A stretch of 47,129 nucleotides of DNA from Gammaproteobacteria bacterium (lineage in GTDB: Bacteria; Pseudomonadota; Gammaproteobacteria; UBA4575): the NCBI GenBank assembly GCA_013001685.1, contig JABDMD010000152.1, positions 1 to 47,129 on the forward strand. The letters are read 5' to 3'. The translations under genes were made by a program, and so were the position numbers. This document shows positions 1 to 47,129 of this stretch, piece by piece. Position 1 is the stretch's first letter. Each line of letters starts with the position of its first letter. A model generated the notes under the pieces. That model saw only the letters and a program-made list of their open reading frames with translations. It made no database searches and was not told the DNA's origin.

Positions 1-453
1 GTATTAGAAGAAAGTATTAATGCTTCTAAATCTGCAAGCACTGATGCAAGCAAAGAGTCAACTATTGATTTGCCTGGCCCAATTTTGTTTGGAAAAGGTA
101 ATCGCCTTAATGAGCTAGTTAACGACATTGATACAGCACGTGATTTTCAGGGCGAAGGCGAAACTACTCAAGAAAATAGTATAGAAGGTAATATCACTGT
201 AACTGTGCATCGAGTTCATCCGAACGGCTATCTTTATGTGAAAGGGGAAAAACTAATATCACTGAATGAAGGCAGTGTGATTGTACGTGTCTCTGGAATT
301 GTACGGCCTACCGATGTTACTTCTGATAACACTATTTTATCGAATCAAATTGCTAATGCTGAAATCACATATAAAGGCACTGGCATTGTGAGTGATAGCA
401 GTAAAGCAGGATGGTTGTTGAGATTCTTTAGTAGTGTTATTTGGCCAATTTAA
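1..453 (+). CDS. flgH: Flagellar L-ring protein FlgH, C-terminal part (5' end outside window)
   Basis: The frame is open from base 1 and encodes about 150 residues. FlgH is the outer-membrane lipoprotein that forms the L-ring around the flagellar rod. The visible part has the family's C-terminal half: a beta-rich segment with VHPNGYLYVKGEK, then the GIVRPTDV and AEITYKGTG motifs, and an aromatic C-terminus ending FFSSVIWPI, close to the usual FlgH ending. The lipoprotein signal lies upstream of the window. A TTG at 70 could be mistaken for a start, but the reading frame continues upstream without a stop and family length (about 220-240 residues) requires more N-terminal sequence. flgI follows after 31 bases, as in the usual flgF-G-H-I-J order. 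Confidence 0.95.
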   Translation, partial: VLEESINASKSASTDASKESTIDLPGPILFGKGNRLNELVNDIDTARDFQGEGETTQENSIEGNITVTVHRVHPNGYLYVKGEKLISLNEGSVIVRVSGIVRPTDVTSDNTILSNQIANAEITYKGTGIVSDSSKAGWLLRFFSSVIWPI

Positions 454-484
454 ATATAACTTATCAATCTATATTAATAATTAA

Positions 485-1597
485 ATGAATATAAAAAATA
501 CTATCACATTAATTTTAATTTTCAGTTCTATAATATTTTCAAATAATGTTCATGCTGAACGTATAAAAGACATCTCCTCTTTTGCAGGCGTACGTACTAA
601 TCAATTGCTAGGTTATGGTTTGGTTGTAGGGTTAGATGGTACAGGTGATCAAACCTCGCAAACTCCTTTTACTATTCAAAGTTTAAAGAGTTTTTTAAAA
701 CAATATGGCGTAACTATCCCGCCAGATATTAATCCGCAGTTAAAAAATGTTGCTGCGGTAACTGTACATGCAGAATTATTACCGTTTGCAAAGCCAGGTC
801 AAAACATAGATATAACGGTATCATCTTTAGGCAATGCTAAAAGTTTGCGTGGTGGCAGTTTATTGTTGACACCTTTGCGAGGTATTGATGGGCAAGTTTA
901 CGCAATTGCGCAAGGTAATCTCGTTGTAGGAGGTTTGGGTGTACAGGGCAGTGATGGTTCCAGTATCAGTATTAATATACCAAGTGCAGGGCGGATTCCA
1001 AATGGTGCCACAGTCGAACGTGCAGTGCCTTCTCCATTTGCATCTAGCGATGAGTTATATTTAAATTTACATGCTGCAGATTTTACTACTGCAAAACGTG
1101 TGCAAATGCGTATCAATAAACACTTTAAGCAAAATATTGCCTATGCAGTTGATGCGGTAACGGTAAAAATTGTTGCGCCATTTGAACAGGTATCTAGAGT
1201 TTCATTTATAGCAGATCTTGAAAATATCGAATTAATACCAGGTGAAGCAGCAGCAAAAGTTATAATTAACTCTAGAACAGGCACAGTGGTTATTGGATCC
1301 AATGTCAGTGTGTCACCTGCGGCAGTAACGCACGGTAGCTTAGCGGTAACCATCACATCAGATCCTTTAGTGAGTCAACCAAACGAACTTTCATTGGGTG
1401 AAACGGTTGTGGTAGATCGGACAAATATAGAAGTTGAACAAGAATCCAATCGTATGTTTGTATTTGGACCTAGTGTCACACTTAATGAGATTGTTAATGC
1501 GATAAACCAAGTTGGCGCAGCTCCAGGGGACTTAGTTGCAATTTTAGAGGCGCTTAAACAAGCTGGTGCCTTACGTGCTGAACTGGTTATTATATAA
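485..1597 (+). CDS. flgI: Flagellar P-ring protein FlgI
   Basis: This gene encodes 370 residues, the normal FlgI length. A Sec signal peptide spans about residues 1-24 (hydrophobic core, then NVHA before ERIKD), so the mature protein is periplasmic and assembles the P-ring around the rod in peptidoglycan. The mature N-terminus, [31 protein letters not shown], is highly typical of the family (conserved GVR[13 protein letters not shown] pattern). The C-terminal [30 protein letters not shown] block is also conserved. It follows flgH and precedes flgJ by 11 bases, consistent with one operon. Confidence 0.97.
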
Positions 1598-1614
1598 ATA
1601 AGGTATAAGTGCAA

Positions 1615-2667
1615 ATGGAATCGCACGTAAATGTAGCTAAAACTCTCAGTGGACTTTTGCAACCCAATCAGCAGTATGTGGTATCTGATTCCAGGCATAC
1701 TTCAGAACTGGGTGAGGCGGCACAGAAATTTGAAGCATTCTTTATTCAATCTATGCTCAAAAGTATGCGTAGTGCTTCGCTGTCAAGTGGTTTGCTAGAT
1801 AGTGACAAATCAGATTTCTATAGAGACTGGCATGACCAACAGTTGGCGAGTGATCTGGCTTCGAAAGAAACCTTTGCAGTAGCTAAATTGCTGCGTCACC
1901 AGTTTGTTGGTGAGTCTGAAGGACTAGCTCCTAATGCTAGCCTTAATACGGATTCATTATTTCGACGTAGTGCTTACGCATCAATTGGTGCATCGGATAC
2001 ACCAGGTGAAGCAACAGTCGTGGCTTCGATGGGCAAATCAACAAGCAATACTATTAATCCAATTAAAACCACTTTAAAACAGTTAGTTACTAAAGAAATA
2101 TCAGAAACTACTGAAAAATCACCTAAGTCAGCGCTTTCTACTCCTGAACGGTTTGTGCAACAGATTTATCCACATGCGCAACAAGTCGCTACAAAATTGA
2201 ATACATCTGCCGATGTATTAGTAGCCATTGCAGCATTAGAGACAGGCTGGGGTTTGCATACCCCGAAAGCGAATTATGGCCAAGATTCGTTTAATTACTT
2301 CGGTATCAAAGCAAACAATTGGCAAGGGCCAGAGGTAACTAATGTTACTAATGAATTTGATGGTGAGAAAATGATTGTAACTCAAGATGATTTTAGAGCA
2401 TACGAGACTCCAGCGGACTCGTTTAATGATTTTGCTGAGTTTCTGCAAACTAATCCGCGTTATCAAAATGCGCTTAACAATAGTGTTGATGCTAAGGTTT
2501 TTGCAGCCGAGCTGCAAAAAGCAGGTTATGCAACCGACCCCAATTACGCCAAAAAGATAAGTTCAATATTGGATGGCAGCATTTTAAGAAATGCGATTCA
2601 TGCTTTGAATGAATTAGAACCAACTGCCGATGTAGTTTCTAATTATGAAACTAATAACACTCACTAA
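1615..2667 (+). CDS. flgJ: FlgJ: rod-assembly scaffold and peptidoglycan hydrolase
   Basis: The product has two domains. Residues about 25-100 (GEAAQKFEAFFIQSMLKSMR onward) are the rod-binding domain that caps the growing rod. Residues about 165-335 are a glucosaminidase-type domain (FVQQIYPHAQQVATKL, then IAALETGWG with the expected catalytic Glu) that opens peptidoglycan in the periplasm. The ~60-residue Ser/Thr-rich linker between them is typical of gammaproteobacterial FlgJ. Start choice is uncertain: AGG at 1601-1603 is 11 bases before this ATG, while an in-frame GTG at 1609 is only 5 bases away and would add two residues. The gene sits between flgI and flgK as expected. Confidence 0.95.
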   Translation: MESHVNVAKTLSGLLQPNQQYVVSDSRHTSELGEAAQKFEAFFIQSMLKSMRSASLSSGLLDSDKSDFYRDWHDQQLASDLASKETFAVAKLLRHQFVGESEGLAPNASLNTDSLFRRSAYASIGASDTPGEATVVASMGKSTSNTINPIKTTLKQLVTKEISETTEKSPKSALSTPERFVQQIYPHAQQVATKLNTSADVLVAIAALETGWGLHTPKANYGQDSFNYFGIKANNWQGPEVTNVTNEFDGEKMIVTQDDFRAYETPADSFNDFAEFLQTNPRYQNALNNSVDAKVFAAELQKAGYATDPNYAKKISSILDGSILRNAIHALNELEPTADVVSNYETNNTH

Positions 2668-2684
2668 TACATAGAGACAGTAAA

Positions 2685-4586
2685 GTGGTAGATGCATCAA
2701 GAGTAGCGATAACAGGATTGCAAGTATTTCAACGTGCACTTGCGACTACTTCAAATAATGTTGCCAATGTGGGTACCGAAGGATACACACGCCAACGTGT
2801 TGATATTACGACACGTCCCTCACAAAGATTTGGCGATGGGTTTTTTGGTAGTGGCGCAAGAGTTTCAAGTGTACAGCGTATTGAAGATCAATTTTTAAAT
2901 GCACGGGTACAATCTAGTTCATCTGATGTAGCACGATTAGATTCATATCTAAGTTTAGTTAATCGTGTAGAGAATTTAGTTTCAGGGTCACAAGGCGGTT
3001 TAGATAGTGCTTTGCAAAACTTTTTCAATAGCTTGCAAGATTTATCAAATGATCCTGCATCCATACCTGCACGACAAGTTGTATTAAGTAATTCAGACAC
3101 ATTAGTTGCACGTTTTAAAGATCTAGATGCAAGTTATAACGATATTAATCGGGAAATTAATACACGTTTAAGAGGTGATATTAATGACATTAATAGTCTC
3201 ACTAGTGGTATTGCCGACTTAAATAAAGCAATTGTAGAAGCTAAAGCGACTACGTCTGGGCAGGGTGTACCAAATGATTTAGTAGATCAAAGAAATGTTC
3301 TAGTTGGAAGGTTGTCTGAACGCCTTGCTGTTAATACAGTAGAACTTAGTGATGGCTCCATCAATGTATTTGTAGGTGGTGGTGAGTCGGTAGTGATTGG
3401 TAGTTTATCAAGGCAGCTATCTGCTATTAATGATCCGGCAAATCCTGGTGAATTGCGCGTCGGAATTGAAGTTGGTTCAAGTGCATTTGATATAACCGAT
3501 AAGATTACCGGTGGTAGTGTAAGTGGATTATTAGATTTTAGATCCGAACAACTTGGTGAGATACGCAATCAAACAGGACGTCTAGCATTAGTATTGGCAA
3601 ATGAATTCAATGCTCAACATCAAGCAGGATTAGATGTTAATGGTTCGTTAGGCGCACAATTCTTTGCGTCGTCTACACCGCAAACTCTGGCTAACCAAAA
3701 TAATACCGGTGCGGCTACGGTTACTACCGGTATTACTGACTTTAATCAGCTAACTACTTCAGACTATGAATTAAGTTACGACGGAGCAAATTACACTTTA
3801 ACTAGGTTGAGTGATGGTGTAAGTACCAGTGCGGTAGCAGGACCATTTAATATAGATGGTATACAAGTTGATATTGCAGGCGCAGCCGCAGCAGGTGATA
3901 GCTTTTTAGTTCAACCGACTAGAAATGGTGCATCAGGCATAGGTGTGCTACTTACAAATACCAGTCAAATTGCTGCGGCATCTCCGGTTCGTAGTTTAGA
4001 AAGTACAGCTAACTTAGGTAGTGCGGTAGTGACTACTCCAGAAGTTTTGGATGTAAATAATGCTGATTTATTTGATACCGTAGAGATTCGTTTTAATTCA
4101 CCGGCATCTACTTTTGATATCGTCAATGTAACGGACGGTGCCACAATTGCTGCAGGTGTTGCCTATACCAATAACGCAGATATTGATTTTAATGGCATTC
4201 GTGTGCAAATACAGAATCAACCGGAAGCAGGAGATGTATTTACCATAGAGCGTAATACTGGAGGTGTGGGCGACAATACTAATGCAGTTGCATTGTTAGG
4301 CTTGCAGACTGCGCAAACGGTTGGTGGTAATGCGACCTTGCAAGAAGGGTATGGAGCACTGGTAAGCAAAATTGGAACTGTAAGCCGTCAAACCAGTATT
4401 AGCAGTCAAACGCAGCAAGCATTATTCGATCAAGCAGTTCAGGCGCGCGATAATGTATCAGGCGTAAATCTTGATGAAGAAGCCGTGGATTTAGTTAGAT
4501 ATCAGCAAGCTTACCAAGCGGCTGCACAAGTTATTTCCACTTCGAATATATTATTCGACACATTTTTAGCCGCTGTTCGAAGATAA
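2685..4586 (+). CDS. flgK: Flagellar hook-associated protein 1, FlgK
   Basis: FlgK (633 residues, GTG start) forms the first hook-filament junction ring. The N-terminus has the rod/hook-family signature: ASRVAITGLQVFQRALATTSNNVANVGTEGYTRQRV. The C-terminus (VNLDEEAVDLVRYQQAYQAAAQVISTSN) is the matching coiled-coil D0 segment. Between them lie two related inserted modules, about residues 340-410 and 440-520, ending in AAGDSFLV and EAGDVFTI. FlgL downstream carries a similar module. The GTG start is preferred because the conserved N-terminus begins immediately after it; no ATG fits. It is followed by flgL after 5 bases, so the two are probably co-translated. Confidence 0.96.
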   Translation: MVDASRVAITGLQVFQRALATTSNNVANVGTEGYTRQRVDITTRPSQRFGDGFFGSGARVSSVQRIEDQFLNARVQSSSSDVARLDSYLSLVNRVENLVSGSQGGLDSALQNFFNSLQDLSNDPASIPARQVVLSNSDTLVARFKDLDASYNDINREINTRLRGDINDINSLTSGIADLNKAIVEAKATTSGQGVPNDLVDQRNVLVGRLSERLAVNTVELSDGSINVFVGGGESVVIGSLSRQLSAINDPANPGELRVGIEVGSSAFDITDKITGGSVSGLLDFRSEQLGEIRNQTGRLALVLANEFNAQHQAGLDVNGSLGAQFFASSTPQTLANQNNTGAATVTTGITDFNQLTTSDYELSYDGANYTLTRLSDGVSTSAVAGPFNIDGIQVDIAGAAAAGDSFLVQPTRNGASGIGVLLTNTSQIAAASPVRSLESTANLGSAVVTTPEVLDVNNADLFDTVEIRFNSPASTFDIVNVTDGATIAAGVAYTNNADIDFNGIRVQIQNQPEAGDVFTIERNTGGVGDNTNAVALLGLQTAQTVGGNATLQEGYGALVSKIGTVSRQTSISSQTQQALFDQAVQARDNVSGVNLDEEAVDLVRYQQAYQAAAQVISTSNILFDTFLAAVRR

Positions 4587-4591
4587 ATACT

Positions 4592-5794
4592 ATGACTAGA
4601 ATCACCACAGCTTATTTGTTTCAGAAGACAGCAATAGATATTGCCAGTAAACAATTTGATATTTCTGAAATTCAAAATCAAATAGGTACTGGAAAACGCT
4701 TAAATAAACCTTCTGATGGGCCAGCAGAAACTGCACGAGTCATTGATTTAAACCAAGCGATTGGCAGGATTGATCAATTTCAGCGTAACAGTATATTTGC
4801 CAATCAAAGGTTAGGCTTAGAGGACGCTACACTTTCCAGTGTAAATAACTCATTACTACGTGTTAGAGATTTAGCACTACAAGCGAACAGTGGCAGCCAA
4901 ACTGGGGAAACACGTGCAATCATTCGTGCAGAAGTTGAGCAAAGATTGCAAGAATTACTTGATTATGCAAATGCACGTGATGGCAATGGCAACTATTTAT
5001 TCTCTGGTTCTAAAAATCGTACTCAACCGTTTACACAAACTGCAACAGGTGTTGCTTATAATGGCGACCAAAATCAGCTTTCGCTTAAAATATCTGGAAA
5101 CCGTACCATTGTTGCTTCTGATTCGGGTTACGACATATTTGTAAATATAAAAAATGGTAATGGCGACTTTGTCACCTCGTCAAATGCTGCAAATACTGGT
5201 GATGGTGTTATCACAGTAGGGTCTGTAATTGATAATAGCGTATTTCAAGCAAACGATTTTAGTATTACATTCACATCTCCCACAACATTTGATGTAGTTA
5301 ATAATACAACTGCAACAACTATACTGGCAGGCCAGAATTATGTGTCGGGTCAAGCGATAAATTTCAATGGCAGTGAAGTTGCGATATCTGGTGATCCACA
5401 AGCTGGTGATGAATTTCAAGTAAATGCAAGCCGTAGGCAGGATGTGTTTGCTACTTTGCAGAGTTTTATTAATGCTTTGGGAACCGACCCTTCTGATCCA
5501 GCAGATCAAGCGCAACTCACCCAAGCATTGGATCGTACGATTAGTGATGTGGATAATGCTTTACAGAATGTACTCAATACACGCACGTTTATCGGTACTC
5601 GCCAAAATTCAATTGATACCGCTAATATTGAGAATGAAGGCGCTAAAATTGAACTGCAAACCACACGTTCACAAATTGAAGACTTAGATTACGCACAGGC
5701 TATTACGCAATTGCAATTACAGCAAACTACTTTGCAAGCCATTCAAGGTGCTTTTGCGCAAGTTCGTGGTCAAAGTTTATTTAATTTTCTTTAA
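4592..5794 (+). CDS. flgL: Flagellar hook-associated protein 3, FlgL
   Basis: FlgL (400 residues) forms the second junction ring between FlgK and flagellin. It has the flagellin-like N-terminal coiled coil (MTRITTAYLFQKTAIDIASKQFDISEIQNQIGTGKRLNKPSDGP) and the C-terminal coiled coil ending in QLQLQQTTLQAIQGAFAQVRGQSLFNFL. A central module, about residues 205-280, ends in QAGDEFQVNAS and resembles the modules inside FlgK. It closes the flg block: the next gene, fliC, has its own promoter after 246 bases. Confidence 0.96.
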   Translation: MTRITTAYLFQKTAIDIASKQFDISEIQNQIGTGKRLNKPSDGPAETARVIDLNQAIGRIDQFQRNSIFANQRLGLEDATLSSVNNSLLRVRDLALQANSGSQTGETRAIIRAEVEQRLQELLDYANARDGNGNYLFSGSKNRTQPFTQTATGVAYNGDQNQLSLKISGNRTIVASDSGYDIFVNIKNGNGDFVTSSNAANTGDGVITVGSVIDNSVFQANDFSITFTSPTTFDVVNNTTATTILAGQNYVSGQAINFNGSEVAISGDPQAGDEFQVNASRRQDVFATLQSFINALGTDPSDPADQAQLTQALDRTISDVDNALQNVLNTRTFIGTRQNSIDTANIENEGAKIELQTTRSQIEDLDYAQAITQLQLQQTTLQAIQGAFAQVRGQSLFNFL

Positions 5795-5916
5795 CTCGCG
5801 ATTGAATTGACCCTTCATCGGGTAGATCTACTTTCCATTAGTTTTACCATTAAAGAAAATCGTCTTGCTGCCATGCGTAGTTTATTGAATTTCTTACATT
5901 TTTTTTACTAAATCCT

Positions 5917-5943
5917 TAAAGTATTTAAATTACACGCCGATAA
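5917..5943 (+). promoter_or_regulatory. Sigma-28 (FliA) promoter of fliC
   Basis: The -35 TAAAGTAT (5917-5924) and -10 GCCGATAA (5936-5943) are separated by 11 bases. This is an essentially exact match to the FliA consensus TAAAGTTT-N11-GCCGATAA. It lies about 97 bases before the fliC ATG, and the leader ends in a good ribosome site (AAGGAG) just upstream of 6041. Class IV expression of flagellin through FliA is expected for this type of locus. Confidence 0.93.
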
Positions 5944-6040
5944 GCTTAGCAGGACAACGTAGAGGCTTGGTTCTTTACGCTGTTGAAGTCTCTTTGAGAT
6001 TTTGTACTTTGTAAGGATGAACTACTAAGGAGTAAGTAAA

Positions 6041-7390
6041 ATGCCTCAAATTATTAACACAAACTTGTTCTCGTTGAATGCTCAACGAAACTTAAACACT
6101 ACGCAAGGTTCGTTACAGACCTCATTGGAGCGATTGTCTTCAGGTTTACGAATTAACAGTGCGAGTGATGATGCTGCAGGCTTAGCCATTGCCGAGCGAT
6201 TTACTTCACAAATTCGTGGATTAAACCAAGCCATTCGTAACTCAAATGATGGTATTTCGTTTTCACAAACGGCTGAAGGCGCATTATCAACTGCAACCGA
6301 TGCACTACAACGTGTTCGTGAGCTGGCGGTACAGTCTGCTAACGATACGAATTCATCTACAGATCGCCAAGCGCTGAACAATGAAGTGCAACAGTTGATT
6401 GCTGAAGTTAATCGTATATCGAATAGCACCCAATTTAACGGCCAAAATATTTTAGATGGCACTGCAAGTACTTTGGTGTTCCAAGTAGGCGCTAACCAAA
6501 ACCAAACCATTAGTGTGGATGGTGTGGATGCGCGTGGTTCAGTGCTTGGCGCAAATGTTTCCGTCAGTGGATCCATTGAGCAAGGAGCTATTAATACTGC
6601 AGTGACAACTGACACATTAACCGTGCAAGGTGTTTCGGTGGATCTTTCTGGTTTATCTGCTACAGCTGCTACAACCACACAGGTTGCCAATGCAATTAAC
6701 AATGTTACTGCAACATCAGGTGTGCAAGCTCAGCTAAATACAACGGTTGCAACAGGTCCATTGGTTAACGCTGCTGGTGCTGTTACGATTAATGGTGTGT
6801 CATTAACGCTTGCGGGCGATGCAACGGACCTTGATACCATTAACAACTTTTCAGCACAAACCGGAGTAACCGCTTCAGGTACTACTGGCGCCATTGTATT
6901 AAGTAATACTAATGGTTCTACCATTGAAATTGACAATGGTGTTGGACTAGGTGGCGCTGCACAAACTGTTCAAGCAGGTATTACACTTTCAGCAGCTGTT
7001 GGATCGACCATTGTTGTAGGCGGTGCTGCACCTGCAGTTCTAAACGGTAATGCAGTAGGTGCTGGTGGTGCAGACCAAACGGCAAATGGTATTAACGTTT
7101 TGACACAAGCTGATTCTAACAGTACGTTATTAACAGTAGATGCGGCTTTACAGCAAATTAATACTTTGCGTTCTGAACTGGGTTCGGTTCAAACTCGTTT
7201 TGAGTCAACCATTTCTAACCTTCAAATTACAGTTGAAAACCTGACTGCTGCACGTTCGCGTATTCAAGACGCTGACTTTGCGGCAGAAACTGCTAACTTA
7301 ACGCGTTCGCAGATTCTGCAACAGGCGGGTCTTGCAATTGTTGCGCAGGCAAACTCTTTGCCGCAAAACGTATTGTCACTACTTCAGTAG
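6041..7390 (+). CDS. fliC: Flagellin FliC
   Basis: This is the filament subunit (449 residues), exported by the flagellar type III system. The N-terminal D0/D1 coiled coil (INTNLFSLNAQRNLNTTQGSLQTSLERLSSGLRINSASDDAAGLAIAERF) and C-terminal D1/D0 (NLTAARSRIQDADFAAETANLTRSQILQQAGLAIVAQAN..LSLLQ) are strongly conserved. The middle, about residues 175-355, is a variable Ala/Thr/Val-rich domain without Cys. Only one flagellin gene is seen in the window. It is driven by the sigma-28 promoter just upstream, and flaG follows after a long inverted repeat. Codon use looks stronger (more GC-ending codons) than its neighbours, as expected for a highly expressed gene. Confidence 0.97.
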   Translation: MPQIINTNLFSLNAQRNLNTTQGSLQTSLERLSSGLRINSASDDAAGLAIAERFTSQIRGLNQAIRNSNDGISFSQTAEGALSTATDALQRVRELAVQSANDTNSSTDRQALNNEVQQLIAEVNRISNSTQFNGQNILDGTASTLVFQVGANQNQTISVDGVDARGSVLGANVSVSGSIEQGAINTAVTTDTLTVQGVSVDLSGLSATAATTTQVANAINNVTATSGVQAQLNTTVATGPLVNAAGAVTINGVSLTLAGDATDLDTINNFSAQTGVTASGTTGAIVLSNTNGSTIEIDNGVGLGGAAQTVQAGITLSAAVGSTIVVGGAAPAVLNGNAVGAGGADQTANGINVLTQADSNSTLLTVDAALQQINTLRSELGSVQTRFESTISNLQITVENLTAARSRIQDADFAAETANLTRSQILQQAGLAIVAQANSLPQNVLSLLQ

Positions 7391-7401
7391 TGGATATATA
7401 A

Positions 7402-7457
7402 CTTTCGTGTTTATGCATCTAGAGCTCTTCAAACACTTCTAGGTGCATAACCGAAAG
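7402..7457 (+). terminator. Long stem-loop after fliC, possible terminator or mRNA-stabilising hairpin
   Basis: An imperfect inverted repeat starts 11 bases after the fliC stop. The left arm holds CTTTCG, TTATGCA and CTAGA; the right arm holds TCTAG, TGCATAA and CGAAAG. It is followed by ATTTTAAT, a weak T-run. It could partly terminate fliC transcription or protect the 3' end of the abundant fliC mRNA, setting a lower level of flaG. Confidence 0.55.
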
Positions 7458-7476
7458 ATTTTAATAGGAGATTAAA

Positions 7477-7875
7477 ATGGTTGCACAAGTGATTAAATTG
7501 CCTTCTGCAGCAACAAATATTTTTCAATCCCGACCGTCCGACACGCCGGCAGAGGTGGTAAATCTACCGGCTCAAAATGTAAAAGTTGATCGTGCAAGAG
7601 CTAAGGAAATAGCAGATCAAGCAGTACAAAACATTGAGGTTTTGCGTAATGCTGCAAAAGAGTTAAACGATTTTGTTGAGAAAATTCAAACAAATTTGAA
7701 TTTCTCAGTTGATGAAGGTAGTGGTCGATCGGTGATTACGGTTACCGATACACAAACCGGGGATGTGATTCGCCAGATACCGGCAAAAGAAGTCCTCGCG
7801 GTGGCAAACTTAATCCGTGAATCTAGTGCTGCAGATATCGATAAAGTCGGATTATTGCTAGCGGATCAAGGATAA
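7477..7875 (+). CDS. flaG: FlaG family protein
   Basis: The gene encodes 132 residues of the FlaG family, small proteins found next to polar flagellins that influence filament length. The C-terminal two-thirds carries the signature: a helix (IQTNLNFSVDEGSGRSVITVTDTQTGDVIRQIPAKEVLAVA) resembling the FlaG pattern L-x-F-x-x-D-x-x-x-G-x-x-V-x-V-x-D-x-x-T-x-E-V-I-R-Q-I-P. AGGAG lies six bases before the ATG. It is placed between fliC and fliD, the usual position. Its exact biochemical role is not settled for the family. Confidence 0.9.
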   Translation: MVAQVIKLPSAATNIFQSRPSDTPAEVVNLPAQNVKVDRARAKEIADQAVQNIEVLRNAAKELNDFVEKIQTNLNFSVDEGSGRSVITVTDTQTGDVIRQIPAKEVLAVANLIRESSAADIDKVGLLLADQG

Positions 7876-7883
7876 GCATTAAT

Positions 7884-7898
7884 TGGCATCAAAATTGC
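7884..7898 (+). promoter_or_regulatory. Sigma-54 promoter of fliD
   Basis: TGGCATC-N4-TTGC, with the invariant GG and GC at the correct separation. It lies in the 60-base flaG-fliD gap and would start transcription about 26 bases before the fliD ATG. A sigma-54 promoter at fliD fits a FleR/FlrC-controlled class III unit (fliD-fliS-fliT). Confidence 0.82.
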
Positions 7899-7935
7899 CT
7901 AACAATCATCAAGGATTGATGGAATTTAAATAATT

Positions 7936-9372
7936 ATGGCAGGCTCAATAACATCATTAGGTATTGGTTCAGGAATTGATATTGAATCAATTGTGAATCA
8001 ATTAGTGGCGGTTGAACGCAGGCCCATTCAGTTGCTTGAAACACGACAGGCAGAACTCGATATACAGATCAGTGCGTTGGGCTTGATACAAGAGTCTGTT
8101 TCAAAATTTCAAACTGGAATTTCAGATTTAAAATTATCCTCTGGTTTTAGGTCCTTCTCAGTTACCTCGAGTGATGACCAAATTCTTACCGCTGAAGCCG
8201 GTGAGGGTGCTATACCCATCTCAAGTGATATCGAAGTATTAACACTGGCCCAAAAAAATAAATTGGCTTCAAGTGCATTTGCCAGTGATGAAAGTGTTGT
8301 TGGTAATGGCCAATTAAATATTACAGTTGGCACGAACTCATTTTCAATTAGCATTGATGATAATAACAATACTCTAGAAGGTATTCGTAACGCTATAAAC
8401 GATAATTTAGATAATACGGGTGTGTCAGCCTCGATTATTACTGCGGATGATGGTAGTCATTTAGTATTAACTTCTGAAGAAAGTGGTACAGCAAATGAAT
8501 TGACAGTTGCAGTAACTGGAGATAGTGATGGTAATGATACTGATGCTGCTGGACTATCAATTTTAGTTTTTGATAGAGATACCGGTGGCAATGGCAATGG
8601 CAATGGCAATGGCAACGGCAATAATGGTGGCGGTCCTATACTTAATTTACAAGAAATTGATATTGCACAAGATGCAACGTTAAGAGTGGATGGGTTCGAT
8701 GTTACTCGTTCTTCAAATGAAATATCAGACGTTATCCAAGGCGTTACATTATCGTTAAAAGAGATTGGTACAGCCTCTTTATCTGTTAGTGAAGATCGCT
8801 CTGTTGGTAAAAGTGCAATAGAAGAAACCGTAACGGCCTATAACGATTTAATAATTAGTTTAAATACACAACGTGAATCGACATTGCAGGGTGAGTCCTT
8901 GTTACTTGGGATTGAAACACGTGTTCGTCGGGCGATATCGAATAGATTTAACGTTCCTGGAAGTAACTTTCAATATTTATTTGATATAGGCATCACATTT
9001 GATCGGGATGGTATTCTTAGCTTGGATAGTGACAAGTTTGATCAGGCCATTGAGGACGATTTTAATGGTGTTGTGCAATTATTTACGGACCCTGAAAACG
9101 GTTTTGCACAAGCGATTGATTCTATTTTATCGAGTTATGTGGATACGGGAGGTCTCATTCAAGCACGAACGGATGGTTTAAGTGAAAGCCGATCGCAAAT
9201 TGATGATGACATTGAGCGTATTGAAAATAGGGTTGCGCTTACTGAACAAAGATTACGTCGACAGTATGCAGCACTAGATGGTTTGGTCGGCCAACTGAAT
9301 GCGACTAGTAATTTTCTGACTCAGCAATTGGCAAATCTGCCGACAAATACATTAATTAATAGTAGAAGATAA
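7936..9372 (+). CDS. fliD: Flagellar filament cap protein FliD (HAP2)
   Basis: FliD (478 residues) forms the cap that folds flagellin at the filament tip and can act as an adhesin. The N-terminal family block is clear: ITSLGIGSGIDIESIVNQLVAVERRPIQLLETRQAELDIQISALGLIQ. The C-terminal block (VALTEQRLRRQYAALDGLVGQLNATSNFLTQQLANLPT) is also conserved. Residues about 216-231 form a Gly-Asn tract encoded by a GGCAAT hexanucleotide repeat, which sits in the exposed middle domain and may be length-variable. It starts the fliD-fliS-fliT unit behind a sigma-54 promoter. Confidence 0.96.
   Translation: MAGSITSLGIGSGIDIESIVNQLVAVERRPIQLLETRQAELDIQISALGLIQESVSKFQTGISDLKLSSGFRSFSVTSSDDQILTAEAGEGAIPISSDIEVLTLAQKNKLASSAFASDESVVGNGQLNITVGTNSFSISIDDNNNTLEGIRNAINDNLDNTGVSASIITADDGSHLVLTSEESGTANELTVAVTGDSDGNDTDAAGLSILVFDRDTGGNGNGNGNGNGNNGGGPILNLQEIDIAQDATLRVDGFDVTRSSNEISDVIQGVTLSLKEIGTASLSVSEDRSVGKSAIEETVTAYNDLIISLNTQRESTLQGESLLLGIETRVRRAISNRFNVPGSNFQYLFDIGITFDRDGILSLDSDKFDQAIEDDFNGVVQLFTDPENGFAQAIDSILSSYVDTGGLIQARTDGLSESRSQIDDDIERIENRVALTEQRLRRQYAALDGLVGQLNATSNFLTQQLANLPTNTLINSRR
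8587..8622 (+). repeat. GGCAAT hexanucleotide repeat inside fliD
   Basis: Six tandem copies of GGCAAT (the fifth is GGCAAC) encode alternating Gly-Asn in frame. Slippage would add or remove two residues at a time without a frameshift. Confidence 0.9.
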
Positions 9373-9400
9373 TAACACCTAAGGAAAAAGGAACATTGAT

Positions 9401-9802
9401 ATGAATATGACAGCAGCAACCGTGGCTATTGATGAATACCGAAGTAGTGGAGTGTTAGGTGATGTTGAGCGATCAGATGCGCATGGTTTAGTGAACTTGC
9501 TTTTTAAAGGTGCTATCGATCATATGCTAGCTGCTAATGGTTATATTGAACGTAAGCAAAAACAAGAAAAAGCCGTTAGAATCACTAAAGCAATCGCAAT
9601 ATTGGATGGTTTGCGATCCAGTCTTAATATCGTTGACGGTGGTGAGATCGCACAAAATTTAGACGATTTATATGACTATATGCAAAGACGTTTAGTGGTA
9701 GCTAATGCGGATGATGACGCATCTATCATCAATGAAGTAATGGGCCTACTTCGTGAAATTCAAGAAGCGTGGAACACCATGCCCTATGAAGCCCGTATAT
9801 AG
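9401..9802 (+). CDS. fliS: Flagellin export chaperone FliS
   Basis: FliS (133 residues) binds the C-terminal helix of flagellin in the cytoplasm and prevents early polymerisation. The product is all helical and shows the conserved central segment, AHGLVNLLFKGAIDHMLAANGYIERKQKQEKAVRITKAIAILDGLRSSLNIVDGGEIAQNLDDLYDYMQRRL, in which LF-x-GA and GGEIA-x-NL-x-x-LYDYM are family hallmarks. A strong AAAGGA ribosome site is eight bases before the ATG. It follows fliD by 28 bases and precedes a FliT-like gene. Confidence 0.95.
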   Translation: MNMTAATVAIDEYRSSGVLGDVERSDAHGLVNLLFKGAIDHMLAANGYIERKQKQEKAVRITKAIAILDGLRSSLNIVDGGEIAQNLDDLYDYMQRRLVVANADDDASIINEVMGLLREIQEAWNTMPYEARI

Positions 9803-9834
9803 CAGTATTTTAAATCTTCGCTATTGGGCCAAAT

Positions 9835-10140
9835 ATGAATGTTAATAAGCAGTTAGCGCAGATTACTGAGGCAGCAAATGAGTTAATTTCATATATCGAA
9901 TCTGAGTCATGGGATGATGCGATGCGGCTCAGTCTGCAGTGGGATACGAAAATTCGCAACCTAATGCGTGGTCTATCCGCGGAGCAATTTATTGCGATGA
10001 AATGTCAAATAGAAAGCCTTGCATCTCAAAATGCGAATATAAAAAATCGTCTTATTAAATTACGCGCCAAAGTTTTGACACAAATTAAAGAAAATAGAAG
10101 TTCTCGTGTTGCAATACAGCAATATAACAACTCTTTTTAA
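9835..10140 (+). CDS. fliT: FliT-like flagellar chaperone
   Basis: This is a 101-residue, almost entirely helical protein (MNVNKQLAQITEAANELISYIESESWDDAMRLSLQWDTKIRNLM...). Its position right after fliS and its length and helical pattern fit FliT, the cytoplasmic chaperone of FliD. The sequence similarity itself is weak, as usual for FliT, so the name rests mainly on context. The ribosome site is poor, suggesting translational coupling to fliS. It ends the fliD unit; a weak terminator-like hairpin follows. Confidence 0.7.
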   Translation: MNVNKQLAQITEAANELISYIESESWDDAMRLSLQWDTKIRNLMRGLSAEQFIAMKCQIESLASQNANIKNRLIKLRAKVLTQIKENRSSRVAIQQYNNSF

Positions 10141-10181
10141 GCTGCAGCATTAGATCAATACCATCACCATAACAAATGGTA

Positions 10182-10212
10182 GAAACAATAGTTTCATTTG
10201 GTAAAATTTTTT
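10182..10212 (+). terminator. Weak terminator-like hairpin after fliT
   Basis: GAAAC-AATA-GTTTC (10182-10195), extended outward by imperfect AAATG/ATTT pairing, is followed by a run of six T (10207-10212). The stem is short and AT-rich, so termination strength is doubtful. Confidence 0.35.
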
Positions 10213-10294
10213 CAATGCGTTAAGTCACTTCCTTAATATTTCCTTAATATAAATAATTTATAATTTTTTTGCAGTAATTATTCATAAATTAGCT

Positions 10295-10323
10295 TTGAAC
10301 CCACACTCAATGTAATGTATCTT
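10295..10323 (+). promoter_or_regulatory. Candidate sigma-70 promoter of fleQ
   Basis: TTGAAC and TATCTT are separated by 17 bases; each matches the consensus at four of six positions. It would give a leader of roughly 165 bases before the fleQ ATG. FleQ homologues sit at the top of the hierarchy and are normally transcribed by housekeeping sigma. Confidence 0.4.
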
Positions 10324-10495
10324 TACTATACTATTAAATGTTAAGACAATTAATAAAGTGTATGTTGTGATTTACATATAATTATAGAAGGGTGAACGAC
10401 AGACATGGATGCTGTTAGCGCAATAGTCGAGTGGAGTGCGTAGTCTCTTATTTGAAAACTTAATAACATAGTTTATCAAAAGGCTGGTGAGAGTT

Positions 10496-11626
10496 ATGCA
10501 GGTTGAGCAAACCACGAACAAGTTTTTACCTGAATCTAGTCAAGATTTAGGGCGACGAAAAAATAACAAATCTCTTTTAGATGGTCACAGTAAAGCAGTA
10601 CAACAAGTCAGCGATCTTATAGAACGAGTCGCCAACACAAATGCTAATGTACTTATCTTAGGTGAATCCGGTACAGGTAAAGAAGTAGTTGCCCGCAGTA
10701 TTCACACTATATCTAATCGATCATCGAAGTATTTTGTACCGGTAAATTGTGCGGCAATTCCACAAGAATTATTGGAAAGTGAGCTGTTTGGACATATTAA
10801 AGGTGCATTTACTGGAGCAATAACAGATCGTAAAGGCAGGTTTGAGCTTGCTGAGGGTGGTACATTATTTCTAGATGAGATTGGTGATATGGATCTCAAC
10901 ATGCAAGCAAAGTTGTTGAGAGTACTGCAAGAAAAAGTATATGAGCGAGTAGGAAGTGGAAAACCAATACACGCAAATGTGCGTGTTATTGCTGCAACAC
11001 ATCGTAATTTAGAAGAGATGGTTGCAAAGGGTGAATTTAGAGAAGATCTTTATTATCGTTTGCATGTTTATCCAATTGATTTGCCACCATTGCGTCGGCG
11101 TGCTGAGGATTTACCGTCTTTGGTATATGCAATTACCGATAAAATTAAGCAAGATACAGGCACCCACGTTAACGTAACGCCTGATGCGATGTCTGCATTA
11201 GCGCGCTATACCTGGCCAGGTAATGTTAGAGAGCTTTCTAATTTGCTTGAAAGACTTAGTATTCTGTATCCAGGTAAAGTTGTTGATGCTACACAGTTAC
11301 CTAGTAAATACAGTACACTCACGAATACTGATTTGGAAACAAGCGAATTTCTAACTGAAAGCGTTGCTTTAAATGAGTTTGCTGAAACTGAACATTTTGA
11401 TCAATCTGAATCAAACAGCATTAACAATGTTGGCTTACCTATTCTTACAAGAGATGGTGTTAATTTGAAATCACAAATTGCATCTGTAGAGCAGTTTTAT
11501 ATTAAACAAGCATTAGACCTTTCCAACGGAGTAGTAGCGCAAGCTGCAAAATTACTAGGCTTGCGACGTACAACACTCGTCGAAAAATTGAAAAAACATG
11601 AATTCCAACGTACAGCAACGTCATAA
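10496..11626 (+). CDS. fleQ: FleQ/FlrA-type master flagellar regulator lacking the N-terminal domain
   Basis: This sigma-54 enhancer-binding ATPase is the class I activator of polar flagellar genes. The 376-residue product starts almost directly with the AAA+ domain: Walker A GESGTGKE (about 56-63), GAFTGA loop (103-108), Walker B TLFLDE (123-128). A Fis-type HTH is at the C-terminus ([25 protein letters not shown]). Similarity to FleQ is high through the AAA+ and HTH parts. Family members are about 490 residues, so the ~125-residue N-terminal FleQ domain is missing, and TAG at 10469 rules out an upstream extension. The segment aligned with the LFRS c-di-GMP motif reads NNKS. ATG 10496 is preferred over GTG 10487 because GGTGA sits five bases before it. 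Confidence 0.9.
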
Positions 11627-11687
11627 ATTTGACTTTGCGATATTGGAAAATTTCTTAAGTCTCTGTTAAATAAAGAAAAACAAAAAT

Positions 11688-11702
11688 AGGCATGTTGTTT
11701 GC
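11688..11702 (+). promoter_or_regulatory. Sigma-54 promoter of fleSR
   Basis: AGGCATG-N4-TTGC followed by A: only the first base departs from TGGCACG-N4-TTGCA, and GG/GC spacing is exact. It would start transcription about 50 bases before the fleS ATG. This matches the known hierarchy in which FleQ/FlrA activates fleSR with sigma-54. Confidence 0.75.
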
Positions 11703-11764
11703 ATAGTAGTTAGTGCGCGTCAATTTTATGCGCATTAACAAATTACTACGCGAGGACTTGCCAA

Positions 11765-12955
11765 ATGGAAGTAGCAATTGATAATAGGAAACTAGCGCTA
11801 GAAAGTGCTTTTGATAATTTTAATCGTGTTTCAGAAGATTTAACCTCTGCATATGATCAACTCGAAAACCGAGTAGATAGCCTCCAAAAAGAACTTGCTG
11901 AAACTAAAAATGAAAAGTTTCACCAGTTAGTCGAAAAAGAAAAGCTCGCCGACAGATTATCTATACTGTTACGAACCTTGCCTGTAGGGATTGTTGTTTT
12001 AGATGACTACGGAACTATCATAGAAAACAATGAAATTGCTAATAACTTAATTGGCACCAATTTAATTGGGGAATCCTGGAATAAAATTGCTAAAAAATAC
12101 TTAGCAGCTGGATACTCAGGTAATAGTGAGGTTTGTTTAAAAAATGGTAACCGTATTTCATTAAAGATTGAATCACAGAAGCGTAGTGAAGGTAAAGTAA
12201 TTATTATCAATGATGTTACTGAAGAATACAGTTATCACGAATCCATCAATAGAAAAGAAAGATTAGAGTCGCTTGGCAATATGGTGGCCTCACTTGCACA
12301 CCAGGTTCGTACACCATTGTCTGCAGCATTTCTCTATGTATCTAGCTTGGAAAAACGCATAGGCAAACAAGAACTTTCTTTTCAGCTAATTGAAAATGTT
12401 AAACATTGCTTGCATAGCCTGGAAGAAACCGTGAACGATATGTTGTCTTATGCAAAAGGCGAATGGCAGCTTAGTGATGTTATAAGCATAGAAGAGCTTG
12501 TTAGTAGTATTCACAATGATATTGAGCGCGAATTTGGGAATTATTTAATTGATATAAATGAATCTATTTCTGTGGATGATCCAAAAGTATCTATAAACTA
12601 CATTGCATTCTGGGGTGCACTTAAGAATGTTATTCATAATGCAATACAAGCGAGTGAATACGATGCAAAAGTATTGATAGAGATAAAAACGGAAGGCAAG
12701 GAAGTAGTTTTTTCAGTGCATGATAAGGGTAAAGGAATCTCAGATGAGTTGAAGCCAAAGATATTTGAGCCATTCTTTACCACTAAGGCGGGTGGTACAG
12801 GTTTGGGCTTAGCGGTGGTGAAGTCTATTGTTGAAGCACATCGTGGAACAGTTGAGGCAAGAGATGAAGTGCCGCAAGGTCTATGTGTTGATATTCGAAT
12901 TCCCAAGTACTTGGGATTTTCTCCAATATCTAGTTCAAGTAATCAGAAACTTTAA
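11765..12955 (+). CDS. fleS: FleS/FlrB sensor histidine kinase
   Basis: This is a soluble histidine kinase of 396 residues with no membrane segment. Residues 15-65 form a coiled coil, followed by a PAS domain (about 66-155, LRTLPVGIVVLDDYGTIIENNEIA). The phosphoacceptor is H179 in the H-box MVASLAHQVRTPLSAAFLY, a segment characteristic of FleS. The ATPase domain shows N-box NVIHNAIQASE, G1 DKGKGIS and G2 GGTGLGLAV. It phosphorylates FleR, encoded 34 bases downstream, to drive class III flagellar genes (hook, basal body, fliD). Its own sigma-54 promoter lies about 60 bases upstream of the start. Confidence 0.94.
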   Translation: MEVAIDNRKLALESAFDNFNRVSEDLTSAYDQLENRVDSLQKELAETKNEKFHQLVEKEKLADRLSILLRTLPVGIVVLDDYGTIIENNEIANNLIGTNLIGESWNKIAKKYLAAGYSGNSEVCLKNGNRISLKIESQKRSEGKVIIINDVTEEYSYHESINRKERLESLGNMVASLAHQVRTPLSAAFLYVSSLEKRIGKQELSFQLIENVKHCLHSLEETVNDMLSYAKGEWQLSDVISIEELVSSIHNDIEREFGNYLIDINESISVDDPKVSINYIAFWGALKNVIHNAIQASEYDAKVLIEIKTEGKEVVFSVHDKGKGISDELKPKIFEPFFTTKAGGTGLGLAVVKSIVEAHRGTVEARDEVPQGLCVDIRIPKYLGFSPISSSSNQKL

Positions 12956-12989
12956 GTTAGCTAATTTAATAAATTATAAAGGATAGGTC

Positions 12990-14348
12990 ATGCAGGGGAA
13001 AAACATATTAATTGTTGAAGACGATGTAAAGTTAAGTCAAGCCATTGCGGGAACAATTCGCGACCATGGCTTTACTGCTTTTGAATCTTCTTCTCCAATG
13101 AGTGCTATGGGTCTGCTTGGAAGAGAGCGCATCGATATGGTGCTTAGCGATATACAGTTCGATAATACTGTTGATGATAATGATCCGATTACTGATGGTT
13201 ATCAGTTGCTAGAAGCCATTAAACAAAAATATTTTTCTTTGCCTGTGGTTTTAATGACAGCATATGGAACGATAGAAAAAGCCGTTTCTAGCATTAAGAA
13301 TGGTGCTAGTGATTATTTAGTAAAACCTTTTGATGTCGATCTACTATTAAATATAGTAAAGAATAATATTCAGGTTAAGTTTTCAAAGCATACTAATAGT
13401 GATAACTACATATCTGTAGATAAAAAATCTATTGAAACTAAAAAGGTTGCTAGAAGAGTTGCAACCACGTCTGTATCTGTATTTATAAAAGGTGAAAGCG
13501 GTACAGGAAAAGAAGTCTTGGCGCGTTTTATTCACGCAAATTCACCGCGTTCTAAACATCCATTTGTTGCAATCAATTGTGCGGCGATTCCAGAGAATAT
13601 GCTTGAAGCAGTTCTGTTTGGTTATGAAAAAGGTGCCTATACAGGTGCCCACCAAGCCAAAGCTGGTAAGTTTGAAGAGGCTCAACAGGGTACTTTGTTA
13701 TTAGATGAGATATCAGAAATGGATCTTGCTTTACAGGCAAAGTTATTAAGGGTACTGCAAGAGAAGCAAGTAGAAAGATTGGGCGGAAAAAAATTAATAG
13801 ATTTAGATGTAAGAATCATTGCTACATCTAACCGAAATTTAAAAGAAGAAGTTAAAAAAGGAACATTTAGAGAAGATTTGTTCTATCGTTTGAATGTATT
13901 TCCAATAACCTTGCACCCCTTGCGTGAACGTGTGGGGGATATCTTGCCATTAGCCTATATGTTGCTAAATAAACATTCGCCAAGTAAAGCACTAGAGCTT
14001 TCTGAAAAGTCACGTGAATGTTTGATTAATAATAGTTGGGCAGGAAATGTAAGAGAGCTAGAAAATGTTATTCAGCGTTCGATTGTATTATGTAGCGGAA
14101 GTGTTATTGAAGCAGATTTACTAGAGCTAGATGAACTTGATTCGCAAAATGAACAAACCGTTACCAATTTAACTACAGATTTGAAATCACATGAACAAGA
14201 TTTAATATTACAAGCATTGGTTTCAGAGCATGGAAATCGAAAACTTGTTGCTGAACGTCTTGGAATTAGCCCGAGAACGCTGAGATATAAAATAGCAAAG
14301 ATGAAAGACCAAGGTGTGCCTGTGCCTTCTGCCTATCGAGCAGTATAA
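12990..14348 (+). CDS. fleR: FleR/FlrC sigma-54-dependent response regulator
   Basis: The 452-residue product has a receiver domain (1-125: acidic E10-D11-D12, phosphoacceptor D54, T90, K112). It is followed by an AAA+ domain (GESGTGKE 168-175, Walker B TLLLDE) and a C-terminal Fis-type HTH (NRKLVAERLGISPRTLRYKIAKMKDQG). After D54 an extra acidic loop (about residues 57-68, NTVDDNDPITDG) lengthens the beta3-alpha3 region. The sigma-54 contact loop reads GAYTGA rather than GAFTGA; the aromatic is kept, so activity is expected. It pairs with FleS immediately upstream. Likely targets here are the sigma-54 promoters before fliD and perhaps fliL. Confidence 0.94.
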   Translation: MQGKNILIVEDDVKLSQAIAGTIRDHGFTAFESSSPMSAMGLLGRERIDMVLSDIQFDNTVDDNDPITDGYQLLEAIKQKYFSLPVVLMTAYGTIEKAVSSIKNGASDYLVKPFDVDLLLNIVKNNIQVKFSKHTNSDNYISVDKKSIETKKVARRVATTSVSVFIKGESGTGKEVLARFIHANSPRSKHPFVAINCAAIPENMLEAVLFGYEKGAYTGAHQAKAGKFEEAQQGTLLLDEISEMDLALQAKLLRVLQEKQVERLGGKKLIDLDVRIIATSNRNLKEEVKKGTFREDLFYRLNVFPITLHPLRERVGDILPLAYMLLNKHSPSKALELSEKSRECLINNSWAGNVRELENVIQRSIVLCSGSVIEADLLELDELDSQNEQTVTNLTTDLKSHEQDLILQALVSEHGNRKLVAERLGISPRTLRYKIAKMKDQGVPVPSAYRAV

Positions 14349-14375
14349 ATTTAAGATTGTTAAGAGGATTCTAAT

Positions 14376-14696
14376 ATGAGTGATATAAAAATAAATGAGT
14401 TGCTTTCACAAATTAGAAGTATTTCTAGTCAAGTCGAACCTAATATCAATATTAAGCAAGACAATAATGAAACAATGAGTTTTTCTTCGGTTTTAAAAAC
14501 TTCTGTGGATAAAGTCAATGAACAGCAAATGATGGCTACAGAATTAGCGAATAGGTTTGAACAAGGAGAATCCAGTGTTGAGTTATCTAGAGTCATGATT
14601 GAGATGCAGAAAGCGCGAGTCTCATTTGAGGCAGTCAAGCAAGTACGTAATCAATTAGTAACGGCATATCAAGAAGTTATGAGTATGCCTGTTTAA
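14376..14696 (+). CDS. fliE: FliE, MS-ring/rod junction protein
   Basis: FliE (106 residues) links the MS ring to the rod and is the first substrate needed for export gate function. The C-terminal half carries the family pattern SFSSVLKTSVDKVNEQQMMATELANRFEQGE and VELSRVMIEMQKARVSFEAVKQVRNQLVTAYQEVMSMPV. The gene starts the fliE-F-G-H-I-J-K run 27 bases after fleR. AGAGGA is the ribosome site. No separate promoter is obvious, so read-through from fleSR is possible. Confidence 0.95.
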   Translation: MSDIKINELLSQIRSISSQVEPNINIKQDNNETMSFSSVLKTSVDKVNEQQMMATELANRFEQGESSVELSRVMIEMQKARVSFEAVKQVRNQLVTAYQEVMSMPV

Positions 14697-14729
14697 ACAT
14701 AGTAATTTATAACAAGAGAATATAACTGC

Positions 14730-16376
14730 ATGGCAGCTACATTAGAAGCTACTCAAGTACCTAATACATTTAATTTGGGTGATTTCCTGCGTCAATTATT
14801 TTCGCATCTGGGAATAATATTAACTTTAGCAGCGGTGCTAGCCTTAGGGGTAGGTGTAACACTATGGTCAATAAAGCCTGAATATAGTCCAGTCTATTCG
14901 AATTTATCACAAGCAGATGTAGGCATGGTTGCTGATGTATTGCGTAGTTCAAATATTCCATTTCGTATGGATTCATCCACTGGGATGATAATGGTAGCGA
15001 ATAATAAAATAGGTGAGGCAAAAATAATACTCGCTTCTGAAGGTTTGCCACAATCAAATGGAACAGGTTATGAATTACTTAGTAATAAACCATCGCTTGG
15101 CACTAGCCAATTTATGGAGACTGCACGTTATCAACATGCGTTAGAGACCGAATTAAGTCGCACTATTTCAGGAATGAGGAATATCGAAAATTCAAGAGTG
15201 CATATTGCTACTCCTAAACAATCAGTATTTATCAGGAATCGTGGACTTACTTCTGCATCAGTAATGATTAAGTTAATGCCAGGAAGAGTATTGGAGTCTG
15301 GTCAGGTTTCATCTATTACACATTTGGTAGCTTCTAGTGTTCCTTATTTAGATGCAGCAAATGTAACTATTGTTAATCAATGGGGGCAATTACTTAGCTC
15401 AACCGGTGATGATGATGTAATTGCGCAATCAAATAAACATTTGGCATATAAAAAGTCAGTAGAGCAAACTTATGCAAACCGTATTGAAGAATTATTAGCA
15501 CCGATTTATGGGCTAAATAAAATTAAAGCACAAGTTAATGCTGAAATTGAATTTTCTAAGAGCGAGAGTGCTGAAGAATTATATGATCCAGATAATAATC
15601 AAGTTCGTAGCGAACAGATTTCTGAACAACGAAATCAAGGAAGTTCAACCGCTGCCTTGGGAATCCCTGGGGCGTTAACGAATCAACCTCCTGCAGGTGG
15701 AACTCTGCAAGCAAATGAGGCGCAAGGAGGAGGAGAAGGTACTTCAGTAAACTCTACGCCAGTTTCAACCTCTCAGAATACAACAAAAAATTATGAACTG
15801 GATAAGACTATGCGTTACACGCAAGAGGCAAAAAGTATAGTAAATAGAATTACTGTTGCAGTTGTTGTAGATGATAAAGATGTGGTTAATGATGCTGGTG
15901 AGACGGTTAAAACACCACTTGCTAGTGAAGATCTTGAATTAATCCGCGGGATAGTTCGTGATGCAATAGGTTTTAACGAGGAGCGTGGAGATAGTGTTAC
16001 TGTTTACAATAGCAGTTTTCTTCCAGAAGAAACGTTAGAGGAACCAGAAGCTACAGCTATCTGGAAGCAGCCTTGGTTGTTAGCAATTATCAAACAAGTT
16101 TTTGCCGGTATATCAGTACTGATTATTCTATTTATGTTTGTACGTCCAGCAATGAAAGCATTAATGGGCAAGCATAATTCACATGCTGGAAAATCTAATT
16201 CAGAGTCACAGCCCTTATTAGAGGGAGGCTCAGGAGAAGTAGTAGTTGCAGCAGGTGCTGCAGGTAGTTATCCAAATTATGTACAACAACTTGCAATGGC
16301 TAAGGAGCTTGTCTCGCAAGATCCTAAACAAGTTGCAAAAATTGTGAAAAACTGGGTGGCTCCAAGTGGCGAATGA
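14730..16376 (+). CDS. fliF: Flagellar MS-ring protein FliF
   Basis: FliF (548 residues) builds the inner-membrane MS ring. There is a first membrane helix at about residues 30-48 (LGIILTLAAVLALGVGVTLWSI), followed by the conserved periplasmic start YSPVYSNLSQADVGMVADVLRSSNIPFRM. The ring-building motifs follow (GTSQFMETARYQHALETELSRTI, ...VHIATPKQSVFIRNR). A second membrane helix is at about 450-470 (LLAIIKQVFAGISVLIILFMFVRPAMKAL), and the C-terminal FliG-binding tail ends in PKQVAKIVKNWV. A Gly/Asn-rich loop near 305-350 is normal for the family. The end overlaps fliG by 11 bases. Confidence 0.96.
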   Translation: MAATLEATQVPNTFNLGDFLRQLFSHLGIILTLAAVLALGVGVTLWSIKPEYSPVYSNLSQADVGMVADVLRSSNIPFRMDSSTGMIMVANNKIGEAKIILASEGLPQSNGTGYELLSNKPSLGTSQFMETARYQHALETELSRTISGMRNIENSRVHIATPKQSVFIRNRGLTSASVMIKLMPGRVLESGQVSSITHLVASSVPYLDAANVTIVNQWGQLLSSTGDDDVIAQSNKHLAYKKSVEQTYANRIEELLAPIYGLNKIKAQVNAEIEFSKSESAEELYDPDNNQVRSEQISEQRNQGSSTAALGIPGALTNQPPAGGTLQANEAQGGGEGTSVNSTPVSTSQNTTKNYELDKTMRYTQEAKSIVNRITVAVVVDDKDVVNDAGETVKTPLASEDLELIRGIVRDAIGFNEERGDSVTVYNSSFLPEETLEEPEATAIWKQPWLLAIIKQVFAGISVLIILFMFVRPAMKALMGKHNSHAGKSNSESQPLLEGGSGEVVVAAGAAGSYPNYVQQLAMAKELVSQDPKQVAKIVKNWVAPSGE

Positions 16377-17385
16377 AGAAACTTCCCAAGCTAGTGCATT
16401 AGATGGTGCACAGCGTGCAGCTATACTTATGATGGTGCTTGGAGAATCCGAAGCTTCTAAAGTGCTTAAATTTATGGACCCTGAAGAATTGGAGCTAATC
16501 GGCTCTGCAATTAGTGGGTTAAAAGATGTTACACAACATCATATCTATGATGTATTAAATAATTTTAGTGATGTTAATAACCAACATACACCGCTAGATA
16601 TCGGTGCGCAGGATTATCTTAAAAAAATATTATTCCAAGCTATAGGACCGCAGAAAGCTAATAGTATTTTGTCACGTATTGAATTAGGCCCAAATGCTAG
16701 TGGGCTTGAGGCATTGAAATGGATAGATCCTTCCGTAATTGCTGATGCTATTAAAGATGAACATCCTCAACTGATAGCAATATTATTAGTTCATTTAAAA
16801 GATGAACAGGCTGGACAAATATTAGAATTGTTAGATAAGGATAAAAAAGCAAATGTTGTAATGAGGATTGCTCGATTAGGTGATGTAAATTCATCAGCCT
16901 TAAAGGAACTTGAGCTTCTTATTGAAAACAGATTTTCTCAAGAAACTGATAGCAAAATTAAAAACCTTGGTGGAATCAAAGCAGCAGCAGATATTTTGAA
17001 TAATGTTGATAAGGATACTGAAAATAATATTGTTGAAAAGTTAACGGAAATTGATAAGGAGTTGTGCGAAGAGATAAAAGGTAAGATGTTTGTATTTGAT
17101 AACTTATTAACAGTAGATGATCGGGGTATGCAAACTATATTAAGAGAAGCTCCGCAGGACAAGTTGGTTGTTGCACTTAAAGGTGCAAGTGCAGAAATTG
17201 CCAATAAAATATTTAAAAACATGTCTAAACGAGCAGCGGAATTGCTTAAAGATGATCTTGAAACCGCAGGCCCTGTTCGTTTAGCAGACGTCGAGGAAGC
17301 TCAGAAGGAAATTTTGGAGGTTGCACTAAGACTCGCTGAAGAAGGCACAGTTATGTTAGGTGGTAAAGGCGATGATTTTCTTTAA
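16366..17385 (+). CDS. fliG: Flagellar motor switch protein FliG
   Basis: FliG (339 residues) is the rotor subunit that contacts the stator and sets rotation direction. The N-terminal FliF-binding domain has DGAQRAAILMMVLGESEASKVLKFMDPEELELIG. The middle domain has the EHPQ motif in DEHPQLIAILLVHL. The C-terminal charged torque helix is in the VLREAPQDKLVVALKGA and FKNMSKRAAELLKDDLETAGPVR segments. The GTG start overlaps the fliF end by 11 bases, so translation is coupled. It is followed by fliH after 13 bases. Confidence 0.96.
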   Translation: MANEETSQASALDGAQRAAILMMVLGESEASKVLKFMDPEELELIGSAISGLKDVTQHHIYDVLNNFSDVNNQHTPLDIGAQDYLKKILFQAIGPQKANSILSRIELGPNASGLEALKWIDPSVIADAIKDEHPQLIAILLVHLKDEQAGQILELLDKDKKANVVMRIARLGDVNSSALKELELLIENRFSQETDSKIKNLGGIKAAADILNNVDKDTENNIVEKLTEIDKELCEEIKGKMFVFDNLLTVDDRGMQTILREAPQDKLVVALKGASAEIANKIFKNMSKRAAELLKDDLETAGPVRLADVEEAQKEILEVALRLAEEGTVMLGGKGDDFL

Positions 17386-17398
17386 GTCTTAATTATTT

Positions 17399-18001
17399 AT
17401 GGAAAAACAAGAAGCTTGGCAACGTGCATCCTTAAGCACATTCGAATTAAATAAAGAAGGTCCTTATTTAGAGCGTGATTTATCGGTATCAAATTCACAA
17501 CGATCTTATGATGAAAAATTAAAAAGTGGCTATGAAGATGGTTTAAAGCAAAGTCAACAAGTTTTAGATGAATATAAGCAAACAATTGCGAGCATTTTTT
17601 CTAACTTTGATCATGCACTTATGGAAATAGATGAAGATATTATTCAATCTGTTACTCAACTCGCAGTTTCTATATCCAAGCAAATTATTAGAAGAGAACT
17701 ACAAATCAATTCAGAGCAAGTTGTATCGGTTGTAAAAGAAGCAATAAAGTTATTGCCATTAGACAAGAGTCGCCTAATAATTCATTTAAATCCGAATGAT
17801 ATAAGTATTGTTCAGAAAGTATTTAACCAAGATGATATTGTACATAGTTATTCTCTTATTGAAGACCCATCGATACAACGTGGCGGCTGTAAACTCGCAA
17901 CCGATAATTCTATTATTGATGCAACTATTGATTCACAAGTTGCACAGATTGCTGCAAAAATTCTAGGTAGTCAACGCGATAAGGATCGCTCTGATGAATA
18001 G
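17399..18001 (+). CDS. fliH: FliH, regulator of the export ATPase
   Basis: FliH (200 residues) is the peripheral stalk/inhibitor of FliI in the flagellar type III export apparatus. The N-terminal half is hydrophilic with the heptad-like GYEDGLKQSQQVLDEYKQ region. The C-terminal half (QLAVSISKQIIRRELQINSEQVVSVVKEAIKLLPLDKSRLIIHLNPNDI, then RGGCKLATDNSIIDATIDSQ) is the conserved FliI-binding domain. No clear ribosome site precedes the ATG, which fits coupling to fliG. Its end overlaps fliI by eight bases. Confidence 0.93.
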   Translation: MEKQEAWQRASLSTFELNKEGPYLERDLSVSNSQRSYDEKLKSGYEDGLKQSQQVLDEYKQTIASIFSNFDHALMEIDEDIIQSVTQLAVSISKQIIRRELQINSEQVVSVVKEAIKLLPLDKSRLIIHLNPNDISIVQKVFNQDDIVHSYSLIEDPSIQRGGCKLATDNSIIDATIDSQVAQIAAKILGSQRDKDRSDE

Positions 18002-19385
18002 TTTAAGTGATTCTCTTCCGTATTTTAGTGGCCGCAAACAGAATTGGATTGATGCGATTAATAAATCACAACAGTCTCTAGTTCCTTATAATTATACAGT
18101 AGAAGGAAAGCTAACCCGCTTAGTTGGTTTAACAATTGAAGCACAGGGTTGCCAAGTCAATATTGGTGGTCGGTGCTTAATTGTATCGCCTACGAATCAA
18201 AAGATTGAGGCCGAAGTGGTTGGATTTTCAGGCGCTAAGAGTTATTTGATGCCCATTGACAATATACAAGGAGCTGTACTTGGTGCACGTGTTATTCCCA
18301 CAAAAGATAATCATAAGCTACCGGTTGGCGAAGAATTATTAGGGCGTGTGATAGATAGTGCCGGACAACCACTCGATAATAAAGGTTCTGTAGAAGCTAA
18401 TGAGTATCGTGATCTAGAAGGTAATTATATTAATCCATTTGAACGCACTCCAATCGAAGCTCCACTAGACGTAGGAGTGAAAGCAATTAATTCATTGCTA
18501 AGTATCGGAATAGGTCAGCGCATGGGTTTGTTTGCAGGCAGTGGGGTTGGTAAAAGTGTGTTGTTAGGTATGATGACTAAATTTACTTCTGCAGATGTGA
18601 TAGTTGTAGGTTTAATTGGTGAGCGTGGTAGGGAAGTAAAAGAATTTATTGATCAAATACTTGGGCAAGAAGGGCTCACTAAAACCGTGGTCGTTGCAGC
18701 ACCAGCAGATTGCTCACCATTACAAAGAGTACACGCTGCAAAATATTCAACGACTATAGCCGAATACTTTCGTGATCAAGGCAAACGAGTATTATTATTA
18801 ATGGACTCGCTTACTAGAGTCGCGCAATCGTATAGAGAAATTGCACTTGCAATCGGTGAACCTCCAGCCACTAAAGGTTATCCACCATCGGTATTCACTA
18901 AGATCCCTGCTTTAGTAGAACGTGCTGGTAATTCTAGTGTTGCAGGAGGATCTATTACCGCATTTTATACTGTATTAGTAGAAGGAGATGATCATAACGA
19001 CCCCATAGCGGATGCGTCACGAGCTATCTTGGATGGGCACATTACATTATCAAGAGCCTTGGCTGAATCGGGTCATTACCCTGCGATAGATATAGAAGCA
19101 TCTGTGAGCAGGCTGTTTCATAACATTTCTAAGCCAGAGCAAATAAATAGTTCACAGAAATTCAGAGAGCTTTATGGTCGTTATAAGAAACATGAAGATA
19201 TGATTAATTTAGGTGTATATCAACACGGAACAGATGAAAGGATTGATCAAGCAATTGAGTATTACCCAAGGTTAATAGAGTTTCTTAAGCAAGATATGCG
19301 AGAACCTTTTAATTATGAAGCTTCTCTAAGTCAAATGGATTTATCACTAATACCAAGTCCAAGTGCTTCATTGAATGAGCAATAA
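17994..19385 (+). CDS. fliI: Flagellum-specific export ATPase FliI
   Basis: FliI (463 residues) is the F1-beta-like hexameric ATPase of flagellar protein export. It shows P-loop AGSGVGKS (about 181-188), the VGLIGERGREVKEF segment with the catalytic Glu, Walker B LLLMDSLTRVAQSYREIALAIGEPP, and the RVIDSAGQPLD and PPSVFTKIPALVERAG signatures. Length and motifs are complete. It is translated from an ATG overlapping fliH, and fliJ follows after eight bases. Confidence 0.97.
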   Translation: MNSLSDSLPYFSGRKQNWIDAINKSQQSLVPYNYTVEGKLTRLVGLTIEAQGCQVNIGGRCLIVSPTNQKIEAEVVGFSGAKSYLMPIDNIQGAVLGARVIPTKDNHKLPVGEELLGRVIDSAGQPLDNKGSVEANEYRDLEGNYINPFERTPIEAPLDVGVKAINSLLSIGIGQRMGLFAGSGVGKSVLLGMMTKFTSADVIVVGLIGERGREVKEFIDQILGQEGLTKTVVVAAPADCSPLQRVHAAKYSTTIAEYFRDQGKRVLLLMDSLTRVAQSYREIALAIGEPPATKGYPPSVFTKIPALVERAGNSSVAGGSITAFYTVLVEGDDHNDPIADASRAILDGHITLSRALAESGHYPAIDIEASVSRLFHNISKPEQINSSQKFRELYGRYKKHEDMINLGVYQHGTDERIDQAIEYYPRLIEFLKQDMREPFNYEASLSQMDLSLIPSPSASLNEQ

Positions 19386-19393
19386 TTAGTCTT

Positions 19394-19840
19394 ATGACAC
19401 GCTCTCAAAAACTAAATGCTGCATTGGAGGTGCTAGATTTTAAACTGAATAAGCAATTCTCATCCTTAGTTGAACTCATGCAACATAAAATTGAAAATGA
19501 TAAAAAATTGCAAGATTTGATGGCCTATCAAAATGGTTATATGTCTAAGAGTACAAAAAAAGAAAATCAAACAATAGCCAATATACAGATACATCATACC
19601 CTAATGGGTAAGCTTCAATTAGCTATTGATACACAACAACAAGTCGTTCAAGGGCTGGAATATGAGGTAAACCAGAGAATACAATCTTTGCAAAAAGATC
19701 AGGCTCAAAATCGCGCTCTAGGTGTACTGGTTAAGCGTTATCGTAAGCAAGAATTTGAAATTAATGAGCGTAATGAGCAAAAAGACTTGGATAGTCAAAT
19801 ACTCGCCATGTTGCAAAGTGATATTTCACCAGGAGGGTGA
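19394..19840 (+). CDS. fliJ: FliJ, flagellar export chaperone
   Basis: This is a 148-residue coiled-coil protein between fliI and fliK. The pattern of charged and Gln-rich heptads (LNAALEVLDFKLNKQFSSLVELMQHKIENDKKLQDLMAYQNGY ... KLQLAIDTQQQVVQGLEYEVNQ ... VLVKRYRKQEFEINERNEQKDLDSQI) and the YRKQEFEINERNEQKDLD C-terminal motif fit FliJ. FliJ binds FliI and FlhA and couples ATP hydrolysis to export. Primary sequence is poorly conserved in this family, so part of the call comes from gene order. Confidence 0.9.
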   Translation: MTRSQKLNAALEVLDFKLNKQFSSLVELMQHKIENDKKLQDLMAYQNGYMSKSTKKENQTIANIQIHHTLMGKLQLAIDTQQQVVQGLEYEVNQRIQSLQKDQAQNRALGVLVKRYRKQEFEINERNEQKDLDSQILAMLQSDISPGG

Positions 19841-19908
19841 AAAAACCAATAAAATAAGCTGAAGTTGGCCTAGAAAATGCAGTATCTAATGCAAGGAATC
19901 ATTTAGAT

Positions 19909-21297
19909 ATGGCAGAAACACAGATATTATTAAGCACTAGCCTGCAAACTCCATCGAGTTCATGTATTAGTTGTCTCTCTTCCGAGACAGCTGGCCAAAA
20001 TCAAGCTGTGGGCGGTAATTTTAGTGTGCATCTGAATAGATCTCTAAAAGAACTTTCGGCTACAAGTGGCGGAGAAGTGTTGCCTATAGGCGGCAAAAAC
20101 TTGCCGCAAGCCATACTGCCACAAGAATTGAAAGAGCTAAAATTTACATTACAGTCTTTGCTAATAGATAATCAAGTAGATGATATTGATTCCAATCTTT
20201 TAACTGCAAGCCTGAATGAGATTCTTCAAGAACAACTTGATATATTGCCAGAGGCTGCATTAGAGGCTTTTTCAAAGTTAACTAATTTGCAAAATTTGTC
20301 TAGTTCCGTAGAAAATTCCATTATTCCTCAGTATCAAAATGCGAATGAATTAGTTGGTCAGATAATTGATGAATTGAATGCAATTCCAACGCTTGTTTCC
20401 CAGACGAATAGTGCATCCGTAAAAACTGCGCAAATAGATAATCTAAGCTCAGTAGCAGGTATAATAGAAAACCAGCCTTTATTAACAGGTGCTGCACAGC
20501 CAGTGGATGAAAAATTACAGCAAGTCCTTACTAATAACACTGCCATTGAAGCGGAAAAGCCTGTGGTTTTTTCTAATACTCAAAAATTTGACTCAAGTGA
20601 AAATTTCACCGAAGAACTGAATGATTTTATTACTAAGTTTTTGTCTGATGATAGTAGCGCTAAGATAATGTCTAAAAATCAACTATTAAGTGCTGAGATA
20701 TTCCAACAGAATATAAATTCTATTAAAGCCGAACCGACATTGCAGAATATAAATTTAGGCGCTGCTATTGATTCATATGCAAACTTGAATATTGGATCAT
20801 TGCATAATAAGTCTATTGAAGCACCTATACCATTATTGATTAAGCAGGGTGCTGCTGCAGAACAAGTACAACAAGATGTGGATCAGTCCATTGCACAGAA
20901 TGTTAAATGGTTAATTAGCAATAAAATGCAGAATGCAAAAATTAACGTTTTTCCAGAGTCTTTGGGGCAAGTGAATATTGCCTTGAGTCTCGAAGATTCA
21001 AACTTAAAACTTAATTTTATAGCTAGTAGTAGTGTTACAAAAGAGCTGATTGAAGCCAGTGTGGCTAGTTTGAAAAATCAGTTCAGTGAAAGTGATATAA
21101 ATTTACAAGAAGTAAATGTTGAAACACGTTTTTCCGGTCAATCTGAACAAAGTTCACAGTTTTCAGACTTGCAAGACAAGGATGAAAATCACCCTAATAA
21201 TGGTTTTGAAGTAAGTAGTAGTGAAAATGACGAATTAGCACCGCTTGAATTAGTCAACAATCCCACACCACTATACTTACTCGATGCTTATGTTTAA
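19909..21297 (+). CDS. fliK: FliK, hook-length control protein
   Basis: FliK (462 residues) measures the hook and switches export specificity through FlhB. The N-terminal 330 residues are low-complexity, rich in Ser, Asn and Gln, as expected for the ruler. The C-terminal Flg_hook domain lies at about 340-420: KMQNAKINVFPESLGQVNIALSLEDSNLKLNFIASSSVTKELIEASVASLKNQF matches the family pattern (P-x-x-LG-x-V-x-I, then L-x-x-x-L). It ends the fliE-fliK run; a 205-base gap with a sigma-54 promoter follows. Confidence 0.92.
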   Translation: MAETQILLSTSLQTPSSSCISCLSSETAGQNQAVGGNFSVHLNRSLKELSATSGGEVLPIGGKNLPQAILPQELKELKFTLQSLLIDNQVDDIDSNLLTASLNEILQEQLDILPEAALEAFSKLTNLQNLSSSVENSIIPQYQNANELVGQIIDELNAIPTLVSQTNSASVKTAQIDNLSSVAGIIENQPLLTGAAQPVDEKLQQVLTNNTAIEAEKPVVFSNTQKFDSSENFTEELNDFITKFLSDDSSAKIMSKNQLLSAEIFQQNINSIKAEPTLQNINLGAAIDSYANLNIGSLHNKSIEAPIPLLIKQGAAAEQVQQDVDQSIAQNVKWLISNKMQNAKINVFPESLGQVNIALSLEDSNLKLNFIASSSVTKELIEASVASLKNQFSESDINLQEVNVETRFSGQSEQSSQFSDLQDKDENHPNNGFEVSSSENDELAPLELVNNPTPLYLLDAYV

Positions 21298-21442
21298 TTA
21301 ATCCTGTCAGTTTTATTCGCATAACAACGAATCTTTGACGTTAATCGATTCGATATAAATACCATTAGTCAATAAATTGGCTGTCTAAAATTTCAACTAA
21401 GCTAAGTGCTTGATATTTATGTAATTAATTTAGCATAAAAGT

Positions 21443-21457
21443 TGGCACGGTGGTTGC
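21443..21457 (+). promoter_or_regulatory. Sigma-54 promoter of the fliL operon
   Basis: TGGCACG-N4-TTGC followed by A is a perfect consensus match. Predicted start of transcription is near 21469, about 34 bases before the fliL ATG. It probably drives the whole fliL-M-N-O-P-Q-R-flhB-flhA-flhF-flhG-fliA run, in which no gap exceeds 50 bases. Confidence 0.92.
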
Positions 21458-21502
21458 AGTTAGGAATATGTAAATAAATATTTCTAATTCAAAGGTTTGC
21501 AA

Positions 21503-21961
21503 ATGAAAAAGATTATTATTTTTGCTGTTGCAGGAATTGTACTTGTTGGTGGCGGCGTTGGTGGTGCCATGTTCTTTTTAAAATCACCCGAAGTACCTGA
21601 AGGTGAAGAAATGGTTGAAGAAGAAATGATGCCAGAAGAAAAAGATGCGATTTATGAAGATATTCATCCTGCTTTTACTGTGAATTTTAATGATGATTCG
21701 AAGAAAAAATTTATGCAAGTTTATATGGTCGCGAAGTTTTACAAAATGGAAGATAGAGACCAATTCAAGATGCATATGCCGGTAGTACGCAATAATTTAC
21801 TTATGTTGATGTCTGGAAAAAATAGTGATGAATTATCTAGTGTTGAATCAAAGGAAATGCTGCGCAAAGACGCGCTGAAGACAGCTCAGTCAGTAATGCA
21901 AGACATCTATGGTGAGAATCTAGTGGAAGATATCTATTTCACTAAGTTAGTGATGCAATAA
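21503..21961 (+). CDS. fliL: FliL, basal-body-associated stator-support protein
   Basis: FliL (152 residues from this ATG) has one N-terminal membrane helix (IIIFAVAGIVLVGGGVGGAMFFL) and a periplasmic domain that rings the stator and supports torque. An acidic linker follows the helix (PEVPEGEEMVEEEMMPEEKDAIYED). The conserved core is IHPAFTVNFNDDSKKKFMQVYMVAKF, and the C-terminus ends in the typical DIYFTKLVMQ. A TTG two codons upstream (21497) is also open, but AAAGG at 21491-21495 is correctly spaced for the ATG at 21503. First gene after a consensus sigma-54 promoter. Confidence 0.94.
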   Translation: MKKIIIFAVAGIVLVGGGVGGAMFFLKSPEVPEGEEMVEEEMMPEEKDAIYEDIHPAFTVNFNDDSKKKFMQVYMVAKFYKMEDRDQFKMHMPVVRNNLLMLMSGKNSDELSSVESKEMLRKDALKTAQSVMQDIYGENLVEDIYFTKLVMQ

Positions 21962-21987
21962 CTAGCCACTAAATAGAGAAAAATTTC

Positions 21988-23115
21988 ATGAGTTCTACAG
22001 AGCCACAAGAAAGCCAAAAATCAAAAGATGATCAAGACATAGATGCTAGTGATAAATCAGAATCACAACAAAATAATGCAGACGAAAATAATGACGATTG
22101 GAATGGCAAGGATCGGCGTTCAGAAGATCGGCCTTGGAGTGGTAAAGATAATAATAAAAATAATGATGGGGAAGTATTAAGTGAAGAAGAACGAGAAGCT
22201 TTATCGGGTGATGTTGAACAATTAACGGATGAAGCAGGGGTAGTAACATACGACTTTTATTCACCAGCGCATATTAATAAATCTAGTCTTCCAGCATTAT
22301 CAATAATTAATGAAAAAATTATTGATGCAATGAACGAAGGTTTAACAAATTTACTGCAAAGAGATGTAGAAGTATCCGCAGGTGATGTGGATATAAACAG
22401 ATATGGTGATTTTATTCACTCATTGCCAACACTTGTAGACACTAGCATTATCAATATCAGCAAAATTGATACCCAAGCTTTAGTTTGTATTGATGGTGCG
22501 TTAATAGAAATTGTAATGGATTCGTATTTCGGAGGTGAAGGAAAGTTAAGTGAAGCGAGTGATAAACAAGCGTTTACTGATACTGAGTTTAATATAAGCA
22601 ACAAGATGTTAGAGATGTTTCTCATCTCTAATAAGACTGCATGGGAAAAGACAGAACCGTTAGATTTTCAATTTATGCAACGAGAATTACAACCAAAATT
22701 AATTAACTTACTTGAAGAATCTGCACTTGTCGTTGTCTGTCAATTTAAAGTTTCATTAGATGAGGAGTCAAGTTACATAAGAATTGCCTATCCATATAAA
22801 GATTTAGAGCCTATCAAGCATAGTTTGAGAAATATGGTACCTGAGAGGGATGAAGAAAGTGATGGGCAATGGAAAAGACAGTTTTTTAATAGTGTTAAAG
22901 CAGCACCCATAGAGCTAAATACTATTCTTACAGAATTTAATTTGACTGTTGATGAAGTAATCAAGCTTAAAACAGGTGACGTTATTCCGTTTTCTATGCC
23001 GGATTCAGTAACTGTGTATTCAAGTTCTACACCGATTTTTACCGGAAAAATAGGTTCTGTAAATGATGCGGTTGCAGTAAGTATAAATTCATGGATTCGA
23101 AAGAATGAGAGCTAA
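21988..23115 (+). CDS. fliM: Flagellar motor switch protein FliM with long acidic N-terminal extension
   Basis: FliM (375 residues) forms the C-ring with FliG and FliN and normally binds CheY-P. The core is recognisable: INRYGDFIHSLPTLVDTSIINI, then DSYFGGEG (the FliG-contacting GGxG) and the C-terminal SpoA domain (ELNTILTEFNLTVDEVIKLKTGDVIPF). It is longer than the usual ~330 residues because about 62 hydrophilic, acidic residues precede the segment equivalent to the CheY-binding peptide. That segment reads LSEEEREAL (64-72) instead of LSQ-x-EIDALL. Binding of CheY is therefore uncertain; no che gene is present in the window. It lies between fliL and fliN as usual. Confidence 0.93.
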   Translation: MSSTEPQESQKSKDDQDIDASDKSESQQNNADENNDDWNGKDRRSEDRPWSGKDNNKNNDGEVLSEEEREALSGDVEQLTDEAGVVTYDFYSPAHINKSSLPALSIINEKIIDAMNEGLTNLLQRDVEVSAGDVDINRYGDFIHSLPTLVDTSIINISKIDTQALVCIDGALIEIVMDSYFGGEGKLSEASDKQAFTDTEFNISNKMLEMFLISNKTAWEKTEPLDFQFMQRELQPKLINLLEESALVVVCQFKVSLDEESSYIRIAYPYKDLEPIKHSLRNMVPERDEESDGQWKRQFFNSVKAAPIELNTILTEFNLTVDEVIKLKTGDVIPFSMPDSVTVYSSSTPIFTGKIGSVNDAVAVSINSWIRKNES

Positions 23116-23134
23116 TAATTATTAGGATTAAAAG

Positions 23135-23497
23135 ATGAGTGAAGATCAGATGAATGAACAGACAGAGGCACCACCTGTAAGTCAAAATCAAACAAGTGAT
23201 GTTTCTGGTAACGCATTATCAGGACTAAATAATTTAGATGTTGTTCTAAACATTCCTGTTGATGTCTCGCTTGAACTTGGACGTGCAACCGTAGATTTGC
23301 AAAGTTTGATCGAATTAAGCCAAGGATCAGTAATTGAATTAAATCGATTGGTAGATGAGCCAGTTGATGTATTAGTGAATGGAAAGCTGGTAGCAAAGGC
23401 TGAAGTGGTAGTAGTGGATAATAAATTTGGTGCACGAATAACGAATATAGTAAGTCCAGAGAAACGTGTTGAGAAACTTAAAAATAAGCCTAATTAA
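23135..23497 (+). CDS. fliN: Flagellar motor switch protein FliN
   Basis: FliN (120 residues) is the C-ring subunit and export-dock protein. The C-terminal SpoA domain is complete: LNNLDVVLNIPVDVSLELGRATVDLQSLIELSQGSVIELNRLVDEPVDVLVNGKLVAKAEVVVVDNKFGARITNIV. The N-terminal 35 residues are acidic and variable. The stop codon shares one base with the ATG of fliO (TAATG). Confidence 0.97.
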   Translation: MSEDQMNEQTEAPPVSQNQTSDVSGNALSGLNNLDVVLNIPVDVSLELGRATVDLQSLIELSQGSVIELNRLVDEPVDVLVNGKLVAKAEVVVVDNKFGARITNIVSPEKRVEKLKNKPN

Positions 23498-23955
23498 TGA
23501 ATAAATATAAAAGTCTAGCAATTTCAGGTTTAAAGCTACTTTTTTTGTTTTGTATAGCATCAAGCGTTTATTGCCAAGAAGAAATAAAAGAACCTTTTTC
23601 AGCTGAATTTGGAAAGCCAGTAATAAATTATGGGCAAATAATTTCTGCTACGATATTTGTTGTAGTGGCAATCATAATTGTTTTATTTTTATTAAGAAAA
23701 TTACGTTTCAATACACTTTCTAGTCATGGGCTAGTAGAAATAATACATAGTTATCCAATTTCAACAAAAGATAAATTATTAATAATCAAAGTAGGATCGG
23801 AGTATCTGCTATTAGGTGCATCTAGTTCAGGAATTAGGAAACTACATGTTTTAGATAAAGAAGATATCCATAACATTACATCTGAAAAGAATGTTAAAAC
23901 AAATGAATTTTCAAACATCTTTGTAAGTCTAATGAGCAAGAATCGCCATGCTTAA
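23497..23955 (+). CDS. fliO: FliO, export-gate assembly factor
   Basis: FliO (152 residues) helps assemble the FliP core of the export gate. It has an N-terminal hydrophobic segment ([13 protein letters not shown]), a membrane helix at about 48-65 ([22 protein letters not shown]), and the cytoplasmic domain with the family pattern [40 protein letters not shown]. It overlaps fliN by one base and fliP by eight, so the three are tightly coupled. Confidence 0.92.
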
Positions 23956-24688
23956 ATTAATAATCCTATTTATTGTATGGTTCATAGCACCAGATGTATT
24001 TGCCCAAACAGGACTACCCGCAATCACTGTTGAAAATACTGCAGATGGTGGTCAGGAATACTCATTAAGTTTGCAAGTCTTAGCTTTGATGACGGCGATA
24101 ACTGTATTGCCGGGGCTGCTGTTAACTATGACATCCTTTACGCGCATCATAATTGTATTGGCGATTTTGAGGCAAGCCTTAGGTACAGCACAGACACCCT
24201 CTAATCAAATTCTATTAGGACTTGCGCTATTCATTACGTTTTTTGTCATGACGCCGGTGCTTACAGAGGTCTATGACAATTCTGTGCAGCCTTATATCGC
24301 AGAAGATATTGATGCACCTGTTGCAATAAATAATGCGGTTGGCCCTATTAAACAATTCATGATTGCTCAAACACGAGAAACAGATATTGCTTTATTTGCT
24401 GATTTATCAGGTACAGAGGTAATTGAAAAACCCGAAGATGTTTCTATGACTATTTTATTGCCGGCATTCATTACTAGTGAATTAAAGACAGCATTCCAAA
24501 TAGGTTTTATTTTATTTATTCCATTTTTAATAATCGATTTAGTAGTAGCAAGTGTTTTAATGTCGATGGGTATGATGATGTTGTCACCGTTAATTATCTC
24601 ATTGCCATTTAAATTAATGTTATTTGTATTGGTTGATGGCTGGTCTTTGGTATTAGGTATGTTGGCATCGAGTTTTTATATTAGTTGA
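23948..24688 (+). CDS. fliP: FliP, flagellar export gate protein
   Basis: FliP (246 residues) is the main subunit of the FliP5-Q4-R1 export gate in the inner membrane. It carries a cleavable signal (ends near DVFA-Q) and the core signature [46 protein letters not shown]. The later segment [50 protein letters not shown] and the C-terminal [14 protein letters not shown] are also conserved. Length is normal. Confidence 0.97.
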
Positions 24689-24699
24689 TAGGATAATAT

Positions 24700-24969
24700 A
24701 TGACACCTGAAGCAACCTTAACATTGTTAAATAACGCATTATGGATAACTGTAATTGTAGCTGCACCCCTTTTAATTTCCGTTTTGGTAATTGGTGTATT
24801 TGTCGGAATGCTACAAGCAGCAACTCAAATTAATGAGATGACATTAAGTTTTATACCGAAATTAATCGTTTTGTTTTTAACATTGCTGCTAGCAGGTCCA
24901 TGGATGTTAAAAACATTAACAAATTATGCTACGAACTTAATTATTAATATTCCCACCCTGTTGATCTAA
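24700..24969 (+). CDS. fliQ: FliQ, flagellar export gate protein
   Basis: FliQ (89 residues) is the small two-helix gate subunit. The two membrane hairpin helices (TVIVAAPLLISVLVIGVFVGMLQAATQINEMTLSFIPKLIVLFLTLLLAGPWML) show the family's QAATQINE-x-TLSFIPK motif. It lies between fliP and fliR, with 11 and 16 base gaps. Confidence 0.97.
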   Translation: MTPEATLTLLNNALWITVIVAAPLLISVLVIGVFVGMLQAATQINEMTLSFIPKLIVLFLTLLLAGPWMLKTLTNYATNLIINIPTLLI

Positions 24970-24985
24970 AATTATTAATACTAAT

Positions 24986-25753
24986 ATGATCTATCAATTC
25001 AGTGAAATATTAGCAAGTGTGCATGAATTTATTCTGCCATTCACGCGTATCGCAGCATTATTTTCTGTTGCACCTGTTTTAAGTAGTCCATTTTTGCAAT
25101 TAAGAATAAAGGTGGCTATAGCATCAATCCTTACAATATTTATGATTCCTCTTCTTAAAGAAACGCAAGCTATTGAATTATTTTCTGCAAATGGATTCAT
25201 CCAAGTTGGTATACAAATATTAATTGGTTTGCTCATGGGTTTTATTTTACGACTTGTATTTTCAGCGCTAACTATTGCAGGTGAAAATATTGCTGTCACT
25301 ATGGGCCTGGGTTTTGCGCAAATTACAGATCCCGTAAATGGAGTCACAGTGCCTATTGTGAGTCAATTCTTATCCATATCAGCAACCTTATTATTTTTAG
25401 CATTCAACGGTCACTTAGCATTAATTGAAATGTTATTTGATAGCTTTACCTATTTGCCAATAGGTTATTCGTTTGATTTTCAAAGTGCATTATGGGGTGT
25501 AGTTTCATGGGGGACTAAAATGTTTTCAGGTGCTTTGATGGTAGCCATTCCAGCAATTACTGCTTTGTTGGTAGCTAATTCAGCATTAGCGCTAATGACG
25601 CGCGCTGCACCACAATTGAATGTTTTCTCGGTGGGTTTTCCAATCACAATAATTCTAGGATTAGTTGTCATAGCTTTAACACTGCCAAGTATGGCGGTCG
25701 TATTTCAAAACTTATTAAAAACTGCATTTGAACAAATGCCCTTTGCTAAATAA
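24986..25753 (+). CDS. fliR: FliR, flagellar export gate protein
   Basis: FliR (255 residues) is the single gate subunit that completes the FliPQR helical assembly. It is multi-spanning and shows FTRIAALFSVAPVLSSPFLQLRIKVAIA near the N-terminus. The conserved GENIAVTMGLGFAQITDPVNGVTVPIVSQFL and ALMTRAAPQLNVFSVGFPITIILGLVVI blocks follow. It is followed by flhB after 11 bases. Confidence 0.97.
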   Translation: MIYQFSEILASVHEFILPFTRIAALFSVAPVLSSPFLQLRIKVAIASILTIFMIPLLKETQAIELFSANGFIQVGIQILIGLLMGFILRLVFSALTIAGENIAVTMGLGFAQITDPVNGVTVPIVSQFLSISATLLFLAFNGHLALIEMLFDSFTYLPIGYSFDFQSALWGVVSWGTKMFSGALMVAIPAITALLVANSALALMTRAAPQLNVFSVGFPITIILGLVVIALTLPSMAVVFQNLLKTAFEQMPFAK

Positions 25754-25764
25754 AGGAGGGCTGG

Positions 25765-26892
25765 ATGTCTGATAAAAGTTCGCAGCAAGATAAAACACAA
25801 GAACCTACGCAGAAACGACTTCAGGATGCACGCAAAAAAGGCCAAATTCCAAGGTCGCGTGAATTAAATACTATGTTAGTTACATTTGTGGGTGCCTGTG
25901 GTTTGATATTTACGACTGATATTATTTCCTCAAGTCTGCATAAAATATTGTTGCTCAATTTCCAGCTGCCAATTTCACATATTATGGATAAGAATTATCT
26001 TGTTCCACATTTCACTGAGAGTAGCATCACTGCTTTATTAGCAATTTCTCCATATTTAGCTTTAATGTTTGTCGTGGCTTTATTTGGTCCTATGGCTATA
26101 GGTGGAATGTCTTTTTCTATGAGCGCTATGGCATTCAAAATGAATCGGCTTAGCCCACTTTCCGGTTTCAAGCGCATGTTTGGCATTAAAGGCCTTGTTG
26201 AGCTTGTAAAAGCAATATTAAAAGTTACTTTAATCGCTTCAATTGTATACATATTATTAAAAATATTTACGGATGAAATATTAAATTTAGGTTTTGAAAA
26301 TACGCAAGATAGTATTGCTCATTCCTATAAGTTGATACTCCTAATATTTACTATTTCATCAGCAGGATTGATTGTTGTAGCGCTAATTGATGCACCTTAC
26401 CAGTTTTGGCAGCACAAAAAACAGTTAAGAATGACTTTGCAAGAAGTTAAAGATGAATTTAAAGAGACAGAAGGCAATCCTGAAAACAAAGGACGTTTGC
26501 GTAATTTGCAAAGAGAGTTAGCGCAAAAGAGAATGATGGAAGGTGTACCAGATGCAGATGTAATAATAACTAACCCGACACATTTTGCAGTAGCGCTTAA
26601 ATATGATGTAGATAAATCAAATGCACCATTGGTGATAGCTAAAGGTGTTGATTTTGTTGCAGAAAAAATTAAAGAAATTGCATTAAAGCATGAAGTAAGT
26701 GTGTTTTGTGCACCTGCTTTGGCTAGGGCGGTCTATTACAGTACGGATATAAATAAAGAAATACCTTATGGCTTATATATATCAGTAGCAAAAGTGCTTG
26801 CATACGTATTTCAACTCAAGAATGCAAAGCCTGGTAAATATCCAGATCCTCCAGAAGAATTAGAAATACCAAATGAATTTAGAGTAGATTAA
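25765..26892 (+). CDS. flhB: FlhB, export-gate switch protein
   Basis: FlhB (375 residues) has four membrane helices and a cytoplasmic autoprotease domain. Cleavage between Asn270 and Pro271 of the intact NPTH motif (VIITNPTHFAVAL) would switch export from hook to filament substrates in response to FliK. The N-terminus shows KTQEPTQKRLQDARKKGQIPRSREL, as in the family. A very strong ribosome site (AAAGGAGG) precedes the ATG. Confidence 0.97.
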   Translation: MSDKSSQQDKTQEPTQKRLQDARKKGQIPRSRELNTMLVTFVGACGLIFTTDIISSSLHKILLLNFQLPISHIMDKNYLVPHFTESSITALLAISPYLALMFVVALFGPMAIGGMSFSMSAMAFKMNRLSPLSGFKRMFGIKGLVELVKAILKVTLIASIVYILLKIFTDEILNLGFENTQDSIAHSYKLILLIFTISSAGLIVVALIDAPYQFWQHKKQLRMTLQEVKDEFKETEGNPENKGRLRNLQRELAQKRMMEGVPDADVIITNPTHFAVALKYDVDKSNAPLVIAKGVDFVAEKIKEIALKHEVSVFCAPALARAVYYSTDINKEIPYGLYISVAKVLAYVFQLKNAKPGKYPDPPEELEIPNEFRVD

Positions 26893-26908
26893 TAAAGGAA
26901 AATGTAAC

Positions 26909-29023
26909 GTGGATAGTGCTTTAGGTGCATTTAAAGAATTTTCTAAAAATGGTTTAGGTACACCATTACTGCTTGTCATGATGTTTGGCATGATGATAGT
27001 GCCGTTGCCGCCATTTGCATTAGATTTGGCATTTACATTTAATATAGCGCTAGCATTAATTATTATCTTGGTAAGTATTTATACCTTACGACCGCTAGAT
27101 TTTGCAGTTTTTCCTACTGTTTTGCTAGTAGCAACAATGTTGCGTTTAGCTCTTAACGTTGCATCTACTCGTGTTGTACTCATCAATGGCCATACTGGAA
27201 CAGGTGCTGCAGGTAATGTAATTGAATCATTCGGCAATTTTGTTGTAGGGGGCAACTATGCTGTTGGCTTTGTTGTGTTTGCCATCCTTGTGATTATTAA
27301 CTTTGTAGTGGTCACTAAAGGTGCTGGACGTGTATCAGAAGTAAGTGCACGATTTACCTTAGATGCTATGCCAGGCAAACAAATGGCAATTGACGCAGAT
27401 TTAAATTCAGGTTTAATTTCTCCAGAGCAAGCATTGCAAAGAAGAGAGGACATCTCTAAAGAAGCGGATTTTTACGGTTCTATGGATGGTGCCAGTAAAT
27501 TTGTTCGTGGTGATGCTATAGCAGGCATATTAATAATTTTCATCAATATAATCGGTGGTTTAGCGATTGGTATGGGGCAACACAATTTAAGTTTTGCTGT
27601 TGCAACTCAAAATTATCTACTGTTATCAATAGGTGATGGATTGGTTGCGCAAATCCCATCATTACTACTATCAACTGCAACCGCAATCATTGTTACTCGT
27701 GTATCTGCTTCACAGAATATGGGCGACACTGTATTAAATCAAGTATTTAGAGATAAGCGAGTTTGGATGATAACCGCTGCAATTATTGGCGGAATGGGTT
27801 TAATACCGGGCATGCCAAATTTTGTATTTTTATCTATTGCAGCAATCTGTGTTGTCTTTTCACGTATTACTTCACATGCAACAGAGAATGAAGATGTAGT
27901 TGAAACTGAAGTTGATGAAGAAAATGAACCTGCAGCTGAAGATGTCGAGCTCGGTTGGGGTGATATGCAAAATGTTGATGTGATTCGCTTAGAAGTAGGT
28001 TATCGGCTTATTTCTTTAGTCGATAAACAGCAACAAGGAGAACTTATTGGTCGTATCAAAGGCGTACGCAAAAAAGTTTCACAAGATCTAGGCTTCTTAC
28101 TTCAGCCTGTGCATATTCGCGATAACTTAGACTTGCCGGCAAATAATTACCGCATTGTCATACAAGGTGTAATCGAAGGTGAAGGCGAAGTGTATACAGA
28201 TCGAGAGTTAGCGATTAATCCTGGAAATGTAAGCGGTAAGATTGATGGCATAGTTACTAAAGATCCAGCATTCGAAATGGAAGCCATCTGGATAGAACCA
28301 AGCCAACGTGATCAAGCGCAAACCTTGGGTTATACCGTTGTAGATCCTAGTACTGTCGTAGCAACGCATCTAAGCAAGATATTGCGTGAATGTGGACATT
28401 ACTTCTTGGGTTACGAAGAAACAAAGCAACTATTAGATAAGTTAGCTGATCGATCACCTCAGTTAGTTGAAGATTTAGTGCCTAAAGCTTTACCAATGAG
28501 TGCAGTAGTTAAGGTTATGCAAAACTTGCTGCAAGAAGGTGTTCCGATAAGAGATATACGGACTATCGTTGAAACTTTGGCGGAAGCGGCAAACACTAGC
28601 CAAAATACTGACGCATTAACAGCCATCGCACGCGTTGCCTTGCGAAGGGCAATTGTCCAGGAAATCAATGGGATGCGTAAAGATTTGTCCGTATTCACAC
28701 TTTCTCCAAAGTTGGAACAGTTATTGCAGAAAACTATACATGAAGGACCCGAAACTTATTTTGCTTTAGAGCCAACATTAGCTGAAAAAATGCAAGATTC
28801 AGTACGAGATTTAGCACAACAGCAAGAGGCGGTAGGTTTGCCACCAGTACTTCTAGTTACAAGTGGCTTACGCGTTATGTTGTCTAAATTATTTAGAACA
28901 AGTGTTAAAAATCTGCATATTTTATCATTTGATGAAATACCAGAAAGTAAGCGGATCAATATTATGGCAAGTGTAGGTGAGCAGCATGATGCTGTTCCTC
29001 AGTTACCTACAACAGCCACATAA
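26909..29023 (+). CDS. flhA: FlhA, export-gate and substrate-docking protein
   Basis: FlhA (704 residues) has about eight N-terminal membrane helices and a large cytoplasmic docking domain for chaperone-substrate complexes. The FHIPEP-family signature lies around residue 145 (RVSEVSARFTLDAMPGKQMAIDADLNSGLISPEQA). An acidic linker (EDVVETEVDEENEPAAEDVE) separates membrane and cytoplasmic parts. The GTG start is supported by AAAGGA eight bases upstream; the nearby ATG at 26902 runs straight into a stop. A perfect AT-rich inverted repeat begins at its stop codon. Confidence 0.97.
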   Translation: MDSALGAFKEFSKNGLGTPLLLVMMFGMMIVPLPPFALDLAFTFNIALALIIILVSIYTLRPLDFAVFPTVLLVATMLRLALNVASTRVVLINGHTGTGAAGNVIESFGNFVVGGNYAVGFVVFAILVIINFVVVTKGAGRVSEVSARFTLDAMPGKQMAIDADLNSGLISPEQALQRREDISKEADFYGSMDGASKFVRGDAIAGILIIFINIIGGLAIGMGQHNLSFAVATQNYLLLSIGDGLVAQIPSLLLSTATAIIVTRVSASQNMGDTVLNQVFRDKRVWMITAAIIGGMGLIPGMPNFVFLSIAAICVVFSRITSHATENEDVVETEVDEENEPAAEDVELGWGDMQNVDVIRLEVGYRLISLVDKQQQGELIGRIKGVRKKVSQDLGFLLQPVHIRDNLDLPANNYRIVIQGVIEGEGEVYTDRELAINPGNVSGKIDGIVTKDPAFEMEAIWIEPSQRDQAQTLGYTVVDPSTVVATHLSKILRECGHYFLGYEETKQLLDKLADRSPQLVEDLVPKALPMSAVVKVMQNLLQEGVPIRDIRTIVETLAEAANTSQNTDALTAIARVALRRAIVQEINGMRKDLSVFTLSPKLEQLLQKTIHEGPETYFALEPTLAEKMQDSVRDLAQQQEAVGLPPVLLVTSGLRVMLSKLFRTSVKNLHILSFDEIPESKRINIMASVGEQHDAVPQLPTTAT

Positions 29024-29050
29024 CTAATTAACCAAATGTATTAATTAGTT
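29022..29050 (+). repeat. Perfect AT-rich inverted repeat between flhA and flhF
   Basis: AACTAATTAA (29022-29031) and TTAATTAGTT (29041-29050) pair over ten bases with a nine-base loop. No T-run follows. It could be a processing or stability hairpin separating flhA from flhF-flhG-fliA, or a binding site. Confidence 0.6.
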
Positions 29051-29071
29051 AAATTAGAAAGGTATGAATAT

Positions 29072-30268
29072 ATGGATATGAAAAGATTTCATGAGAAAAA
29101 TATGCACACCGCTTTGCAGAAGATACGTGAAGAGCTTGGTGATAATGCAGTAATAATCTCCTCAAGTCAGAATTCGAGTGGAGTTGAAGTAGTAGCAGCG
29201 ACTGATTATGAAGCTGTGGAGAATAGCGATGTTATTCCTAACATAGAGTTTTATGAAAAGTCATCTATAGCAAACATGCAAGTAGCGAGTAAATCGTTAG
29301 CAGATAGGCATAATATAGATATAGAGCCTGTAGTACATGAAATTGATACATCTGCTATACAAAAAGAAATTAGTCAATTACGTGCAATCATAGAATCACA
29401 AACAGAATTAATAAGTTGGAACAAGCTAATTGATCAAAATACTGTAGCAAGACGTTTGTTGCAAAAATTATCTATAAGTGGATTCGGTTTCAACTTAAGT
29501 AAGCTACTACTAGGAACAGTAAAAAGTGTGAATGATTTCGATAGTGCATGGAGTCAAATAGAAGTCAGATTAAAAGACAAACTCTCAATGACACAAGAAT
29601 GTGTAATTGAATCTGGCGGGATAGTCGCACTAGTTGGTCCTACTGGTGTTGGAAAAACTACTACTATTGCAAAAATCGCTGCCCAAAATGCGATGCAACA
29701 CGGTAATAGTGATATAGCTATCATCAGCACAGACCATTTCCGCATTGGTGCGCATGATCAAATTAGCATATATGGAAGCATACTTAATGTGCCAGTTGTT
29801 ACAGCTAATGATGAATCAGAACTACACAAAGCACTCAAAATTGTAAAAAGTAAAAAACTTGTTTTGATTGATACAGCTGGTTTAAGCCAACGTGATGCTC
29901 GTGTTCAAGAGGTTATGCAAGCATTAAGTAAATTGTCAAAAGACTTAATAACTTATCTTGTGATTTCTGCTAATTCACAATTATGCGTGCAAAAAGAAAT
30001 CATTAATAACTTTAGGTCAGATAACATCAATGGTGTTGTAGTGAGTAAAACAGATGAAGCTTCACAGATTGGGGGAGTTTTAACTGCGTTGATTGAGCAA
30101 AGCTTACCGCTGGCATATGAAACCACAGGTCAAAGAGTTCCAGAAGATATTGTTCGTCCAAATCAGGATGAAATACTAAATAAGGCTTTGGATTATGGAG
30201 AGAGGTTTGGAAGTATGGAATCTCTTCACTCTACCGAATTATATAGTGAGCTAGTAGAAAATGTTTGA
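29072..30268 (+). CDS. flhF: FlhF, SRP-type GTPase for polar flagellum placement
   Basis: FlhF (398 residues) marks the cell pole for flagellar assembly. The N-terminal B domain starts MDMKRFHEKNMHTALQKIREELGDNAVIISS, typical of the family. The NG domain has the P-loop GPTGVGKTTTIAKIAA (from about residue 189), DHFRIGAHDQ, and the DTAGLSQRD switch. The guanine-specificity motif reads SKTDEA. It is followed by its partner flhG, overlapping by eight bases, which is the polar-flagellum arrangement. Confidence 0.96.
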   Translation: MDMKRFHEKNMHTALQKIREELGDNAVIISSSQNSSGVEVVAATDYEAVENSDVIPNIEFYEKSSIANMQVASKSLADRHNIDIEPVVHEIDTSAIQKEISQLRAIIESQTELISWNKLIDQNTVARRLLQKLSISGFGFNLSKLLLGTVKSVNDFDSAWSQIEVRLKDKLSMTQECVIESGGIVALVGPTGVGKTTTIAKIAAQNAMQHGNSDIAIISTDHFRIGAHDQISIYGSILNVPVVTANDESELHKALKIVKSKKLVLIDTAGLSQRDARVQEVMQALSKLSKDLITYLVISANSQLCVQKEIINNFRSDNINGVVVSKTDEASQIGGVLTALIEQSLPLAYETTGQRVPEDIVRPNQDEILNKALDYGERFGSMESLHSTELYSELVENV

Positions 30269-31136
30269 ACAGAATAATTGTAGTATTACTCCTATAGATC
30301 AAGCCTCTTCATTGAGGAATATGAATACTATTGATGAGATTAATGTTATCGCAGTAACAGGTGGTAAAGGAGGAGTGGGCAAAACGAATATTGCGATTAA
30401 TTTGTCAATTGCGTTGGCTGACCTGCAAAGAAAAGTCATGTTATTGGATGCAGATTTTGGATTGTCCAATGTTGACGTAATGCTAGGTTTGCGTACAAGA
30501 AAAAACTTATATCATGTCTTGAAAAATGAATGTGGTATCGAAGATATCATTATTCCTGGGCCACATGGCATACAAATTATTCCTGCTTCATCAGGTATTA
30601 GAGAAATGGCTAATCTTAATGCTCATGAGCATATGGGGATTATTGATTCAATTAGTCATTTCAATCCTACACTAGACTATTTCATCATTGATACTGCGGC
30701 AGGTATTAGCGATAGCGTTTCAATGTTTACACATTTAGCAAACAGTATATTAGTTGTTGTTTGTGATGAACCCGCTTCATTAGCAGATGCCTATGCTCTT
30801 ATAAAAGTCTTAAGTAAGAAAGGCGTTAAGAAAAAATTTCAGATTATTACCAACATGGTTGAATCAAGTGCACATGGCGAGCGTTTATTTTCTCAACTAG
30901 AGAAAGTTTCAAATCACTTTTTAGAAGCATCTTTAGAGTATTGTGGTTACATACCAAATGATAAATACATAAAGAAAGCCATAAAAAAACAAAAATCAGT
31001 TATAGATGCATATCCTAGTAGCCGTTCATCATTAGGTTTTGCGCGTCTTGCGAGAGAAATAAATAACAAGCCTATACCAACAATTATAAGTGGATCTGTT
31101 GAATTATTTTTAGAGCGACAATTATCAAACCAATAA
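30261..31136 (+). CDS. flhG: FlhG/FleN, MinD-like ATPase controlling flagellar number
   Basis: This is a MinD/ParA-family ATPase (291 residues). The deviant Walker A GGKGGVGKT is at about 34-42, with switch motifs LLDADFGLSNVDVMLG and FIIDTAAGISDSV. An N-terminal DQA-x-x-LR motif (D13-R19, in PIDQASSLRN) matches the FlhF-activating peptide known in FlhG. FlhG stimulates FlhF GTPase and, in Pseudomonas and Vibrio, restrains FleQ/FlrA so that only one flagellum is made. With the shortened FleQ in this genome, that link deserves a check. Confidence 0.95.
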   Translation: MFEQNNCSITPIDQASSLRNMNTIDEINVIAVTGGKGGVGKTNIAINLSIALADLQRKVMLLDADFGLSNVDVMLGLRTRKNLYHVLKNECGIEDIIIPGPHGIQIIPASSGIREMANLNAHEHMGIIDSISHFNPTLDYFIIDTAAGISDSVSMFTHLANSILVVVCDEPASLADAYALIKVLSKKGVKKKFQIITNMVESSAHGERLFSQLEKVSNHFLEASLEYCGYIPNDKYIKKAIKKQKSVIDAYPSSRSSLGFARLAREINNKPIPTIISGSVELFLERQLSNQ

Positions 31137-31152
31137 AAATTAAAATAACATT

Positions 31153-31890
31153 ATGAATGAAGCAGCAACAGCAAGTTACACAGCAGTACAAAATCTAGAT
31201 TTTGAAGGTGTGGTAACACAGCATGCGTCTCTAGTTAAAAGAATTGCCTATCATTTGAAAGGCAGGTTGCCAGATACAGTATTAGTAGATGATTTGATTC
31301 AATCCGGTATGGTTGGATTATTAGAGGCTGCTAAAAATTTCAACCCAACCCAAGGCGCTAGTTTTGAAACTTATGCGGGGATCCGTATTCGTGGAGCAAT
31401 GCTAGATGAAATTAGACGTGGTGATTGGACTCCAAGATCTGTACATCGTAAATCTAGAGATATGATGGAAGCGATCAGGAAGGTTGAGAATAGAACATTA
31501 TCAAGTGCAACCGATACCGAAATCGCTCAGGAAATGGGTATTGAATTAAATGAATATAATAAAATCTTACGTGATTCATCGGTAGCTCAAGTTTTTAGTA
31601 TTGATGAAAGTGAAGAATCTACCGATTACAAAATTGAAATGAGCGCAGACTCTGATCCTGATAAAGAATATGTTGATGAGAAGTTTCATTCAGAGCTGAC
31701 AGAGTCGATTAGTCAATTACCAGAGCGTGAACGTTTAGTAATGTCTCTTTATTATGAAGAAGAAATGAATTTGCGTGAGATTGGCAGCTTGCTAGAGGTA
31801 AGCGAATCTCGTGTCTGTCAAATTCATGGTAAAGCATTAGTGTTGCTTCGCGCAAAATTGAGCGAATGGTTAGAGAAAAAGAGTCAATAG
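31153..31890 (+). CDS. fliA: Sigma factor FliA (sigma-28)
   Basis: FliA (245 residues) is the class IV flagellar sigma factor. Region 2 (LVKRIAYHLKGRLPDTVLVDDLIQSGMVGLLEAAKNFNPTQGASFETYAGIRIRGAMLDEIRRGDWTPRSV), region 3 and region 4 (LPERERLVMSLYYEEEMNLREIGSLLEVSESRVCQIHGKAL) are all intact. Exact FliA-type promoters are present before fliC (5917) and before the K+ channel gene (32944). FlgM, its anti-sigma factor, is not in the window. It follows flhG by 16 bases at the end of the fliL operon. Confidence 0.97.
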   Translation: MNEAATASYTAVQNLDFEGVVTQHASLVKRIAYHLKGRLPDTVLVDDLIQSGMVGLLEAAKNFNPTQGASFETYAGIRIRGAMLDEIRRGDWTPRSVHRKSRDMMEAIRKVENRTLSSATDTEIAQEMGIELNEYNKILRDSSVAQVFSIDESEESTDYKIEMSADSDPDKEYVDEKFHSELTESISQLPERERLVMSLYYEEEMNLREIGSLLEVSESRVCQIHGKALVLLRAKLSEWLEKKSQ

Positions 31891-31957
31891 TAAAAAGGAC
31901 TAATCAATTTCATATAAAGGACTATTAGGAAAATATTAATGATCTAAGTGTTTTGAA

Positions 31958-32128
31958 ATGGTTGATAGCAATAAAATTAGTTCTCTAAAAAGAACTTGGC
32001 CGACACAGCCAATCAAAAAAGATCGCCCTGATCAAAATAGTCAGCATAGAAATAAGAAATATGATAAACCTAAATCAAATGAAGAACCTAAAGATCCAGG
32101 CGATACGATAATTGATGAATATGTATGA
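31958..32128 (+). CDS. Small hydrophilic protein, 56 residues, upstream of the DUF2802 gene
   Basis: The product starts MVDSNKISSLKRTWPTQPIK and ends DPGDTIIDEYV. It is Lys/Pro/Asp/Asn-rich with no hydrophobic segment. Two points support it: its stop overlaps the ATG of the next gene as ATGA, and small basic proteins ending in a similar GDTHIDEY-like tail are, as I recall, encoded next to DUF2802 genes at the end of Pseudomonas-type flagellar/chemotaxis operons. The ribosome site is poor. The function is unknown. I would not expect it to be found by annotation pipelines with a 60-codon cutoff. Confidence 0.65.
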   Translation: MVDSNKISSLKRTWPTQPIKKDRPDQNSQHRNKKYDKPKSNEEPKDPGDTIIDEYV

Positions 32129-32607
32129 TTAATATTGAGGATGTTATGGAAATATATAGCTTAAATTATATTTATATTAAGAATTTTTTAAATGATGCAG
32201 TATCGTATTTTAATTCTAATATTGAGCAATCTGCTTTGGTGTTTGCTATAGCAATTATGTTAATTTCAATATTAATTTTAAATAGAAAAATACTAAAATT
32301 AGAAAAAACACAATTTAATGAAATTGATGATATTACCAGCTTTAATCGTCTAATTGATGAAGAATTAGGCACTTTGAAAAAAGAGCAAAATGAGCTCAAT
32401 AAAGTTATTAAAAGTTCAGAACATAAATTACAATCTGATCGTAAACCTGATAATGAAGGTAAACTTTTTAATAATGCTCCATACACTCAAGCGGTGCAGT
32501 TAGCGCGACGTGGTTACGCGAGAGAAGACATTATATCTTTATGTTCAATTACAGAATCAGAGGCCGAACTTATTCTTGCGCTGCACTCAAATTCTAAGGC
32601 AGCATAA
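32125..32607 (+). CDS. DUF2802 membrane-anchored protein
   Basis: The 160-residue product has one membrane helix (about 34-50, SALVFAIAIMLISILILNR) followed by a coiled coil (LIDEELGTLKKEQNELNKVIKSSEHKL). The C-terminal DUF2802-like motif is PYTQAVQLARRGYAREDIISLCSITESEAELILALH. In Pseudomonas and relatives such a gene closes the fliA-cheYZAB-motCD-parA-cheW operon. Here it comes after fliA with only the 56-residue ORF between. Function is unknown. It begins at the ATGA overlap; an internal ATG at 32146 is an alternative start. Confidence 0.8.
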   Translation: MINIEDVMEIYSLNYIYIKNFLNDAVSYFNSNIEQSALVFAIAIMLISILILNRKILKLEKTQFNEIDDITSFNRLIDEELGTLKKEQNELNKVIKSSEHKLQSDRKPDNEGKLFNNAPYTQAVQLARRGYAREDIISLCSITESEAELILALHSNSKAA

Positions 32608-32710
32608 TTTTCTAAAACTTAGCATCCAGTACATTCAGTTAGTTAGAAGTAAATAACTAAAGAATTCTGATAATTAGTCGATATGTCTTCCTGTATAGGG
32701 ACGTATCGAT

Positions 32711-32908
32711 ATGTATCATAAATGCACATGGTGTAAGTCGAGAATTACATTTCGACCGATTTATTACACACAAGGATTTTTGCAGTTGAAACCAGGTTTT
32801 GGTGTCTACTGTAATGCTGCTTGTTCCTTATCAGCACATAGAGCTAATTCTGAGCTCAATATATCCATTCAAAATGACTCTCTAGACCCGAGAACATCGA
32901 ATAACTAA
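32711..32908 (+). CDS. Small Cys-rich putative zinc-binding protein
   Basis: The 65-residue product has four cysteines in its first 40 residues arranged CTWC ... YCNAAC (C-x2-C and C-x3-C), consistent with one zinc site. The C-terminal 25 residues are polar. AGGGA is nine bases before the ATG, which supports translation. I do not recognise the family. It lies between the DUF2802 gene and the sigma-28 promoter of the K+ channel, and may belong to the tail of the fliA transcript. Confidence 0.55.
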   Translation: MYHKCTWCKSRITFRPIYYTQGFLQLKPGFGVYCNAACSLSAHRANSELNISIQNDSLDPRTSNN

Positions 32909-32943
32909 AAAATACTTCATTTATATCAATAGGTTATATTCCT

Positions 32944-32970
32944 TAAAGTAGTTATTCAAAAGGCCGATAA
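32944..32970 (+). promoter_or_regulatory. Sigma-28 (FliA) promoter upstream of the K+ channel gene
   Basis: TAAAGTAG (32944-32951), an 11-base spacer and GCCGATAA (32963-32970) have the same spacing as the fliC promoter and an identical -10. The next coding start on this strand is the ion-channel gene at 33097, about 120 bases later. Confidence 0.88.
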
Positions 32971-33096
32971 ATTAATAGTGTTTCAGGTTTTGGGTAGAAT
33001 GTGTACCTGCCGTAGATTTGTAACTAATTAAATACACTAATTTTATAAGCTGTTTGCATGGGCTGAGAAATAAAATCATGCGCAAATAATTATGCA

Positions 33097-34131
33097 ATGG
33101 AGCATGCATTGGCAAAAGTTTCATCAAGACAGCGCACTCATGAGCTATTAGAAATTGCTTCTGCAGGAGACAAGGTAAGCCGAGTAGTTGATGTTGGTTT
33201 AATTGTTCTTATATTGCTGAGTGTGATCTCCATCGTATTAGAGTCAGTACAAGTTATAAATGATTCATATCATGTATATTTCTATTGGTTTGAAGTTATT
33301 TCTGTTTCCATTTTTACAGTCGAATATATTCTAAGAATATGGTCGTGCGTAGAAAGTTCAAAAAATATAAAAAGCACATGCAGTAATTATATAATTAGAG
33401 TTCGTTATAGCTTTTCATTCTCAGCAGTAATTGATTTGCTTGCAATATTGCCATTCTACTTAATGATGTTTGGTTTATTTGGTAATGCAGATATGAGATT
33501 TTTGCGATCCTTTAGATTGCTACGAATATTTAAACTAACAAGGTATTCAGCTGCATTTGATGTATTAAATATTGTTTTTAAAGAAAATATTCGTGCATTT
33601 GGTGCAGCATTTTTTGTTTTATTAGTGGTAATGCTTTTAGCTGCTTCAGGAATGTACTACTTTGAACACGAGGCTCAGCCTAAACATTTTTCCAGCATTT
33701 TTGCATCAATGTGGTGGGCATCTACGACACTTACAACAGTAGGGTATGGAGATGTCACGCCAATTACAGGTGCTGGTAAAGTATTTGGTGTGCTTATTAC
33801 TGTGGTTGGTGTGGGTATGGTTGCATTACCCACTGCAATTTTAGCTTCAGCATTCTCTGAGCAACTTCGTTTAAGAGCAAACAAATATGAAAACCTTGCT
33901 GACAGAGCATATGAAGATGGGATTTTAACACTAGATGAAAAAGAAGAATTAGAATCATTGCGTGAAGAATTAGGATTAGCAAAAGGAGTTGCAGAGCAAA
34001 TATTAGCTAATGAAGAAGAAAAAATAATGTTAGCTAAAGATAATCAAGATGATAATAAGTGCCCGCATTGTGGGAATGACTTAATTGCCACTAATCAAGC
34101 TAATCCAATTGCATTAATTAAAGCAATTTAA
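33097..34131 (+). CDS. Voltage-sensor (Kv-type) potassium channel
   Basis: This is a six-helix K+ channel of 344 residues in the inner membrane. S1-S3 lie at about 33-125. The S4 voltage sensor carries arginine or lysine at every third position (R134, R137, R140, R143, K146, R149). S5, a pore helix and the selectivity filter TTVGYGD (213-219) follow, then S6. The cytoplasmic tail is a charged coiled coil (about 262-310) ending with a CPHCGNDL half zinc-ribbon. An exact FliA promoter is 120 bases upstream and a c-di-GMP enzyme gene follows after 15 bases. The start is not certain: the ribosome site for ATG 33097 is weak, and TTG 33109 would follow a GGAG. Confidence 0.9.
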   Translation: MEHALAKVSSRQRTHELLEIASAGDKVSRVVDVGLIVLILLSVISIVLESVQVINDSYHVYFYWFEVISVSIFTVEYILRIWSCVESSKNIKSTCSNYIIRVRYSFSFSAVIDLLAILPFYLMMFGLFGNADMRFLRSFRLLRIFKLTRYSAAFDVLNIVFKENIRAFGAAFFVLLVVMLLAASGMYYFEHEAQPKHFSSIFASMWWASTTLTTVGYGDVTPITGAGKVFGVLITVVGVGMVALPTAILASAFSEQLRLRANKYENLADRAYEDGILTLDEKEELESLREELGLAKGVAEQILANEEEKIMLAKDNQDDNKCPHCGNDLIATNQANPIALIKAI

Positions 34132-34146
34132 GAACAATCATAAAAT

Positions 34147-36264
34147 ATGCAAACAAACAATAAAAAAATAGTTTCTATAAATAAATTAAACGATGCATCA
34201 TCTTATGAAATGCAAATAGAGAGTCTTAAGAAACAGAAAAATCTTCTGCAAGAAGTCATTGATAAAGTGCCAAACTTGATATCGGTAAGAGATGCATCTG
34301 GAAAATTTATCTTAGTGAATAAAGCAATCGCTAATGTCTATGGATATGAAGCAAATGATTTGATTGGAAGGAATGATGAAGAATTAACACATCAACCTTG
34401 GAAAATAGAAAGTTGTATTGAAATAGACACAATGGTAATGCAGCAAAAACAAGAAAGAATAATTTTAGAAGAAACTATAAAAGACTCGAATGGTAAAAAG
34501 ATTTGGTTGCAAACTACGAAACAGCCATTTATCGACAAATCAAATGATGAGCTATATGTGTTAGGTGTTAGTACGAATATAACACAGCATAGAATTGCTA
34601 AAGAAAAGCTCATCCAGAGTGAGAAAAGATTCAAAGATTTTGCAGAAACAGCAGCCAATATTTTTTGGGAATTAGATAAAGATTTCAACTACACGTATAT
34701 ATCAGGCAGCATTAAAAATCTTATTGGTGATTCATCTATTTATCCATTAGGGAAAGGTTTTAATACTCTTTTTTCAAATAGTTCAAAATGTGAATTTGAT
34801 TTTGATGTTTATAAAGAAGCATTAGAAAAGCGTGAAAATATTTCAAATTTTACTTTTAATGTAAAAAATGAAAATAAAGAAGTAGACATATTTAGAATTA
34901 ATGCAAAATCAATTTTTAATAAAAACAAAAAATTTGAAGGATACCGTGGTGTAATTCGGAGTATCACAGAAGAGAAAGCGTTACTTGAGAGAATAGCATA
35001 TGACGCTAAACACGATGCGTTAACAGGCTTGGTGAATCGCAATGAATTTGATAAGCAGCTTAAAAGAGTGCTTAAAAGTGCCAAAGCTACAGAAGAGGTT
35101 TCTATTCTATGTTATTTAGATTTAGATCATTTTAAAGTAGTTAATGATGCAGCAGGGCATAGTGCTGGTGATCAGCTTCTTATTCGTTTGTGTCATATAT
35201 TGGAAGATAAAGTGCGTGCTTCAGACATTGTGGCTCGTTTAGGAGGTGATGAATTTGGAATTATTTTAGAACGTTGTCCGCTTAATAATGCAGTAACAGT
35301 TTGTGAAAATATTTTACGCAGTATCAACCAATTCGTCTTTGACTGGGATAAGCAAAGCTTTAAGGTAGGTGCTAGTATCGGTATCGCAATAATTACAGAT
35401 AAGTCTGAAAATGAAGCCTTGATAATGAGTCAAGCTGATATGGCATGTTATAGGGCAAAAGAGTTGGGTCGTAATCAAATGCATATTGCTCATACAAATG
35501 ATACTGCAATTATTGAACGATCTTCAGAATTTACATATGTAAGTGCGATTACGGAAGCGTTAAATAACGATCGTTTGTTCTTAATGAAGCAGCCAATTGT
35601 GTCTGTTTCTAGGGATGATAAAGAAATACCACATTATGAAGTGCTCTCTAGAATAATTGATGATAAAGATAATATTATTTCACCAAATGAATTTATAAGG
35701 GTAGCAGAACGTTATGGAATGATTACTAGAGTAGATCGTTTTGTAATTAAGAAAGCATTCCATTATCACATGCAAGCGCACCATAATGATGGTGTGGTGA
35801 TATCTATAAACTTGTCTGGCAATTCTGTAAGTGATCCTTATATCTTAGACTTCATAAAGCAAGAATTGGAAACTTCTAAATTAGAACCGAGTAGTGTTTG
35901 TTTTGAAATCACTGAAACCGCTGCAATTTCCAGTATAACTAAAGCAATTAATGTCATTAAGGAGCTAAAAGACATTGGTGTTAAATTTGCTTTAGATGAT
36001 TTTGGTAGTGGACTTTCATCTTTTGGTTATCTTAAGGATTTGCCCGTGGATTATCTTAAAATAGATGGAACATTTGTAAAAAATATGGTGGAAAGCGAAA
36101 AAGACCGAGCAATTGTTCGATCGATTAATGAAGTAGCCAAAGTTATGGGTATGCAGACTATTGCTGAGTTTGTTGAGAATGACGAGATACTAGAAATTCT
36201 CAAGGAAATAGGCGTTGACTATGCTCAAGGCTATGGGATAGGTAGGCCAGAAAGACTGAATTAA
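34147..36264 (+). CDS. PAS-PAS-GGDEF-EAL c-di-GMP turnover protein
   Basis: The 705-residue cytoplasmic product has a short coiled coil and a PAS domain (about 32-150, DKVPNLISVRDASGKFILVNKAIANVYGYEANDLIG). A second, diverged PAS (about 160-278), a GGDEF domain (282-450) and an EAL domain (460-705) follow. GGDEF is intact at 366-370 with an RASD inhibitory I-site (357-360). The EAL signature reads EVL (498-500), with the catalytic Glu kept. DDFGSG, LKID and QGYGIGRP are present, so phosphodiesterase activity is expected too. It is co-directional with the K+ channel gene (15-base gap), suggesting co-transcription from the FliA promoter. Confidence 0.93.
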   Translation: MQTNNKKIVSINKLNDASSYEMQIESLKKQKNLLQEVIDKVPNLISVRDASGKFILVNKAIANVYGYEANDLIGRNDEELTHQPWKIESCIEIDTMVMQQKQERIILEETIKDSNGKKIWLQTTKQPFIDKSNDELYVLGVSTNITQHRIAKEKLIQSEKRFKDFAETAANIFWELDKDFNYTYISGSIKNLIGDSSIYPLGKGFNTLFSNSSKCEFDFDVYKEALEKRENISNFTFNVKNENKEVDIFRINAKSIFNKNKKFEGYRGVIRSITEEKALLERIAYDAKHDALTGLVNRNEFDKQLKRVLKSAKATEEVSILCYLDLDHFKVVNDAAGHSAGDQLLIRLCHILEDKVRASDIVARLGGDEFGIILERCPLNNAVTVCENILRSINQFVFDWDKQSFKVGASIGIAIITDKSENEALIMSQADMACYRAKELGRNQMHIAHTNDTAIIERSSEFTYVSAITEALNNDRLFLMKQPIVSVSRDDKEIPHYEVLSRIIDDKDNIISPNEFIRVAERYGMITRVDRFVIKKAFHYHMQAHHNDGVVISINLSGNSVSDPYILDFIKQELETSKLEPSSVCFEITETAAISSITKAINVIKELKDIGVKFALDDFGSGLSSFGYLKDLPVDYLKIDGTFVKNMVESEKDRAIVRSINEVAKVMGMQTIAEFVENDEILEILKEIGVDYAQGYGIGRPERLN

Positions 36265-36373
36265 ATGAGTGTAATTGGCTCAAGAAATTGTCTATTTGAC
36301 CGTTAACATAGTGAAGTGAATCAAAATGTTACTCATATTATTACTATATAAATTATAAATATCAAAACATTAC

Positions 36374-37915
36374 ATGACAATTTTAAATAATCCAGAACTA
36401 GTTACATTATTGGAGCGCTGTAGGGACCTGCCTACACCCCCGGGTGTAGCCGAACAGATTATTAGTCTAAGTTCAAATGCTAATAGTGATGTTGCAGTGC
36501 TTACTGACATTGTTAGCCTGGATCCTGCTTTGACTGTAAAAATGCTACGCATGGCAAACTCTCCCATATATGCGCTACAAGGGAAAGTAGATAATCTAAA
36601 GCAAGCAGTGATGTTGTTTGGATGGAACGGAACATTAAATTTAGCCCTTAGTTTTTCTTTAGTTTCAAACATTACTCCATCTATGAGTGATGGCCTTGAT
36701 TATGATTTTTTCTGGAAGCGATCTATAGCTGCAGCAGTTGCGTGTAGGCACTTTGGAAGAGTGGTGGGAGTCAACAGTAGAAAGGAAGACTTGTTTTTGC
36801 CAGGTCTTTTGCAAGATATTGGTATGCTTGCCTTGGATAAAGCAATGCCAGAATTATATAACGGTATTGGAAATCAGCAACACCAGCATAAATATATCCA
36901 AAAGCTCGAATTAGAAAAACTTGGAATTGATCATGCTCATGTAGGTGCGTGGTTATTAGGGCGTTGGAATTTACCAAAAAGAATTATTGATTTAGTAGCC
37001 ATAAGCCATCAAGAAGAAATGCATGTAGATAATGAACCTGAGTATCTTTCTGAAAACTGTATTAAGGTATCAGATGTTATTGCAGAATGCATATGCAATG
37101 ATGAAGACCAGAGAGATTATCATTATGCAGCTAATATATGTAATGAAGTACTTGGTTTAGATAAAACATCTTTCTTGAAAAATTTAGAAGAAATTACTAC
37201 AGAAATGCAAGAAACTGCAGCAATATTTGAAGTAGATGTGGGAGATCCAAAATTACTAAACTGTATTGCGGAACAAGCAAAAGAGTTATTGCTTTTGCGT
37301 AGTATGGAGACGTTAAAGACAGCAGAGGAGCTACACCAAGCTGCAGAATTTTTAGAGCTAAAAGCAAAAAAATTAGAATATTCTGCAAAAATGGATGCAC
37401 TTACAGATATATATAATCGTGGTCACCTCGAGATATCTTTGGGTACTGAATTTGAAATGTCAAAGAAATCAGGTTGGCCACTCACAGTTGTGATGGTTGA
37501 TCTAGATCATTTCAAAAAAGTAAACGATACTTACGGGCATGATTGTGGAGATAGAGCTTTAAAGTATGCAGTGGATTTATTAAAAGCATGTATAAGAGAT
37601 ACTGATTCGTTATATCGCTATGGTGGTGAAGAATTTGTAGTCATTCTCCCAAATACAAGCATAGAGGGTGCACAAAGTTTTGCTGAAAGGATTATGCTTA
37701 CCTTCAATAAAAATACGTTTGAATATAAGCAAGATATAAATATTTCTATAACTGTGTCCGCAGGTATTGCTATTCAAGATGAGGATAGTGATTTTAATGA
37801 ATGGGGTGATCTATTAAATGCAGCTGATCAATGCTTATATGAGGCAAAGCAATGTGGTCGTAATCAATACAAAATTTATGAGCATAATAAACCTATAAAG
37901 GCGGCAGTAGGATAA
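36374..37915 (+). CDS. HDOD-GGDEF diguanylate cyclase
   Basis: The 513-residue product joins an N-terminal HDOD domain (about 10-215) to a helical region (LKTAEELHQAAEFLELKAKKLE, about 313-336) and a C-terminal GGDEF domain. The active-site motif is GGEEF (417-421), preceded by the I-site RDTD (408-411), so it should make c-di-GMP with product inhibition. HDOD domains are non-catalytic relatives of HD hydrolases used as signalling modules. The next gene encodes a close paralogue of the HDOD half without GGDEF. The upstream 109 bases are AT-rich with TATAAA-like boxes, and no flagellar-type promoter is seen. Confidence 0.92.
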   Translation: MTILNNPELVTLLERCRDLPTPPGVAEQIISLSSNANSDVAVLTDIVSLDPALTVKMLRMANSPIYALQGKVDNLKQAVMLFGWNGTLNLALSFSLVSNITPSMSDGLDYDFFWKRSIAAAVACRHFGRVVGVNSRKEDLFLPGLLQDIGMLALDKAMPELYNGIGNQQHQHKYIQKLELEKLGIDHAHVGAWLLGRWNLPKRIIDLVAISHQEEMHVDNEPEYLSENCIKVSDVIAECICNDEDQRDYHYAANICNEVLGLDKTSFLKNLEEITTEMQETAAIFEVDVGDPKLLNCIAEQAKELLLLRSMETLKTAEELHQAAEFLELKAKKLEYSAKMDALTDIYNRGHLEISLGTEFEMSKKSGWPLTVVMVDLDHFKKVNDTYGHDCGDRALKYAVDLLKACIRDTDSLYRYGGEEFVVILPNTSIEGAQSFAERIMLTFNKNTFEYKQDINISITVSAGIAIQDEDSDFNEWGDLLNAADQCLYEAKQCGRNQYKIYEHNKPIKAAVG

Positions 37916-37944
37916 CTAAATATTTATACGGAAGTAATAATAAT

Positions 37945-38904
37945 ATGGATTTATGTATACAAGACTTAATGGATAACGAGACGTTTTCTTTATTGGAAAA
38001 ATGTAATGATTTGCCAAGTCCTCCAGGTGTAGCGGATCAAATTATTCATCTTAGCTCAGATGCAAATTCAGATATCGATACGCTTGCAGAAATAGTAAGT
38101 TTTGATCCTGCACTTACAGCAAAAATTTTACGTATTGCAAATTCATCTTTATACGCACGCCGTACTAAGACAGAAAATATCCAACAGGCTGTAGTAATGT
38201 TTGGTTGGGAAGGTACATTAAACCTTGCGCTTAGTTTTTCGCTTGTAGGTAATATGAAAGATAATGGCGATGGTTTAGATTACACTTATTTTTGGAAGCG
38301 TTCTCTTGCAACTGCCGTAGCTTGTCGTTGTTTAGCTGGTGCTACTGGTTATGCGAAGAAAGAGGAATTATTTTTGCCTGGCTTACTTCAAGATATTGGA
38401 ATGCTAGCGATTGATAAAGTTCACCCAGAACTATATTCAGGTATTGGAGATAAACAGCAGGATCATCAAAATTTAATTAAATTTGAAAAAAGTAAATTAG
38501 GATTTGATCATGCTTTAGTAGGGGCTTGGTTATTAAACAAATGGGATATACCTGAAAAAATTACTGAGCTTGTATCTGCAAGCCATGGTGATAATTTAGA
38601 ATTTGTAAATGAAAATAACGCAGCAGCGGCTAAGTGTGTAGCCTTTGCAGGTGTTCTAGCAGATTGTATATGTTTCGATCATACTGATGAGGGTTATCTT
38701 AAAGAAGCAGATAAAGCTGAAAAAGAATTTGGTATCGATATTTTAGAATTCATGAACTTGATTGGTAGTGTGACAAGAGAGTTTTTAGAAACTGCTAACA
38801 TGTTTGATGTCGAGATTGATGATCCTGATATATTAGAGACTGTTGCAGAAATGGCTAAGATGACATTAGAGCTGAGTGGAACAAGCGCAAACCAAGCGGC
38901 ATAA
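37945..38904 (+). CDS. HDOD domain protein, paralogue of the upstream HDOD-GGDEF protein
   Basis: This 319-residue HDOD protein aligns along almost its whole length with residues 1-310 of the preceding protein. Shared blocks include DLP-x-PPGVA-x-QII, TLNLALSFSLV, FLPGLLQDIGML and GAWLL. It ends where the other continues into GGDEF. Tandem duplication followed by loss or gain of the GGDEF domain is the simplest explanation. The pair could form heterodimers through HDOD. The 29-base gap suggests one operon. No metal-binding HD motif is obvious, as expected for HDOD. Confidence 0.9.
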   Translation: MDLCIQDLMDNETFSLLEKCNDLPSPPGVADQIIHLSSDANSDIDTLAEIVSFDPALTAKILRIANSSLYARRTKTENIQQAVVMFGWEGTLNLALSFSLVGNMKDNGDGLDYTYFWKRSLATAVACRCLAGATGYAKKEELFLPGLLQDIGMLAIDKVHPELYSGIGDKQQDHQNLIKFEKSKLGFDHALVGAWLLNKWDIPEKITELVSASHGDNLEFVNENNAAAAKCVAFAGVLADCICFDHTDEGYLKEADKAEKEFGIDILEFMNLIGSVTREFLETANMFDVEIDDPDILETVAEMAKMTLELSGTSANQAA

Positions 38905-39016
38905 TTTATACTTAGTTGTCTAAATCATATTTTCAATTTTGAATACTTAAATTTATCTCACTAAAGTTTAAGAAGGTCTTATAATCTAACTATTATTTTC
39001 TATAGGGTTTATACTT

Positions 39017-39577
39017 GTGGAACTAGATAATAGTGAAATCATAAAAATAGGTATTGTAGGTGAAGGATCTCTAACAGATTTATTTGTTGAATATTTTATA
39101 AACGCAGGTGTAAGTTTAAATTTACTTGAATCTGCAATCGATATAGATACAAGAACATCCAATGTTTACTACCATAATTCCTTATTTTCTATTGCCAAGC
39201 ATAGTTCAATAATTGTCACGATGATGCCAGATGGTCCTGCGTTAGAAAAAATATTATTTGATGAGGATGGAATATCCAACCATCTTTCGCAAGGCAGCGT
39301 CATAATAGATATGAGCTCAGTTTCACCCGAATTGATCCAGGAAATATCTGAGCAATTAATCGAGCAAGAAGTACATTTTTTAGATGCTGCATTAATAAAT
39401 GAAGCGCAAAGTGAATCAGATCTGATGCAGATGATGCTTATTGGTGGGGATAGTCATGCATATAATCAAGTGTTGCCAGTATTTCAACGAATAATCAAAG
39501 ACGTGAAACACCTAGGAGCAAATGGCGCGAGTCAGTTCTATCGCCAGGCATTCGCAGTAAGAGCTAAGAACGCATAG
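39017..39577 (+). CDS. Shortened beta-hydroxyacid dehydrogenase-like NAD(P)-binding protein
   Basis: The 186-residue product resembles only the N-terminal Rossmann domain of 3-hydroxyisobutyrate dehydrogenase/6-phosphogluconate dehydrogenase-type enzymes. It has KIGIVGEGSLTDLFVEYFINAG at the dinucleotide fold, DMSSVSPELIQEISEQL, VHFLDAALIN and GGDSHAYNQVLPVFQ. Family enzymes have about 290 residues and a C-terminal helical catalytic domain; this one stops soon after GANGASQ. The fold motif reads GEGSLT where GxGxxG is expected. It is probably not an active dehydrogenase; it could be a remnant or a sensor. GTG start, with AGGG nine bases upstream. A weak hairpin covers its stop codon. Confidence 0.75.
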   Translation: MELDNSEIIKIGIVGEGSLTDLFVEYFINAGVSLNLLESAIDIDTRTSNVYYHNSLFSIAKHSSIIVTMMPDGPALEKILFDEDGISNHLSQGSVIIDMSSVSPELIQEISEQLIEQEVHFLDAALINEAQSESDLMQMMLIGGDSHAYNQVLPVFQRIIKDVKHLGANGASQFYRQAFAVRAKNA

Positions 39578-39680
39578 CTTTGTTTAAGCTAATTTTCGAT
39601 ATATAGGCGGTATGCGCTTAATATAGTACTTCTATAACCAGTTGATTAGATTAACTATACCGTCTACTTTTTTGTGTTGT

Positions 39681-39712
39681 TACATTATAAATATCACCTA
39701 TATTATAATGTA
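39681..39712 (+). promoter_or_regulatory. Inverted repeat upstream of the HTH gene, candidate operator
   Basis: TACATTATA (39681-39689) and TATAATGTA (39704-39712) form a 9-base dyad about 40 bases before the HTH gene. The right arm also contains a TATAAT box. It may be an autoregulatory operator overlapping a promoter. Confidence 0.4.
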
Positions 39713-39750
39713 TAACAATCTAACTAATTTCTTTCACAGAGTAGAGATCA

Positions 39751-39987
39751 ATGTCAGTTGTAGAGTATTTGGATTTACCTAGTGCCGCAAGGTTAACAGG
39801 GGTATCTGTAACTAAGCTATACAGGTTTATACATTCTGGAGATTTAGCCATTCACAAGATAAATGGAGAACTGGTAGTGAAAGTTCAAGATCTTTTGAAG
39901 CAAAAGACAGATATCAAAGATTGTGAACTTTTAGAGCCAACCTTTATGAATCTAATTACAGAAGTTAAGACTGAAAATATAAATTAA
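39751..39987 (+). CDS. Small excisionase/MerR-type HTH protein
   Basis: The 78-residue product starts with a helix-turn-helix of the DNA-binding excisionase type (YLDLPSAARLTGVSVTKLYRFIHSGDLAIHKINGELVVKVQDLLK, about residues 5-50). A 28-residue acidic tail follows. Such proteins act in phage excision but also as small chromosomal regulators. No integrase or att-like repeat is seen nearby, so a regulatory role is more likely. AGAGTAGAGA precedes the ATG. Confidence 0.7.
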   Translation: MSVVEYLDLPSAARLTGVSVTKLYRFIHSGDLAIHKINGELVVKVQDLLKQKTDIKDCELLEPTFMNLITEVKTENIN

Positions 39988-40010
39988 CCACTTTACTGAA
40001 AGAGTATAAT

Positions 40011-40496
40011 TCACATATTTAGTTGATGAAATTTACCTGCGTGCCAAACAGAAGGTGTGCCACCATTAACGCTTAAATATTTTACCTGACCTACTAATAT
40101 TACGTGGTCTCCACCAGAATAAATGTTCTCTGTATTGCATTCGAGTGAAACTGGGCTGTCTGGAAGAATGGGAAGCCCGTAAGATCCTTGTTCGAATTCG
40201 CCTCCCTCAAACTTATCACAACCTTTTGTAGCAAATTTGAACGCGAGCGCTTCATGTTCTGGACCAATGATATTGACAGCAAACTGTTTTTGATTATTGA
40301 AGGTTTCAAAACAATCGGCATTATTAGCTAAACATACGAGAATTAAAGGAGGAGACAGAGATAACGATGTAAATGCGGATGCAGTAAAGCCGCATCTTTG
40401 TCCTGAATTATCCACAGTTGTGACGATGGTAACGCCGCTTGGAAAAATCCCCATTGCTTGTTTGAATGAGTCTTCGCAAACTTTTTTCGATTTCAT
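40011..40496 (-). CDS. Flavin reductase domain protein (NAD(P)H:FMN oxidoreductase)
   Basis: The product (161 residues from this ATG) belongs to the HpaC/flavin-reductase-like family, which supplies reduced flavin to two-component monooxygenases. The N-terminus has FKQAMGIFPSGVTIVTTVDNSGQRCGFTASAFTSLSLSPPLILVCL, including the GFTASAFTSLSLSPP signature. FAVNIIG and the C-terminal GDHVILVGQVKYL are also typical. In this context its likely partner is the SfnG-type monooxygenase at the right end. It is the only clear - strand gene in the window. A consensus sigma-54 promoter reads toward it from 40616. A TTG at 40502 is an alternative start; neither has a strong ribosome site. Confidence 0.88.
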   Translation of the reverse strand: MKSKKVCEDSFKQAMGIFPSGVTIVTTVDNSGQRCGFTASAFTSLSLSPPLILVCLANNADCFETFNNQKQFAVNIIGPEHEALAFKFATKGCDKFEGGEFEQGSYGLPILPDSPVSLECNTENIYSGGDHVILVGQVKYLSVNGGTPSVWHAGKFHQLNM

Positions 40497-40601
40497 GTGC
40501 AACTATTTTTATATACTAAAAAATGAGTATGGTTATATATAGGTAAGAACCTTGTTTATATCGCTTATTCTATATGTGGTTTTAAGTCTAATTATTAGGC
40601 T

Positions 40602-40616
40602 GCAACATATATGCCA
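40602..40616 (-). promoter_or_regulatory. Sigma-54 promoter of the flavin reductase gene
   Basis: On the - strand the sequence reads TGGCATA-N4-TTGC followed by A, a close consensus match with exact GG/GC spacing. It points at the flavin reductase gene, with a leader of about 95 bases. A 17-bp GTTTC-N5-GAAAC element lies about 75 bases upstream of its GG. Confidence 0.8.
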
Positions 40617-40680
40617 CATAGAATTTACTTCAAAGTGCTTGAATTTATTTAATTTAATGTCTATAAAATAATATTTATAC

Positions 40681-40697
40681 GTTTCATAAAGAAACAT
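40681..40697. promoter_or_regulatory. Dyad element A (GTTTC-N5-GAAAC), candidate activator site
   Basis: GTTTCATAAAGAAACAT matches two further copies, at 42538 and 44437, at 14 to 15 of 17 positions. A further TGTTTC follows directly, so GAAACATGTTTC is itself palindromic. It lies between the divergent flavin reductase and sigma-54 activator genes. Confidence 0.7.
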
Positions 40698-40956
40698 GTT
40701 TCGTTATGAGCAAAATAGTTGTAAATGACTTGTCCTATTTGATACATTTAAGATATTGTACAAGCTGCTTATTTCTAAAATTAATGCATGCATTAGCTTG
40801 TATTTAGCGATAAATAAAAAAATATAACATTTAAACTTTTGTGAGTGACGGAAAGTATTAAAAAAATACTTAATTTGTTAGTTAAATTTGAACATTTAAA
40901 AAAACACGTAGATTCATCGTCATGATCTGAAAAGCTCAAGCTATGAGGGCTTAGAA

Positions 40957-42351
40957 ATGAAAATTTCTCATAAAATATTAGTTGTAGAACATGATGTAGA
41001 GTTCGGTGAATCAGTAAAACAGTTGCTTGAAAGTGAGCTGATGGAAGTTACTCATGTAACTAAAGTCGTAGACGCTATGGACAAGTTATTGTCAGAGCAT
41101 TTTGATCTGCTATTAAGTGATCTTAAGTTAAGTGGTCCTACTGGCTTAGACTTACTTAGGAAAGTTCGTACTGCCAAGCTAGAACTTCCAGTAATTATCA
41201 TGACAAGCTATACCTCTATCAAGTGTGCAGCGCAGGCTTTGCGTTTAGGTGCGGCGGACTACATTCTAAAACCTTTTACTGATTCTTATTTAGTGCATGC
41301 AGTTGCTAGAGGTTTAAAAGAAAAATCCATTCAAAAAGAAAATACACTCTTGAGACGTAATCTAAGTGCAGCACTACATTCTAAACAAGAAATAATTGGC
41401 GAAAGTCAAACAATATTAGAGTTGAAAAATTTAATTCAAAGAGTAGGGCCCAGCGAAGCAACAGTTCTTATACAGGGTGAAAGTGGTACAGGTAAAGAAT
41501 TAGTGGCTTTAGGAATTCATAAAGCTAGCACACGCAGTGAAGGAAGATTTGTGCCAGTTAATTGTGGTGCAATTCCTATGGAGCTTATGGAGTCTGAGTT
41601 TTTTGGTCATGTAAAAGGTGCTTTTACAGGTGCAATAGCAAACAAAATCGGCCTTATTCAGGAGGCCCATGGCGGAACTTTGTTTTTAGATGAGATTGCA
41701 GAGTTGGCTCCTATTTTGCAGGTAAAGTTGCTTAGATTTATTCAAGATAAAATGATCAAGCCTGTAGGAGATAGTAAATCGCATGAAGTGGATGTTCGGA
41801 TTATTGCAGCATGCAATTCAGATTTACAAAAAGAAGTTAACGAAGGGCGGATGCGAGAAGATTTGTTCTATCGTTTGAATGTGATTCAAATCTCTGTACC
41901 TCCGTTGCGACAGCGTCTAGGTGATATAGAGTTATTGGTGAATTACTTTATCAAATTTTACAACGCAAAATTAGGTCGAAAGATTAACAAGATTAGTGAT
42001 GAAGCTTTGTTATTGCTGAAAGAATATGAGTGGCCTGGAAATATTAGAGAACTTGAAAATTCAATTGAAAGAGCAATTATATTAGCTAAAAATAATGCGC
42101 TCTTGTTGGAAGATTTTAAGCACATTAAAAGCAATGAGCTTCATAAAAAGCAATCAAAGCAAAAAGAAGTCGATCTACTTGGGCCGATGTCTATTGACGA
42201 TTACACTAGACGAGTGATTCAAGAATATCAAAATGACTATAATGAAATTGAGTTAGCCAACTTATTGGGAATAGGAAGAAAAGCATTATGGATGCGGCGC
42301 AATCGTTGGGGGCTATTTCGCGAAAAACAAAAAAGTGCTGTTGAATATTAA
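40957..42351 (+). CDS. Sigma-54-dependent response regulator with atypical receiver domain
   Basis: This is an NtrC-family activator of 464 residues. The receiver domain (1-120) keeps phosphoacceptor D55, T83 and K105, but the acidic pair reads E11-H12, where two acidic residues normally hold Mg2+. The AAA+ domain has GESGTGKE (174-181), GAFTGA (221-226) and Walker B TLFLDE. The C-terminal HTH is NDYNEIELANLLGIGRKALWMRRNRWGL. No histidine kinase is encoded nearby. Three candidate sigma-54 promoters and three copies of a dyad surround it, so it is the obvious candidate regulator of the flavin reductase, the binding protein and ribBA-sfnG. This would be analogous to SfnR in dimethylsulfone metabolism, though SfnR-type proteins lack a receiver. 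Confidence 0.9.
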   Translation: MKISHKILVVEHDVEFGESVKQLLESELMEVTHVTKVVDAMDKLLSEHFDLLLSDLKLSGPTGLDLLRKVRTAKLELPVIIMTSYTSIKCAAQALRLGAADYILKPFTDSYLVHAVARGLKEKSIQKENTLLRRNLSAALHSKQEIIGESQTILELKNLIQRVGPSEATVLIQGESGTGKELVALGIHKASTRSEGRFVPVNCGAIPMELMESEFFGHVKGAFTGAIANKIGLIQEAHGGTLFLDEIAELAPILQVKLLRFIQDKMIKPVGDSKSHEVDVRIIAACNSDLQKEVNEGRMREDLFYRLNVIQISVPPLRQRLGDIELLVNYFIKFYNAKLGRKINKISDEALLLLKEYEWPGNIRELENSIERAIILAKNNALLLEDFKHIKSNELHKKQSKQKEVDLLGPMSIDDYTRRVIQEYQNDYNEIELANLLGIGRKALWMRRNRWGLFREKQKSAVEY

Positions 42352-42537
42352 ATAGTAGAATTTACAAGCACATGAAAAATCGATCTACAGGGTTTGTAAG
42401 GGTTGAATCTGCAATAAATAATATAAAAAATTATTTATGTCTCAAATAAGATATATATATAGATAATAATTATTTCTCCCTGTATTTATATTTACCTTAT
42501 AAATACTTCTATAGTTGTTTCAGATAAGGCGTTCAAA

Positions 42538-42554
42538 GTATCGTTTAGAAACAT
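42538..42554. promoter_or_regulatory. Dyad element B, candidate activator site
   Basis: GTATCGTTTAGAAACAT differs from element C at two positions (left arm) and keeps the TTTAGAAACAT half exactly. It is centred about 61 bases upstream of the GG of the sigma-54 promoter candidate at 42606. Confidence 0.65.
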
Positions 42555-42605
42555 GTCGCTATCATATCTAGTTCATAAGCAATTGTTTTTATTACTTATT
42601 CAATT

Positions 42606-42620
42606 GGGAATGAAACTTGC
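42606..42620 (+). promoter_or_regulatory. Candidate sigma-54 promoter of the binding-protein unit
   Basis: GGGAATG-N4-TTGC followed by T has GG and GC at the right distance, but T1 is G and C4 is A, so this is the weakest of the sigma-54 calls. It would give a leader of about 215 bases before the binding protein, containing the small ORF. Confidence 0.55.
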
Positions 42621-42678
42621 TTAATTCTAAAGTTAAAGCAGTTTCTTGCATTGCTGGTTATGTATTAAGAAATCTTTC

Positions 42679-42825
42679 ATGAGAAAACGTACTCCTTCTC
42701 TTGGTTTGAAATATAAGACTAGCGATGCAGAGAAACTGTTTGTATTGAATGAAGACAAAGAAAATATAATTTTAATATTCTTGCTTTTGTTTTTTTATAG
42801 TTTCGCTATGAAAATATTGAAGTAA
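42679..42825 (+). CDS. Possible 48-residue membrane peptide
   Basis: This short ORF starts MRKRTPSLGLKYKTSDAEKL and has a hydrophobic C-terminal half (IILIFLLLFFYSFAM), suggesting a single membrane helix with a positively charged N-terminus. It lies inside the predicted long leader of the binding-protein mRNA, ending 20 bases before that gene. The ribosome site is poor, so it may be untranslated. It is too short for most gene finders. No family recognised. Confidence 0.35.
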   Translation: MRKRTPSLGLKYKTSDAEKLFVLNEDKENIILIFLLLFFYSFAMKILK

Positions 42826-42845
42826 TTATTTTGGAGGAGAATGTA

Positions 42846-44267
42846 ATGAAGTTTTTAAACTTAAAGAGATCAATGTTGCTAGCAATATCTTTTGCAGCAC
42901 TATTGGTTAGTCCTTTAGCTGTTTTTGCAGAGGAACAAATGTATATCCCCATACCTAGCTATCGCGTTGGTCCTTATGCTGCAGGTGGCACCGGTTATTA
43001 CGGAGGAATTCTAGATTATTACAATCTAATGAATATTCGTGATGGTGGAGTCGGTGGAGTTAAACTCATTTGGTCTGAATGTGAAACAGAGTACGCAGTT
43101 GAAAGAGGCGTTGAATGTTATAAGCGTATGAAAGACAGAGAAGGTGGGGCCCTGTTTTTTGATCCTCTTAGTGTAGGTATTGCTATTGCATTAAATGAAG
43201 TGGTTCGTGCTGATAAAATTCCTATGATTACCGTGAATCATGGTATGAGTGAAACAATCGATGGCGAAGTATTTCCTTATGTGTTTCCCTTAGGTATGGG
43301 TGTACCGGATGAATACAATGCAACAGTACGTTTTATGGCGCATTTAGAATCAGGTGAAGATCCTAATACCGTAGATCTTAAGAAAGCATTAACTGGTAAG
43401 AAAGTAGTTACTGTTTACCATGGATCTCCATATGGAAAAGAAGCACTTGGCTATATGGATCAAATGGGAGAAGAGTACGGATTTGAGCATCACAAAATTG
43501 AGGTACCTCATCCAGGTAATGAGCAACAGTCACAGTGGATTAAAATACGTAAAATTAAACCAGACTTTGTATTTTTGCGAGGTTGGGGGGTGATGAACCC
43601 TGTTGCCATGCAATCTGCGGCACGTATTGGTTTTCCTGTAAATCGTTTAATCGGAAATATTTGGAGTAATTCAGATGAAGATGTTCGACCAGCAGGTAAA
43701 GCTGCACATGGTTATCAGGCCATAACAACCCACCCAGCGGGTATTTTCACAGAAGTTCAAGATGAGATTATTAAAACGGTTTACAAAGCAGGAAAAGGTG
43801 ATTTGCAAGATCAGAGTCGTTTAGGAAGTGTATATCACAACTTAGGCATTACTGCTGGAATCATGCATGTCGAAGCAATAAAGAATGCTCAAAAACGTTG
43901 GGGCAATATTGCGTTGTCTGCTGAACAAGTGCGTTGGGGCTTTGAGAATATTCACTTTGATGAAGCGCGTATAAAAGAGTTAGGCGCTGAAGGTTTACTA
44001 GCTCCAATGTTAGTAACTTGCAAAGACCATGTGGGTGGGCATAACTCTAAATTCCAAAAGTACAATTTTGAAACACGTAAGTGGGAAATTGTAACACCTT
44101 GGATTAAGAGTCAAGCACCAACTGATGCGTTATATGAGTCAGCAGAGAAATATCGAGTTGATAATAAGATAGAGAAGCGTAATTGTGATGATCCTAACGA
44201 TCGTGATAATTGGACATTATCTGGCGATCAACCTGCTGCGCCAGCAGAGGTAAGTACTTGGAATTAA
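42846..44267 (+). CDS. Periplasmic substrate-binding protein, branched-chain amino acid/urea ABC type
   Basis: The 473-residue product has a Sec signal peptide (about 1-28, hydrophobic core then AVFA-E) and a type I periplasmic-binding fold of the LivK/UrtA class (YRVGPYAAGGTGYYGGILDYYNLMNIRDGGVGGVKLIWSECETEYAVERGVECYKRM). Its ligand cannot be read from sequence. No permease or ATPase gene is adjacent, so it either works with a transporter encoded elsewhere or serves as a sensor. Sharing the dyad and a sigma-54 promoter with ribBA-sfnG suggests an organosulfur or related substrate. The ATG is preceded by a very strong GGAGGAG; an upstream TTG (42831) is rejected because it would place the ribosome site inside the coding region. 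Confidence 0.87.
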   Translation: MKFLNLKRSMLLAISFAALLVSPLAVFAEEQMYIPIPSYRVGPYAAGGTGYYGGILDYYNLMNIRDGGVGGVKLIWSECETEYAVERGVECYKRMKDREGGALFFDPLSVGIAIALNEVVRADKIPMITVNHGMSETIDGEVFPYVFPLGMGVPDEYNATVRFMAHLESGEDPNTVDLKKALTGKKVVTVYHGSPYGKEALGYMDQMGEEYGFEHHKIEVPHPGNEQQSQWIKIRKIKPDFVFLRGWGVMNPVAMQSAARIGFPVNRLIGNIWSNSDEDVRPAGKAAHGYQAITTHPAGIFTEVQDEIIKTVYKAGKGDLQDQSRLGSVYHNLGITAGIMHVEAIKNAQKRWGNIALSAEQVRWGFENIHFDEARIKELGAEGLLAPMLVTCKDHVGGHNSKFQKYNFETRKWEIVTPWIKSQAPTDALYESAEKYRVDNKIEKRNCDDPNDRDNWTLSGDQPAAPAEVSTWN

Positions 44268-44338
44268 TTTGTTTCAAGTAAATAGTTAAAATATGTTTTA
44301 GATTTTAAGTATCTTTAAAGCGTATTAGATATGTAAAG

Positions 44339-44406
44339 AGCAAAAGGCAAGCCGGATTACACGGAGGTAAGTAGTTACAAGGAAGTGCGTCCGGTTTCAT
44401 TTTGCT
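44339..44406 (+). terminator. Long nested hairpin after the binding-protein gene
   Basis: AGCAAAA (44339-44345) pairs with TTTTGCT (44400-44406). Inside, CCGGA pairs with TCCGG, CAC with GTG and GTAA with TTAC, separated by purine-rich internal loops. It could be a terminator, or a structured 3'-UTR RNA. It lies upstream of the predicted ribBA transcription start, so it is not part of that leader. It does not match the FMN riboswitch. Confidence 0.45.
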
Positions 44407-44426
44407 ACACGCAAATATTGTTTCAT

Positions 44427-44461
44427 ATTGAACTATGTTTCATTTAGAAACATAGTTCAAT
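44427..44461. promoter_or_regulatory. Perfect 35-base palindrome containing dyad element C
   Basis: ATTGAACTATGTTTC and GAAACATAGTTCAAT are exact 15-base arms around ATTTA. The central 17 bases (44437-44453, GTTTCATTTAGAAACAT) match elements A and B. Two further GTTTCAT copies lie at 44394 and 44420. It is centred about 84 bases before the sigma-54 GG at 44528. As DNA it suits a dimeric enhancer-binding protein; as RNA it could also form a strong hairpin ending the upstream transcript. Confidence 0.75.
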
Positions 44462-44526
44462 CTCATTTATCTTCCTGAAAAATAATTAATTTTTATAAAT
44501 CAACGTTTTATATATCTGTATCAAAT

Positions 44527-44541
44527 TGGCATAATTGATGC
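44527..44541 (+). promoter_or_regulatory. Candidate sigma-54 promoter of ribBA and sfnG
   Basis: TGGCATA-N4-ATGC followed by T has GG/GC spacing exact and one mismatch in the -12 box (A for T). Transcription would start about 35 bases before the ribBA GTG. Confidence 0.7.
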
Positions 44542-44587
44542 TTCTAAATATTAAAATATTTTAAAAATTTCGATAGAGTTATGACCT

Positions 44588-45814
44588 GTGACAGAAGTTA
44601 AATTCAACACGATTTCTGAGGCACTTATTGATTTGCGTAGGGGCAAATTAATAATCGTTGTGGATGATGAGGCCCGTGAAAATGAAGGAGACTTCATTGG
44701 TGCTGCTGATAAATGCACACCTGAAATGATTAACTTCATGTCTACACACGGCAGAGGTTTAATTTGCACCGCGATAACAGAGCAACGTGCGAATGAATTA
44801 AATTTAGACCTGATGGTGGCCGATAAGGATAACGATTCCTTGCATGCAACTCCCTTTACAACATCAGTAGATTTTAAACATGGAACCACTACAGGAATCT
44901 CTGCAGCAGATCGATCGAAAACAGTTAAAGGCTTAGCAGATTCACGTATTGAAGCGGATAATTTTTCGCGTCCCGGCCATATATTTCCATTGCGTGCTGT
45001 AGAAGGAGGGGTGTTTACCCGTAACGGGCATACTGAAGCCGCAGTAGATTTAATGGACTTAGCAGGCTTGCAAAAAGCGGGTGTGCTATGCGAAATTATG
45101 AATAAAGATGGAACCATGGCGCGTCTTGAAGACTTAGCAGAAATTGCGAATACGCATGGGTTGAAACTTATCAGTATTAAAGATTTGATCGAATATAAAT
45201 TACGCTATGAGTCTAGAGTTGAGCGGGTAGTCACTGTGCAATTGCCCACGAAATGGGGAGAATTTGAACTGGTTGCATTCCGTGATGTGTATACAAATAA
45301 GGAACATTTAGCCATTGTTAAAGGTTCTTGGGGAAAGGATGACGATGTAGTGGTACGCATTCATTCGGAATGTTTAACGGGTGATGTATTAGGTTCCTTG
45401 CGTTGCGATTGCGGTGATCAAATTGAAGCTTCATTGAAAATTATTAACGATCATGGTTCAGGTGTCGTTCTTTACATGCGTGAAGAAGGTAGAGGAATAG
45501 GATTATTAAATAAATTAAAAGCGTATTCATTGCAAGAATGTGGTCTAGATACCGTTCAGGCAAATCGAGCCCTTGGGTTTGATGCTGATCATCGCGATTA
45601 CACTGTTGCTGCGCATATTTTAAGTGCACTAAATATAGAGCGTATCCAACTACTTACCAATAACGTTAATAAATGCAGCTGGATGGATACGCATGGAATT
45701 AAGTGCACTAAAAGAATTCCAGTCTTATCGACTAGAGAAGATCACGAATACCGAAGAAAATACTTGAATACAAAAAAAGAAAAAATGGGTCACGTCATAC
45801 CTATGAAAAAATAA
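44588..45814 (+). CDS. ribBA: RibBA: 3,4-dihydroxy-2-butanone-4-phosphate synthase / GTP cyclohydrolase II
   Basis: RibBA (408 residues) starts both branches of riboflavin synthesis. Residues 1-200 are the RibB domain (VVDDEARENEGDFIGAA, ..HGRGLIC, RPGHIFPLRAVEGGVFTRNGHTEAAVDL). Residues 205-400 are the RibA domain with the zinc cysteines in HSECLTGDVLGSLRCDCGDQ and the catalytic REEGRGIGL. Both active sites look complete. The C-terminal LLTNNVNKCSWMDTHGIKCTKRIPV replaces the commoner NNPxK-x-x-x-L segment. The GTG start follows AGAG; the ATG at 44581 is out of frame. Its position before an FMNH2-dependent monooxygenase suggests dedicated cofactor supply rather than housekeeping synthesis. 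Confidence 0.93.
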   Translation: MTEVKFNTISEALIDLRRGKLIIVVDDEARENEGDFIGAADKCTPEMINFMSTHGRGLICTAITEQRANELNLDLMVADKDNDSLHATPFTTSVDFKHGTTTGISAADRSKTVKGLADSRIEADNFSRPGHIFPLRAVEGGVFTRNGHTEAAVDLMDLAGLQKAGVLCEIMNKDGTMARLEDLAEIANTHGLKLISIKDLIEYKLRYESRVERVVTVQLPTKWGEFELVAFRDVYTNKEHLAIVKGSWGKDDDVVVRIHSECLTGDVLGSLRCDCGDQIEASLKIINDHGSGVVLYMREEGRGIGLLNKLKAYSLQECGLDTVQANRALGFDADHRDYTVAAHILSALNIERIQLLTNNVNKCSWMDTHGIKCTKRIPVLSTREDHEYRRKYLNTKKEKMGHVIPMKK

Positions 45815-45892
45815 AGAATTCAAAATAAAGATTGGTTATAAAAAGTATAATATTTGAGTATTTTATTGAGAAAATGAAAAGGAGTAGATGGA

Positions 45893-46081
45893 ATGGCTGA
45901 TAATGAAGATTTTGGTCTTAAGGACTTAACTGCTGAGATGATAAAAACTGTTAGGAATGAAACAAGAGCAGGAACTATCGATTGCCGTGATGCCCTAATT
46001 GAAAGTAAAGGTGACACCGATAAAGCTATCGAAATATTAAAAGAAAAAGGAATTGGTACGCCTAAAAAAGTATGGACTTAA
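45893..46081 (+). CDS. Free-standing EF-Ts N-terminal (UBA-like, TS-N) domain protein
   Basis: The 62-residue product corresponds to the N-terminal TS-N/UBA-like domain of elongation factor Ts (LTAEMIKTVRNETRAGTIDCRDALIESKGDTDKAIEILKEKGI matches the R-x-x-T-x-AG-x-x-DC-x-x-AL-x-x-x-x-GD-x-x-x-A-x-x-x-L pattern). The nucleotide-exchange core is absent. The frame ends cleanly and AAGGAG lies eight bases before the ATG, so this is not a fragment produced by frameshift. In EF-Ts this domain binds EF-Tu; why a lone copy sits between ribBA and a monooxygenase gene is unknown. It could be an adaptor or folding aid. Confidence 0.85.
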   Translation: MADNEDFGLKDLTAEMIKTVRNETRAGTIDCRDALIESKGDTDKAIEILKEKGIGTPKKVWT

Positions 46082-46105
46082 TAATAATGCCTTTTGCAGC
46101 ATGCG

Positions 46106-46143
46106 CATCTAACTTTATAAAGGGAACTCTGAACAGTTAGATG
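46106..46143 (+). repeat. Inverted repeat between the TS-N gene and sfnG
   Basis: CATCTAACT (46106-46114) and AGTTAGATG (46135-46143) are perfect 9-base arms with a 20-base loop, lying in the 105-base gap. No T-run follows, so it is more likely an mRNA processing or stability element than a terminator. Confidence 0.55.
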
Positions 46144-46186
46144 AGAAATAAATATTTAATTAAATAAGAGAATTGAGGTTATAAAA

Positions 46187-47129
46187 ATGGCAACATATCC
46201 TAAATTATTAAAAAATTCGGAAAATCCGTTAAAACCATCCGCTTGGATGGAGTCGGATCAAATCGAGTTTGCTTATTGGGTACCCAATATTTCTGGAGGA
46301 TTGGTAATAACAACATTACCGATGGATACAGATTGGACACCAGAAGCAAATATCAAATATGCACAAGATGCAGAAGAAGTTGGTTTTGCAACAGCACTTG
46401 CACAAACTCGTTGGTTTGCTAGTTATGGTGCGGATCATCAGCATGAGGCATTTACCATCGCAAATGTAATATTGCAGCATACTAAAAAGATTGAAGTGAT
46501 TACTGCTGTGCATCCAGGTCTTTGGCATCCAGCAATTGTTGCAAAAATGCAGGCTTCATTGGATGTATGTAGTCAAGGCAGAACTTCAATCAATATAGTC
46601 AGTGGGTGGTTTAAAGGTGAGTTCACCGGATACGGATTGCCTTGGCTTGAGCACACAGAGCGATATCGTAGATCAGAAGAGTTTATCCGCATTATGAAAG
46701 GTATGTGGACAGAAGAAGAATACACCATGTATGGCGATTTCTATCAAATTAATGGAGCGCCGATGCTGCCTAAGCCTTTACATAGGGTAACAGTATTCCA
46801 AGGTGGTAACTCTAAGGATGCAAGACGTTTGGCAGGTAGAGTAACGGATGTGCTATTTATGAATGGCAATACTAATAAAGGCTTTAAAGAAATTATGGAT
46901 GATTCGCATGCTTCTGCGGTAGAAAGTGGTAGAGATCCGAGTGAGCTTCAATTTGGTGCGAATGGTTTTTGTATTGTTCGCGACACCATGGAAGAAGCAA
47001 CCGATACCTTGCGTGAAATTATCGTCAATGCTGATGTAGAAGCGGTTAAGGGTTTCGGTGAAGCGGTTAAGAATGCTGGACGATCCTCAGCAGAAGGTGA
47101 AGGCATGTGGGCGAATTCATCATTTGAAG
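46187..47129 (+). CDS. sfnG: SfnG-type FMNH2-dependent dimethylsulfone monooxygenase (3' end outside window)
   Basis: 314 codons are present and the frame runs off the window without a stop. The product is a bacterial luciferase-fold monooxygenase. The order of motifs follows SfnG closely: FAYWVPNISGGLVI, SYGADHQHEAFTIAN, INIVSGWFKGEF, LPWLEHTERYRRSEEFIR, GDFYQING, VFQGGNSKDARRLAGRVTD and AEGEGMWANSSFE. SfnG converts dimethylsulfone to methanesulfinate and formaldehyde with FMNH2 and O2. Compared with SfnG, the N-terminus is about 25 residues longer. GAGGT is seven bases before the ATG. The flavin reductase at 40011 and RibBA upstream would supply FMNH2. Family assignment is confident; the substrate is inferred. 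Confidence 0.87.
   Translation, partial: MATYPKLLKNSENPLKPSAWMESDQIEFAYWVPNISGGLVITTLPMDTDWTPEANIKYAQDAEEVGFATALAQTRWFASYGADHQHEAFTIANVILQHTKKIEVITAVHPGLWHPAIVAKMQASLDVCSQGRTSINIVSGWFKGEFTGYGLPWLEHTERYRRSEEFIRIMKGMWTEEEYTMYGDFYQINGAPMLPKPLHRVTVFQGGNSKDARRLAGRVTDVLFMNGNTNKGFKEIMDDSHASAVESGRDPSELQFGANGFCIVRDTMEEATDTLREIIVNADVEAVKGFGEAVKNAGRSSAEGEGMWANSSFE

Follow-up and report, generated by a model that had tools for sequence, protein, structure and literature searches.

A FliA-type promoter conserved upstream of a predicted Kv-type potassium channel gene in a gammaproteobacterial flagellar region

The closest described counterpart of the locus reported here is the FliA (sigma-28) class III regulon of Escherichia coli, in which promoters of the form TAAAG..-N-GCCGATAA serve flagellin and flgM, and in which the c-di-GMP genes yhjH and ycgR are FliA targets (PMC4183435). 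A c-di-GMP phosphodiesterase gene, bifA of Pseudomonas putida, is likewise partly under FliA (PMC5300878). Our locus resembles both systems but differs from them in containing an ion channel gene: in the E. coli mapping, the main text mentions neither a potassium channel nor any other ion channel (PMC4183435), and the bifA unit is without one (PMC5300878). The preliminary description of this DNA had called the channel and its c-di-GMP gene unusual for a FliA regulon. This holds for the channel, since we found no report of a K+ channel in a FliA regulon in the open-access literature, where an earlier report may nevertheless exist; it does not hold for the c-di-GMP half, given the known targets yhjH, ycgR, and bifA.

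Three bacterial channels bear comparison. NavBP of alkaliphilic Bacillus is a voltage-gated cation channel involved in motility and chemotaxis (Ito 2004, cited in PMC4225499). It is, however, a Na+ channel of a Gram-positive host, and it has been studied in connection with pH homeostasis and the cycling of Na+; in the open-access literature, we found no mention of NavBP being expressed from a flagellar sigma promoter. Kch of E. coli (NCBIfam PRK10537; biofilm electrical work in PMC11928028) shares with our channel the six-helix bacterial K+ channel family, but our channel scores 25.8 bits against the Kch profile PRK10537, far below the cut-off of 425 for membership. Finally, an rpoF mutant of Acidithiobacillus caldus showed lower transcription of the potassium channel protein A5904_2356 and of the PAS/GAF GGDEF-EAL gene A5904_0969 (PMC6543871). 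A5904_2356 is a candidate counterpart only: the rpoF effect may be indirect, and in that paper the channel appears only in a list of transporter genes (PMC6543871).

The analyzed stretch of DNA, hereafter the window, comprises 47,129 nucleotides from a gammaproteobacterium. The features on which the argument depends are as follows.

5917..5943, + strand, FliA promoter of flagellin, used as the internal reference site; 97 nt before the fliC ORF 6041-7390
31153..31890, + strand, fliA, sigma-28 factor (NCBIfam PRK06986 FliA, 292.6 bits; cut-off, 201)
32125..32607, + strand, DUF2802 gene of the flagellar cluster (Pfam DUF2802), which marks the locus across families
32944..32970, + strand, predicted sigma-28 (FliA) promoter of the channel/GGDEF-EAL unit, TAAAGTAG-N11-GCCGATAA, exact core, conserved
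33109..34131, + strand, predicted Kv-type K+ channel gene, 340 aa from TTG 33109 (344 aa from the alternative ATG 33097)
33496..33543, + strand, S4 voltage-sensor segment, RFLRSFRLLRIFKLTR, with six basic residues at every third position
33733..33753, + strand, K+ selectivity filter, TTVGYGD
34147..36264, + strand, PAS-GGDEF-EAL gene, 705 aa (Pfam), 15 bases after the channel stop
36374..37915, + strand, HDOD-GGDEF gene (Pfam), in the same order in the congeners G001, G002, and G003
37945..38904, + strand, HDOD gene (Pfam), in the same order in G001, G002, and G003

The promoter sequence is TAAAGTAGTTATTCAAAAGGCCGATAA (32944-32970, positive strand). It is located 138 bp upstream of TTG 33109, with fliA lying 1 kb upstream of it. 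Its TAAAG -35 element, GCCGATAA -10 element, and 11-bp spacing are those of a sigma-28 class III promoter and, in agreement with the preliminary description, reproduce the architecture of the fliC promoter at 5917-5943. These two sites, one upstream of the channel gene and the other upstream of flagellin, were the only matches to TAAAG-N14-GCCGATAA in the window, for which base composition predicts about 0.003; 100 dinucleotide shuffles of the window contained none. The 14-letter core TAAAGT-N13-GCCGATAA occurred exactly three times in the 2.64-Mb genome, against a compositional expectation of about 0.04. The three cores precede flagellin, flgM (positioned after flgA and before flgN; these three names are our own reading of the sequences), and the channel gene. 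Both FliA and its anti-sigma factor FlgM are encoded, and the motif is found at fliC as well as at flgM. Judged from its sequence, this is the layout expected of a class III flagellar regulon.

The product of 33109..34131 is, by the same kind of evidence, a Kv-type K+ channel, with voltage gating predicted from the regular spacing of the S4 basic residues. It has a six-helix Ion_trans fold (Pfam Ion_trans, 2.1e-32) and the K+ filter TVGYG. Its best solved relative by sequence in the PDB is Kv4.2 (2.7e-27), and Foldseek matched its predicted fold to KCNQ2 and Kv4.2 (model mean pLDDT, 72.5). The C-terminus carries CPHC. The gene had been thought to start at the first in-frame ATG, at 33097, but the closest ortholog has ACG at this position. 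An in-frame TTG at 33109, preceded by GGAG, is shared by the window and two congeners, and it is therefore the more likely start. The leader is more conserved at 33046-33112 (GCTGTTTGCATGGGCTGAGAAATAAAATCATGCGC...TATGCAATGGAGCATGCATTGG) than in its remaining part, and no unusual RNA fold was found in the channel mRNA leader (z, -0.27).

The gene behind the channel was also as described before. It is predicted to encode a c-di-GMP enzyme in which both domains retain their key motifs: GGDEF with RxxD in one domain and EVLSR, NLS, DDFG, KID, and AQG in the other.

We compared the window with roughly 57 to 60 kb of flagellar region from each of two congeneric genomes. The channels of these two congeners are 83% and 74% identical to that of the window. 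Both keep the two promoter elements intact and 11 bp apart, but the letters of the spacer have diverged. The relaxed pattern TAAAG-N14-[GA][CT]CGATA was found in the same three places in the window and in these congeners, namely, before fliC, before a small four-cysteine ORF (see below), and before the channel gene, and nowhere else in the scanned flagellar regions.

Class-wide and order-wide searches yielded about 70 channel homologs, many of them from genomes that look like fragmented drafts. One set of 19 genomes underlay both the family search and the order search. A contig search with the channel protein of the window returned only one ortholog, and order searches around G148 and G155 returned no further orthologs above the cut-off. 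Twenty-three channel orthologs belong to a clade of three families (the window's own, f184, and f161) on a tree obtained from a short search. Twenty-two of them, which as members of one clade do not represent independent events, are preceded by a site with no more than two mismatches in 13 positions and exactly 11-bp spacing; the remaining one is preceded by a site with three mismatches. The distance from the site to the start codon, which for distant orthologs was estimated from alignment, ranged from 58 to 138 bp. Conservation of the promoter before orthologous channels, proposed earlier as a check, is thus borne out in the congeners and in the clade.

The same criterion was reached by shuffled windows in 0.07% of cases. 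The site pattern read backwards was found before 0 of 70 homologs, and the site itself was found before none of the seven same-family paralogs (the second-copy channels of f161). The reverse-complement control was compromised in f161 by a conserved divergent site that points toward pilus genes in that family. The sites before the f161 channels are consistently weaker, with GCCGCTAY or GCCGTTAY as the usual -10 element. Versions of the site with a spacing of 11 or 12 also precede channel homologs in f131, f138, f182, and f187. In G184, the same motif is carried by flgM, flgK, and motA, so it is the FliA motif in that genome too.

The gene neighborhoods of some homologs are flagellar as well. 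In G384 (f182), the channel gene comes third in a motA-motB-channel series, and 2 nt separate its ATG from the motB stop. G458 (f187) shows the arrangement fliA-DUF2802-channel(-)-motA-motB-HDOD-GGDEF; the DUF2802 gene thus adjoins fliA and the channel gene there too. In f161, the channel gene lies between those for a pilus secretin and a sigma-54 activator; a GGDEF gene and motAB, bearing FliA sites, come next. The motAB linkage is separate from the promoter argument and points the same way.

Earlier, a flagellar sigma promoter had been proposed to serve the channel and GGDEF-EAL genes. That proposal is strongly supported by the genome-wide specificity of the core and its conservation in congeners, and further by the recurrence of the site before orthologs in other families and by the motAB neighborhoods and operon. 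For these reasons, we consider it very probable that sigma-28 truly uses this site as a promoter, and that the Kv-type channel gene, which would depend on FliA in vivo, is a conserved member of the class III flagellar regulon.

The channel might instead serve general K+ or turgor homeostasis and be expressed from a housekeeping promoter too, with FliA adding expression in motile cells. Many other homologs are without the site although their genomes have FliA, indicating that FliA control is a property of only part of the channel family, and in P. putida, bifA has a sigma-28 promoter in addition to a sigma-70 one (PMC5300878). On the other hand, sigma-70-like sites in the region show no excess over shuffles (20 found, 23.7 expected), and the neighborhood and operon linkage of the channel is flagellar. 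We regard this explanation as unlikely, but it is the strongest of the alternatives.

A different possibility arises from a third congener, G003. It has lost the channel gene except for a remnant with CPHCG, and the promoter survives (GCCGATAT), now before the PAS-GGDEF-EAL gene. Since the promoter and this gene are retained, the unit has been kept despite loss of the channel, and since the promoter serves GGDEF-EAL alone, the channel is dispensable to the unit. The promoter could then be real but selected for the GGDEF-EAL gene, with the channel an operon passenger, and c-di-GMP enzymes are indeed known FliA targets (PMC4183435, PMC5300878). This is made improbable by f161, f184, f187, f131, and f182, where the site or the motAB operon precedes a channel gene that has no GGDEF-EAL gene directly behind it.

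A functionless chance match at 32944-32970 is rejected as extremely improbable by the counts (about 0.04 exact cores expected per genome) and by conservation in congeners and clade orthologs, even though look-alikes with three mismatches do exist, such as the one before the G143 channel, which we set aside as chance because that genome has no FliA over the cut-off.

If the channel gene belongs to the class III regulon, its flagellar promoter or motor-gene operon position suggests that the channel is made as part of the swimming apparatus, and it may reasonably be supposed to tie electrical state to motility. FliA, under FlgM control, would switch on the channel at the same time as flagellin, upon completion of the hook-basal body, and, in this genome, would transcribe it together with the PAS-GGDEF-EAL c-di-GMP enzyme. 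As the most likely role, we tentatively propose that K+ efflux through the channel, activated by depolarization, re-establishes or restricts the membrane potential of swimming cells. Such efflux would stabilize the electrical component of the ion-motive force powering the stators. Motile cells would become responsive to changes in K+ or voltage, and the neighboring c-di-GMP enzymes would act in parallel, adjusting motility or bringing it to an end.

A broader reading, for which the balance is nearly even but falls slightly on the side of doubt, is that this bacterial Kv family is dedicated to the flagellum: sigma-28 would confine its production to swimming cells, in some lineages by way of the motAB operon, and the channel would set the stator voltage or convert K+ or voltage signals into swimming responses. 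To our knowledge, most bacterial Kv-type channels still lack an assigned physiological role. A dedicated flagellar component would, if true, give bacterial Kv channels a defined role, and the conserved flagellar promoter together with the motAB-channel operon provides a direct, testable handle on that role. E. coli accumulates at high K+ (PMC11149930), and biofilm K+ signaling, which attracts swimmers (PMC11149930), would be connected to a candidate electrical element in the swimmer.

Between the DUF2802 gene and the channel promoter, we found two further features that do not appear in the preliminary description.

32658..32684, + strand, second, weaker FliA-type site, TAAAGAATTCTGATAATTAGTCGATAT, at the same place in G001, G002, and G003
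32711..32908, + strand, small ORF of 65 aa with four cysteines, following the weaker site

The differences between this ORF and its counterpart in G001 fall mostly in third codon positions (4, 2, and 16 at the first, second, and third positions, respectively). Across four congeneric genomes, the ORF is 56 to 66 aa long and contains CxxC and CxxxC motifs; it had no NCBIfam match. The ORF is a candidate for a new small protein of the flagellar regulon.

G003 also differs in its chemotaxis genes. Locus L112 of this genome (G003:C121, 2477-5743) is a cheY-cheA-cheW-receptor cluster with a FliA-type site. Among CheW-domain matches, a CheA of about 720 aa is present in G003 and absent from the three channel-bearing genomes, whose CheA-type proteins look larger than in G003. 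The idea that the latter genomes lack chemotaxis proved wrong, as CheW/CheA-type proteins are encoded elsewhere in the genome. A trade-off between chemotaxis and the channel in G003 relative to its channel-bearing congeners is possible and is offered as a lead only.

In the f161 loci (L079, L152-L157, L166, L168, and others), the conserved divergent FliA-type site, TAAAG-N14-GGCGACAA, lies on the opposite strand upstream of the channel gene. It faces the secretin gene, followed by MshEN-ATPase and T2SSF genes; judging by this arrangement, pilus biogenesis genes of f161 may be under sigma-28. In genome G000, FliA-type sites with one mismatch were seen at C55:53694, C95:3647, and C186:8408, 39 to 63 nt before ORFs for a 124-aa protein with a likely signal peptide, an ABC-transporter-like protein, and a DnaJ-like protein. 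These ORFs are candidates for further FliA targets.
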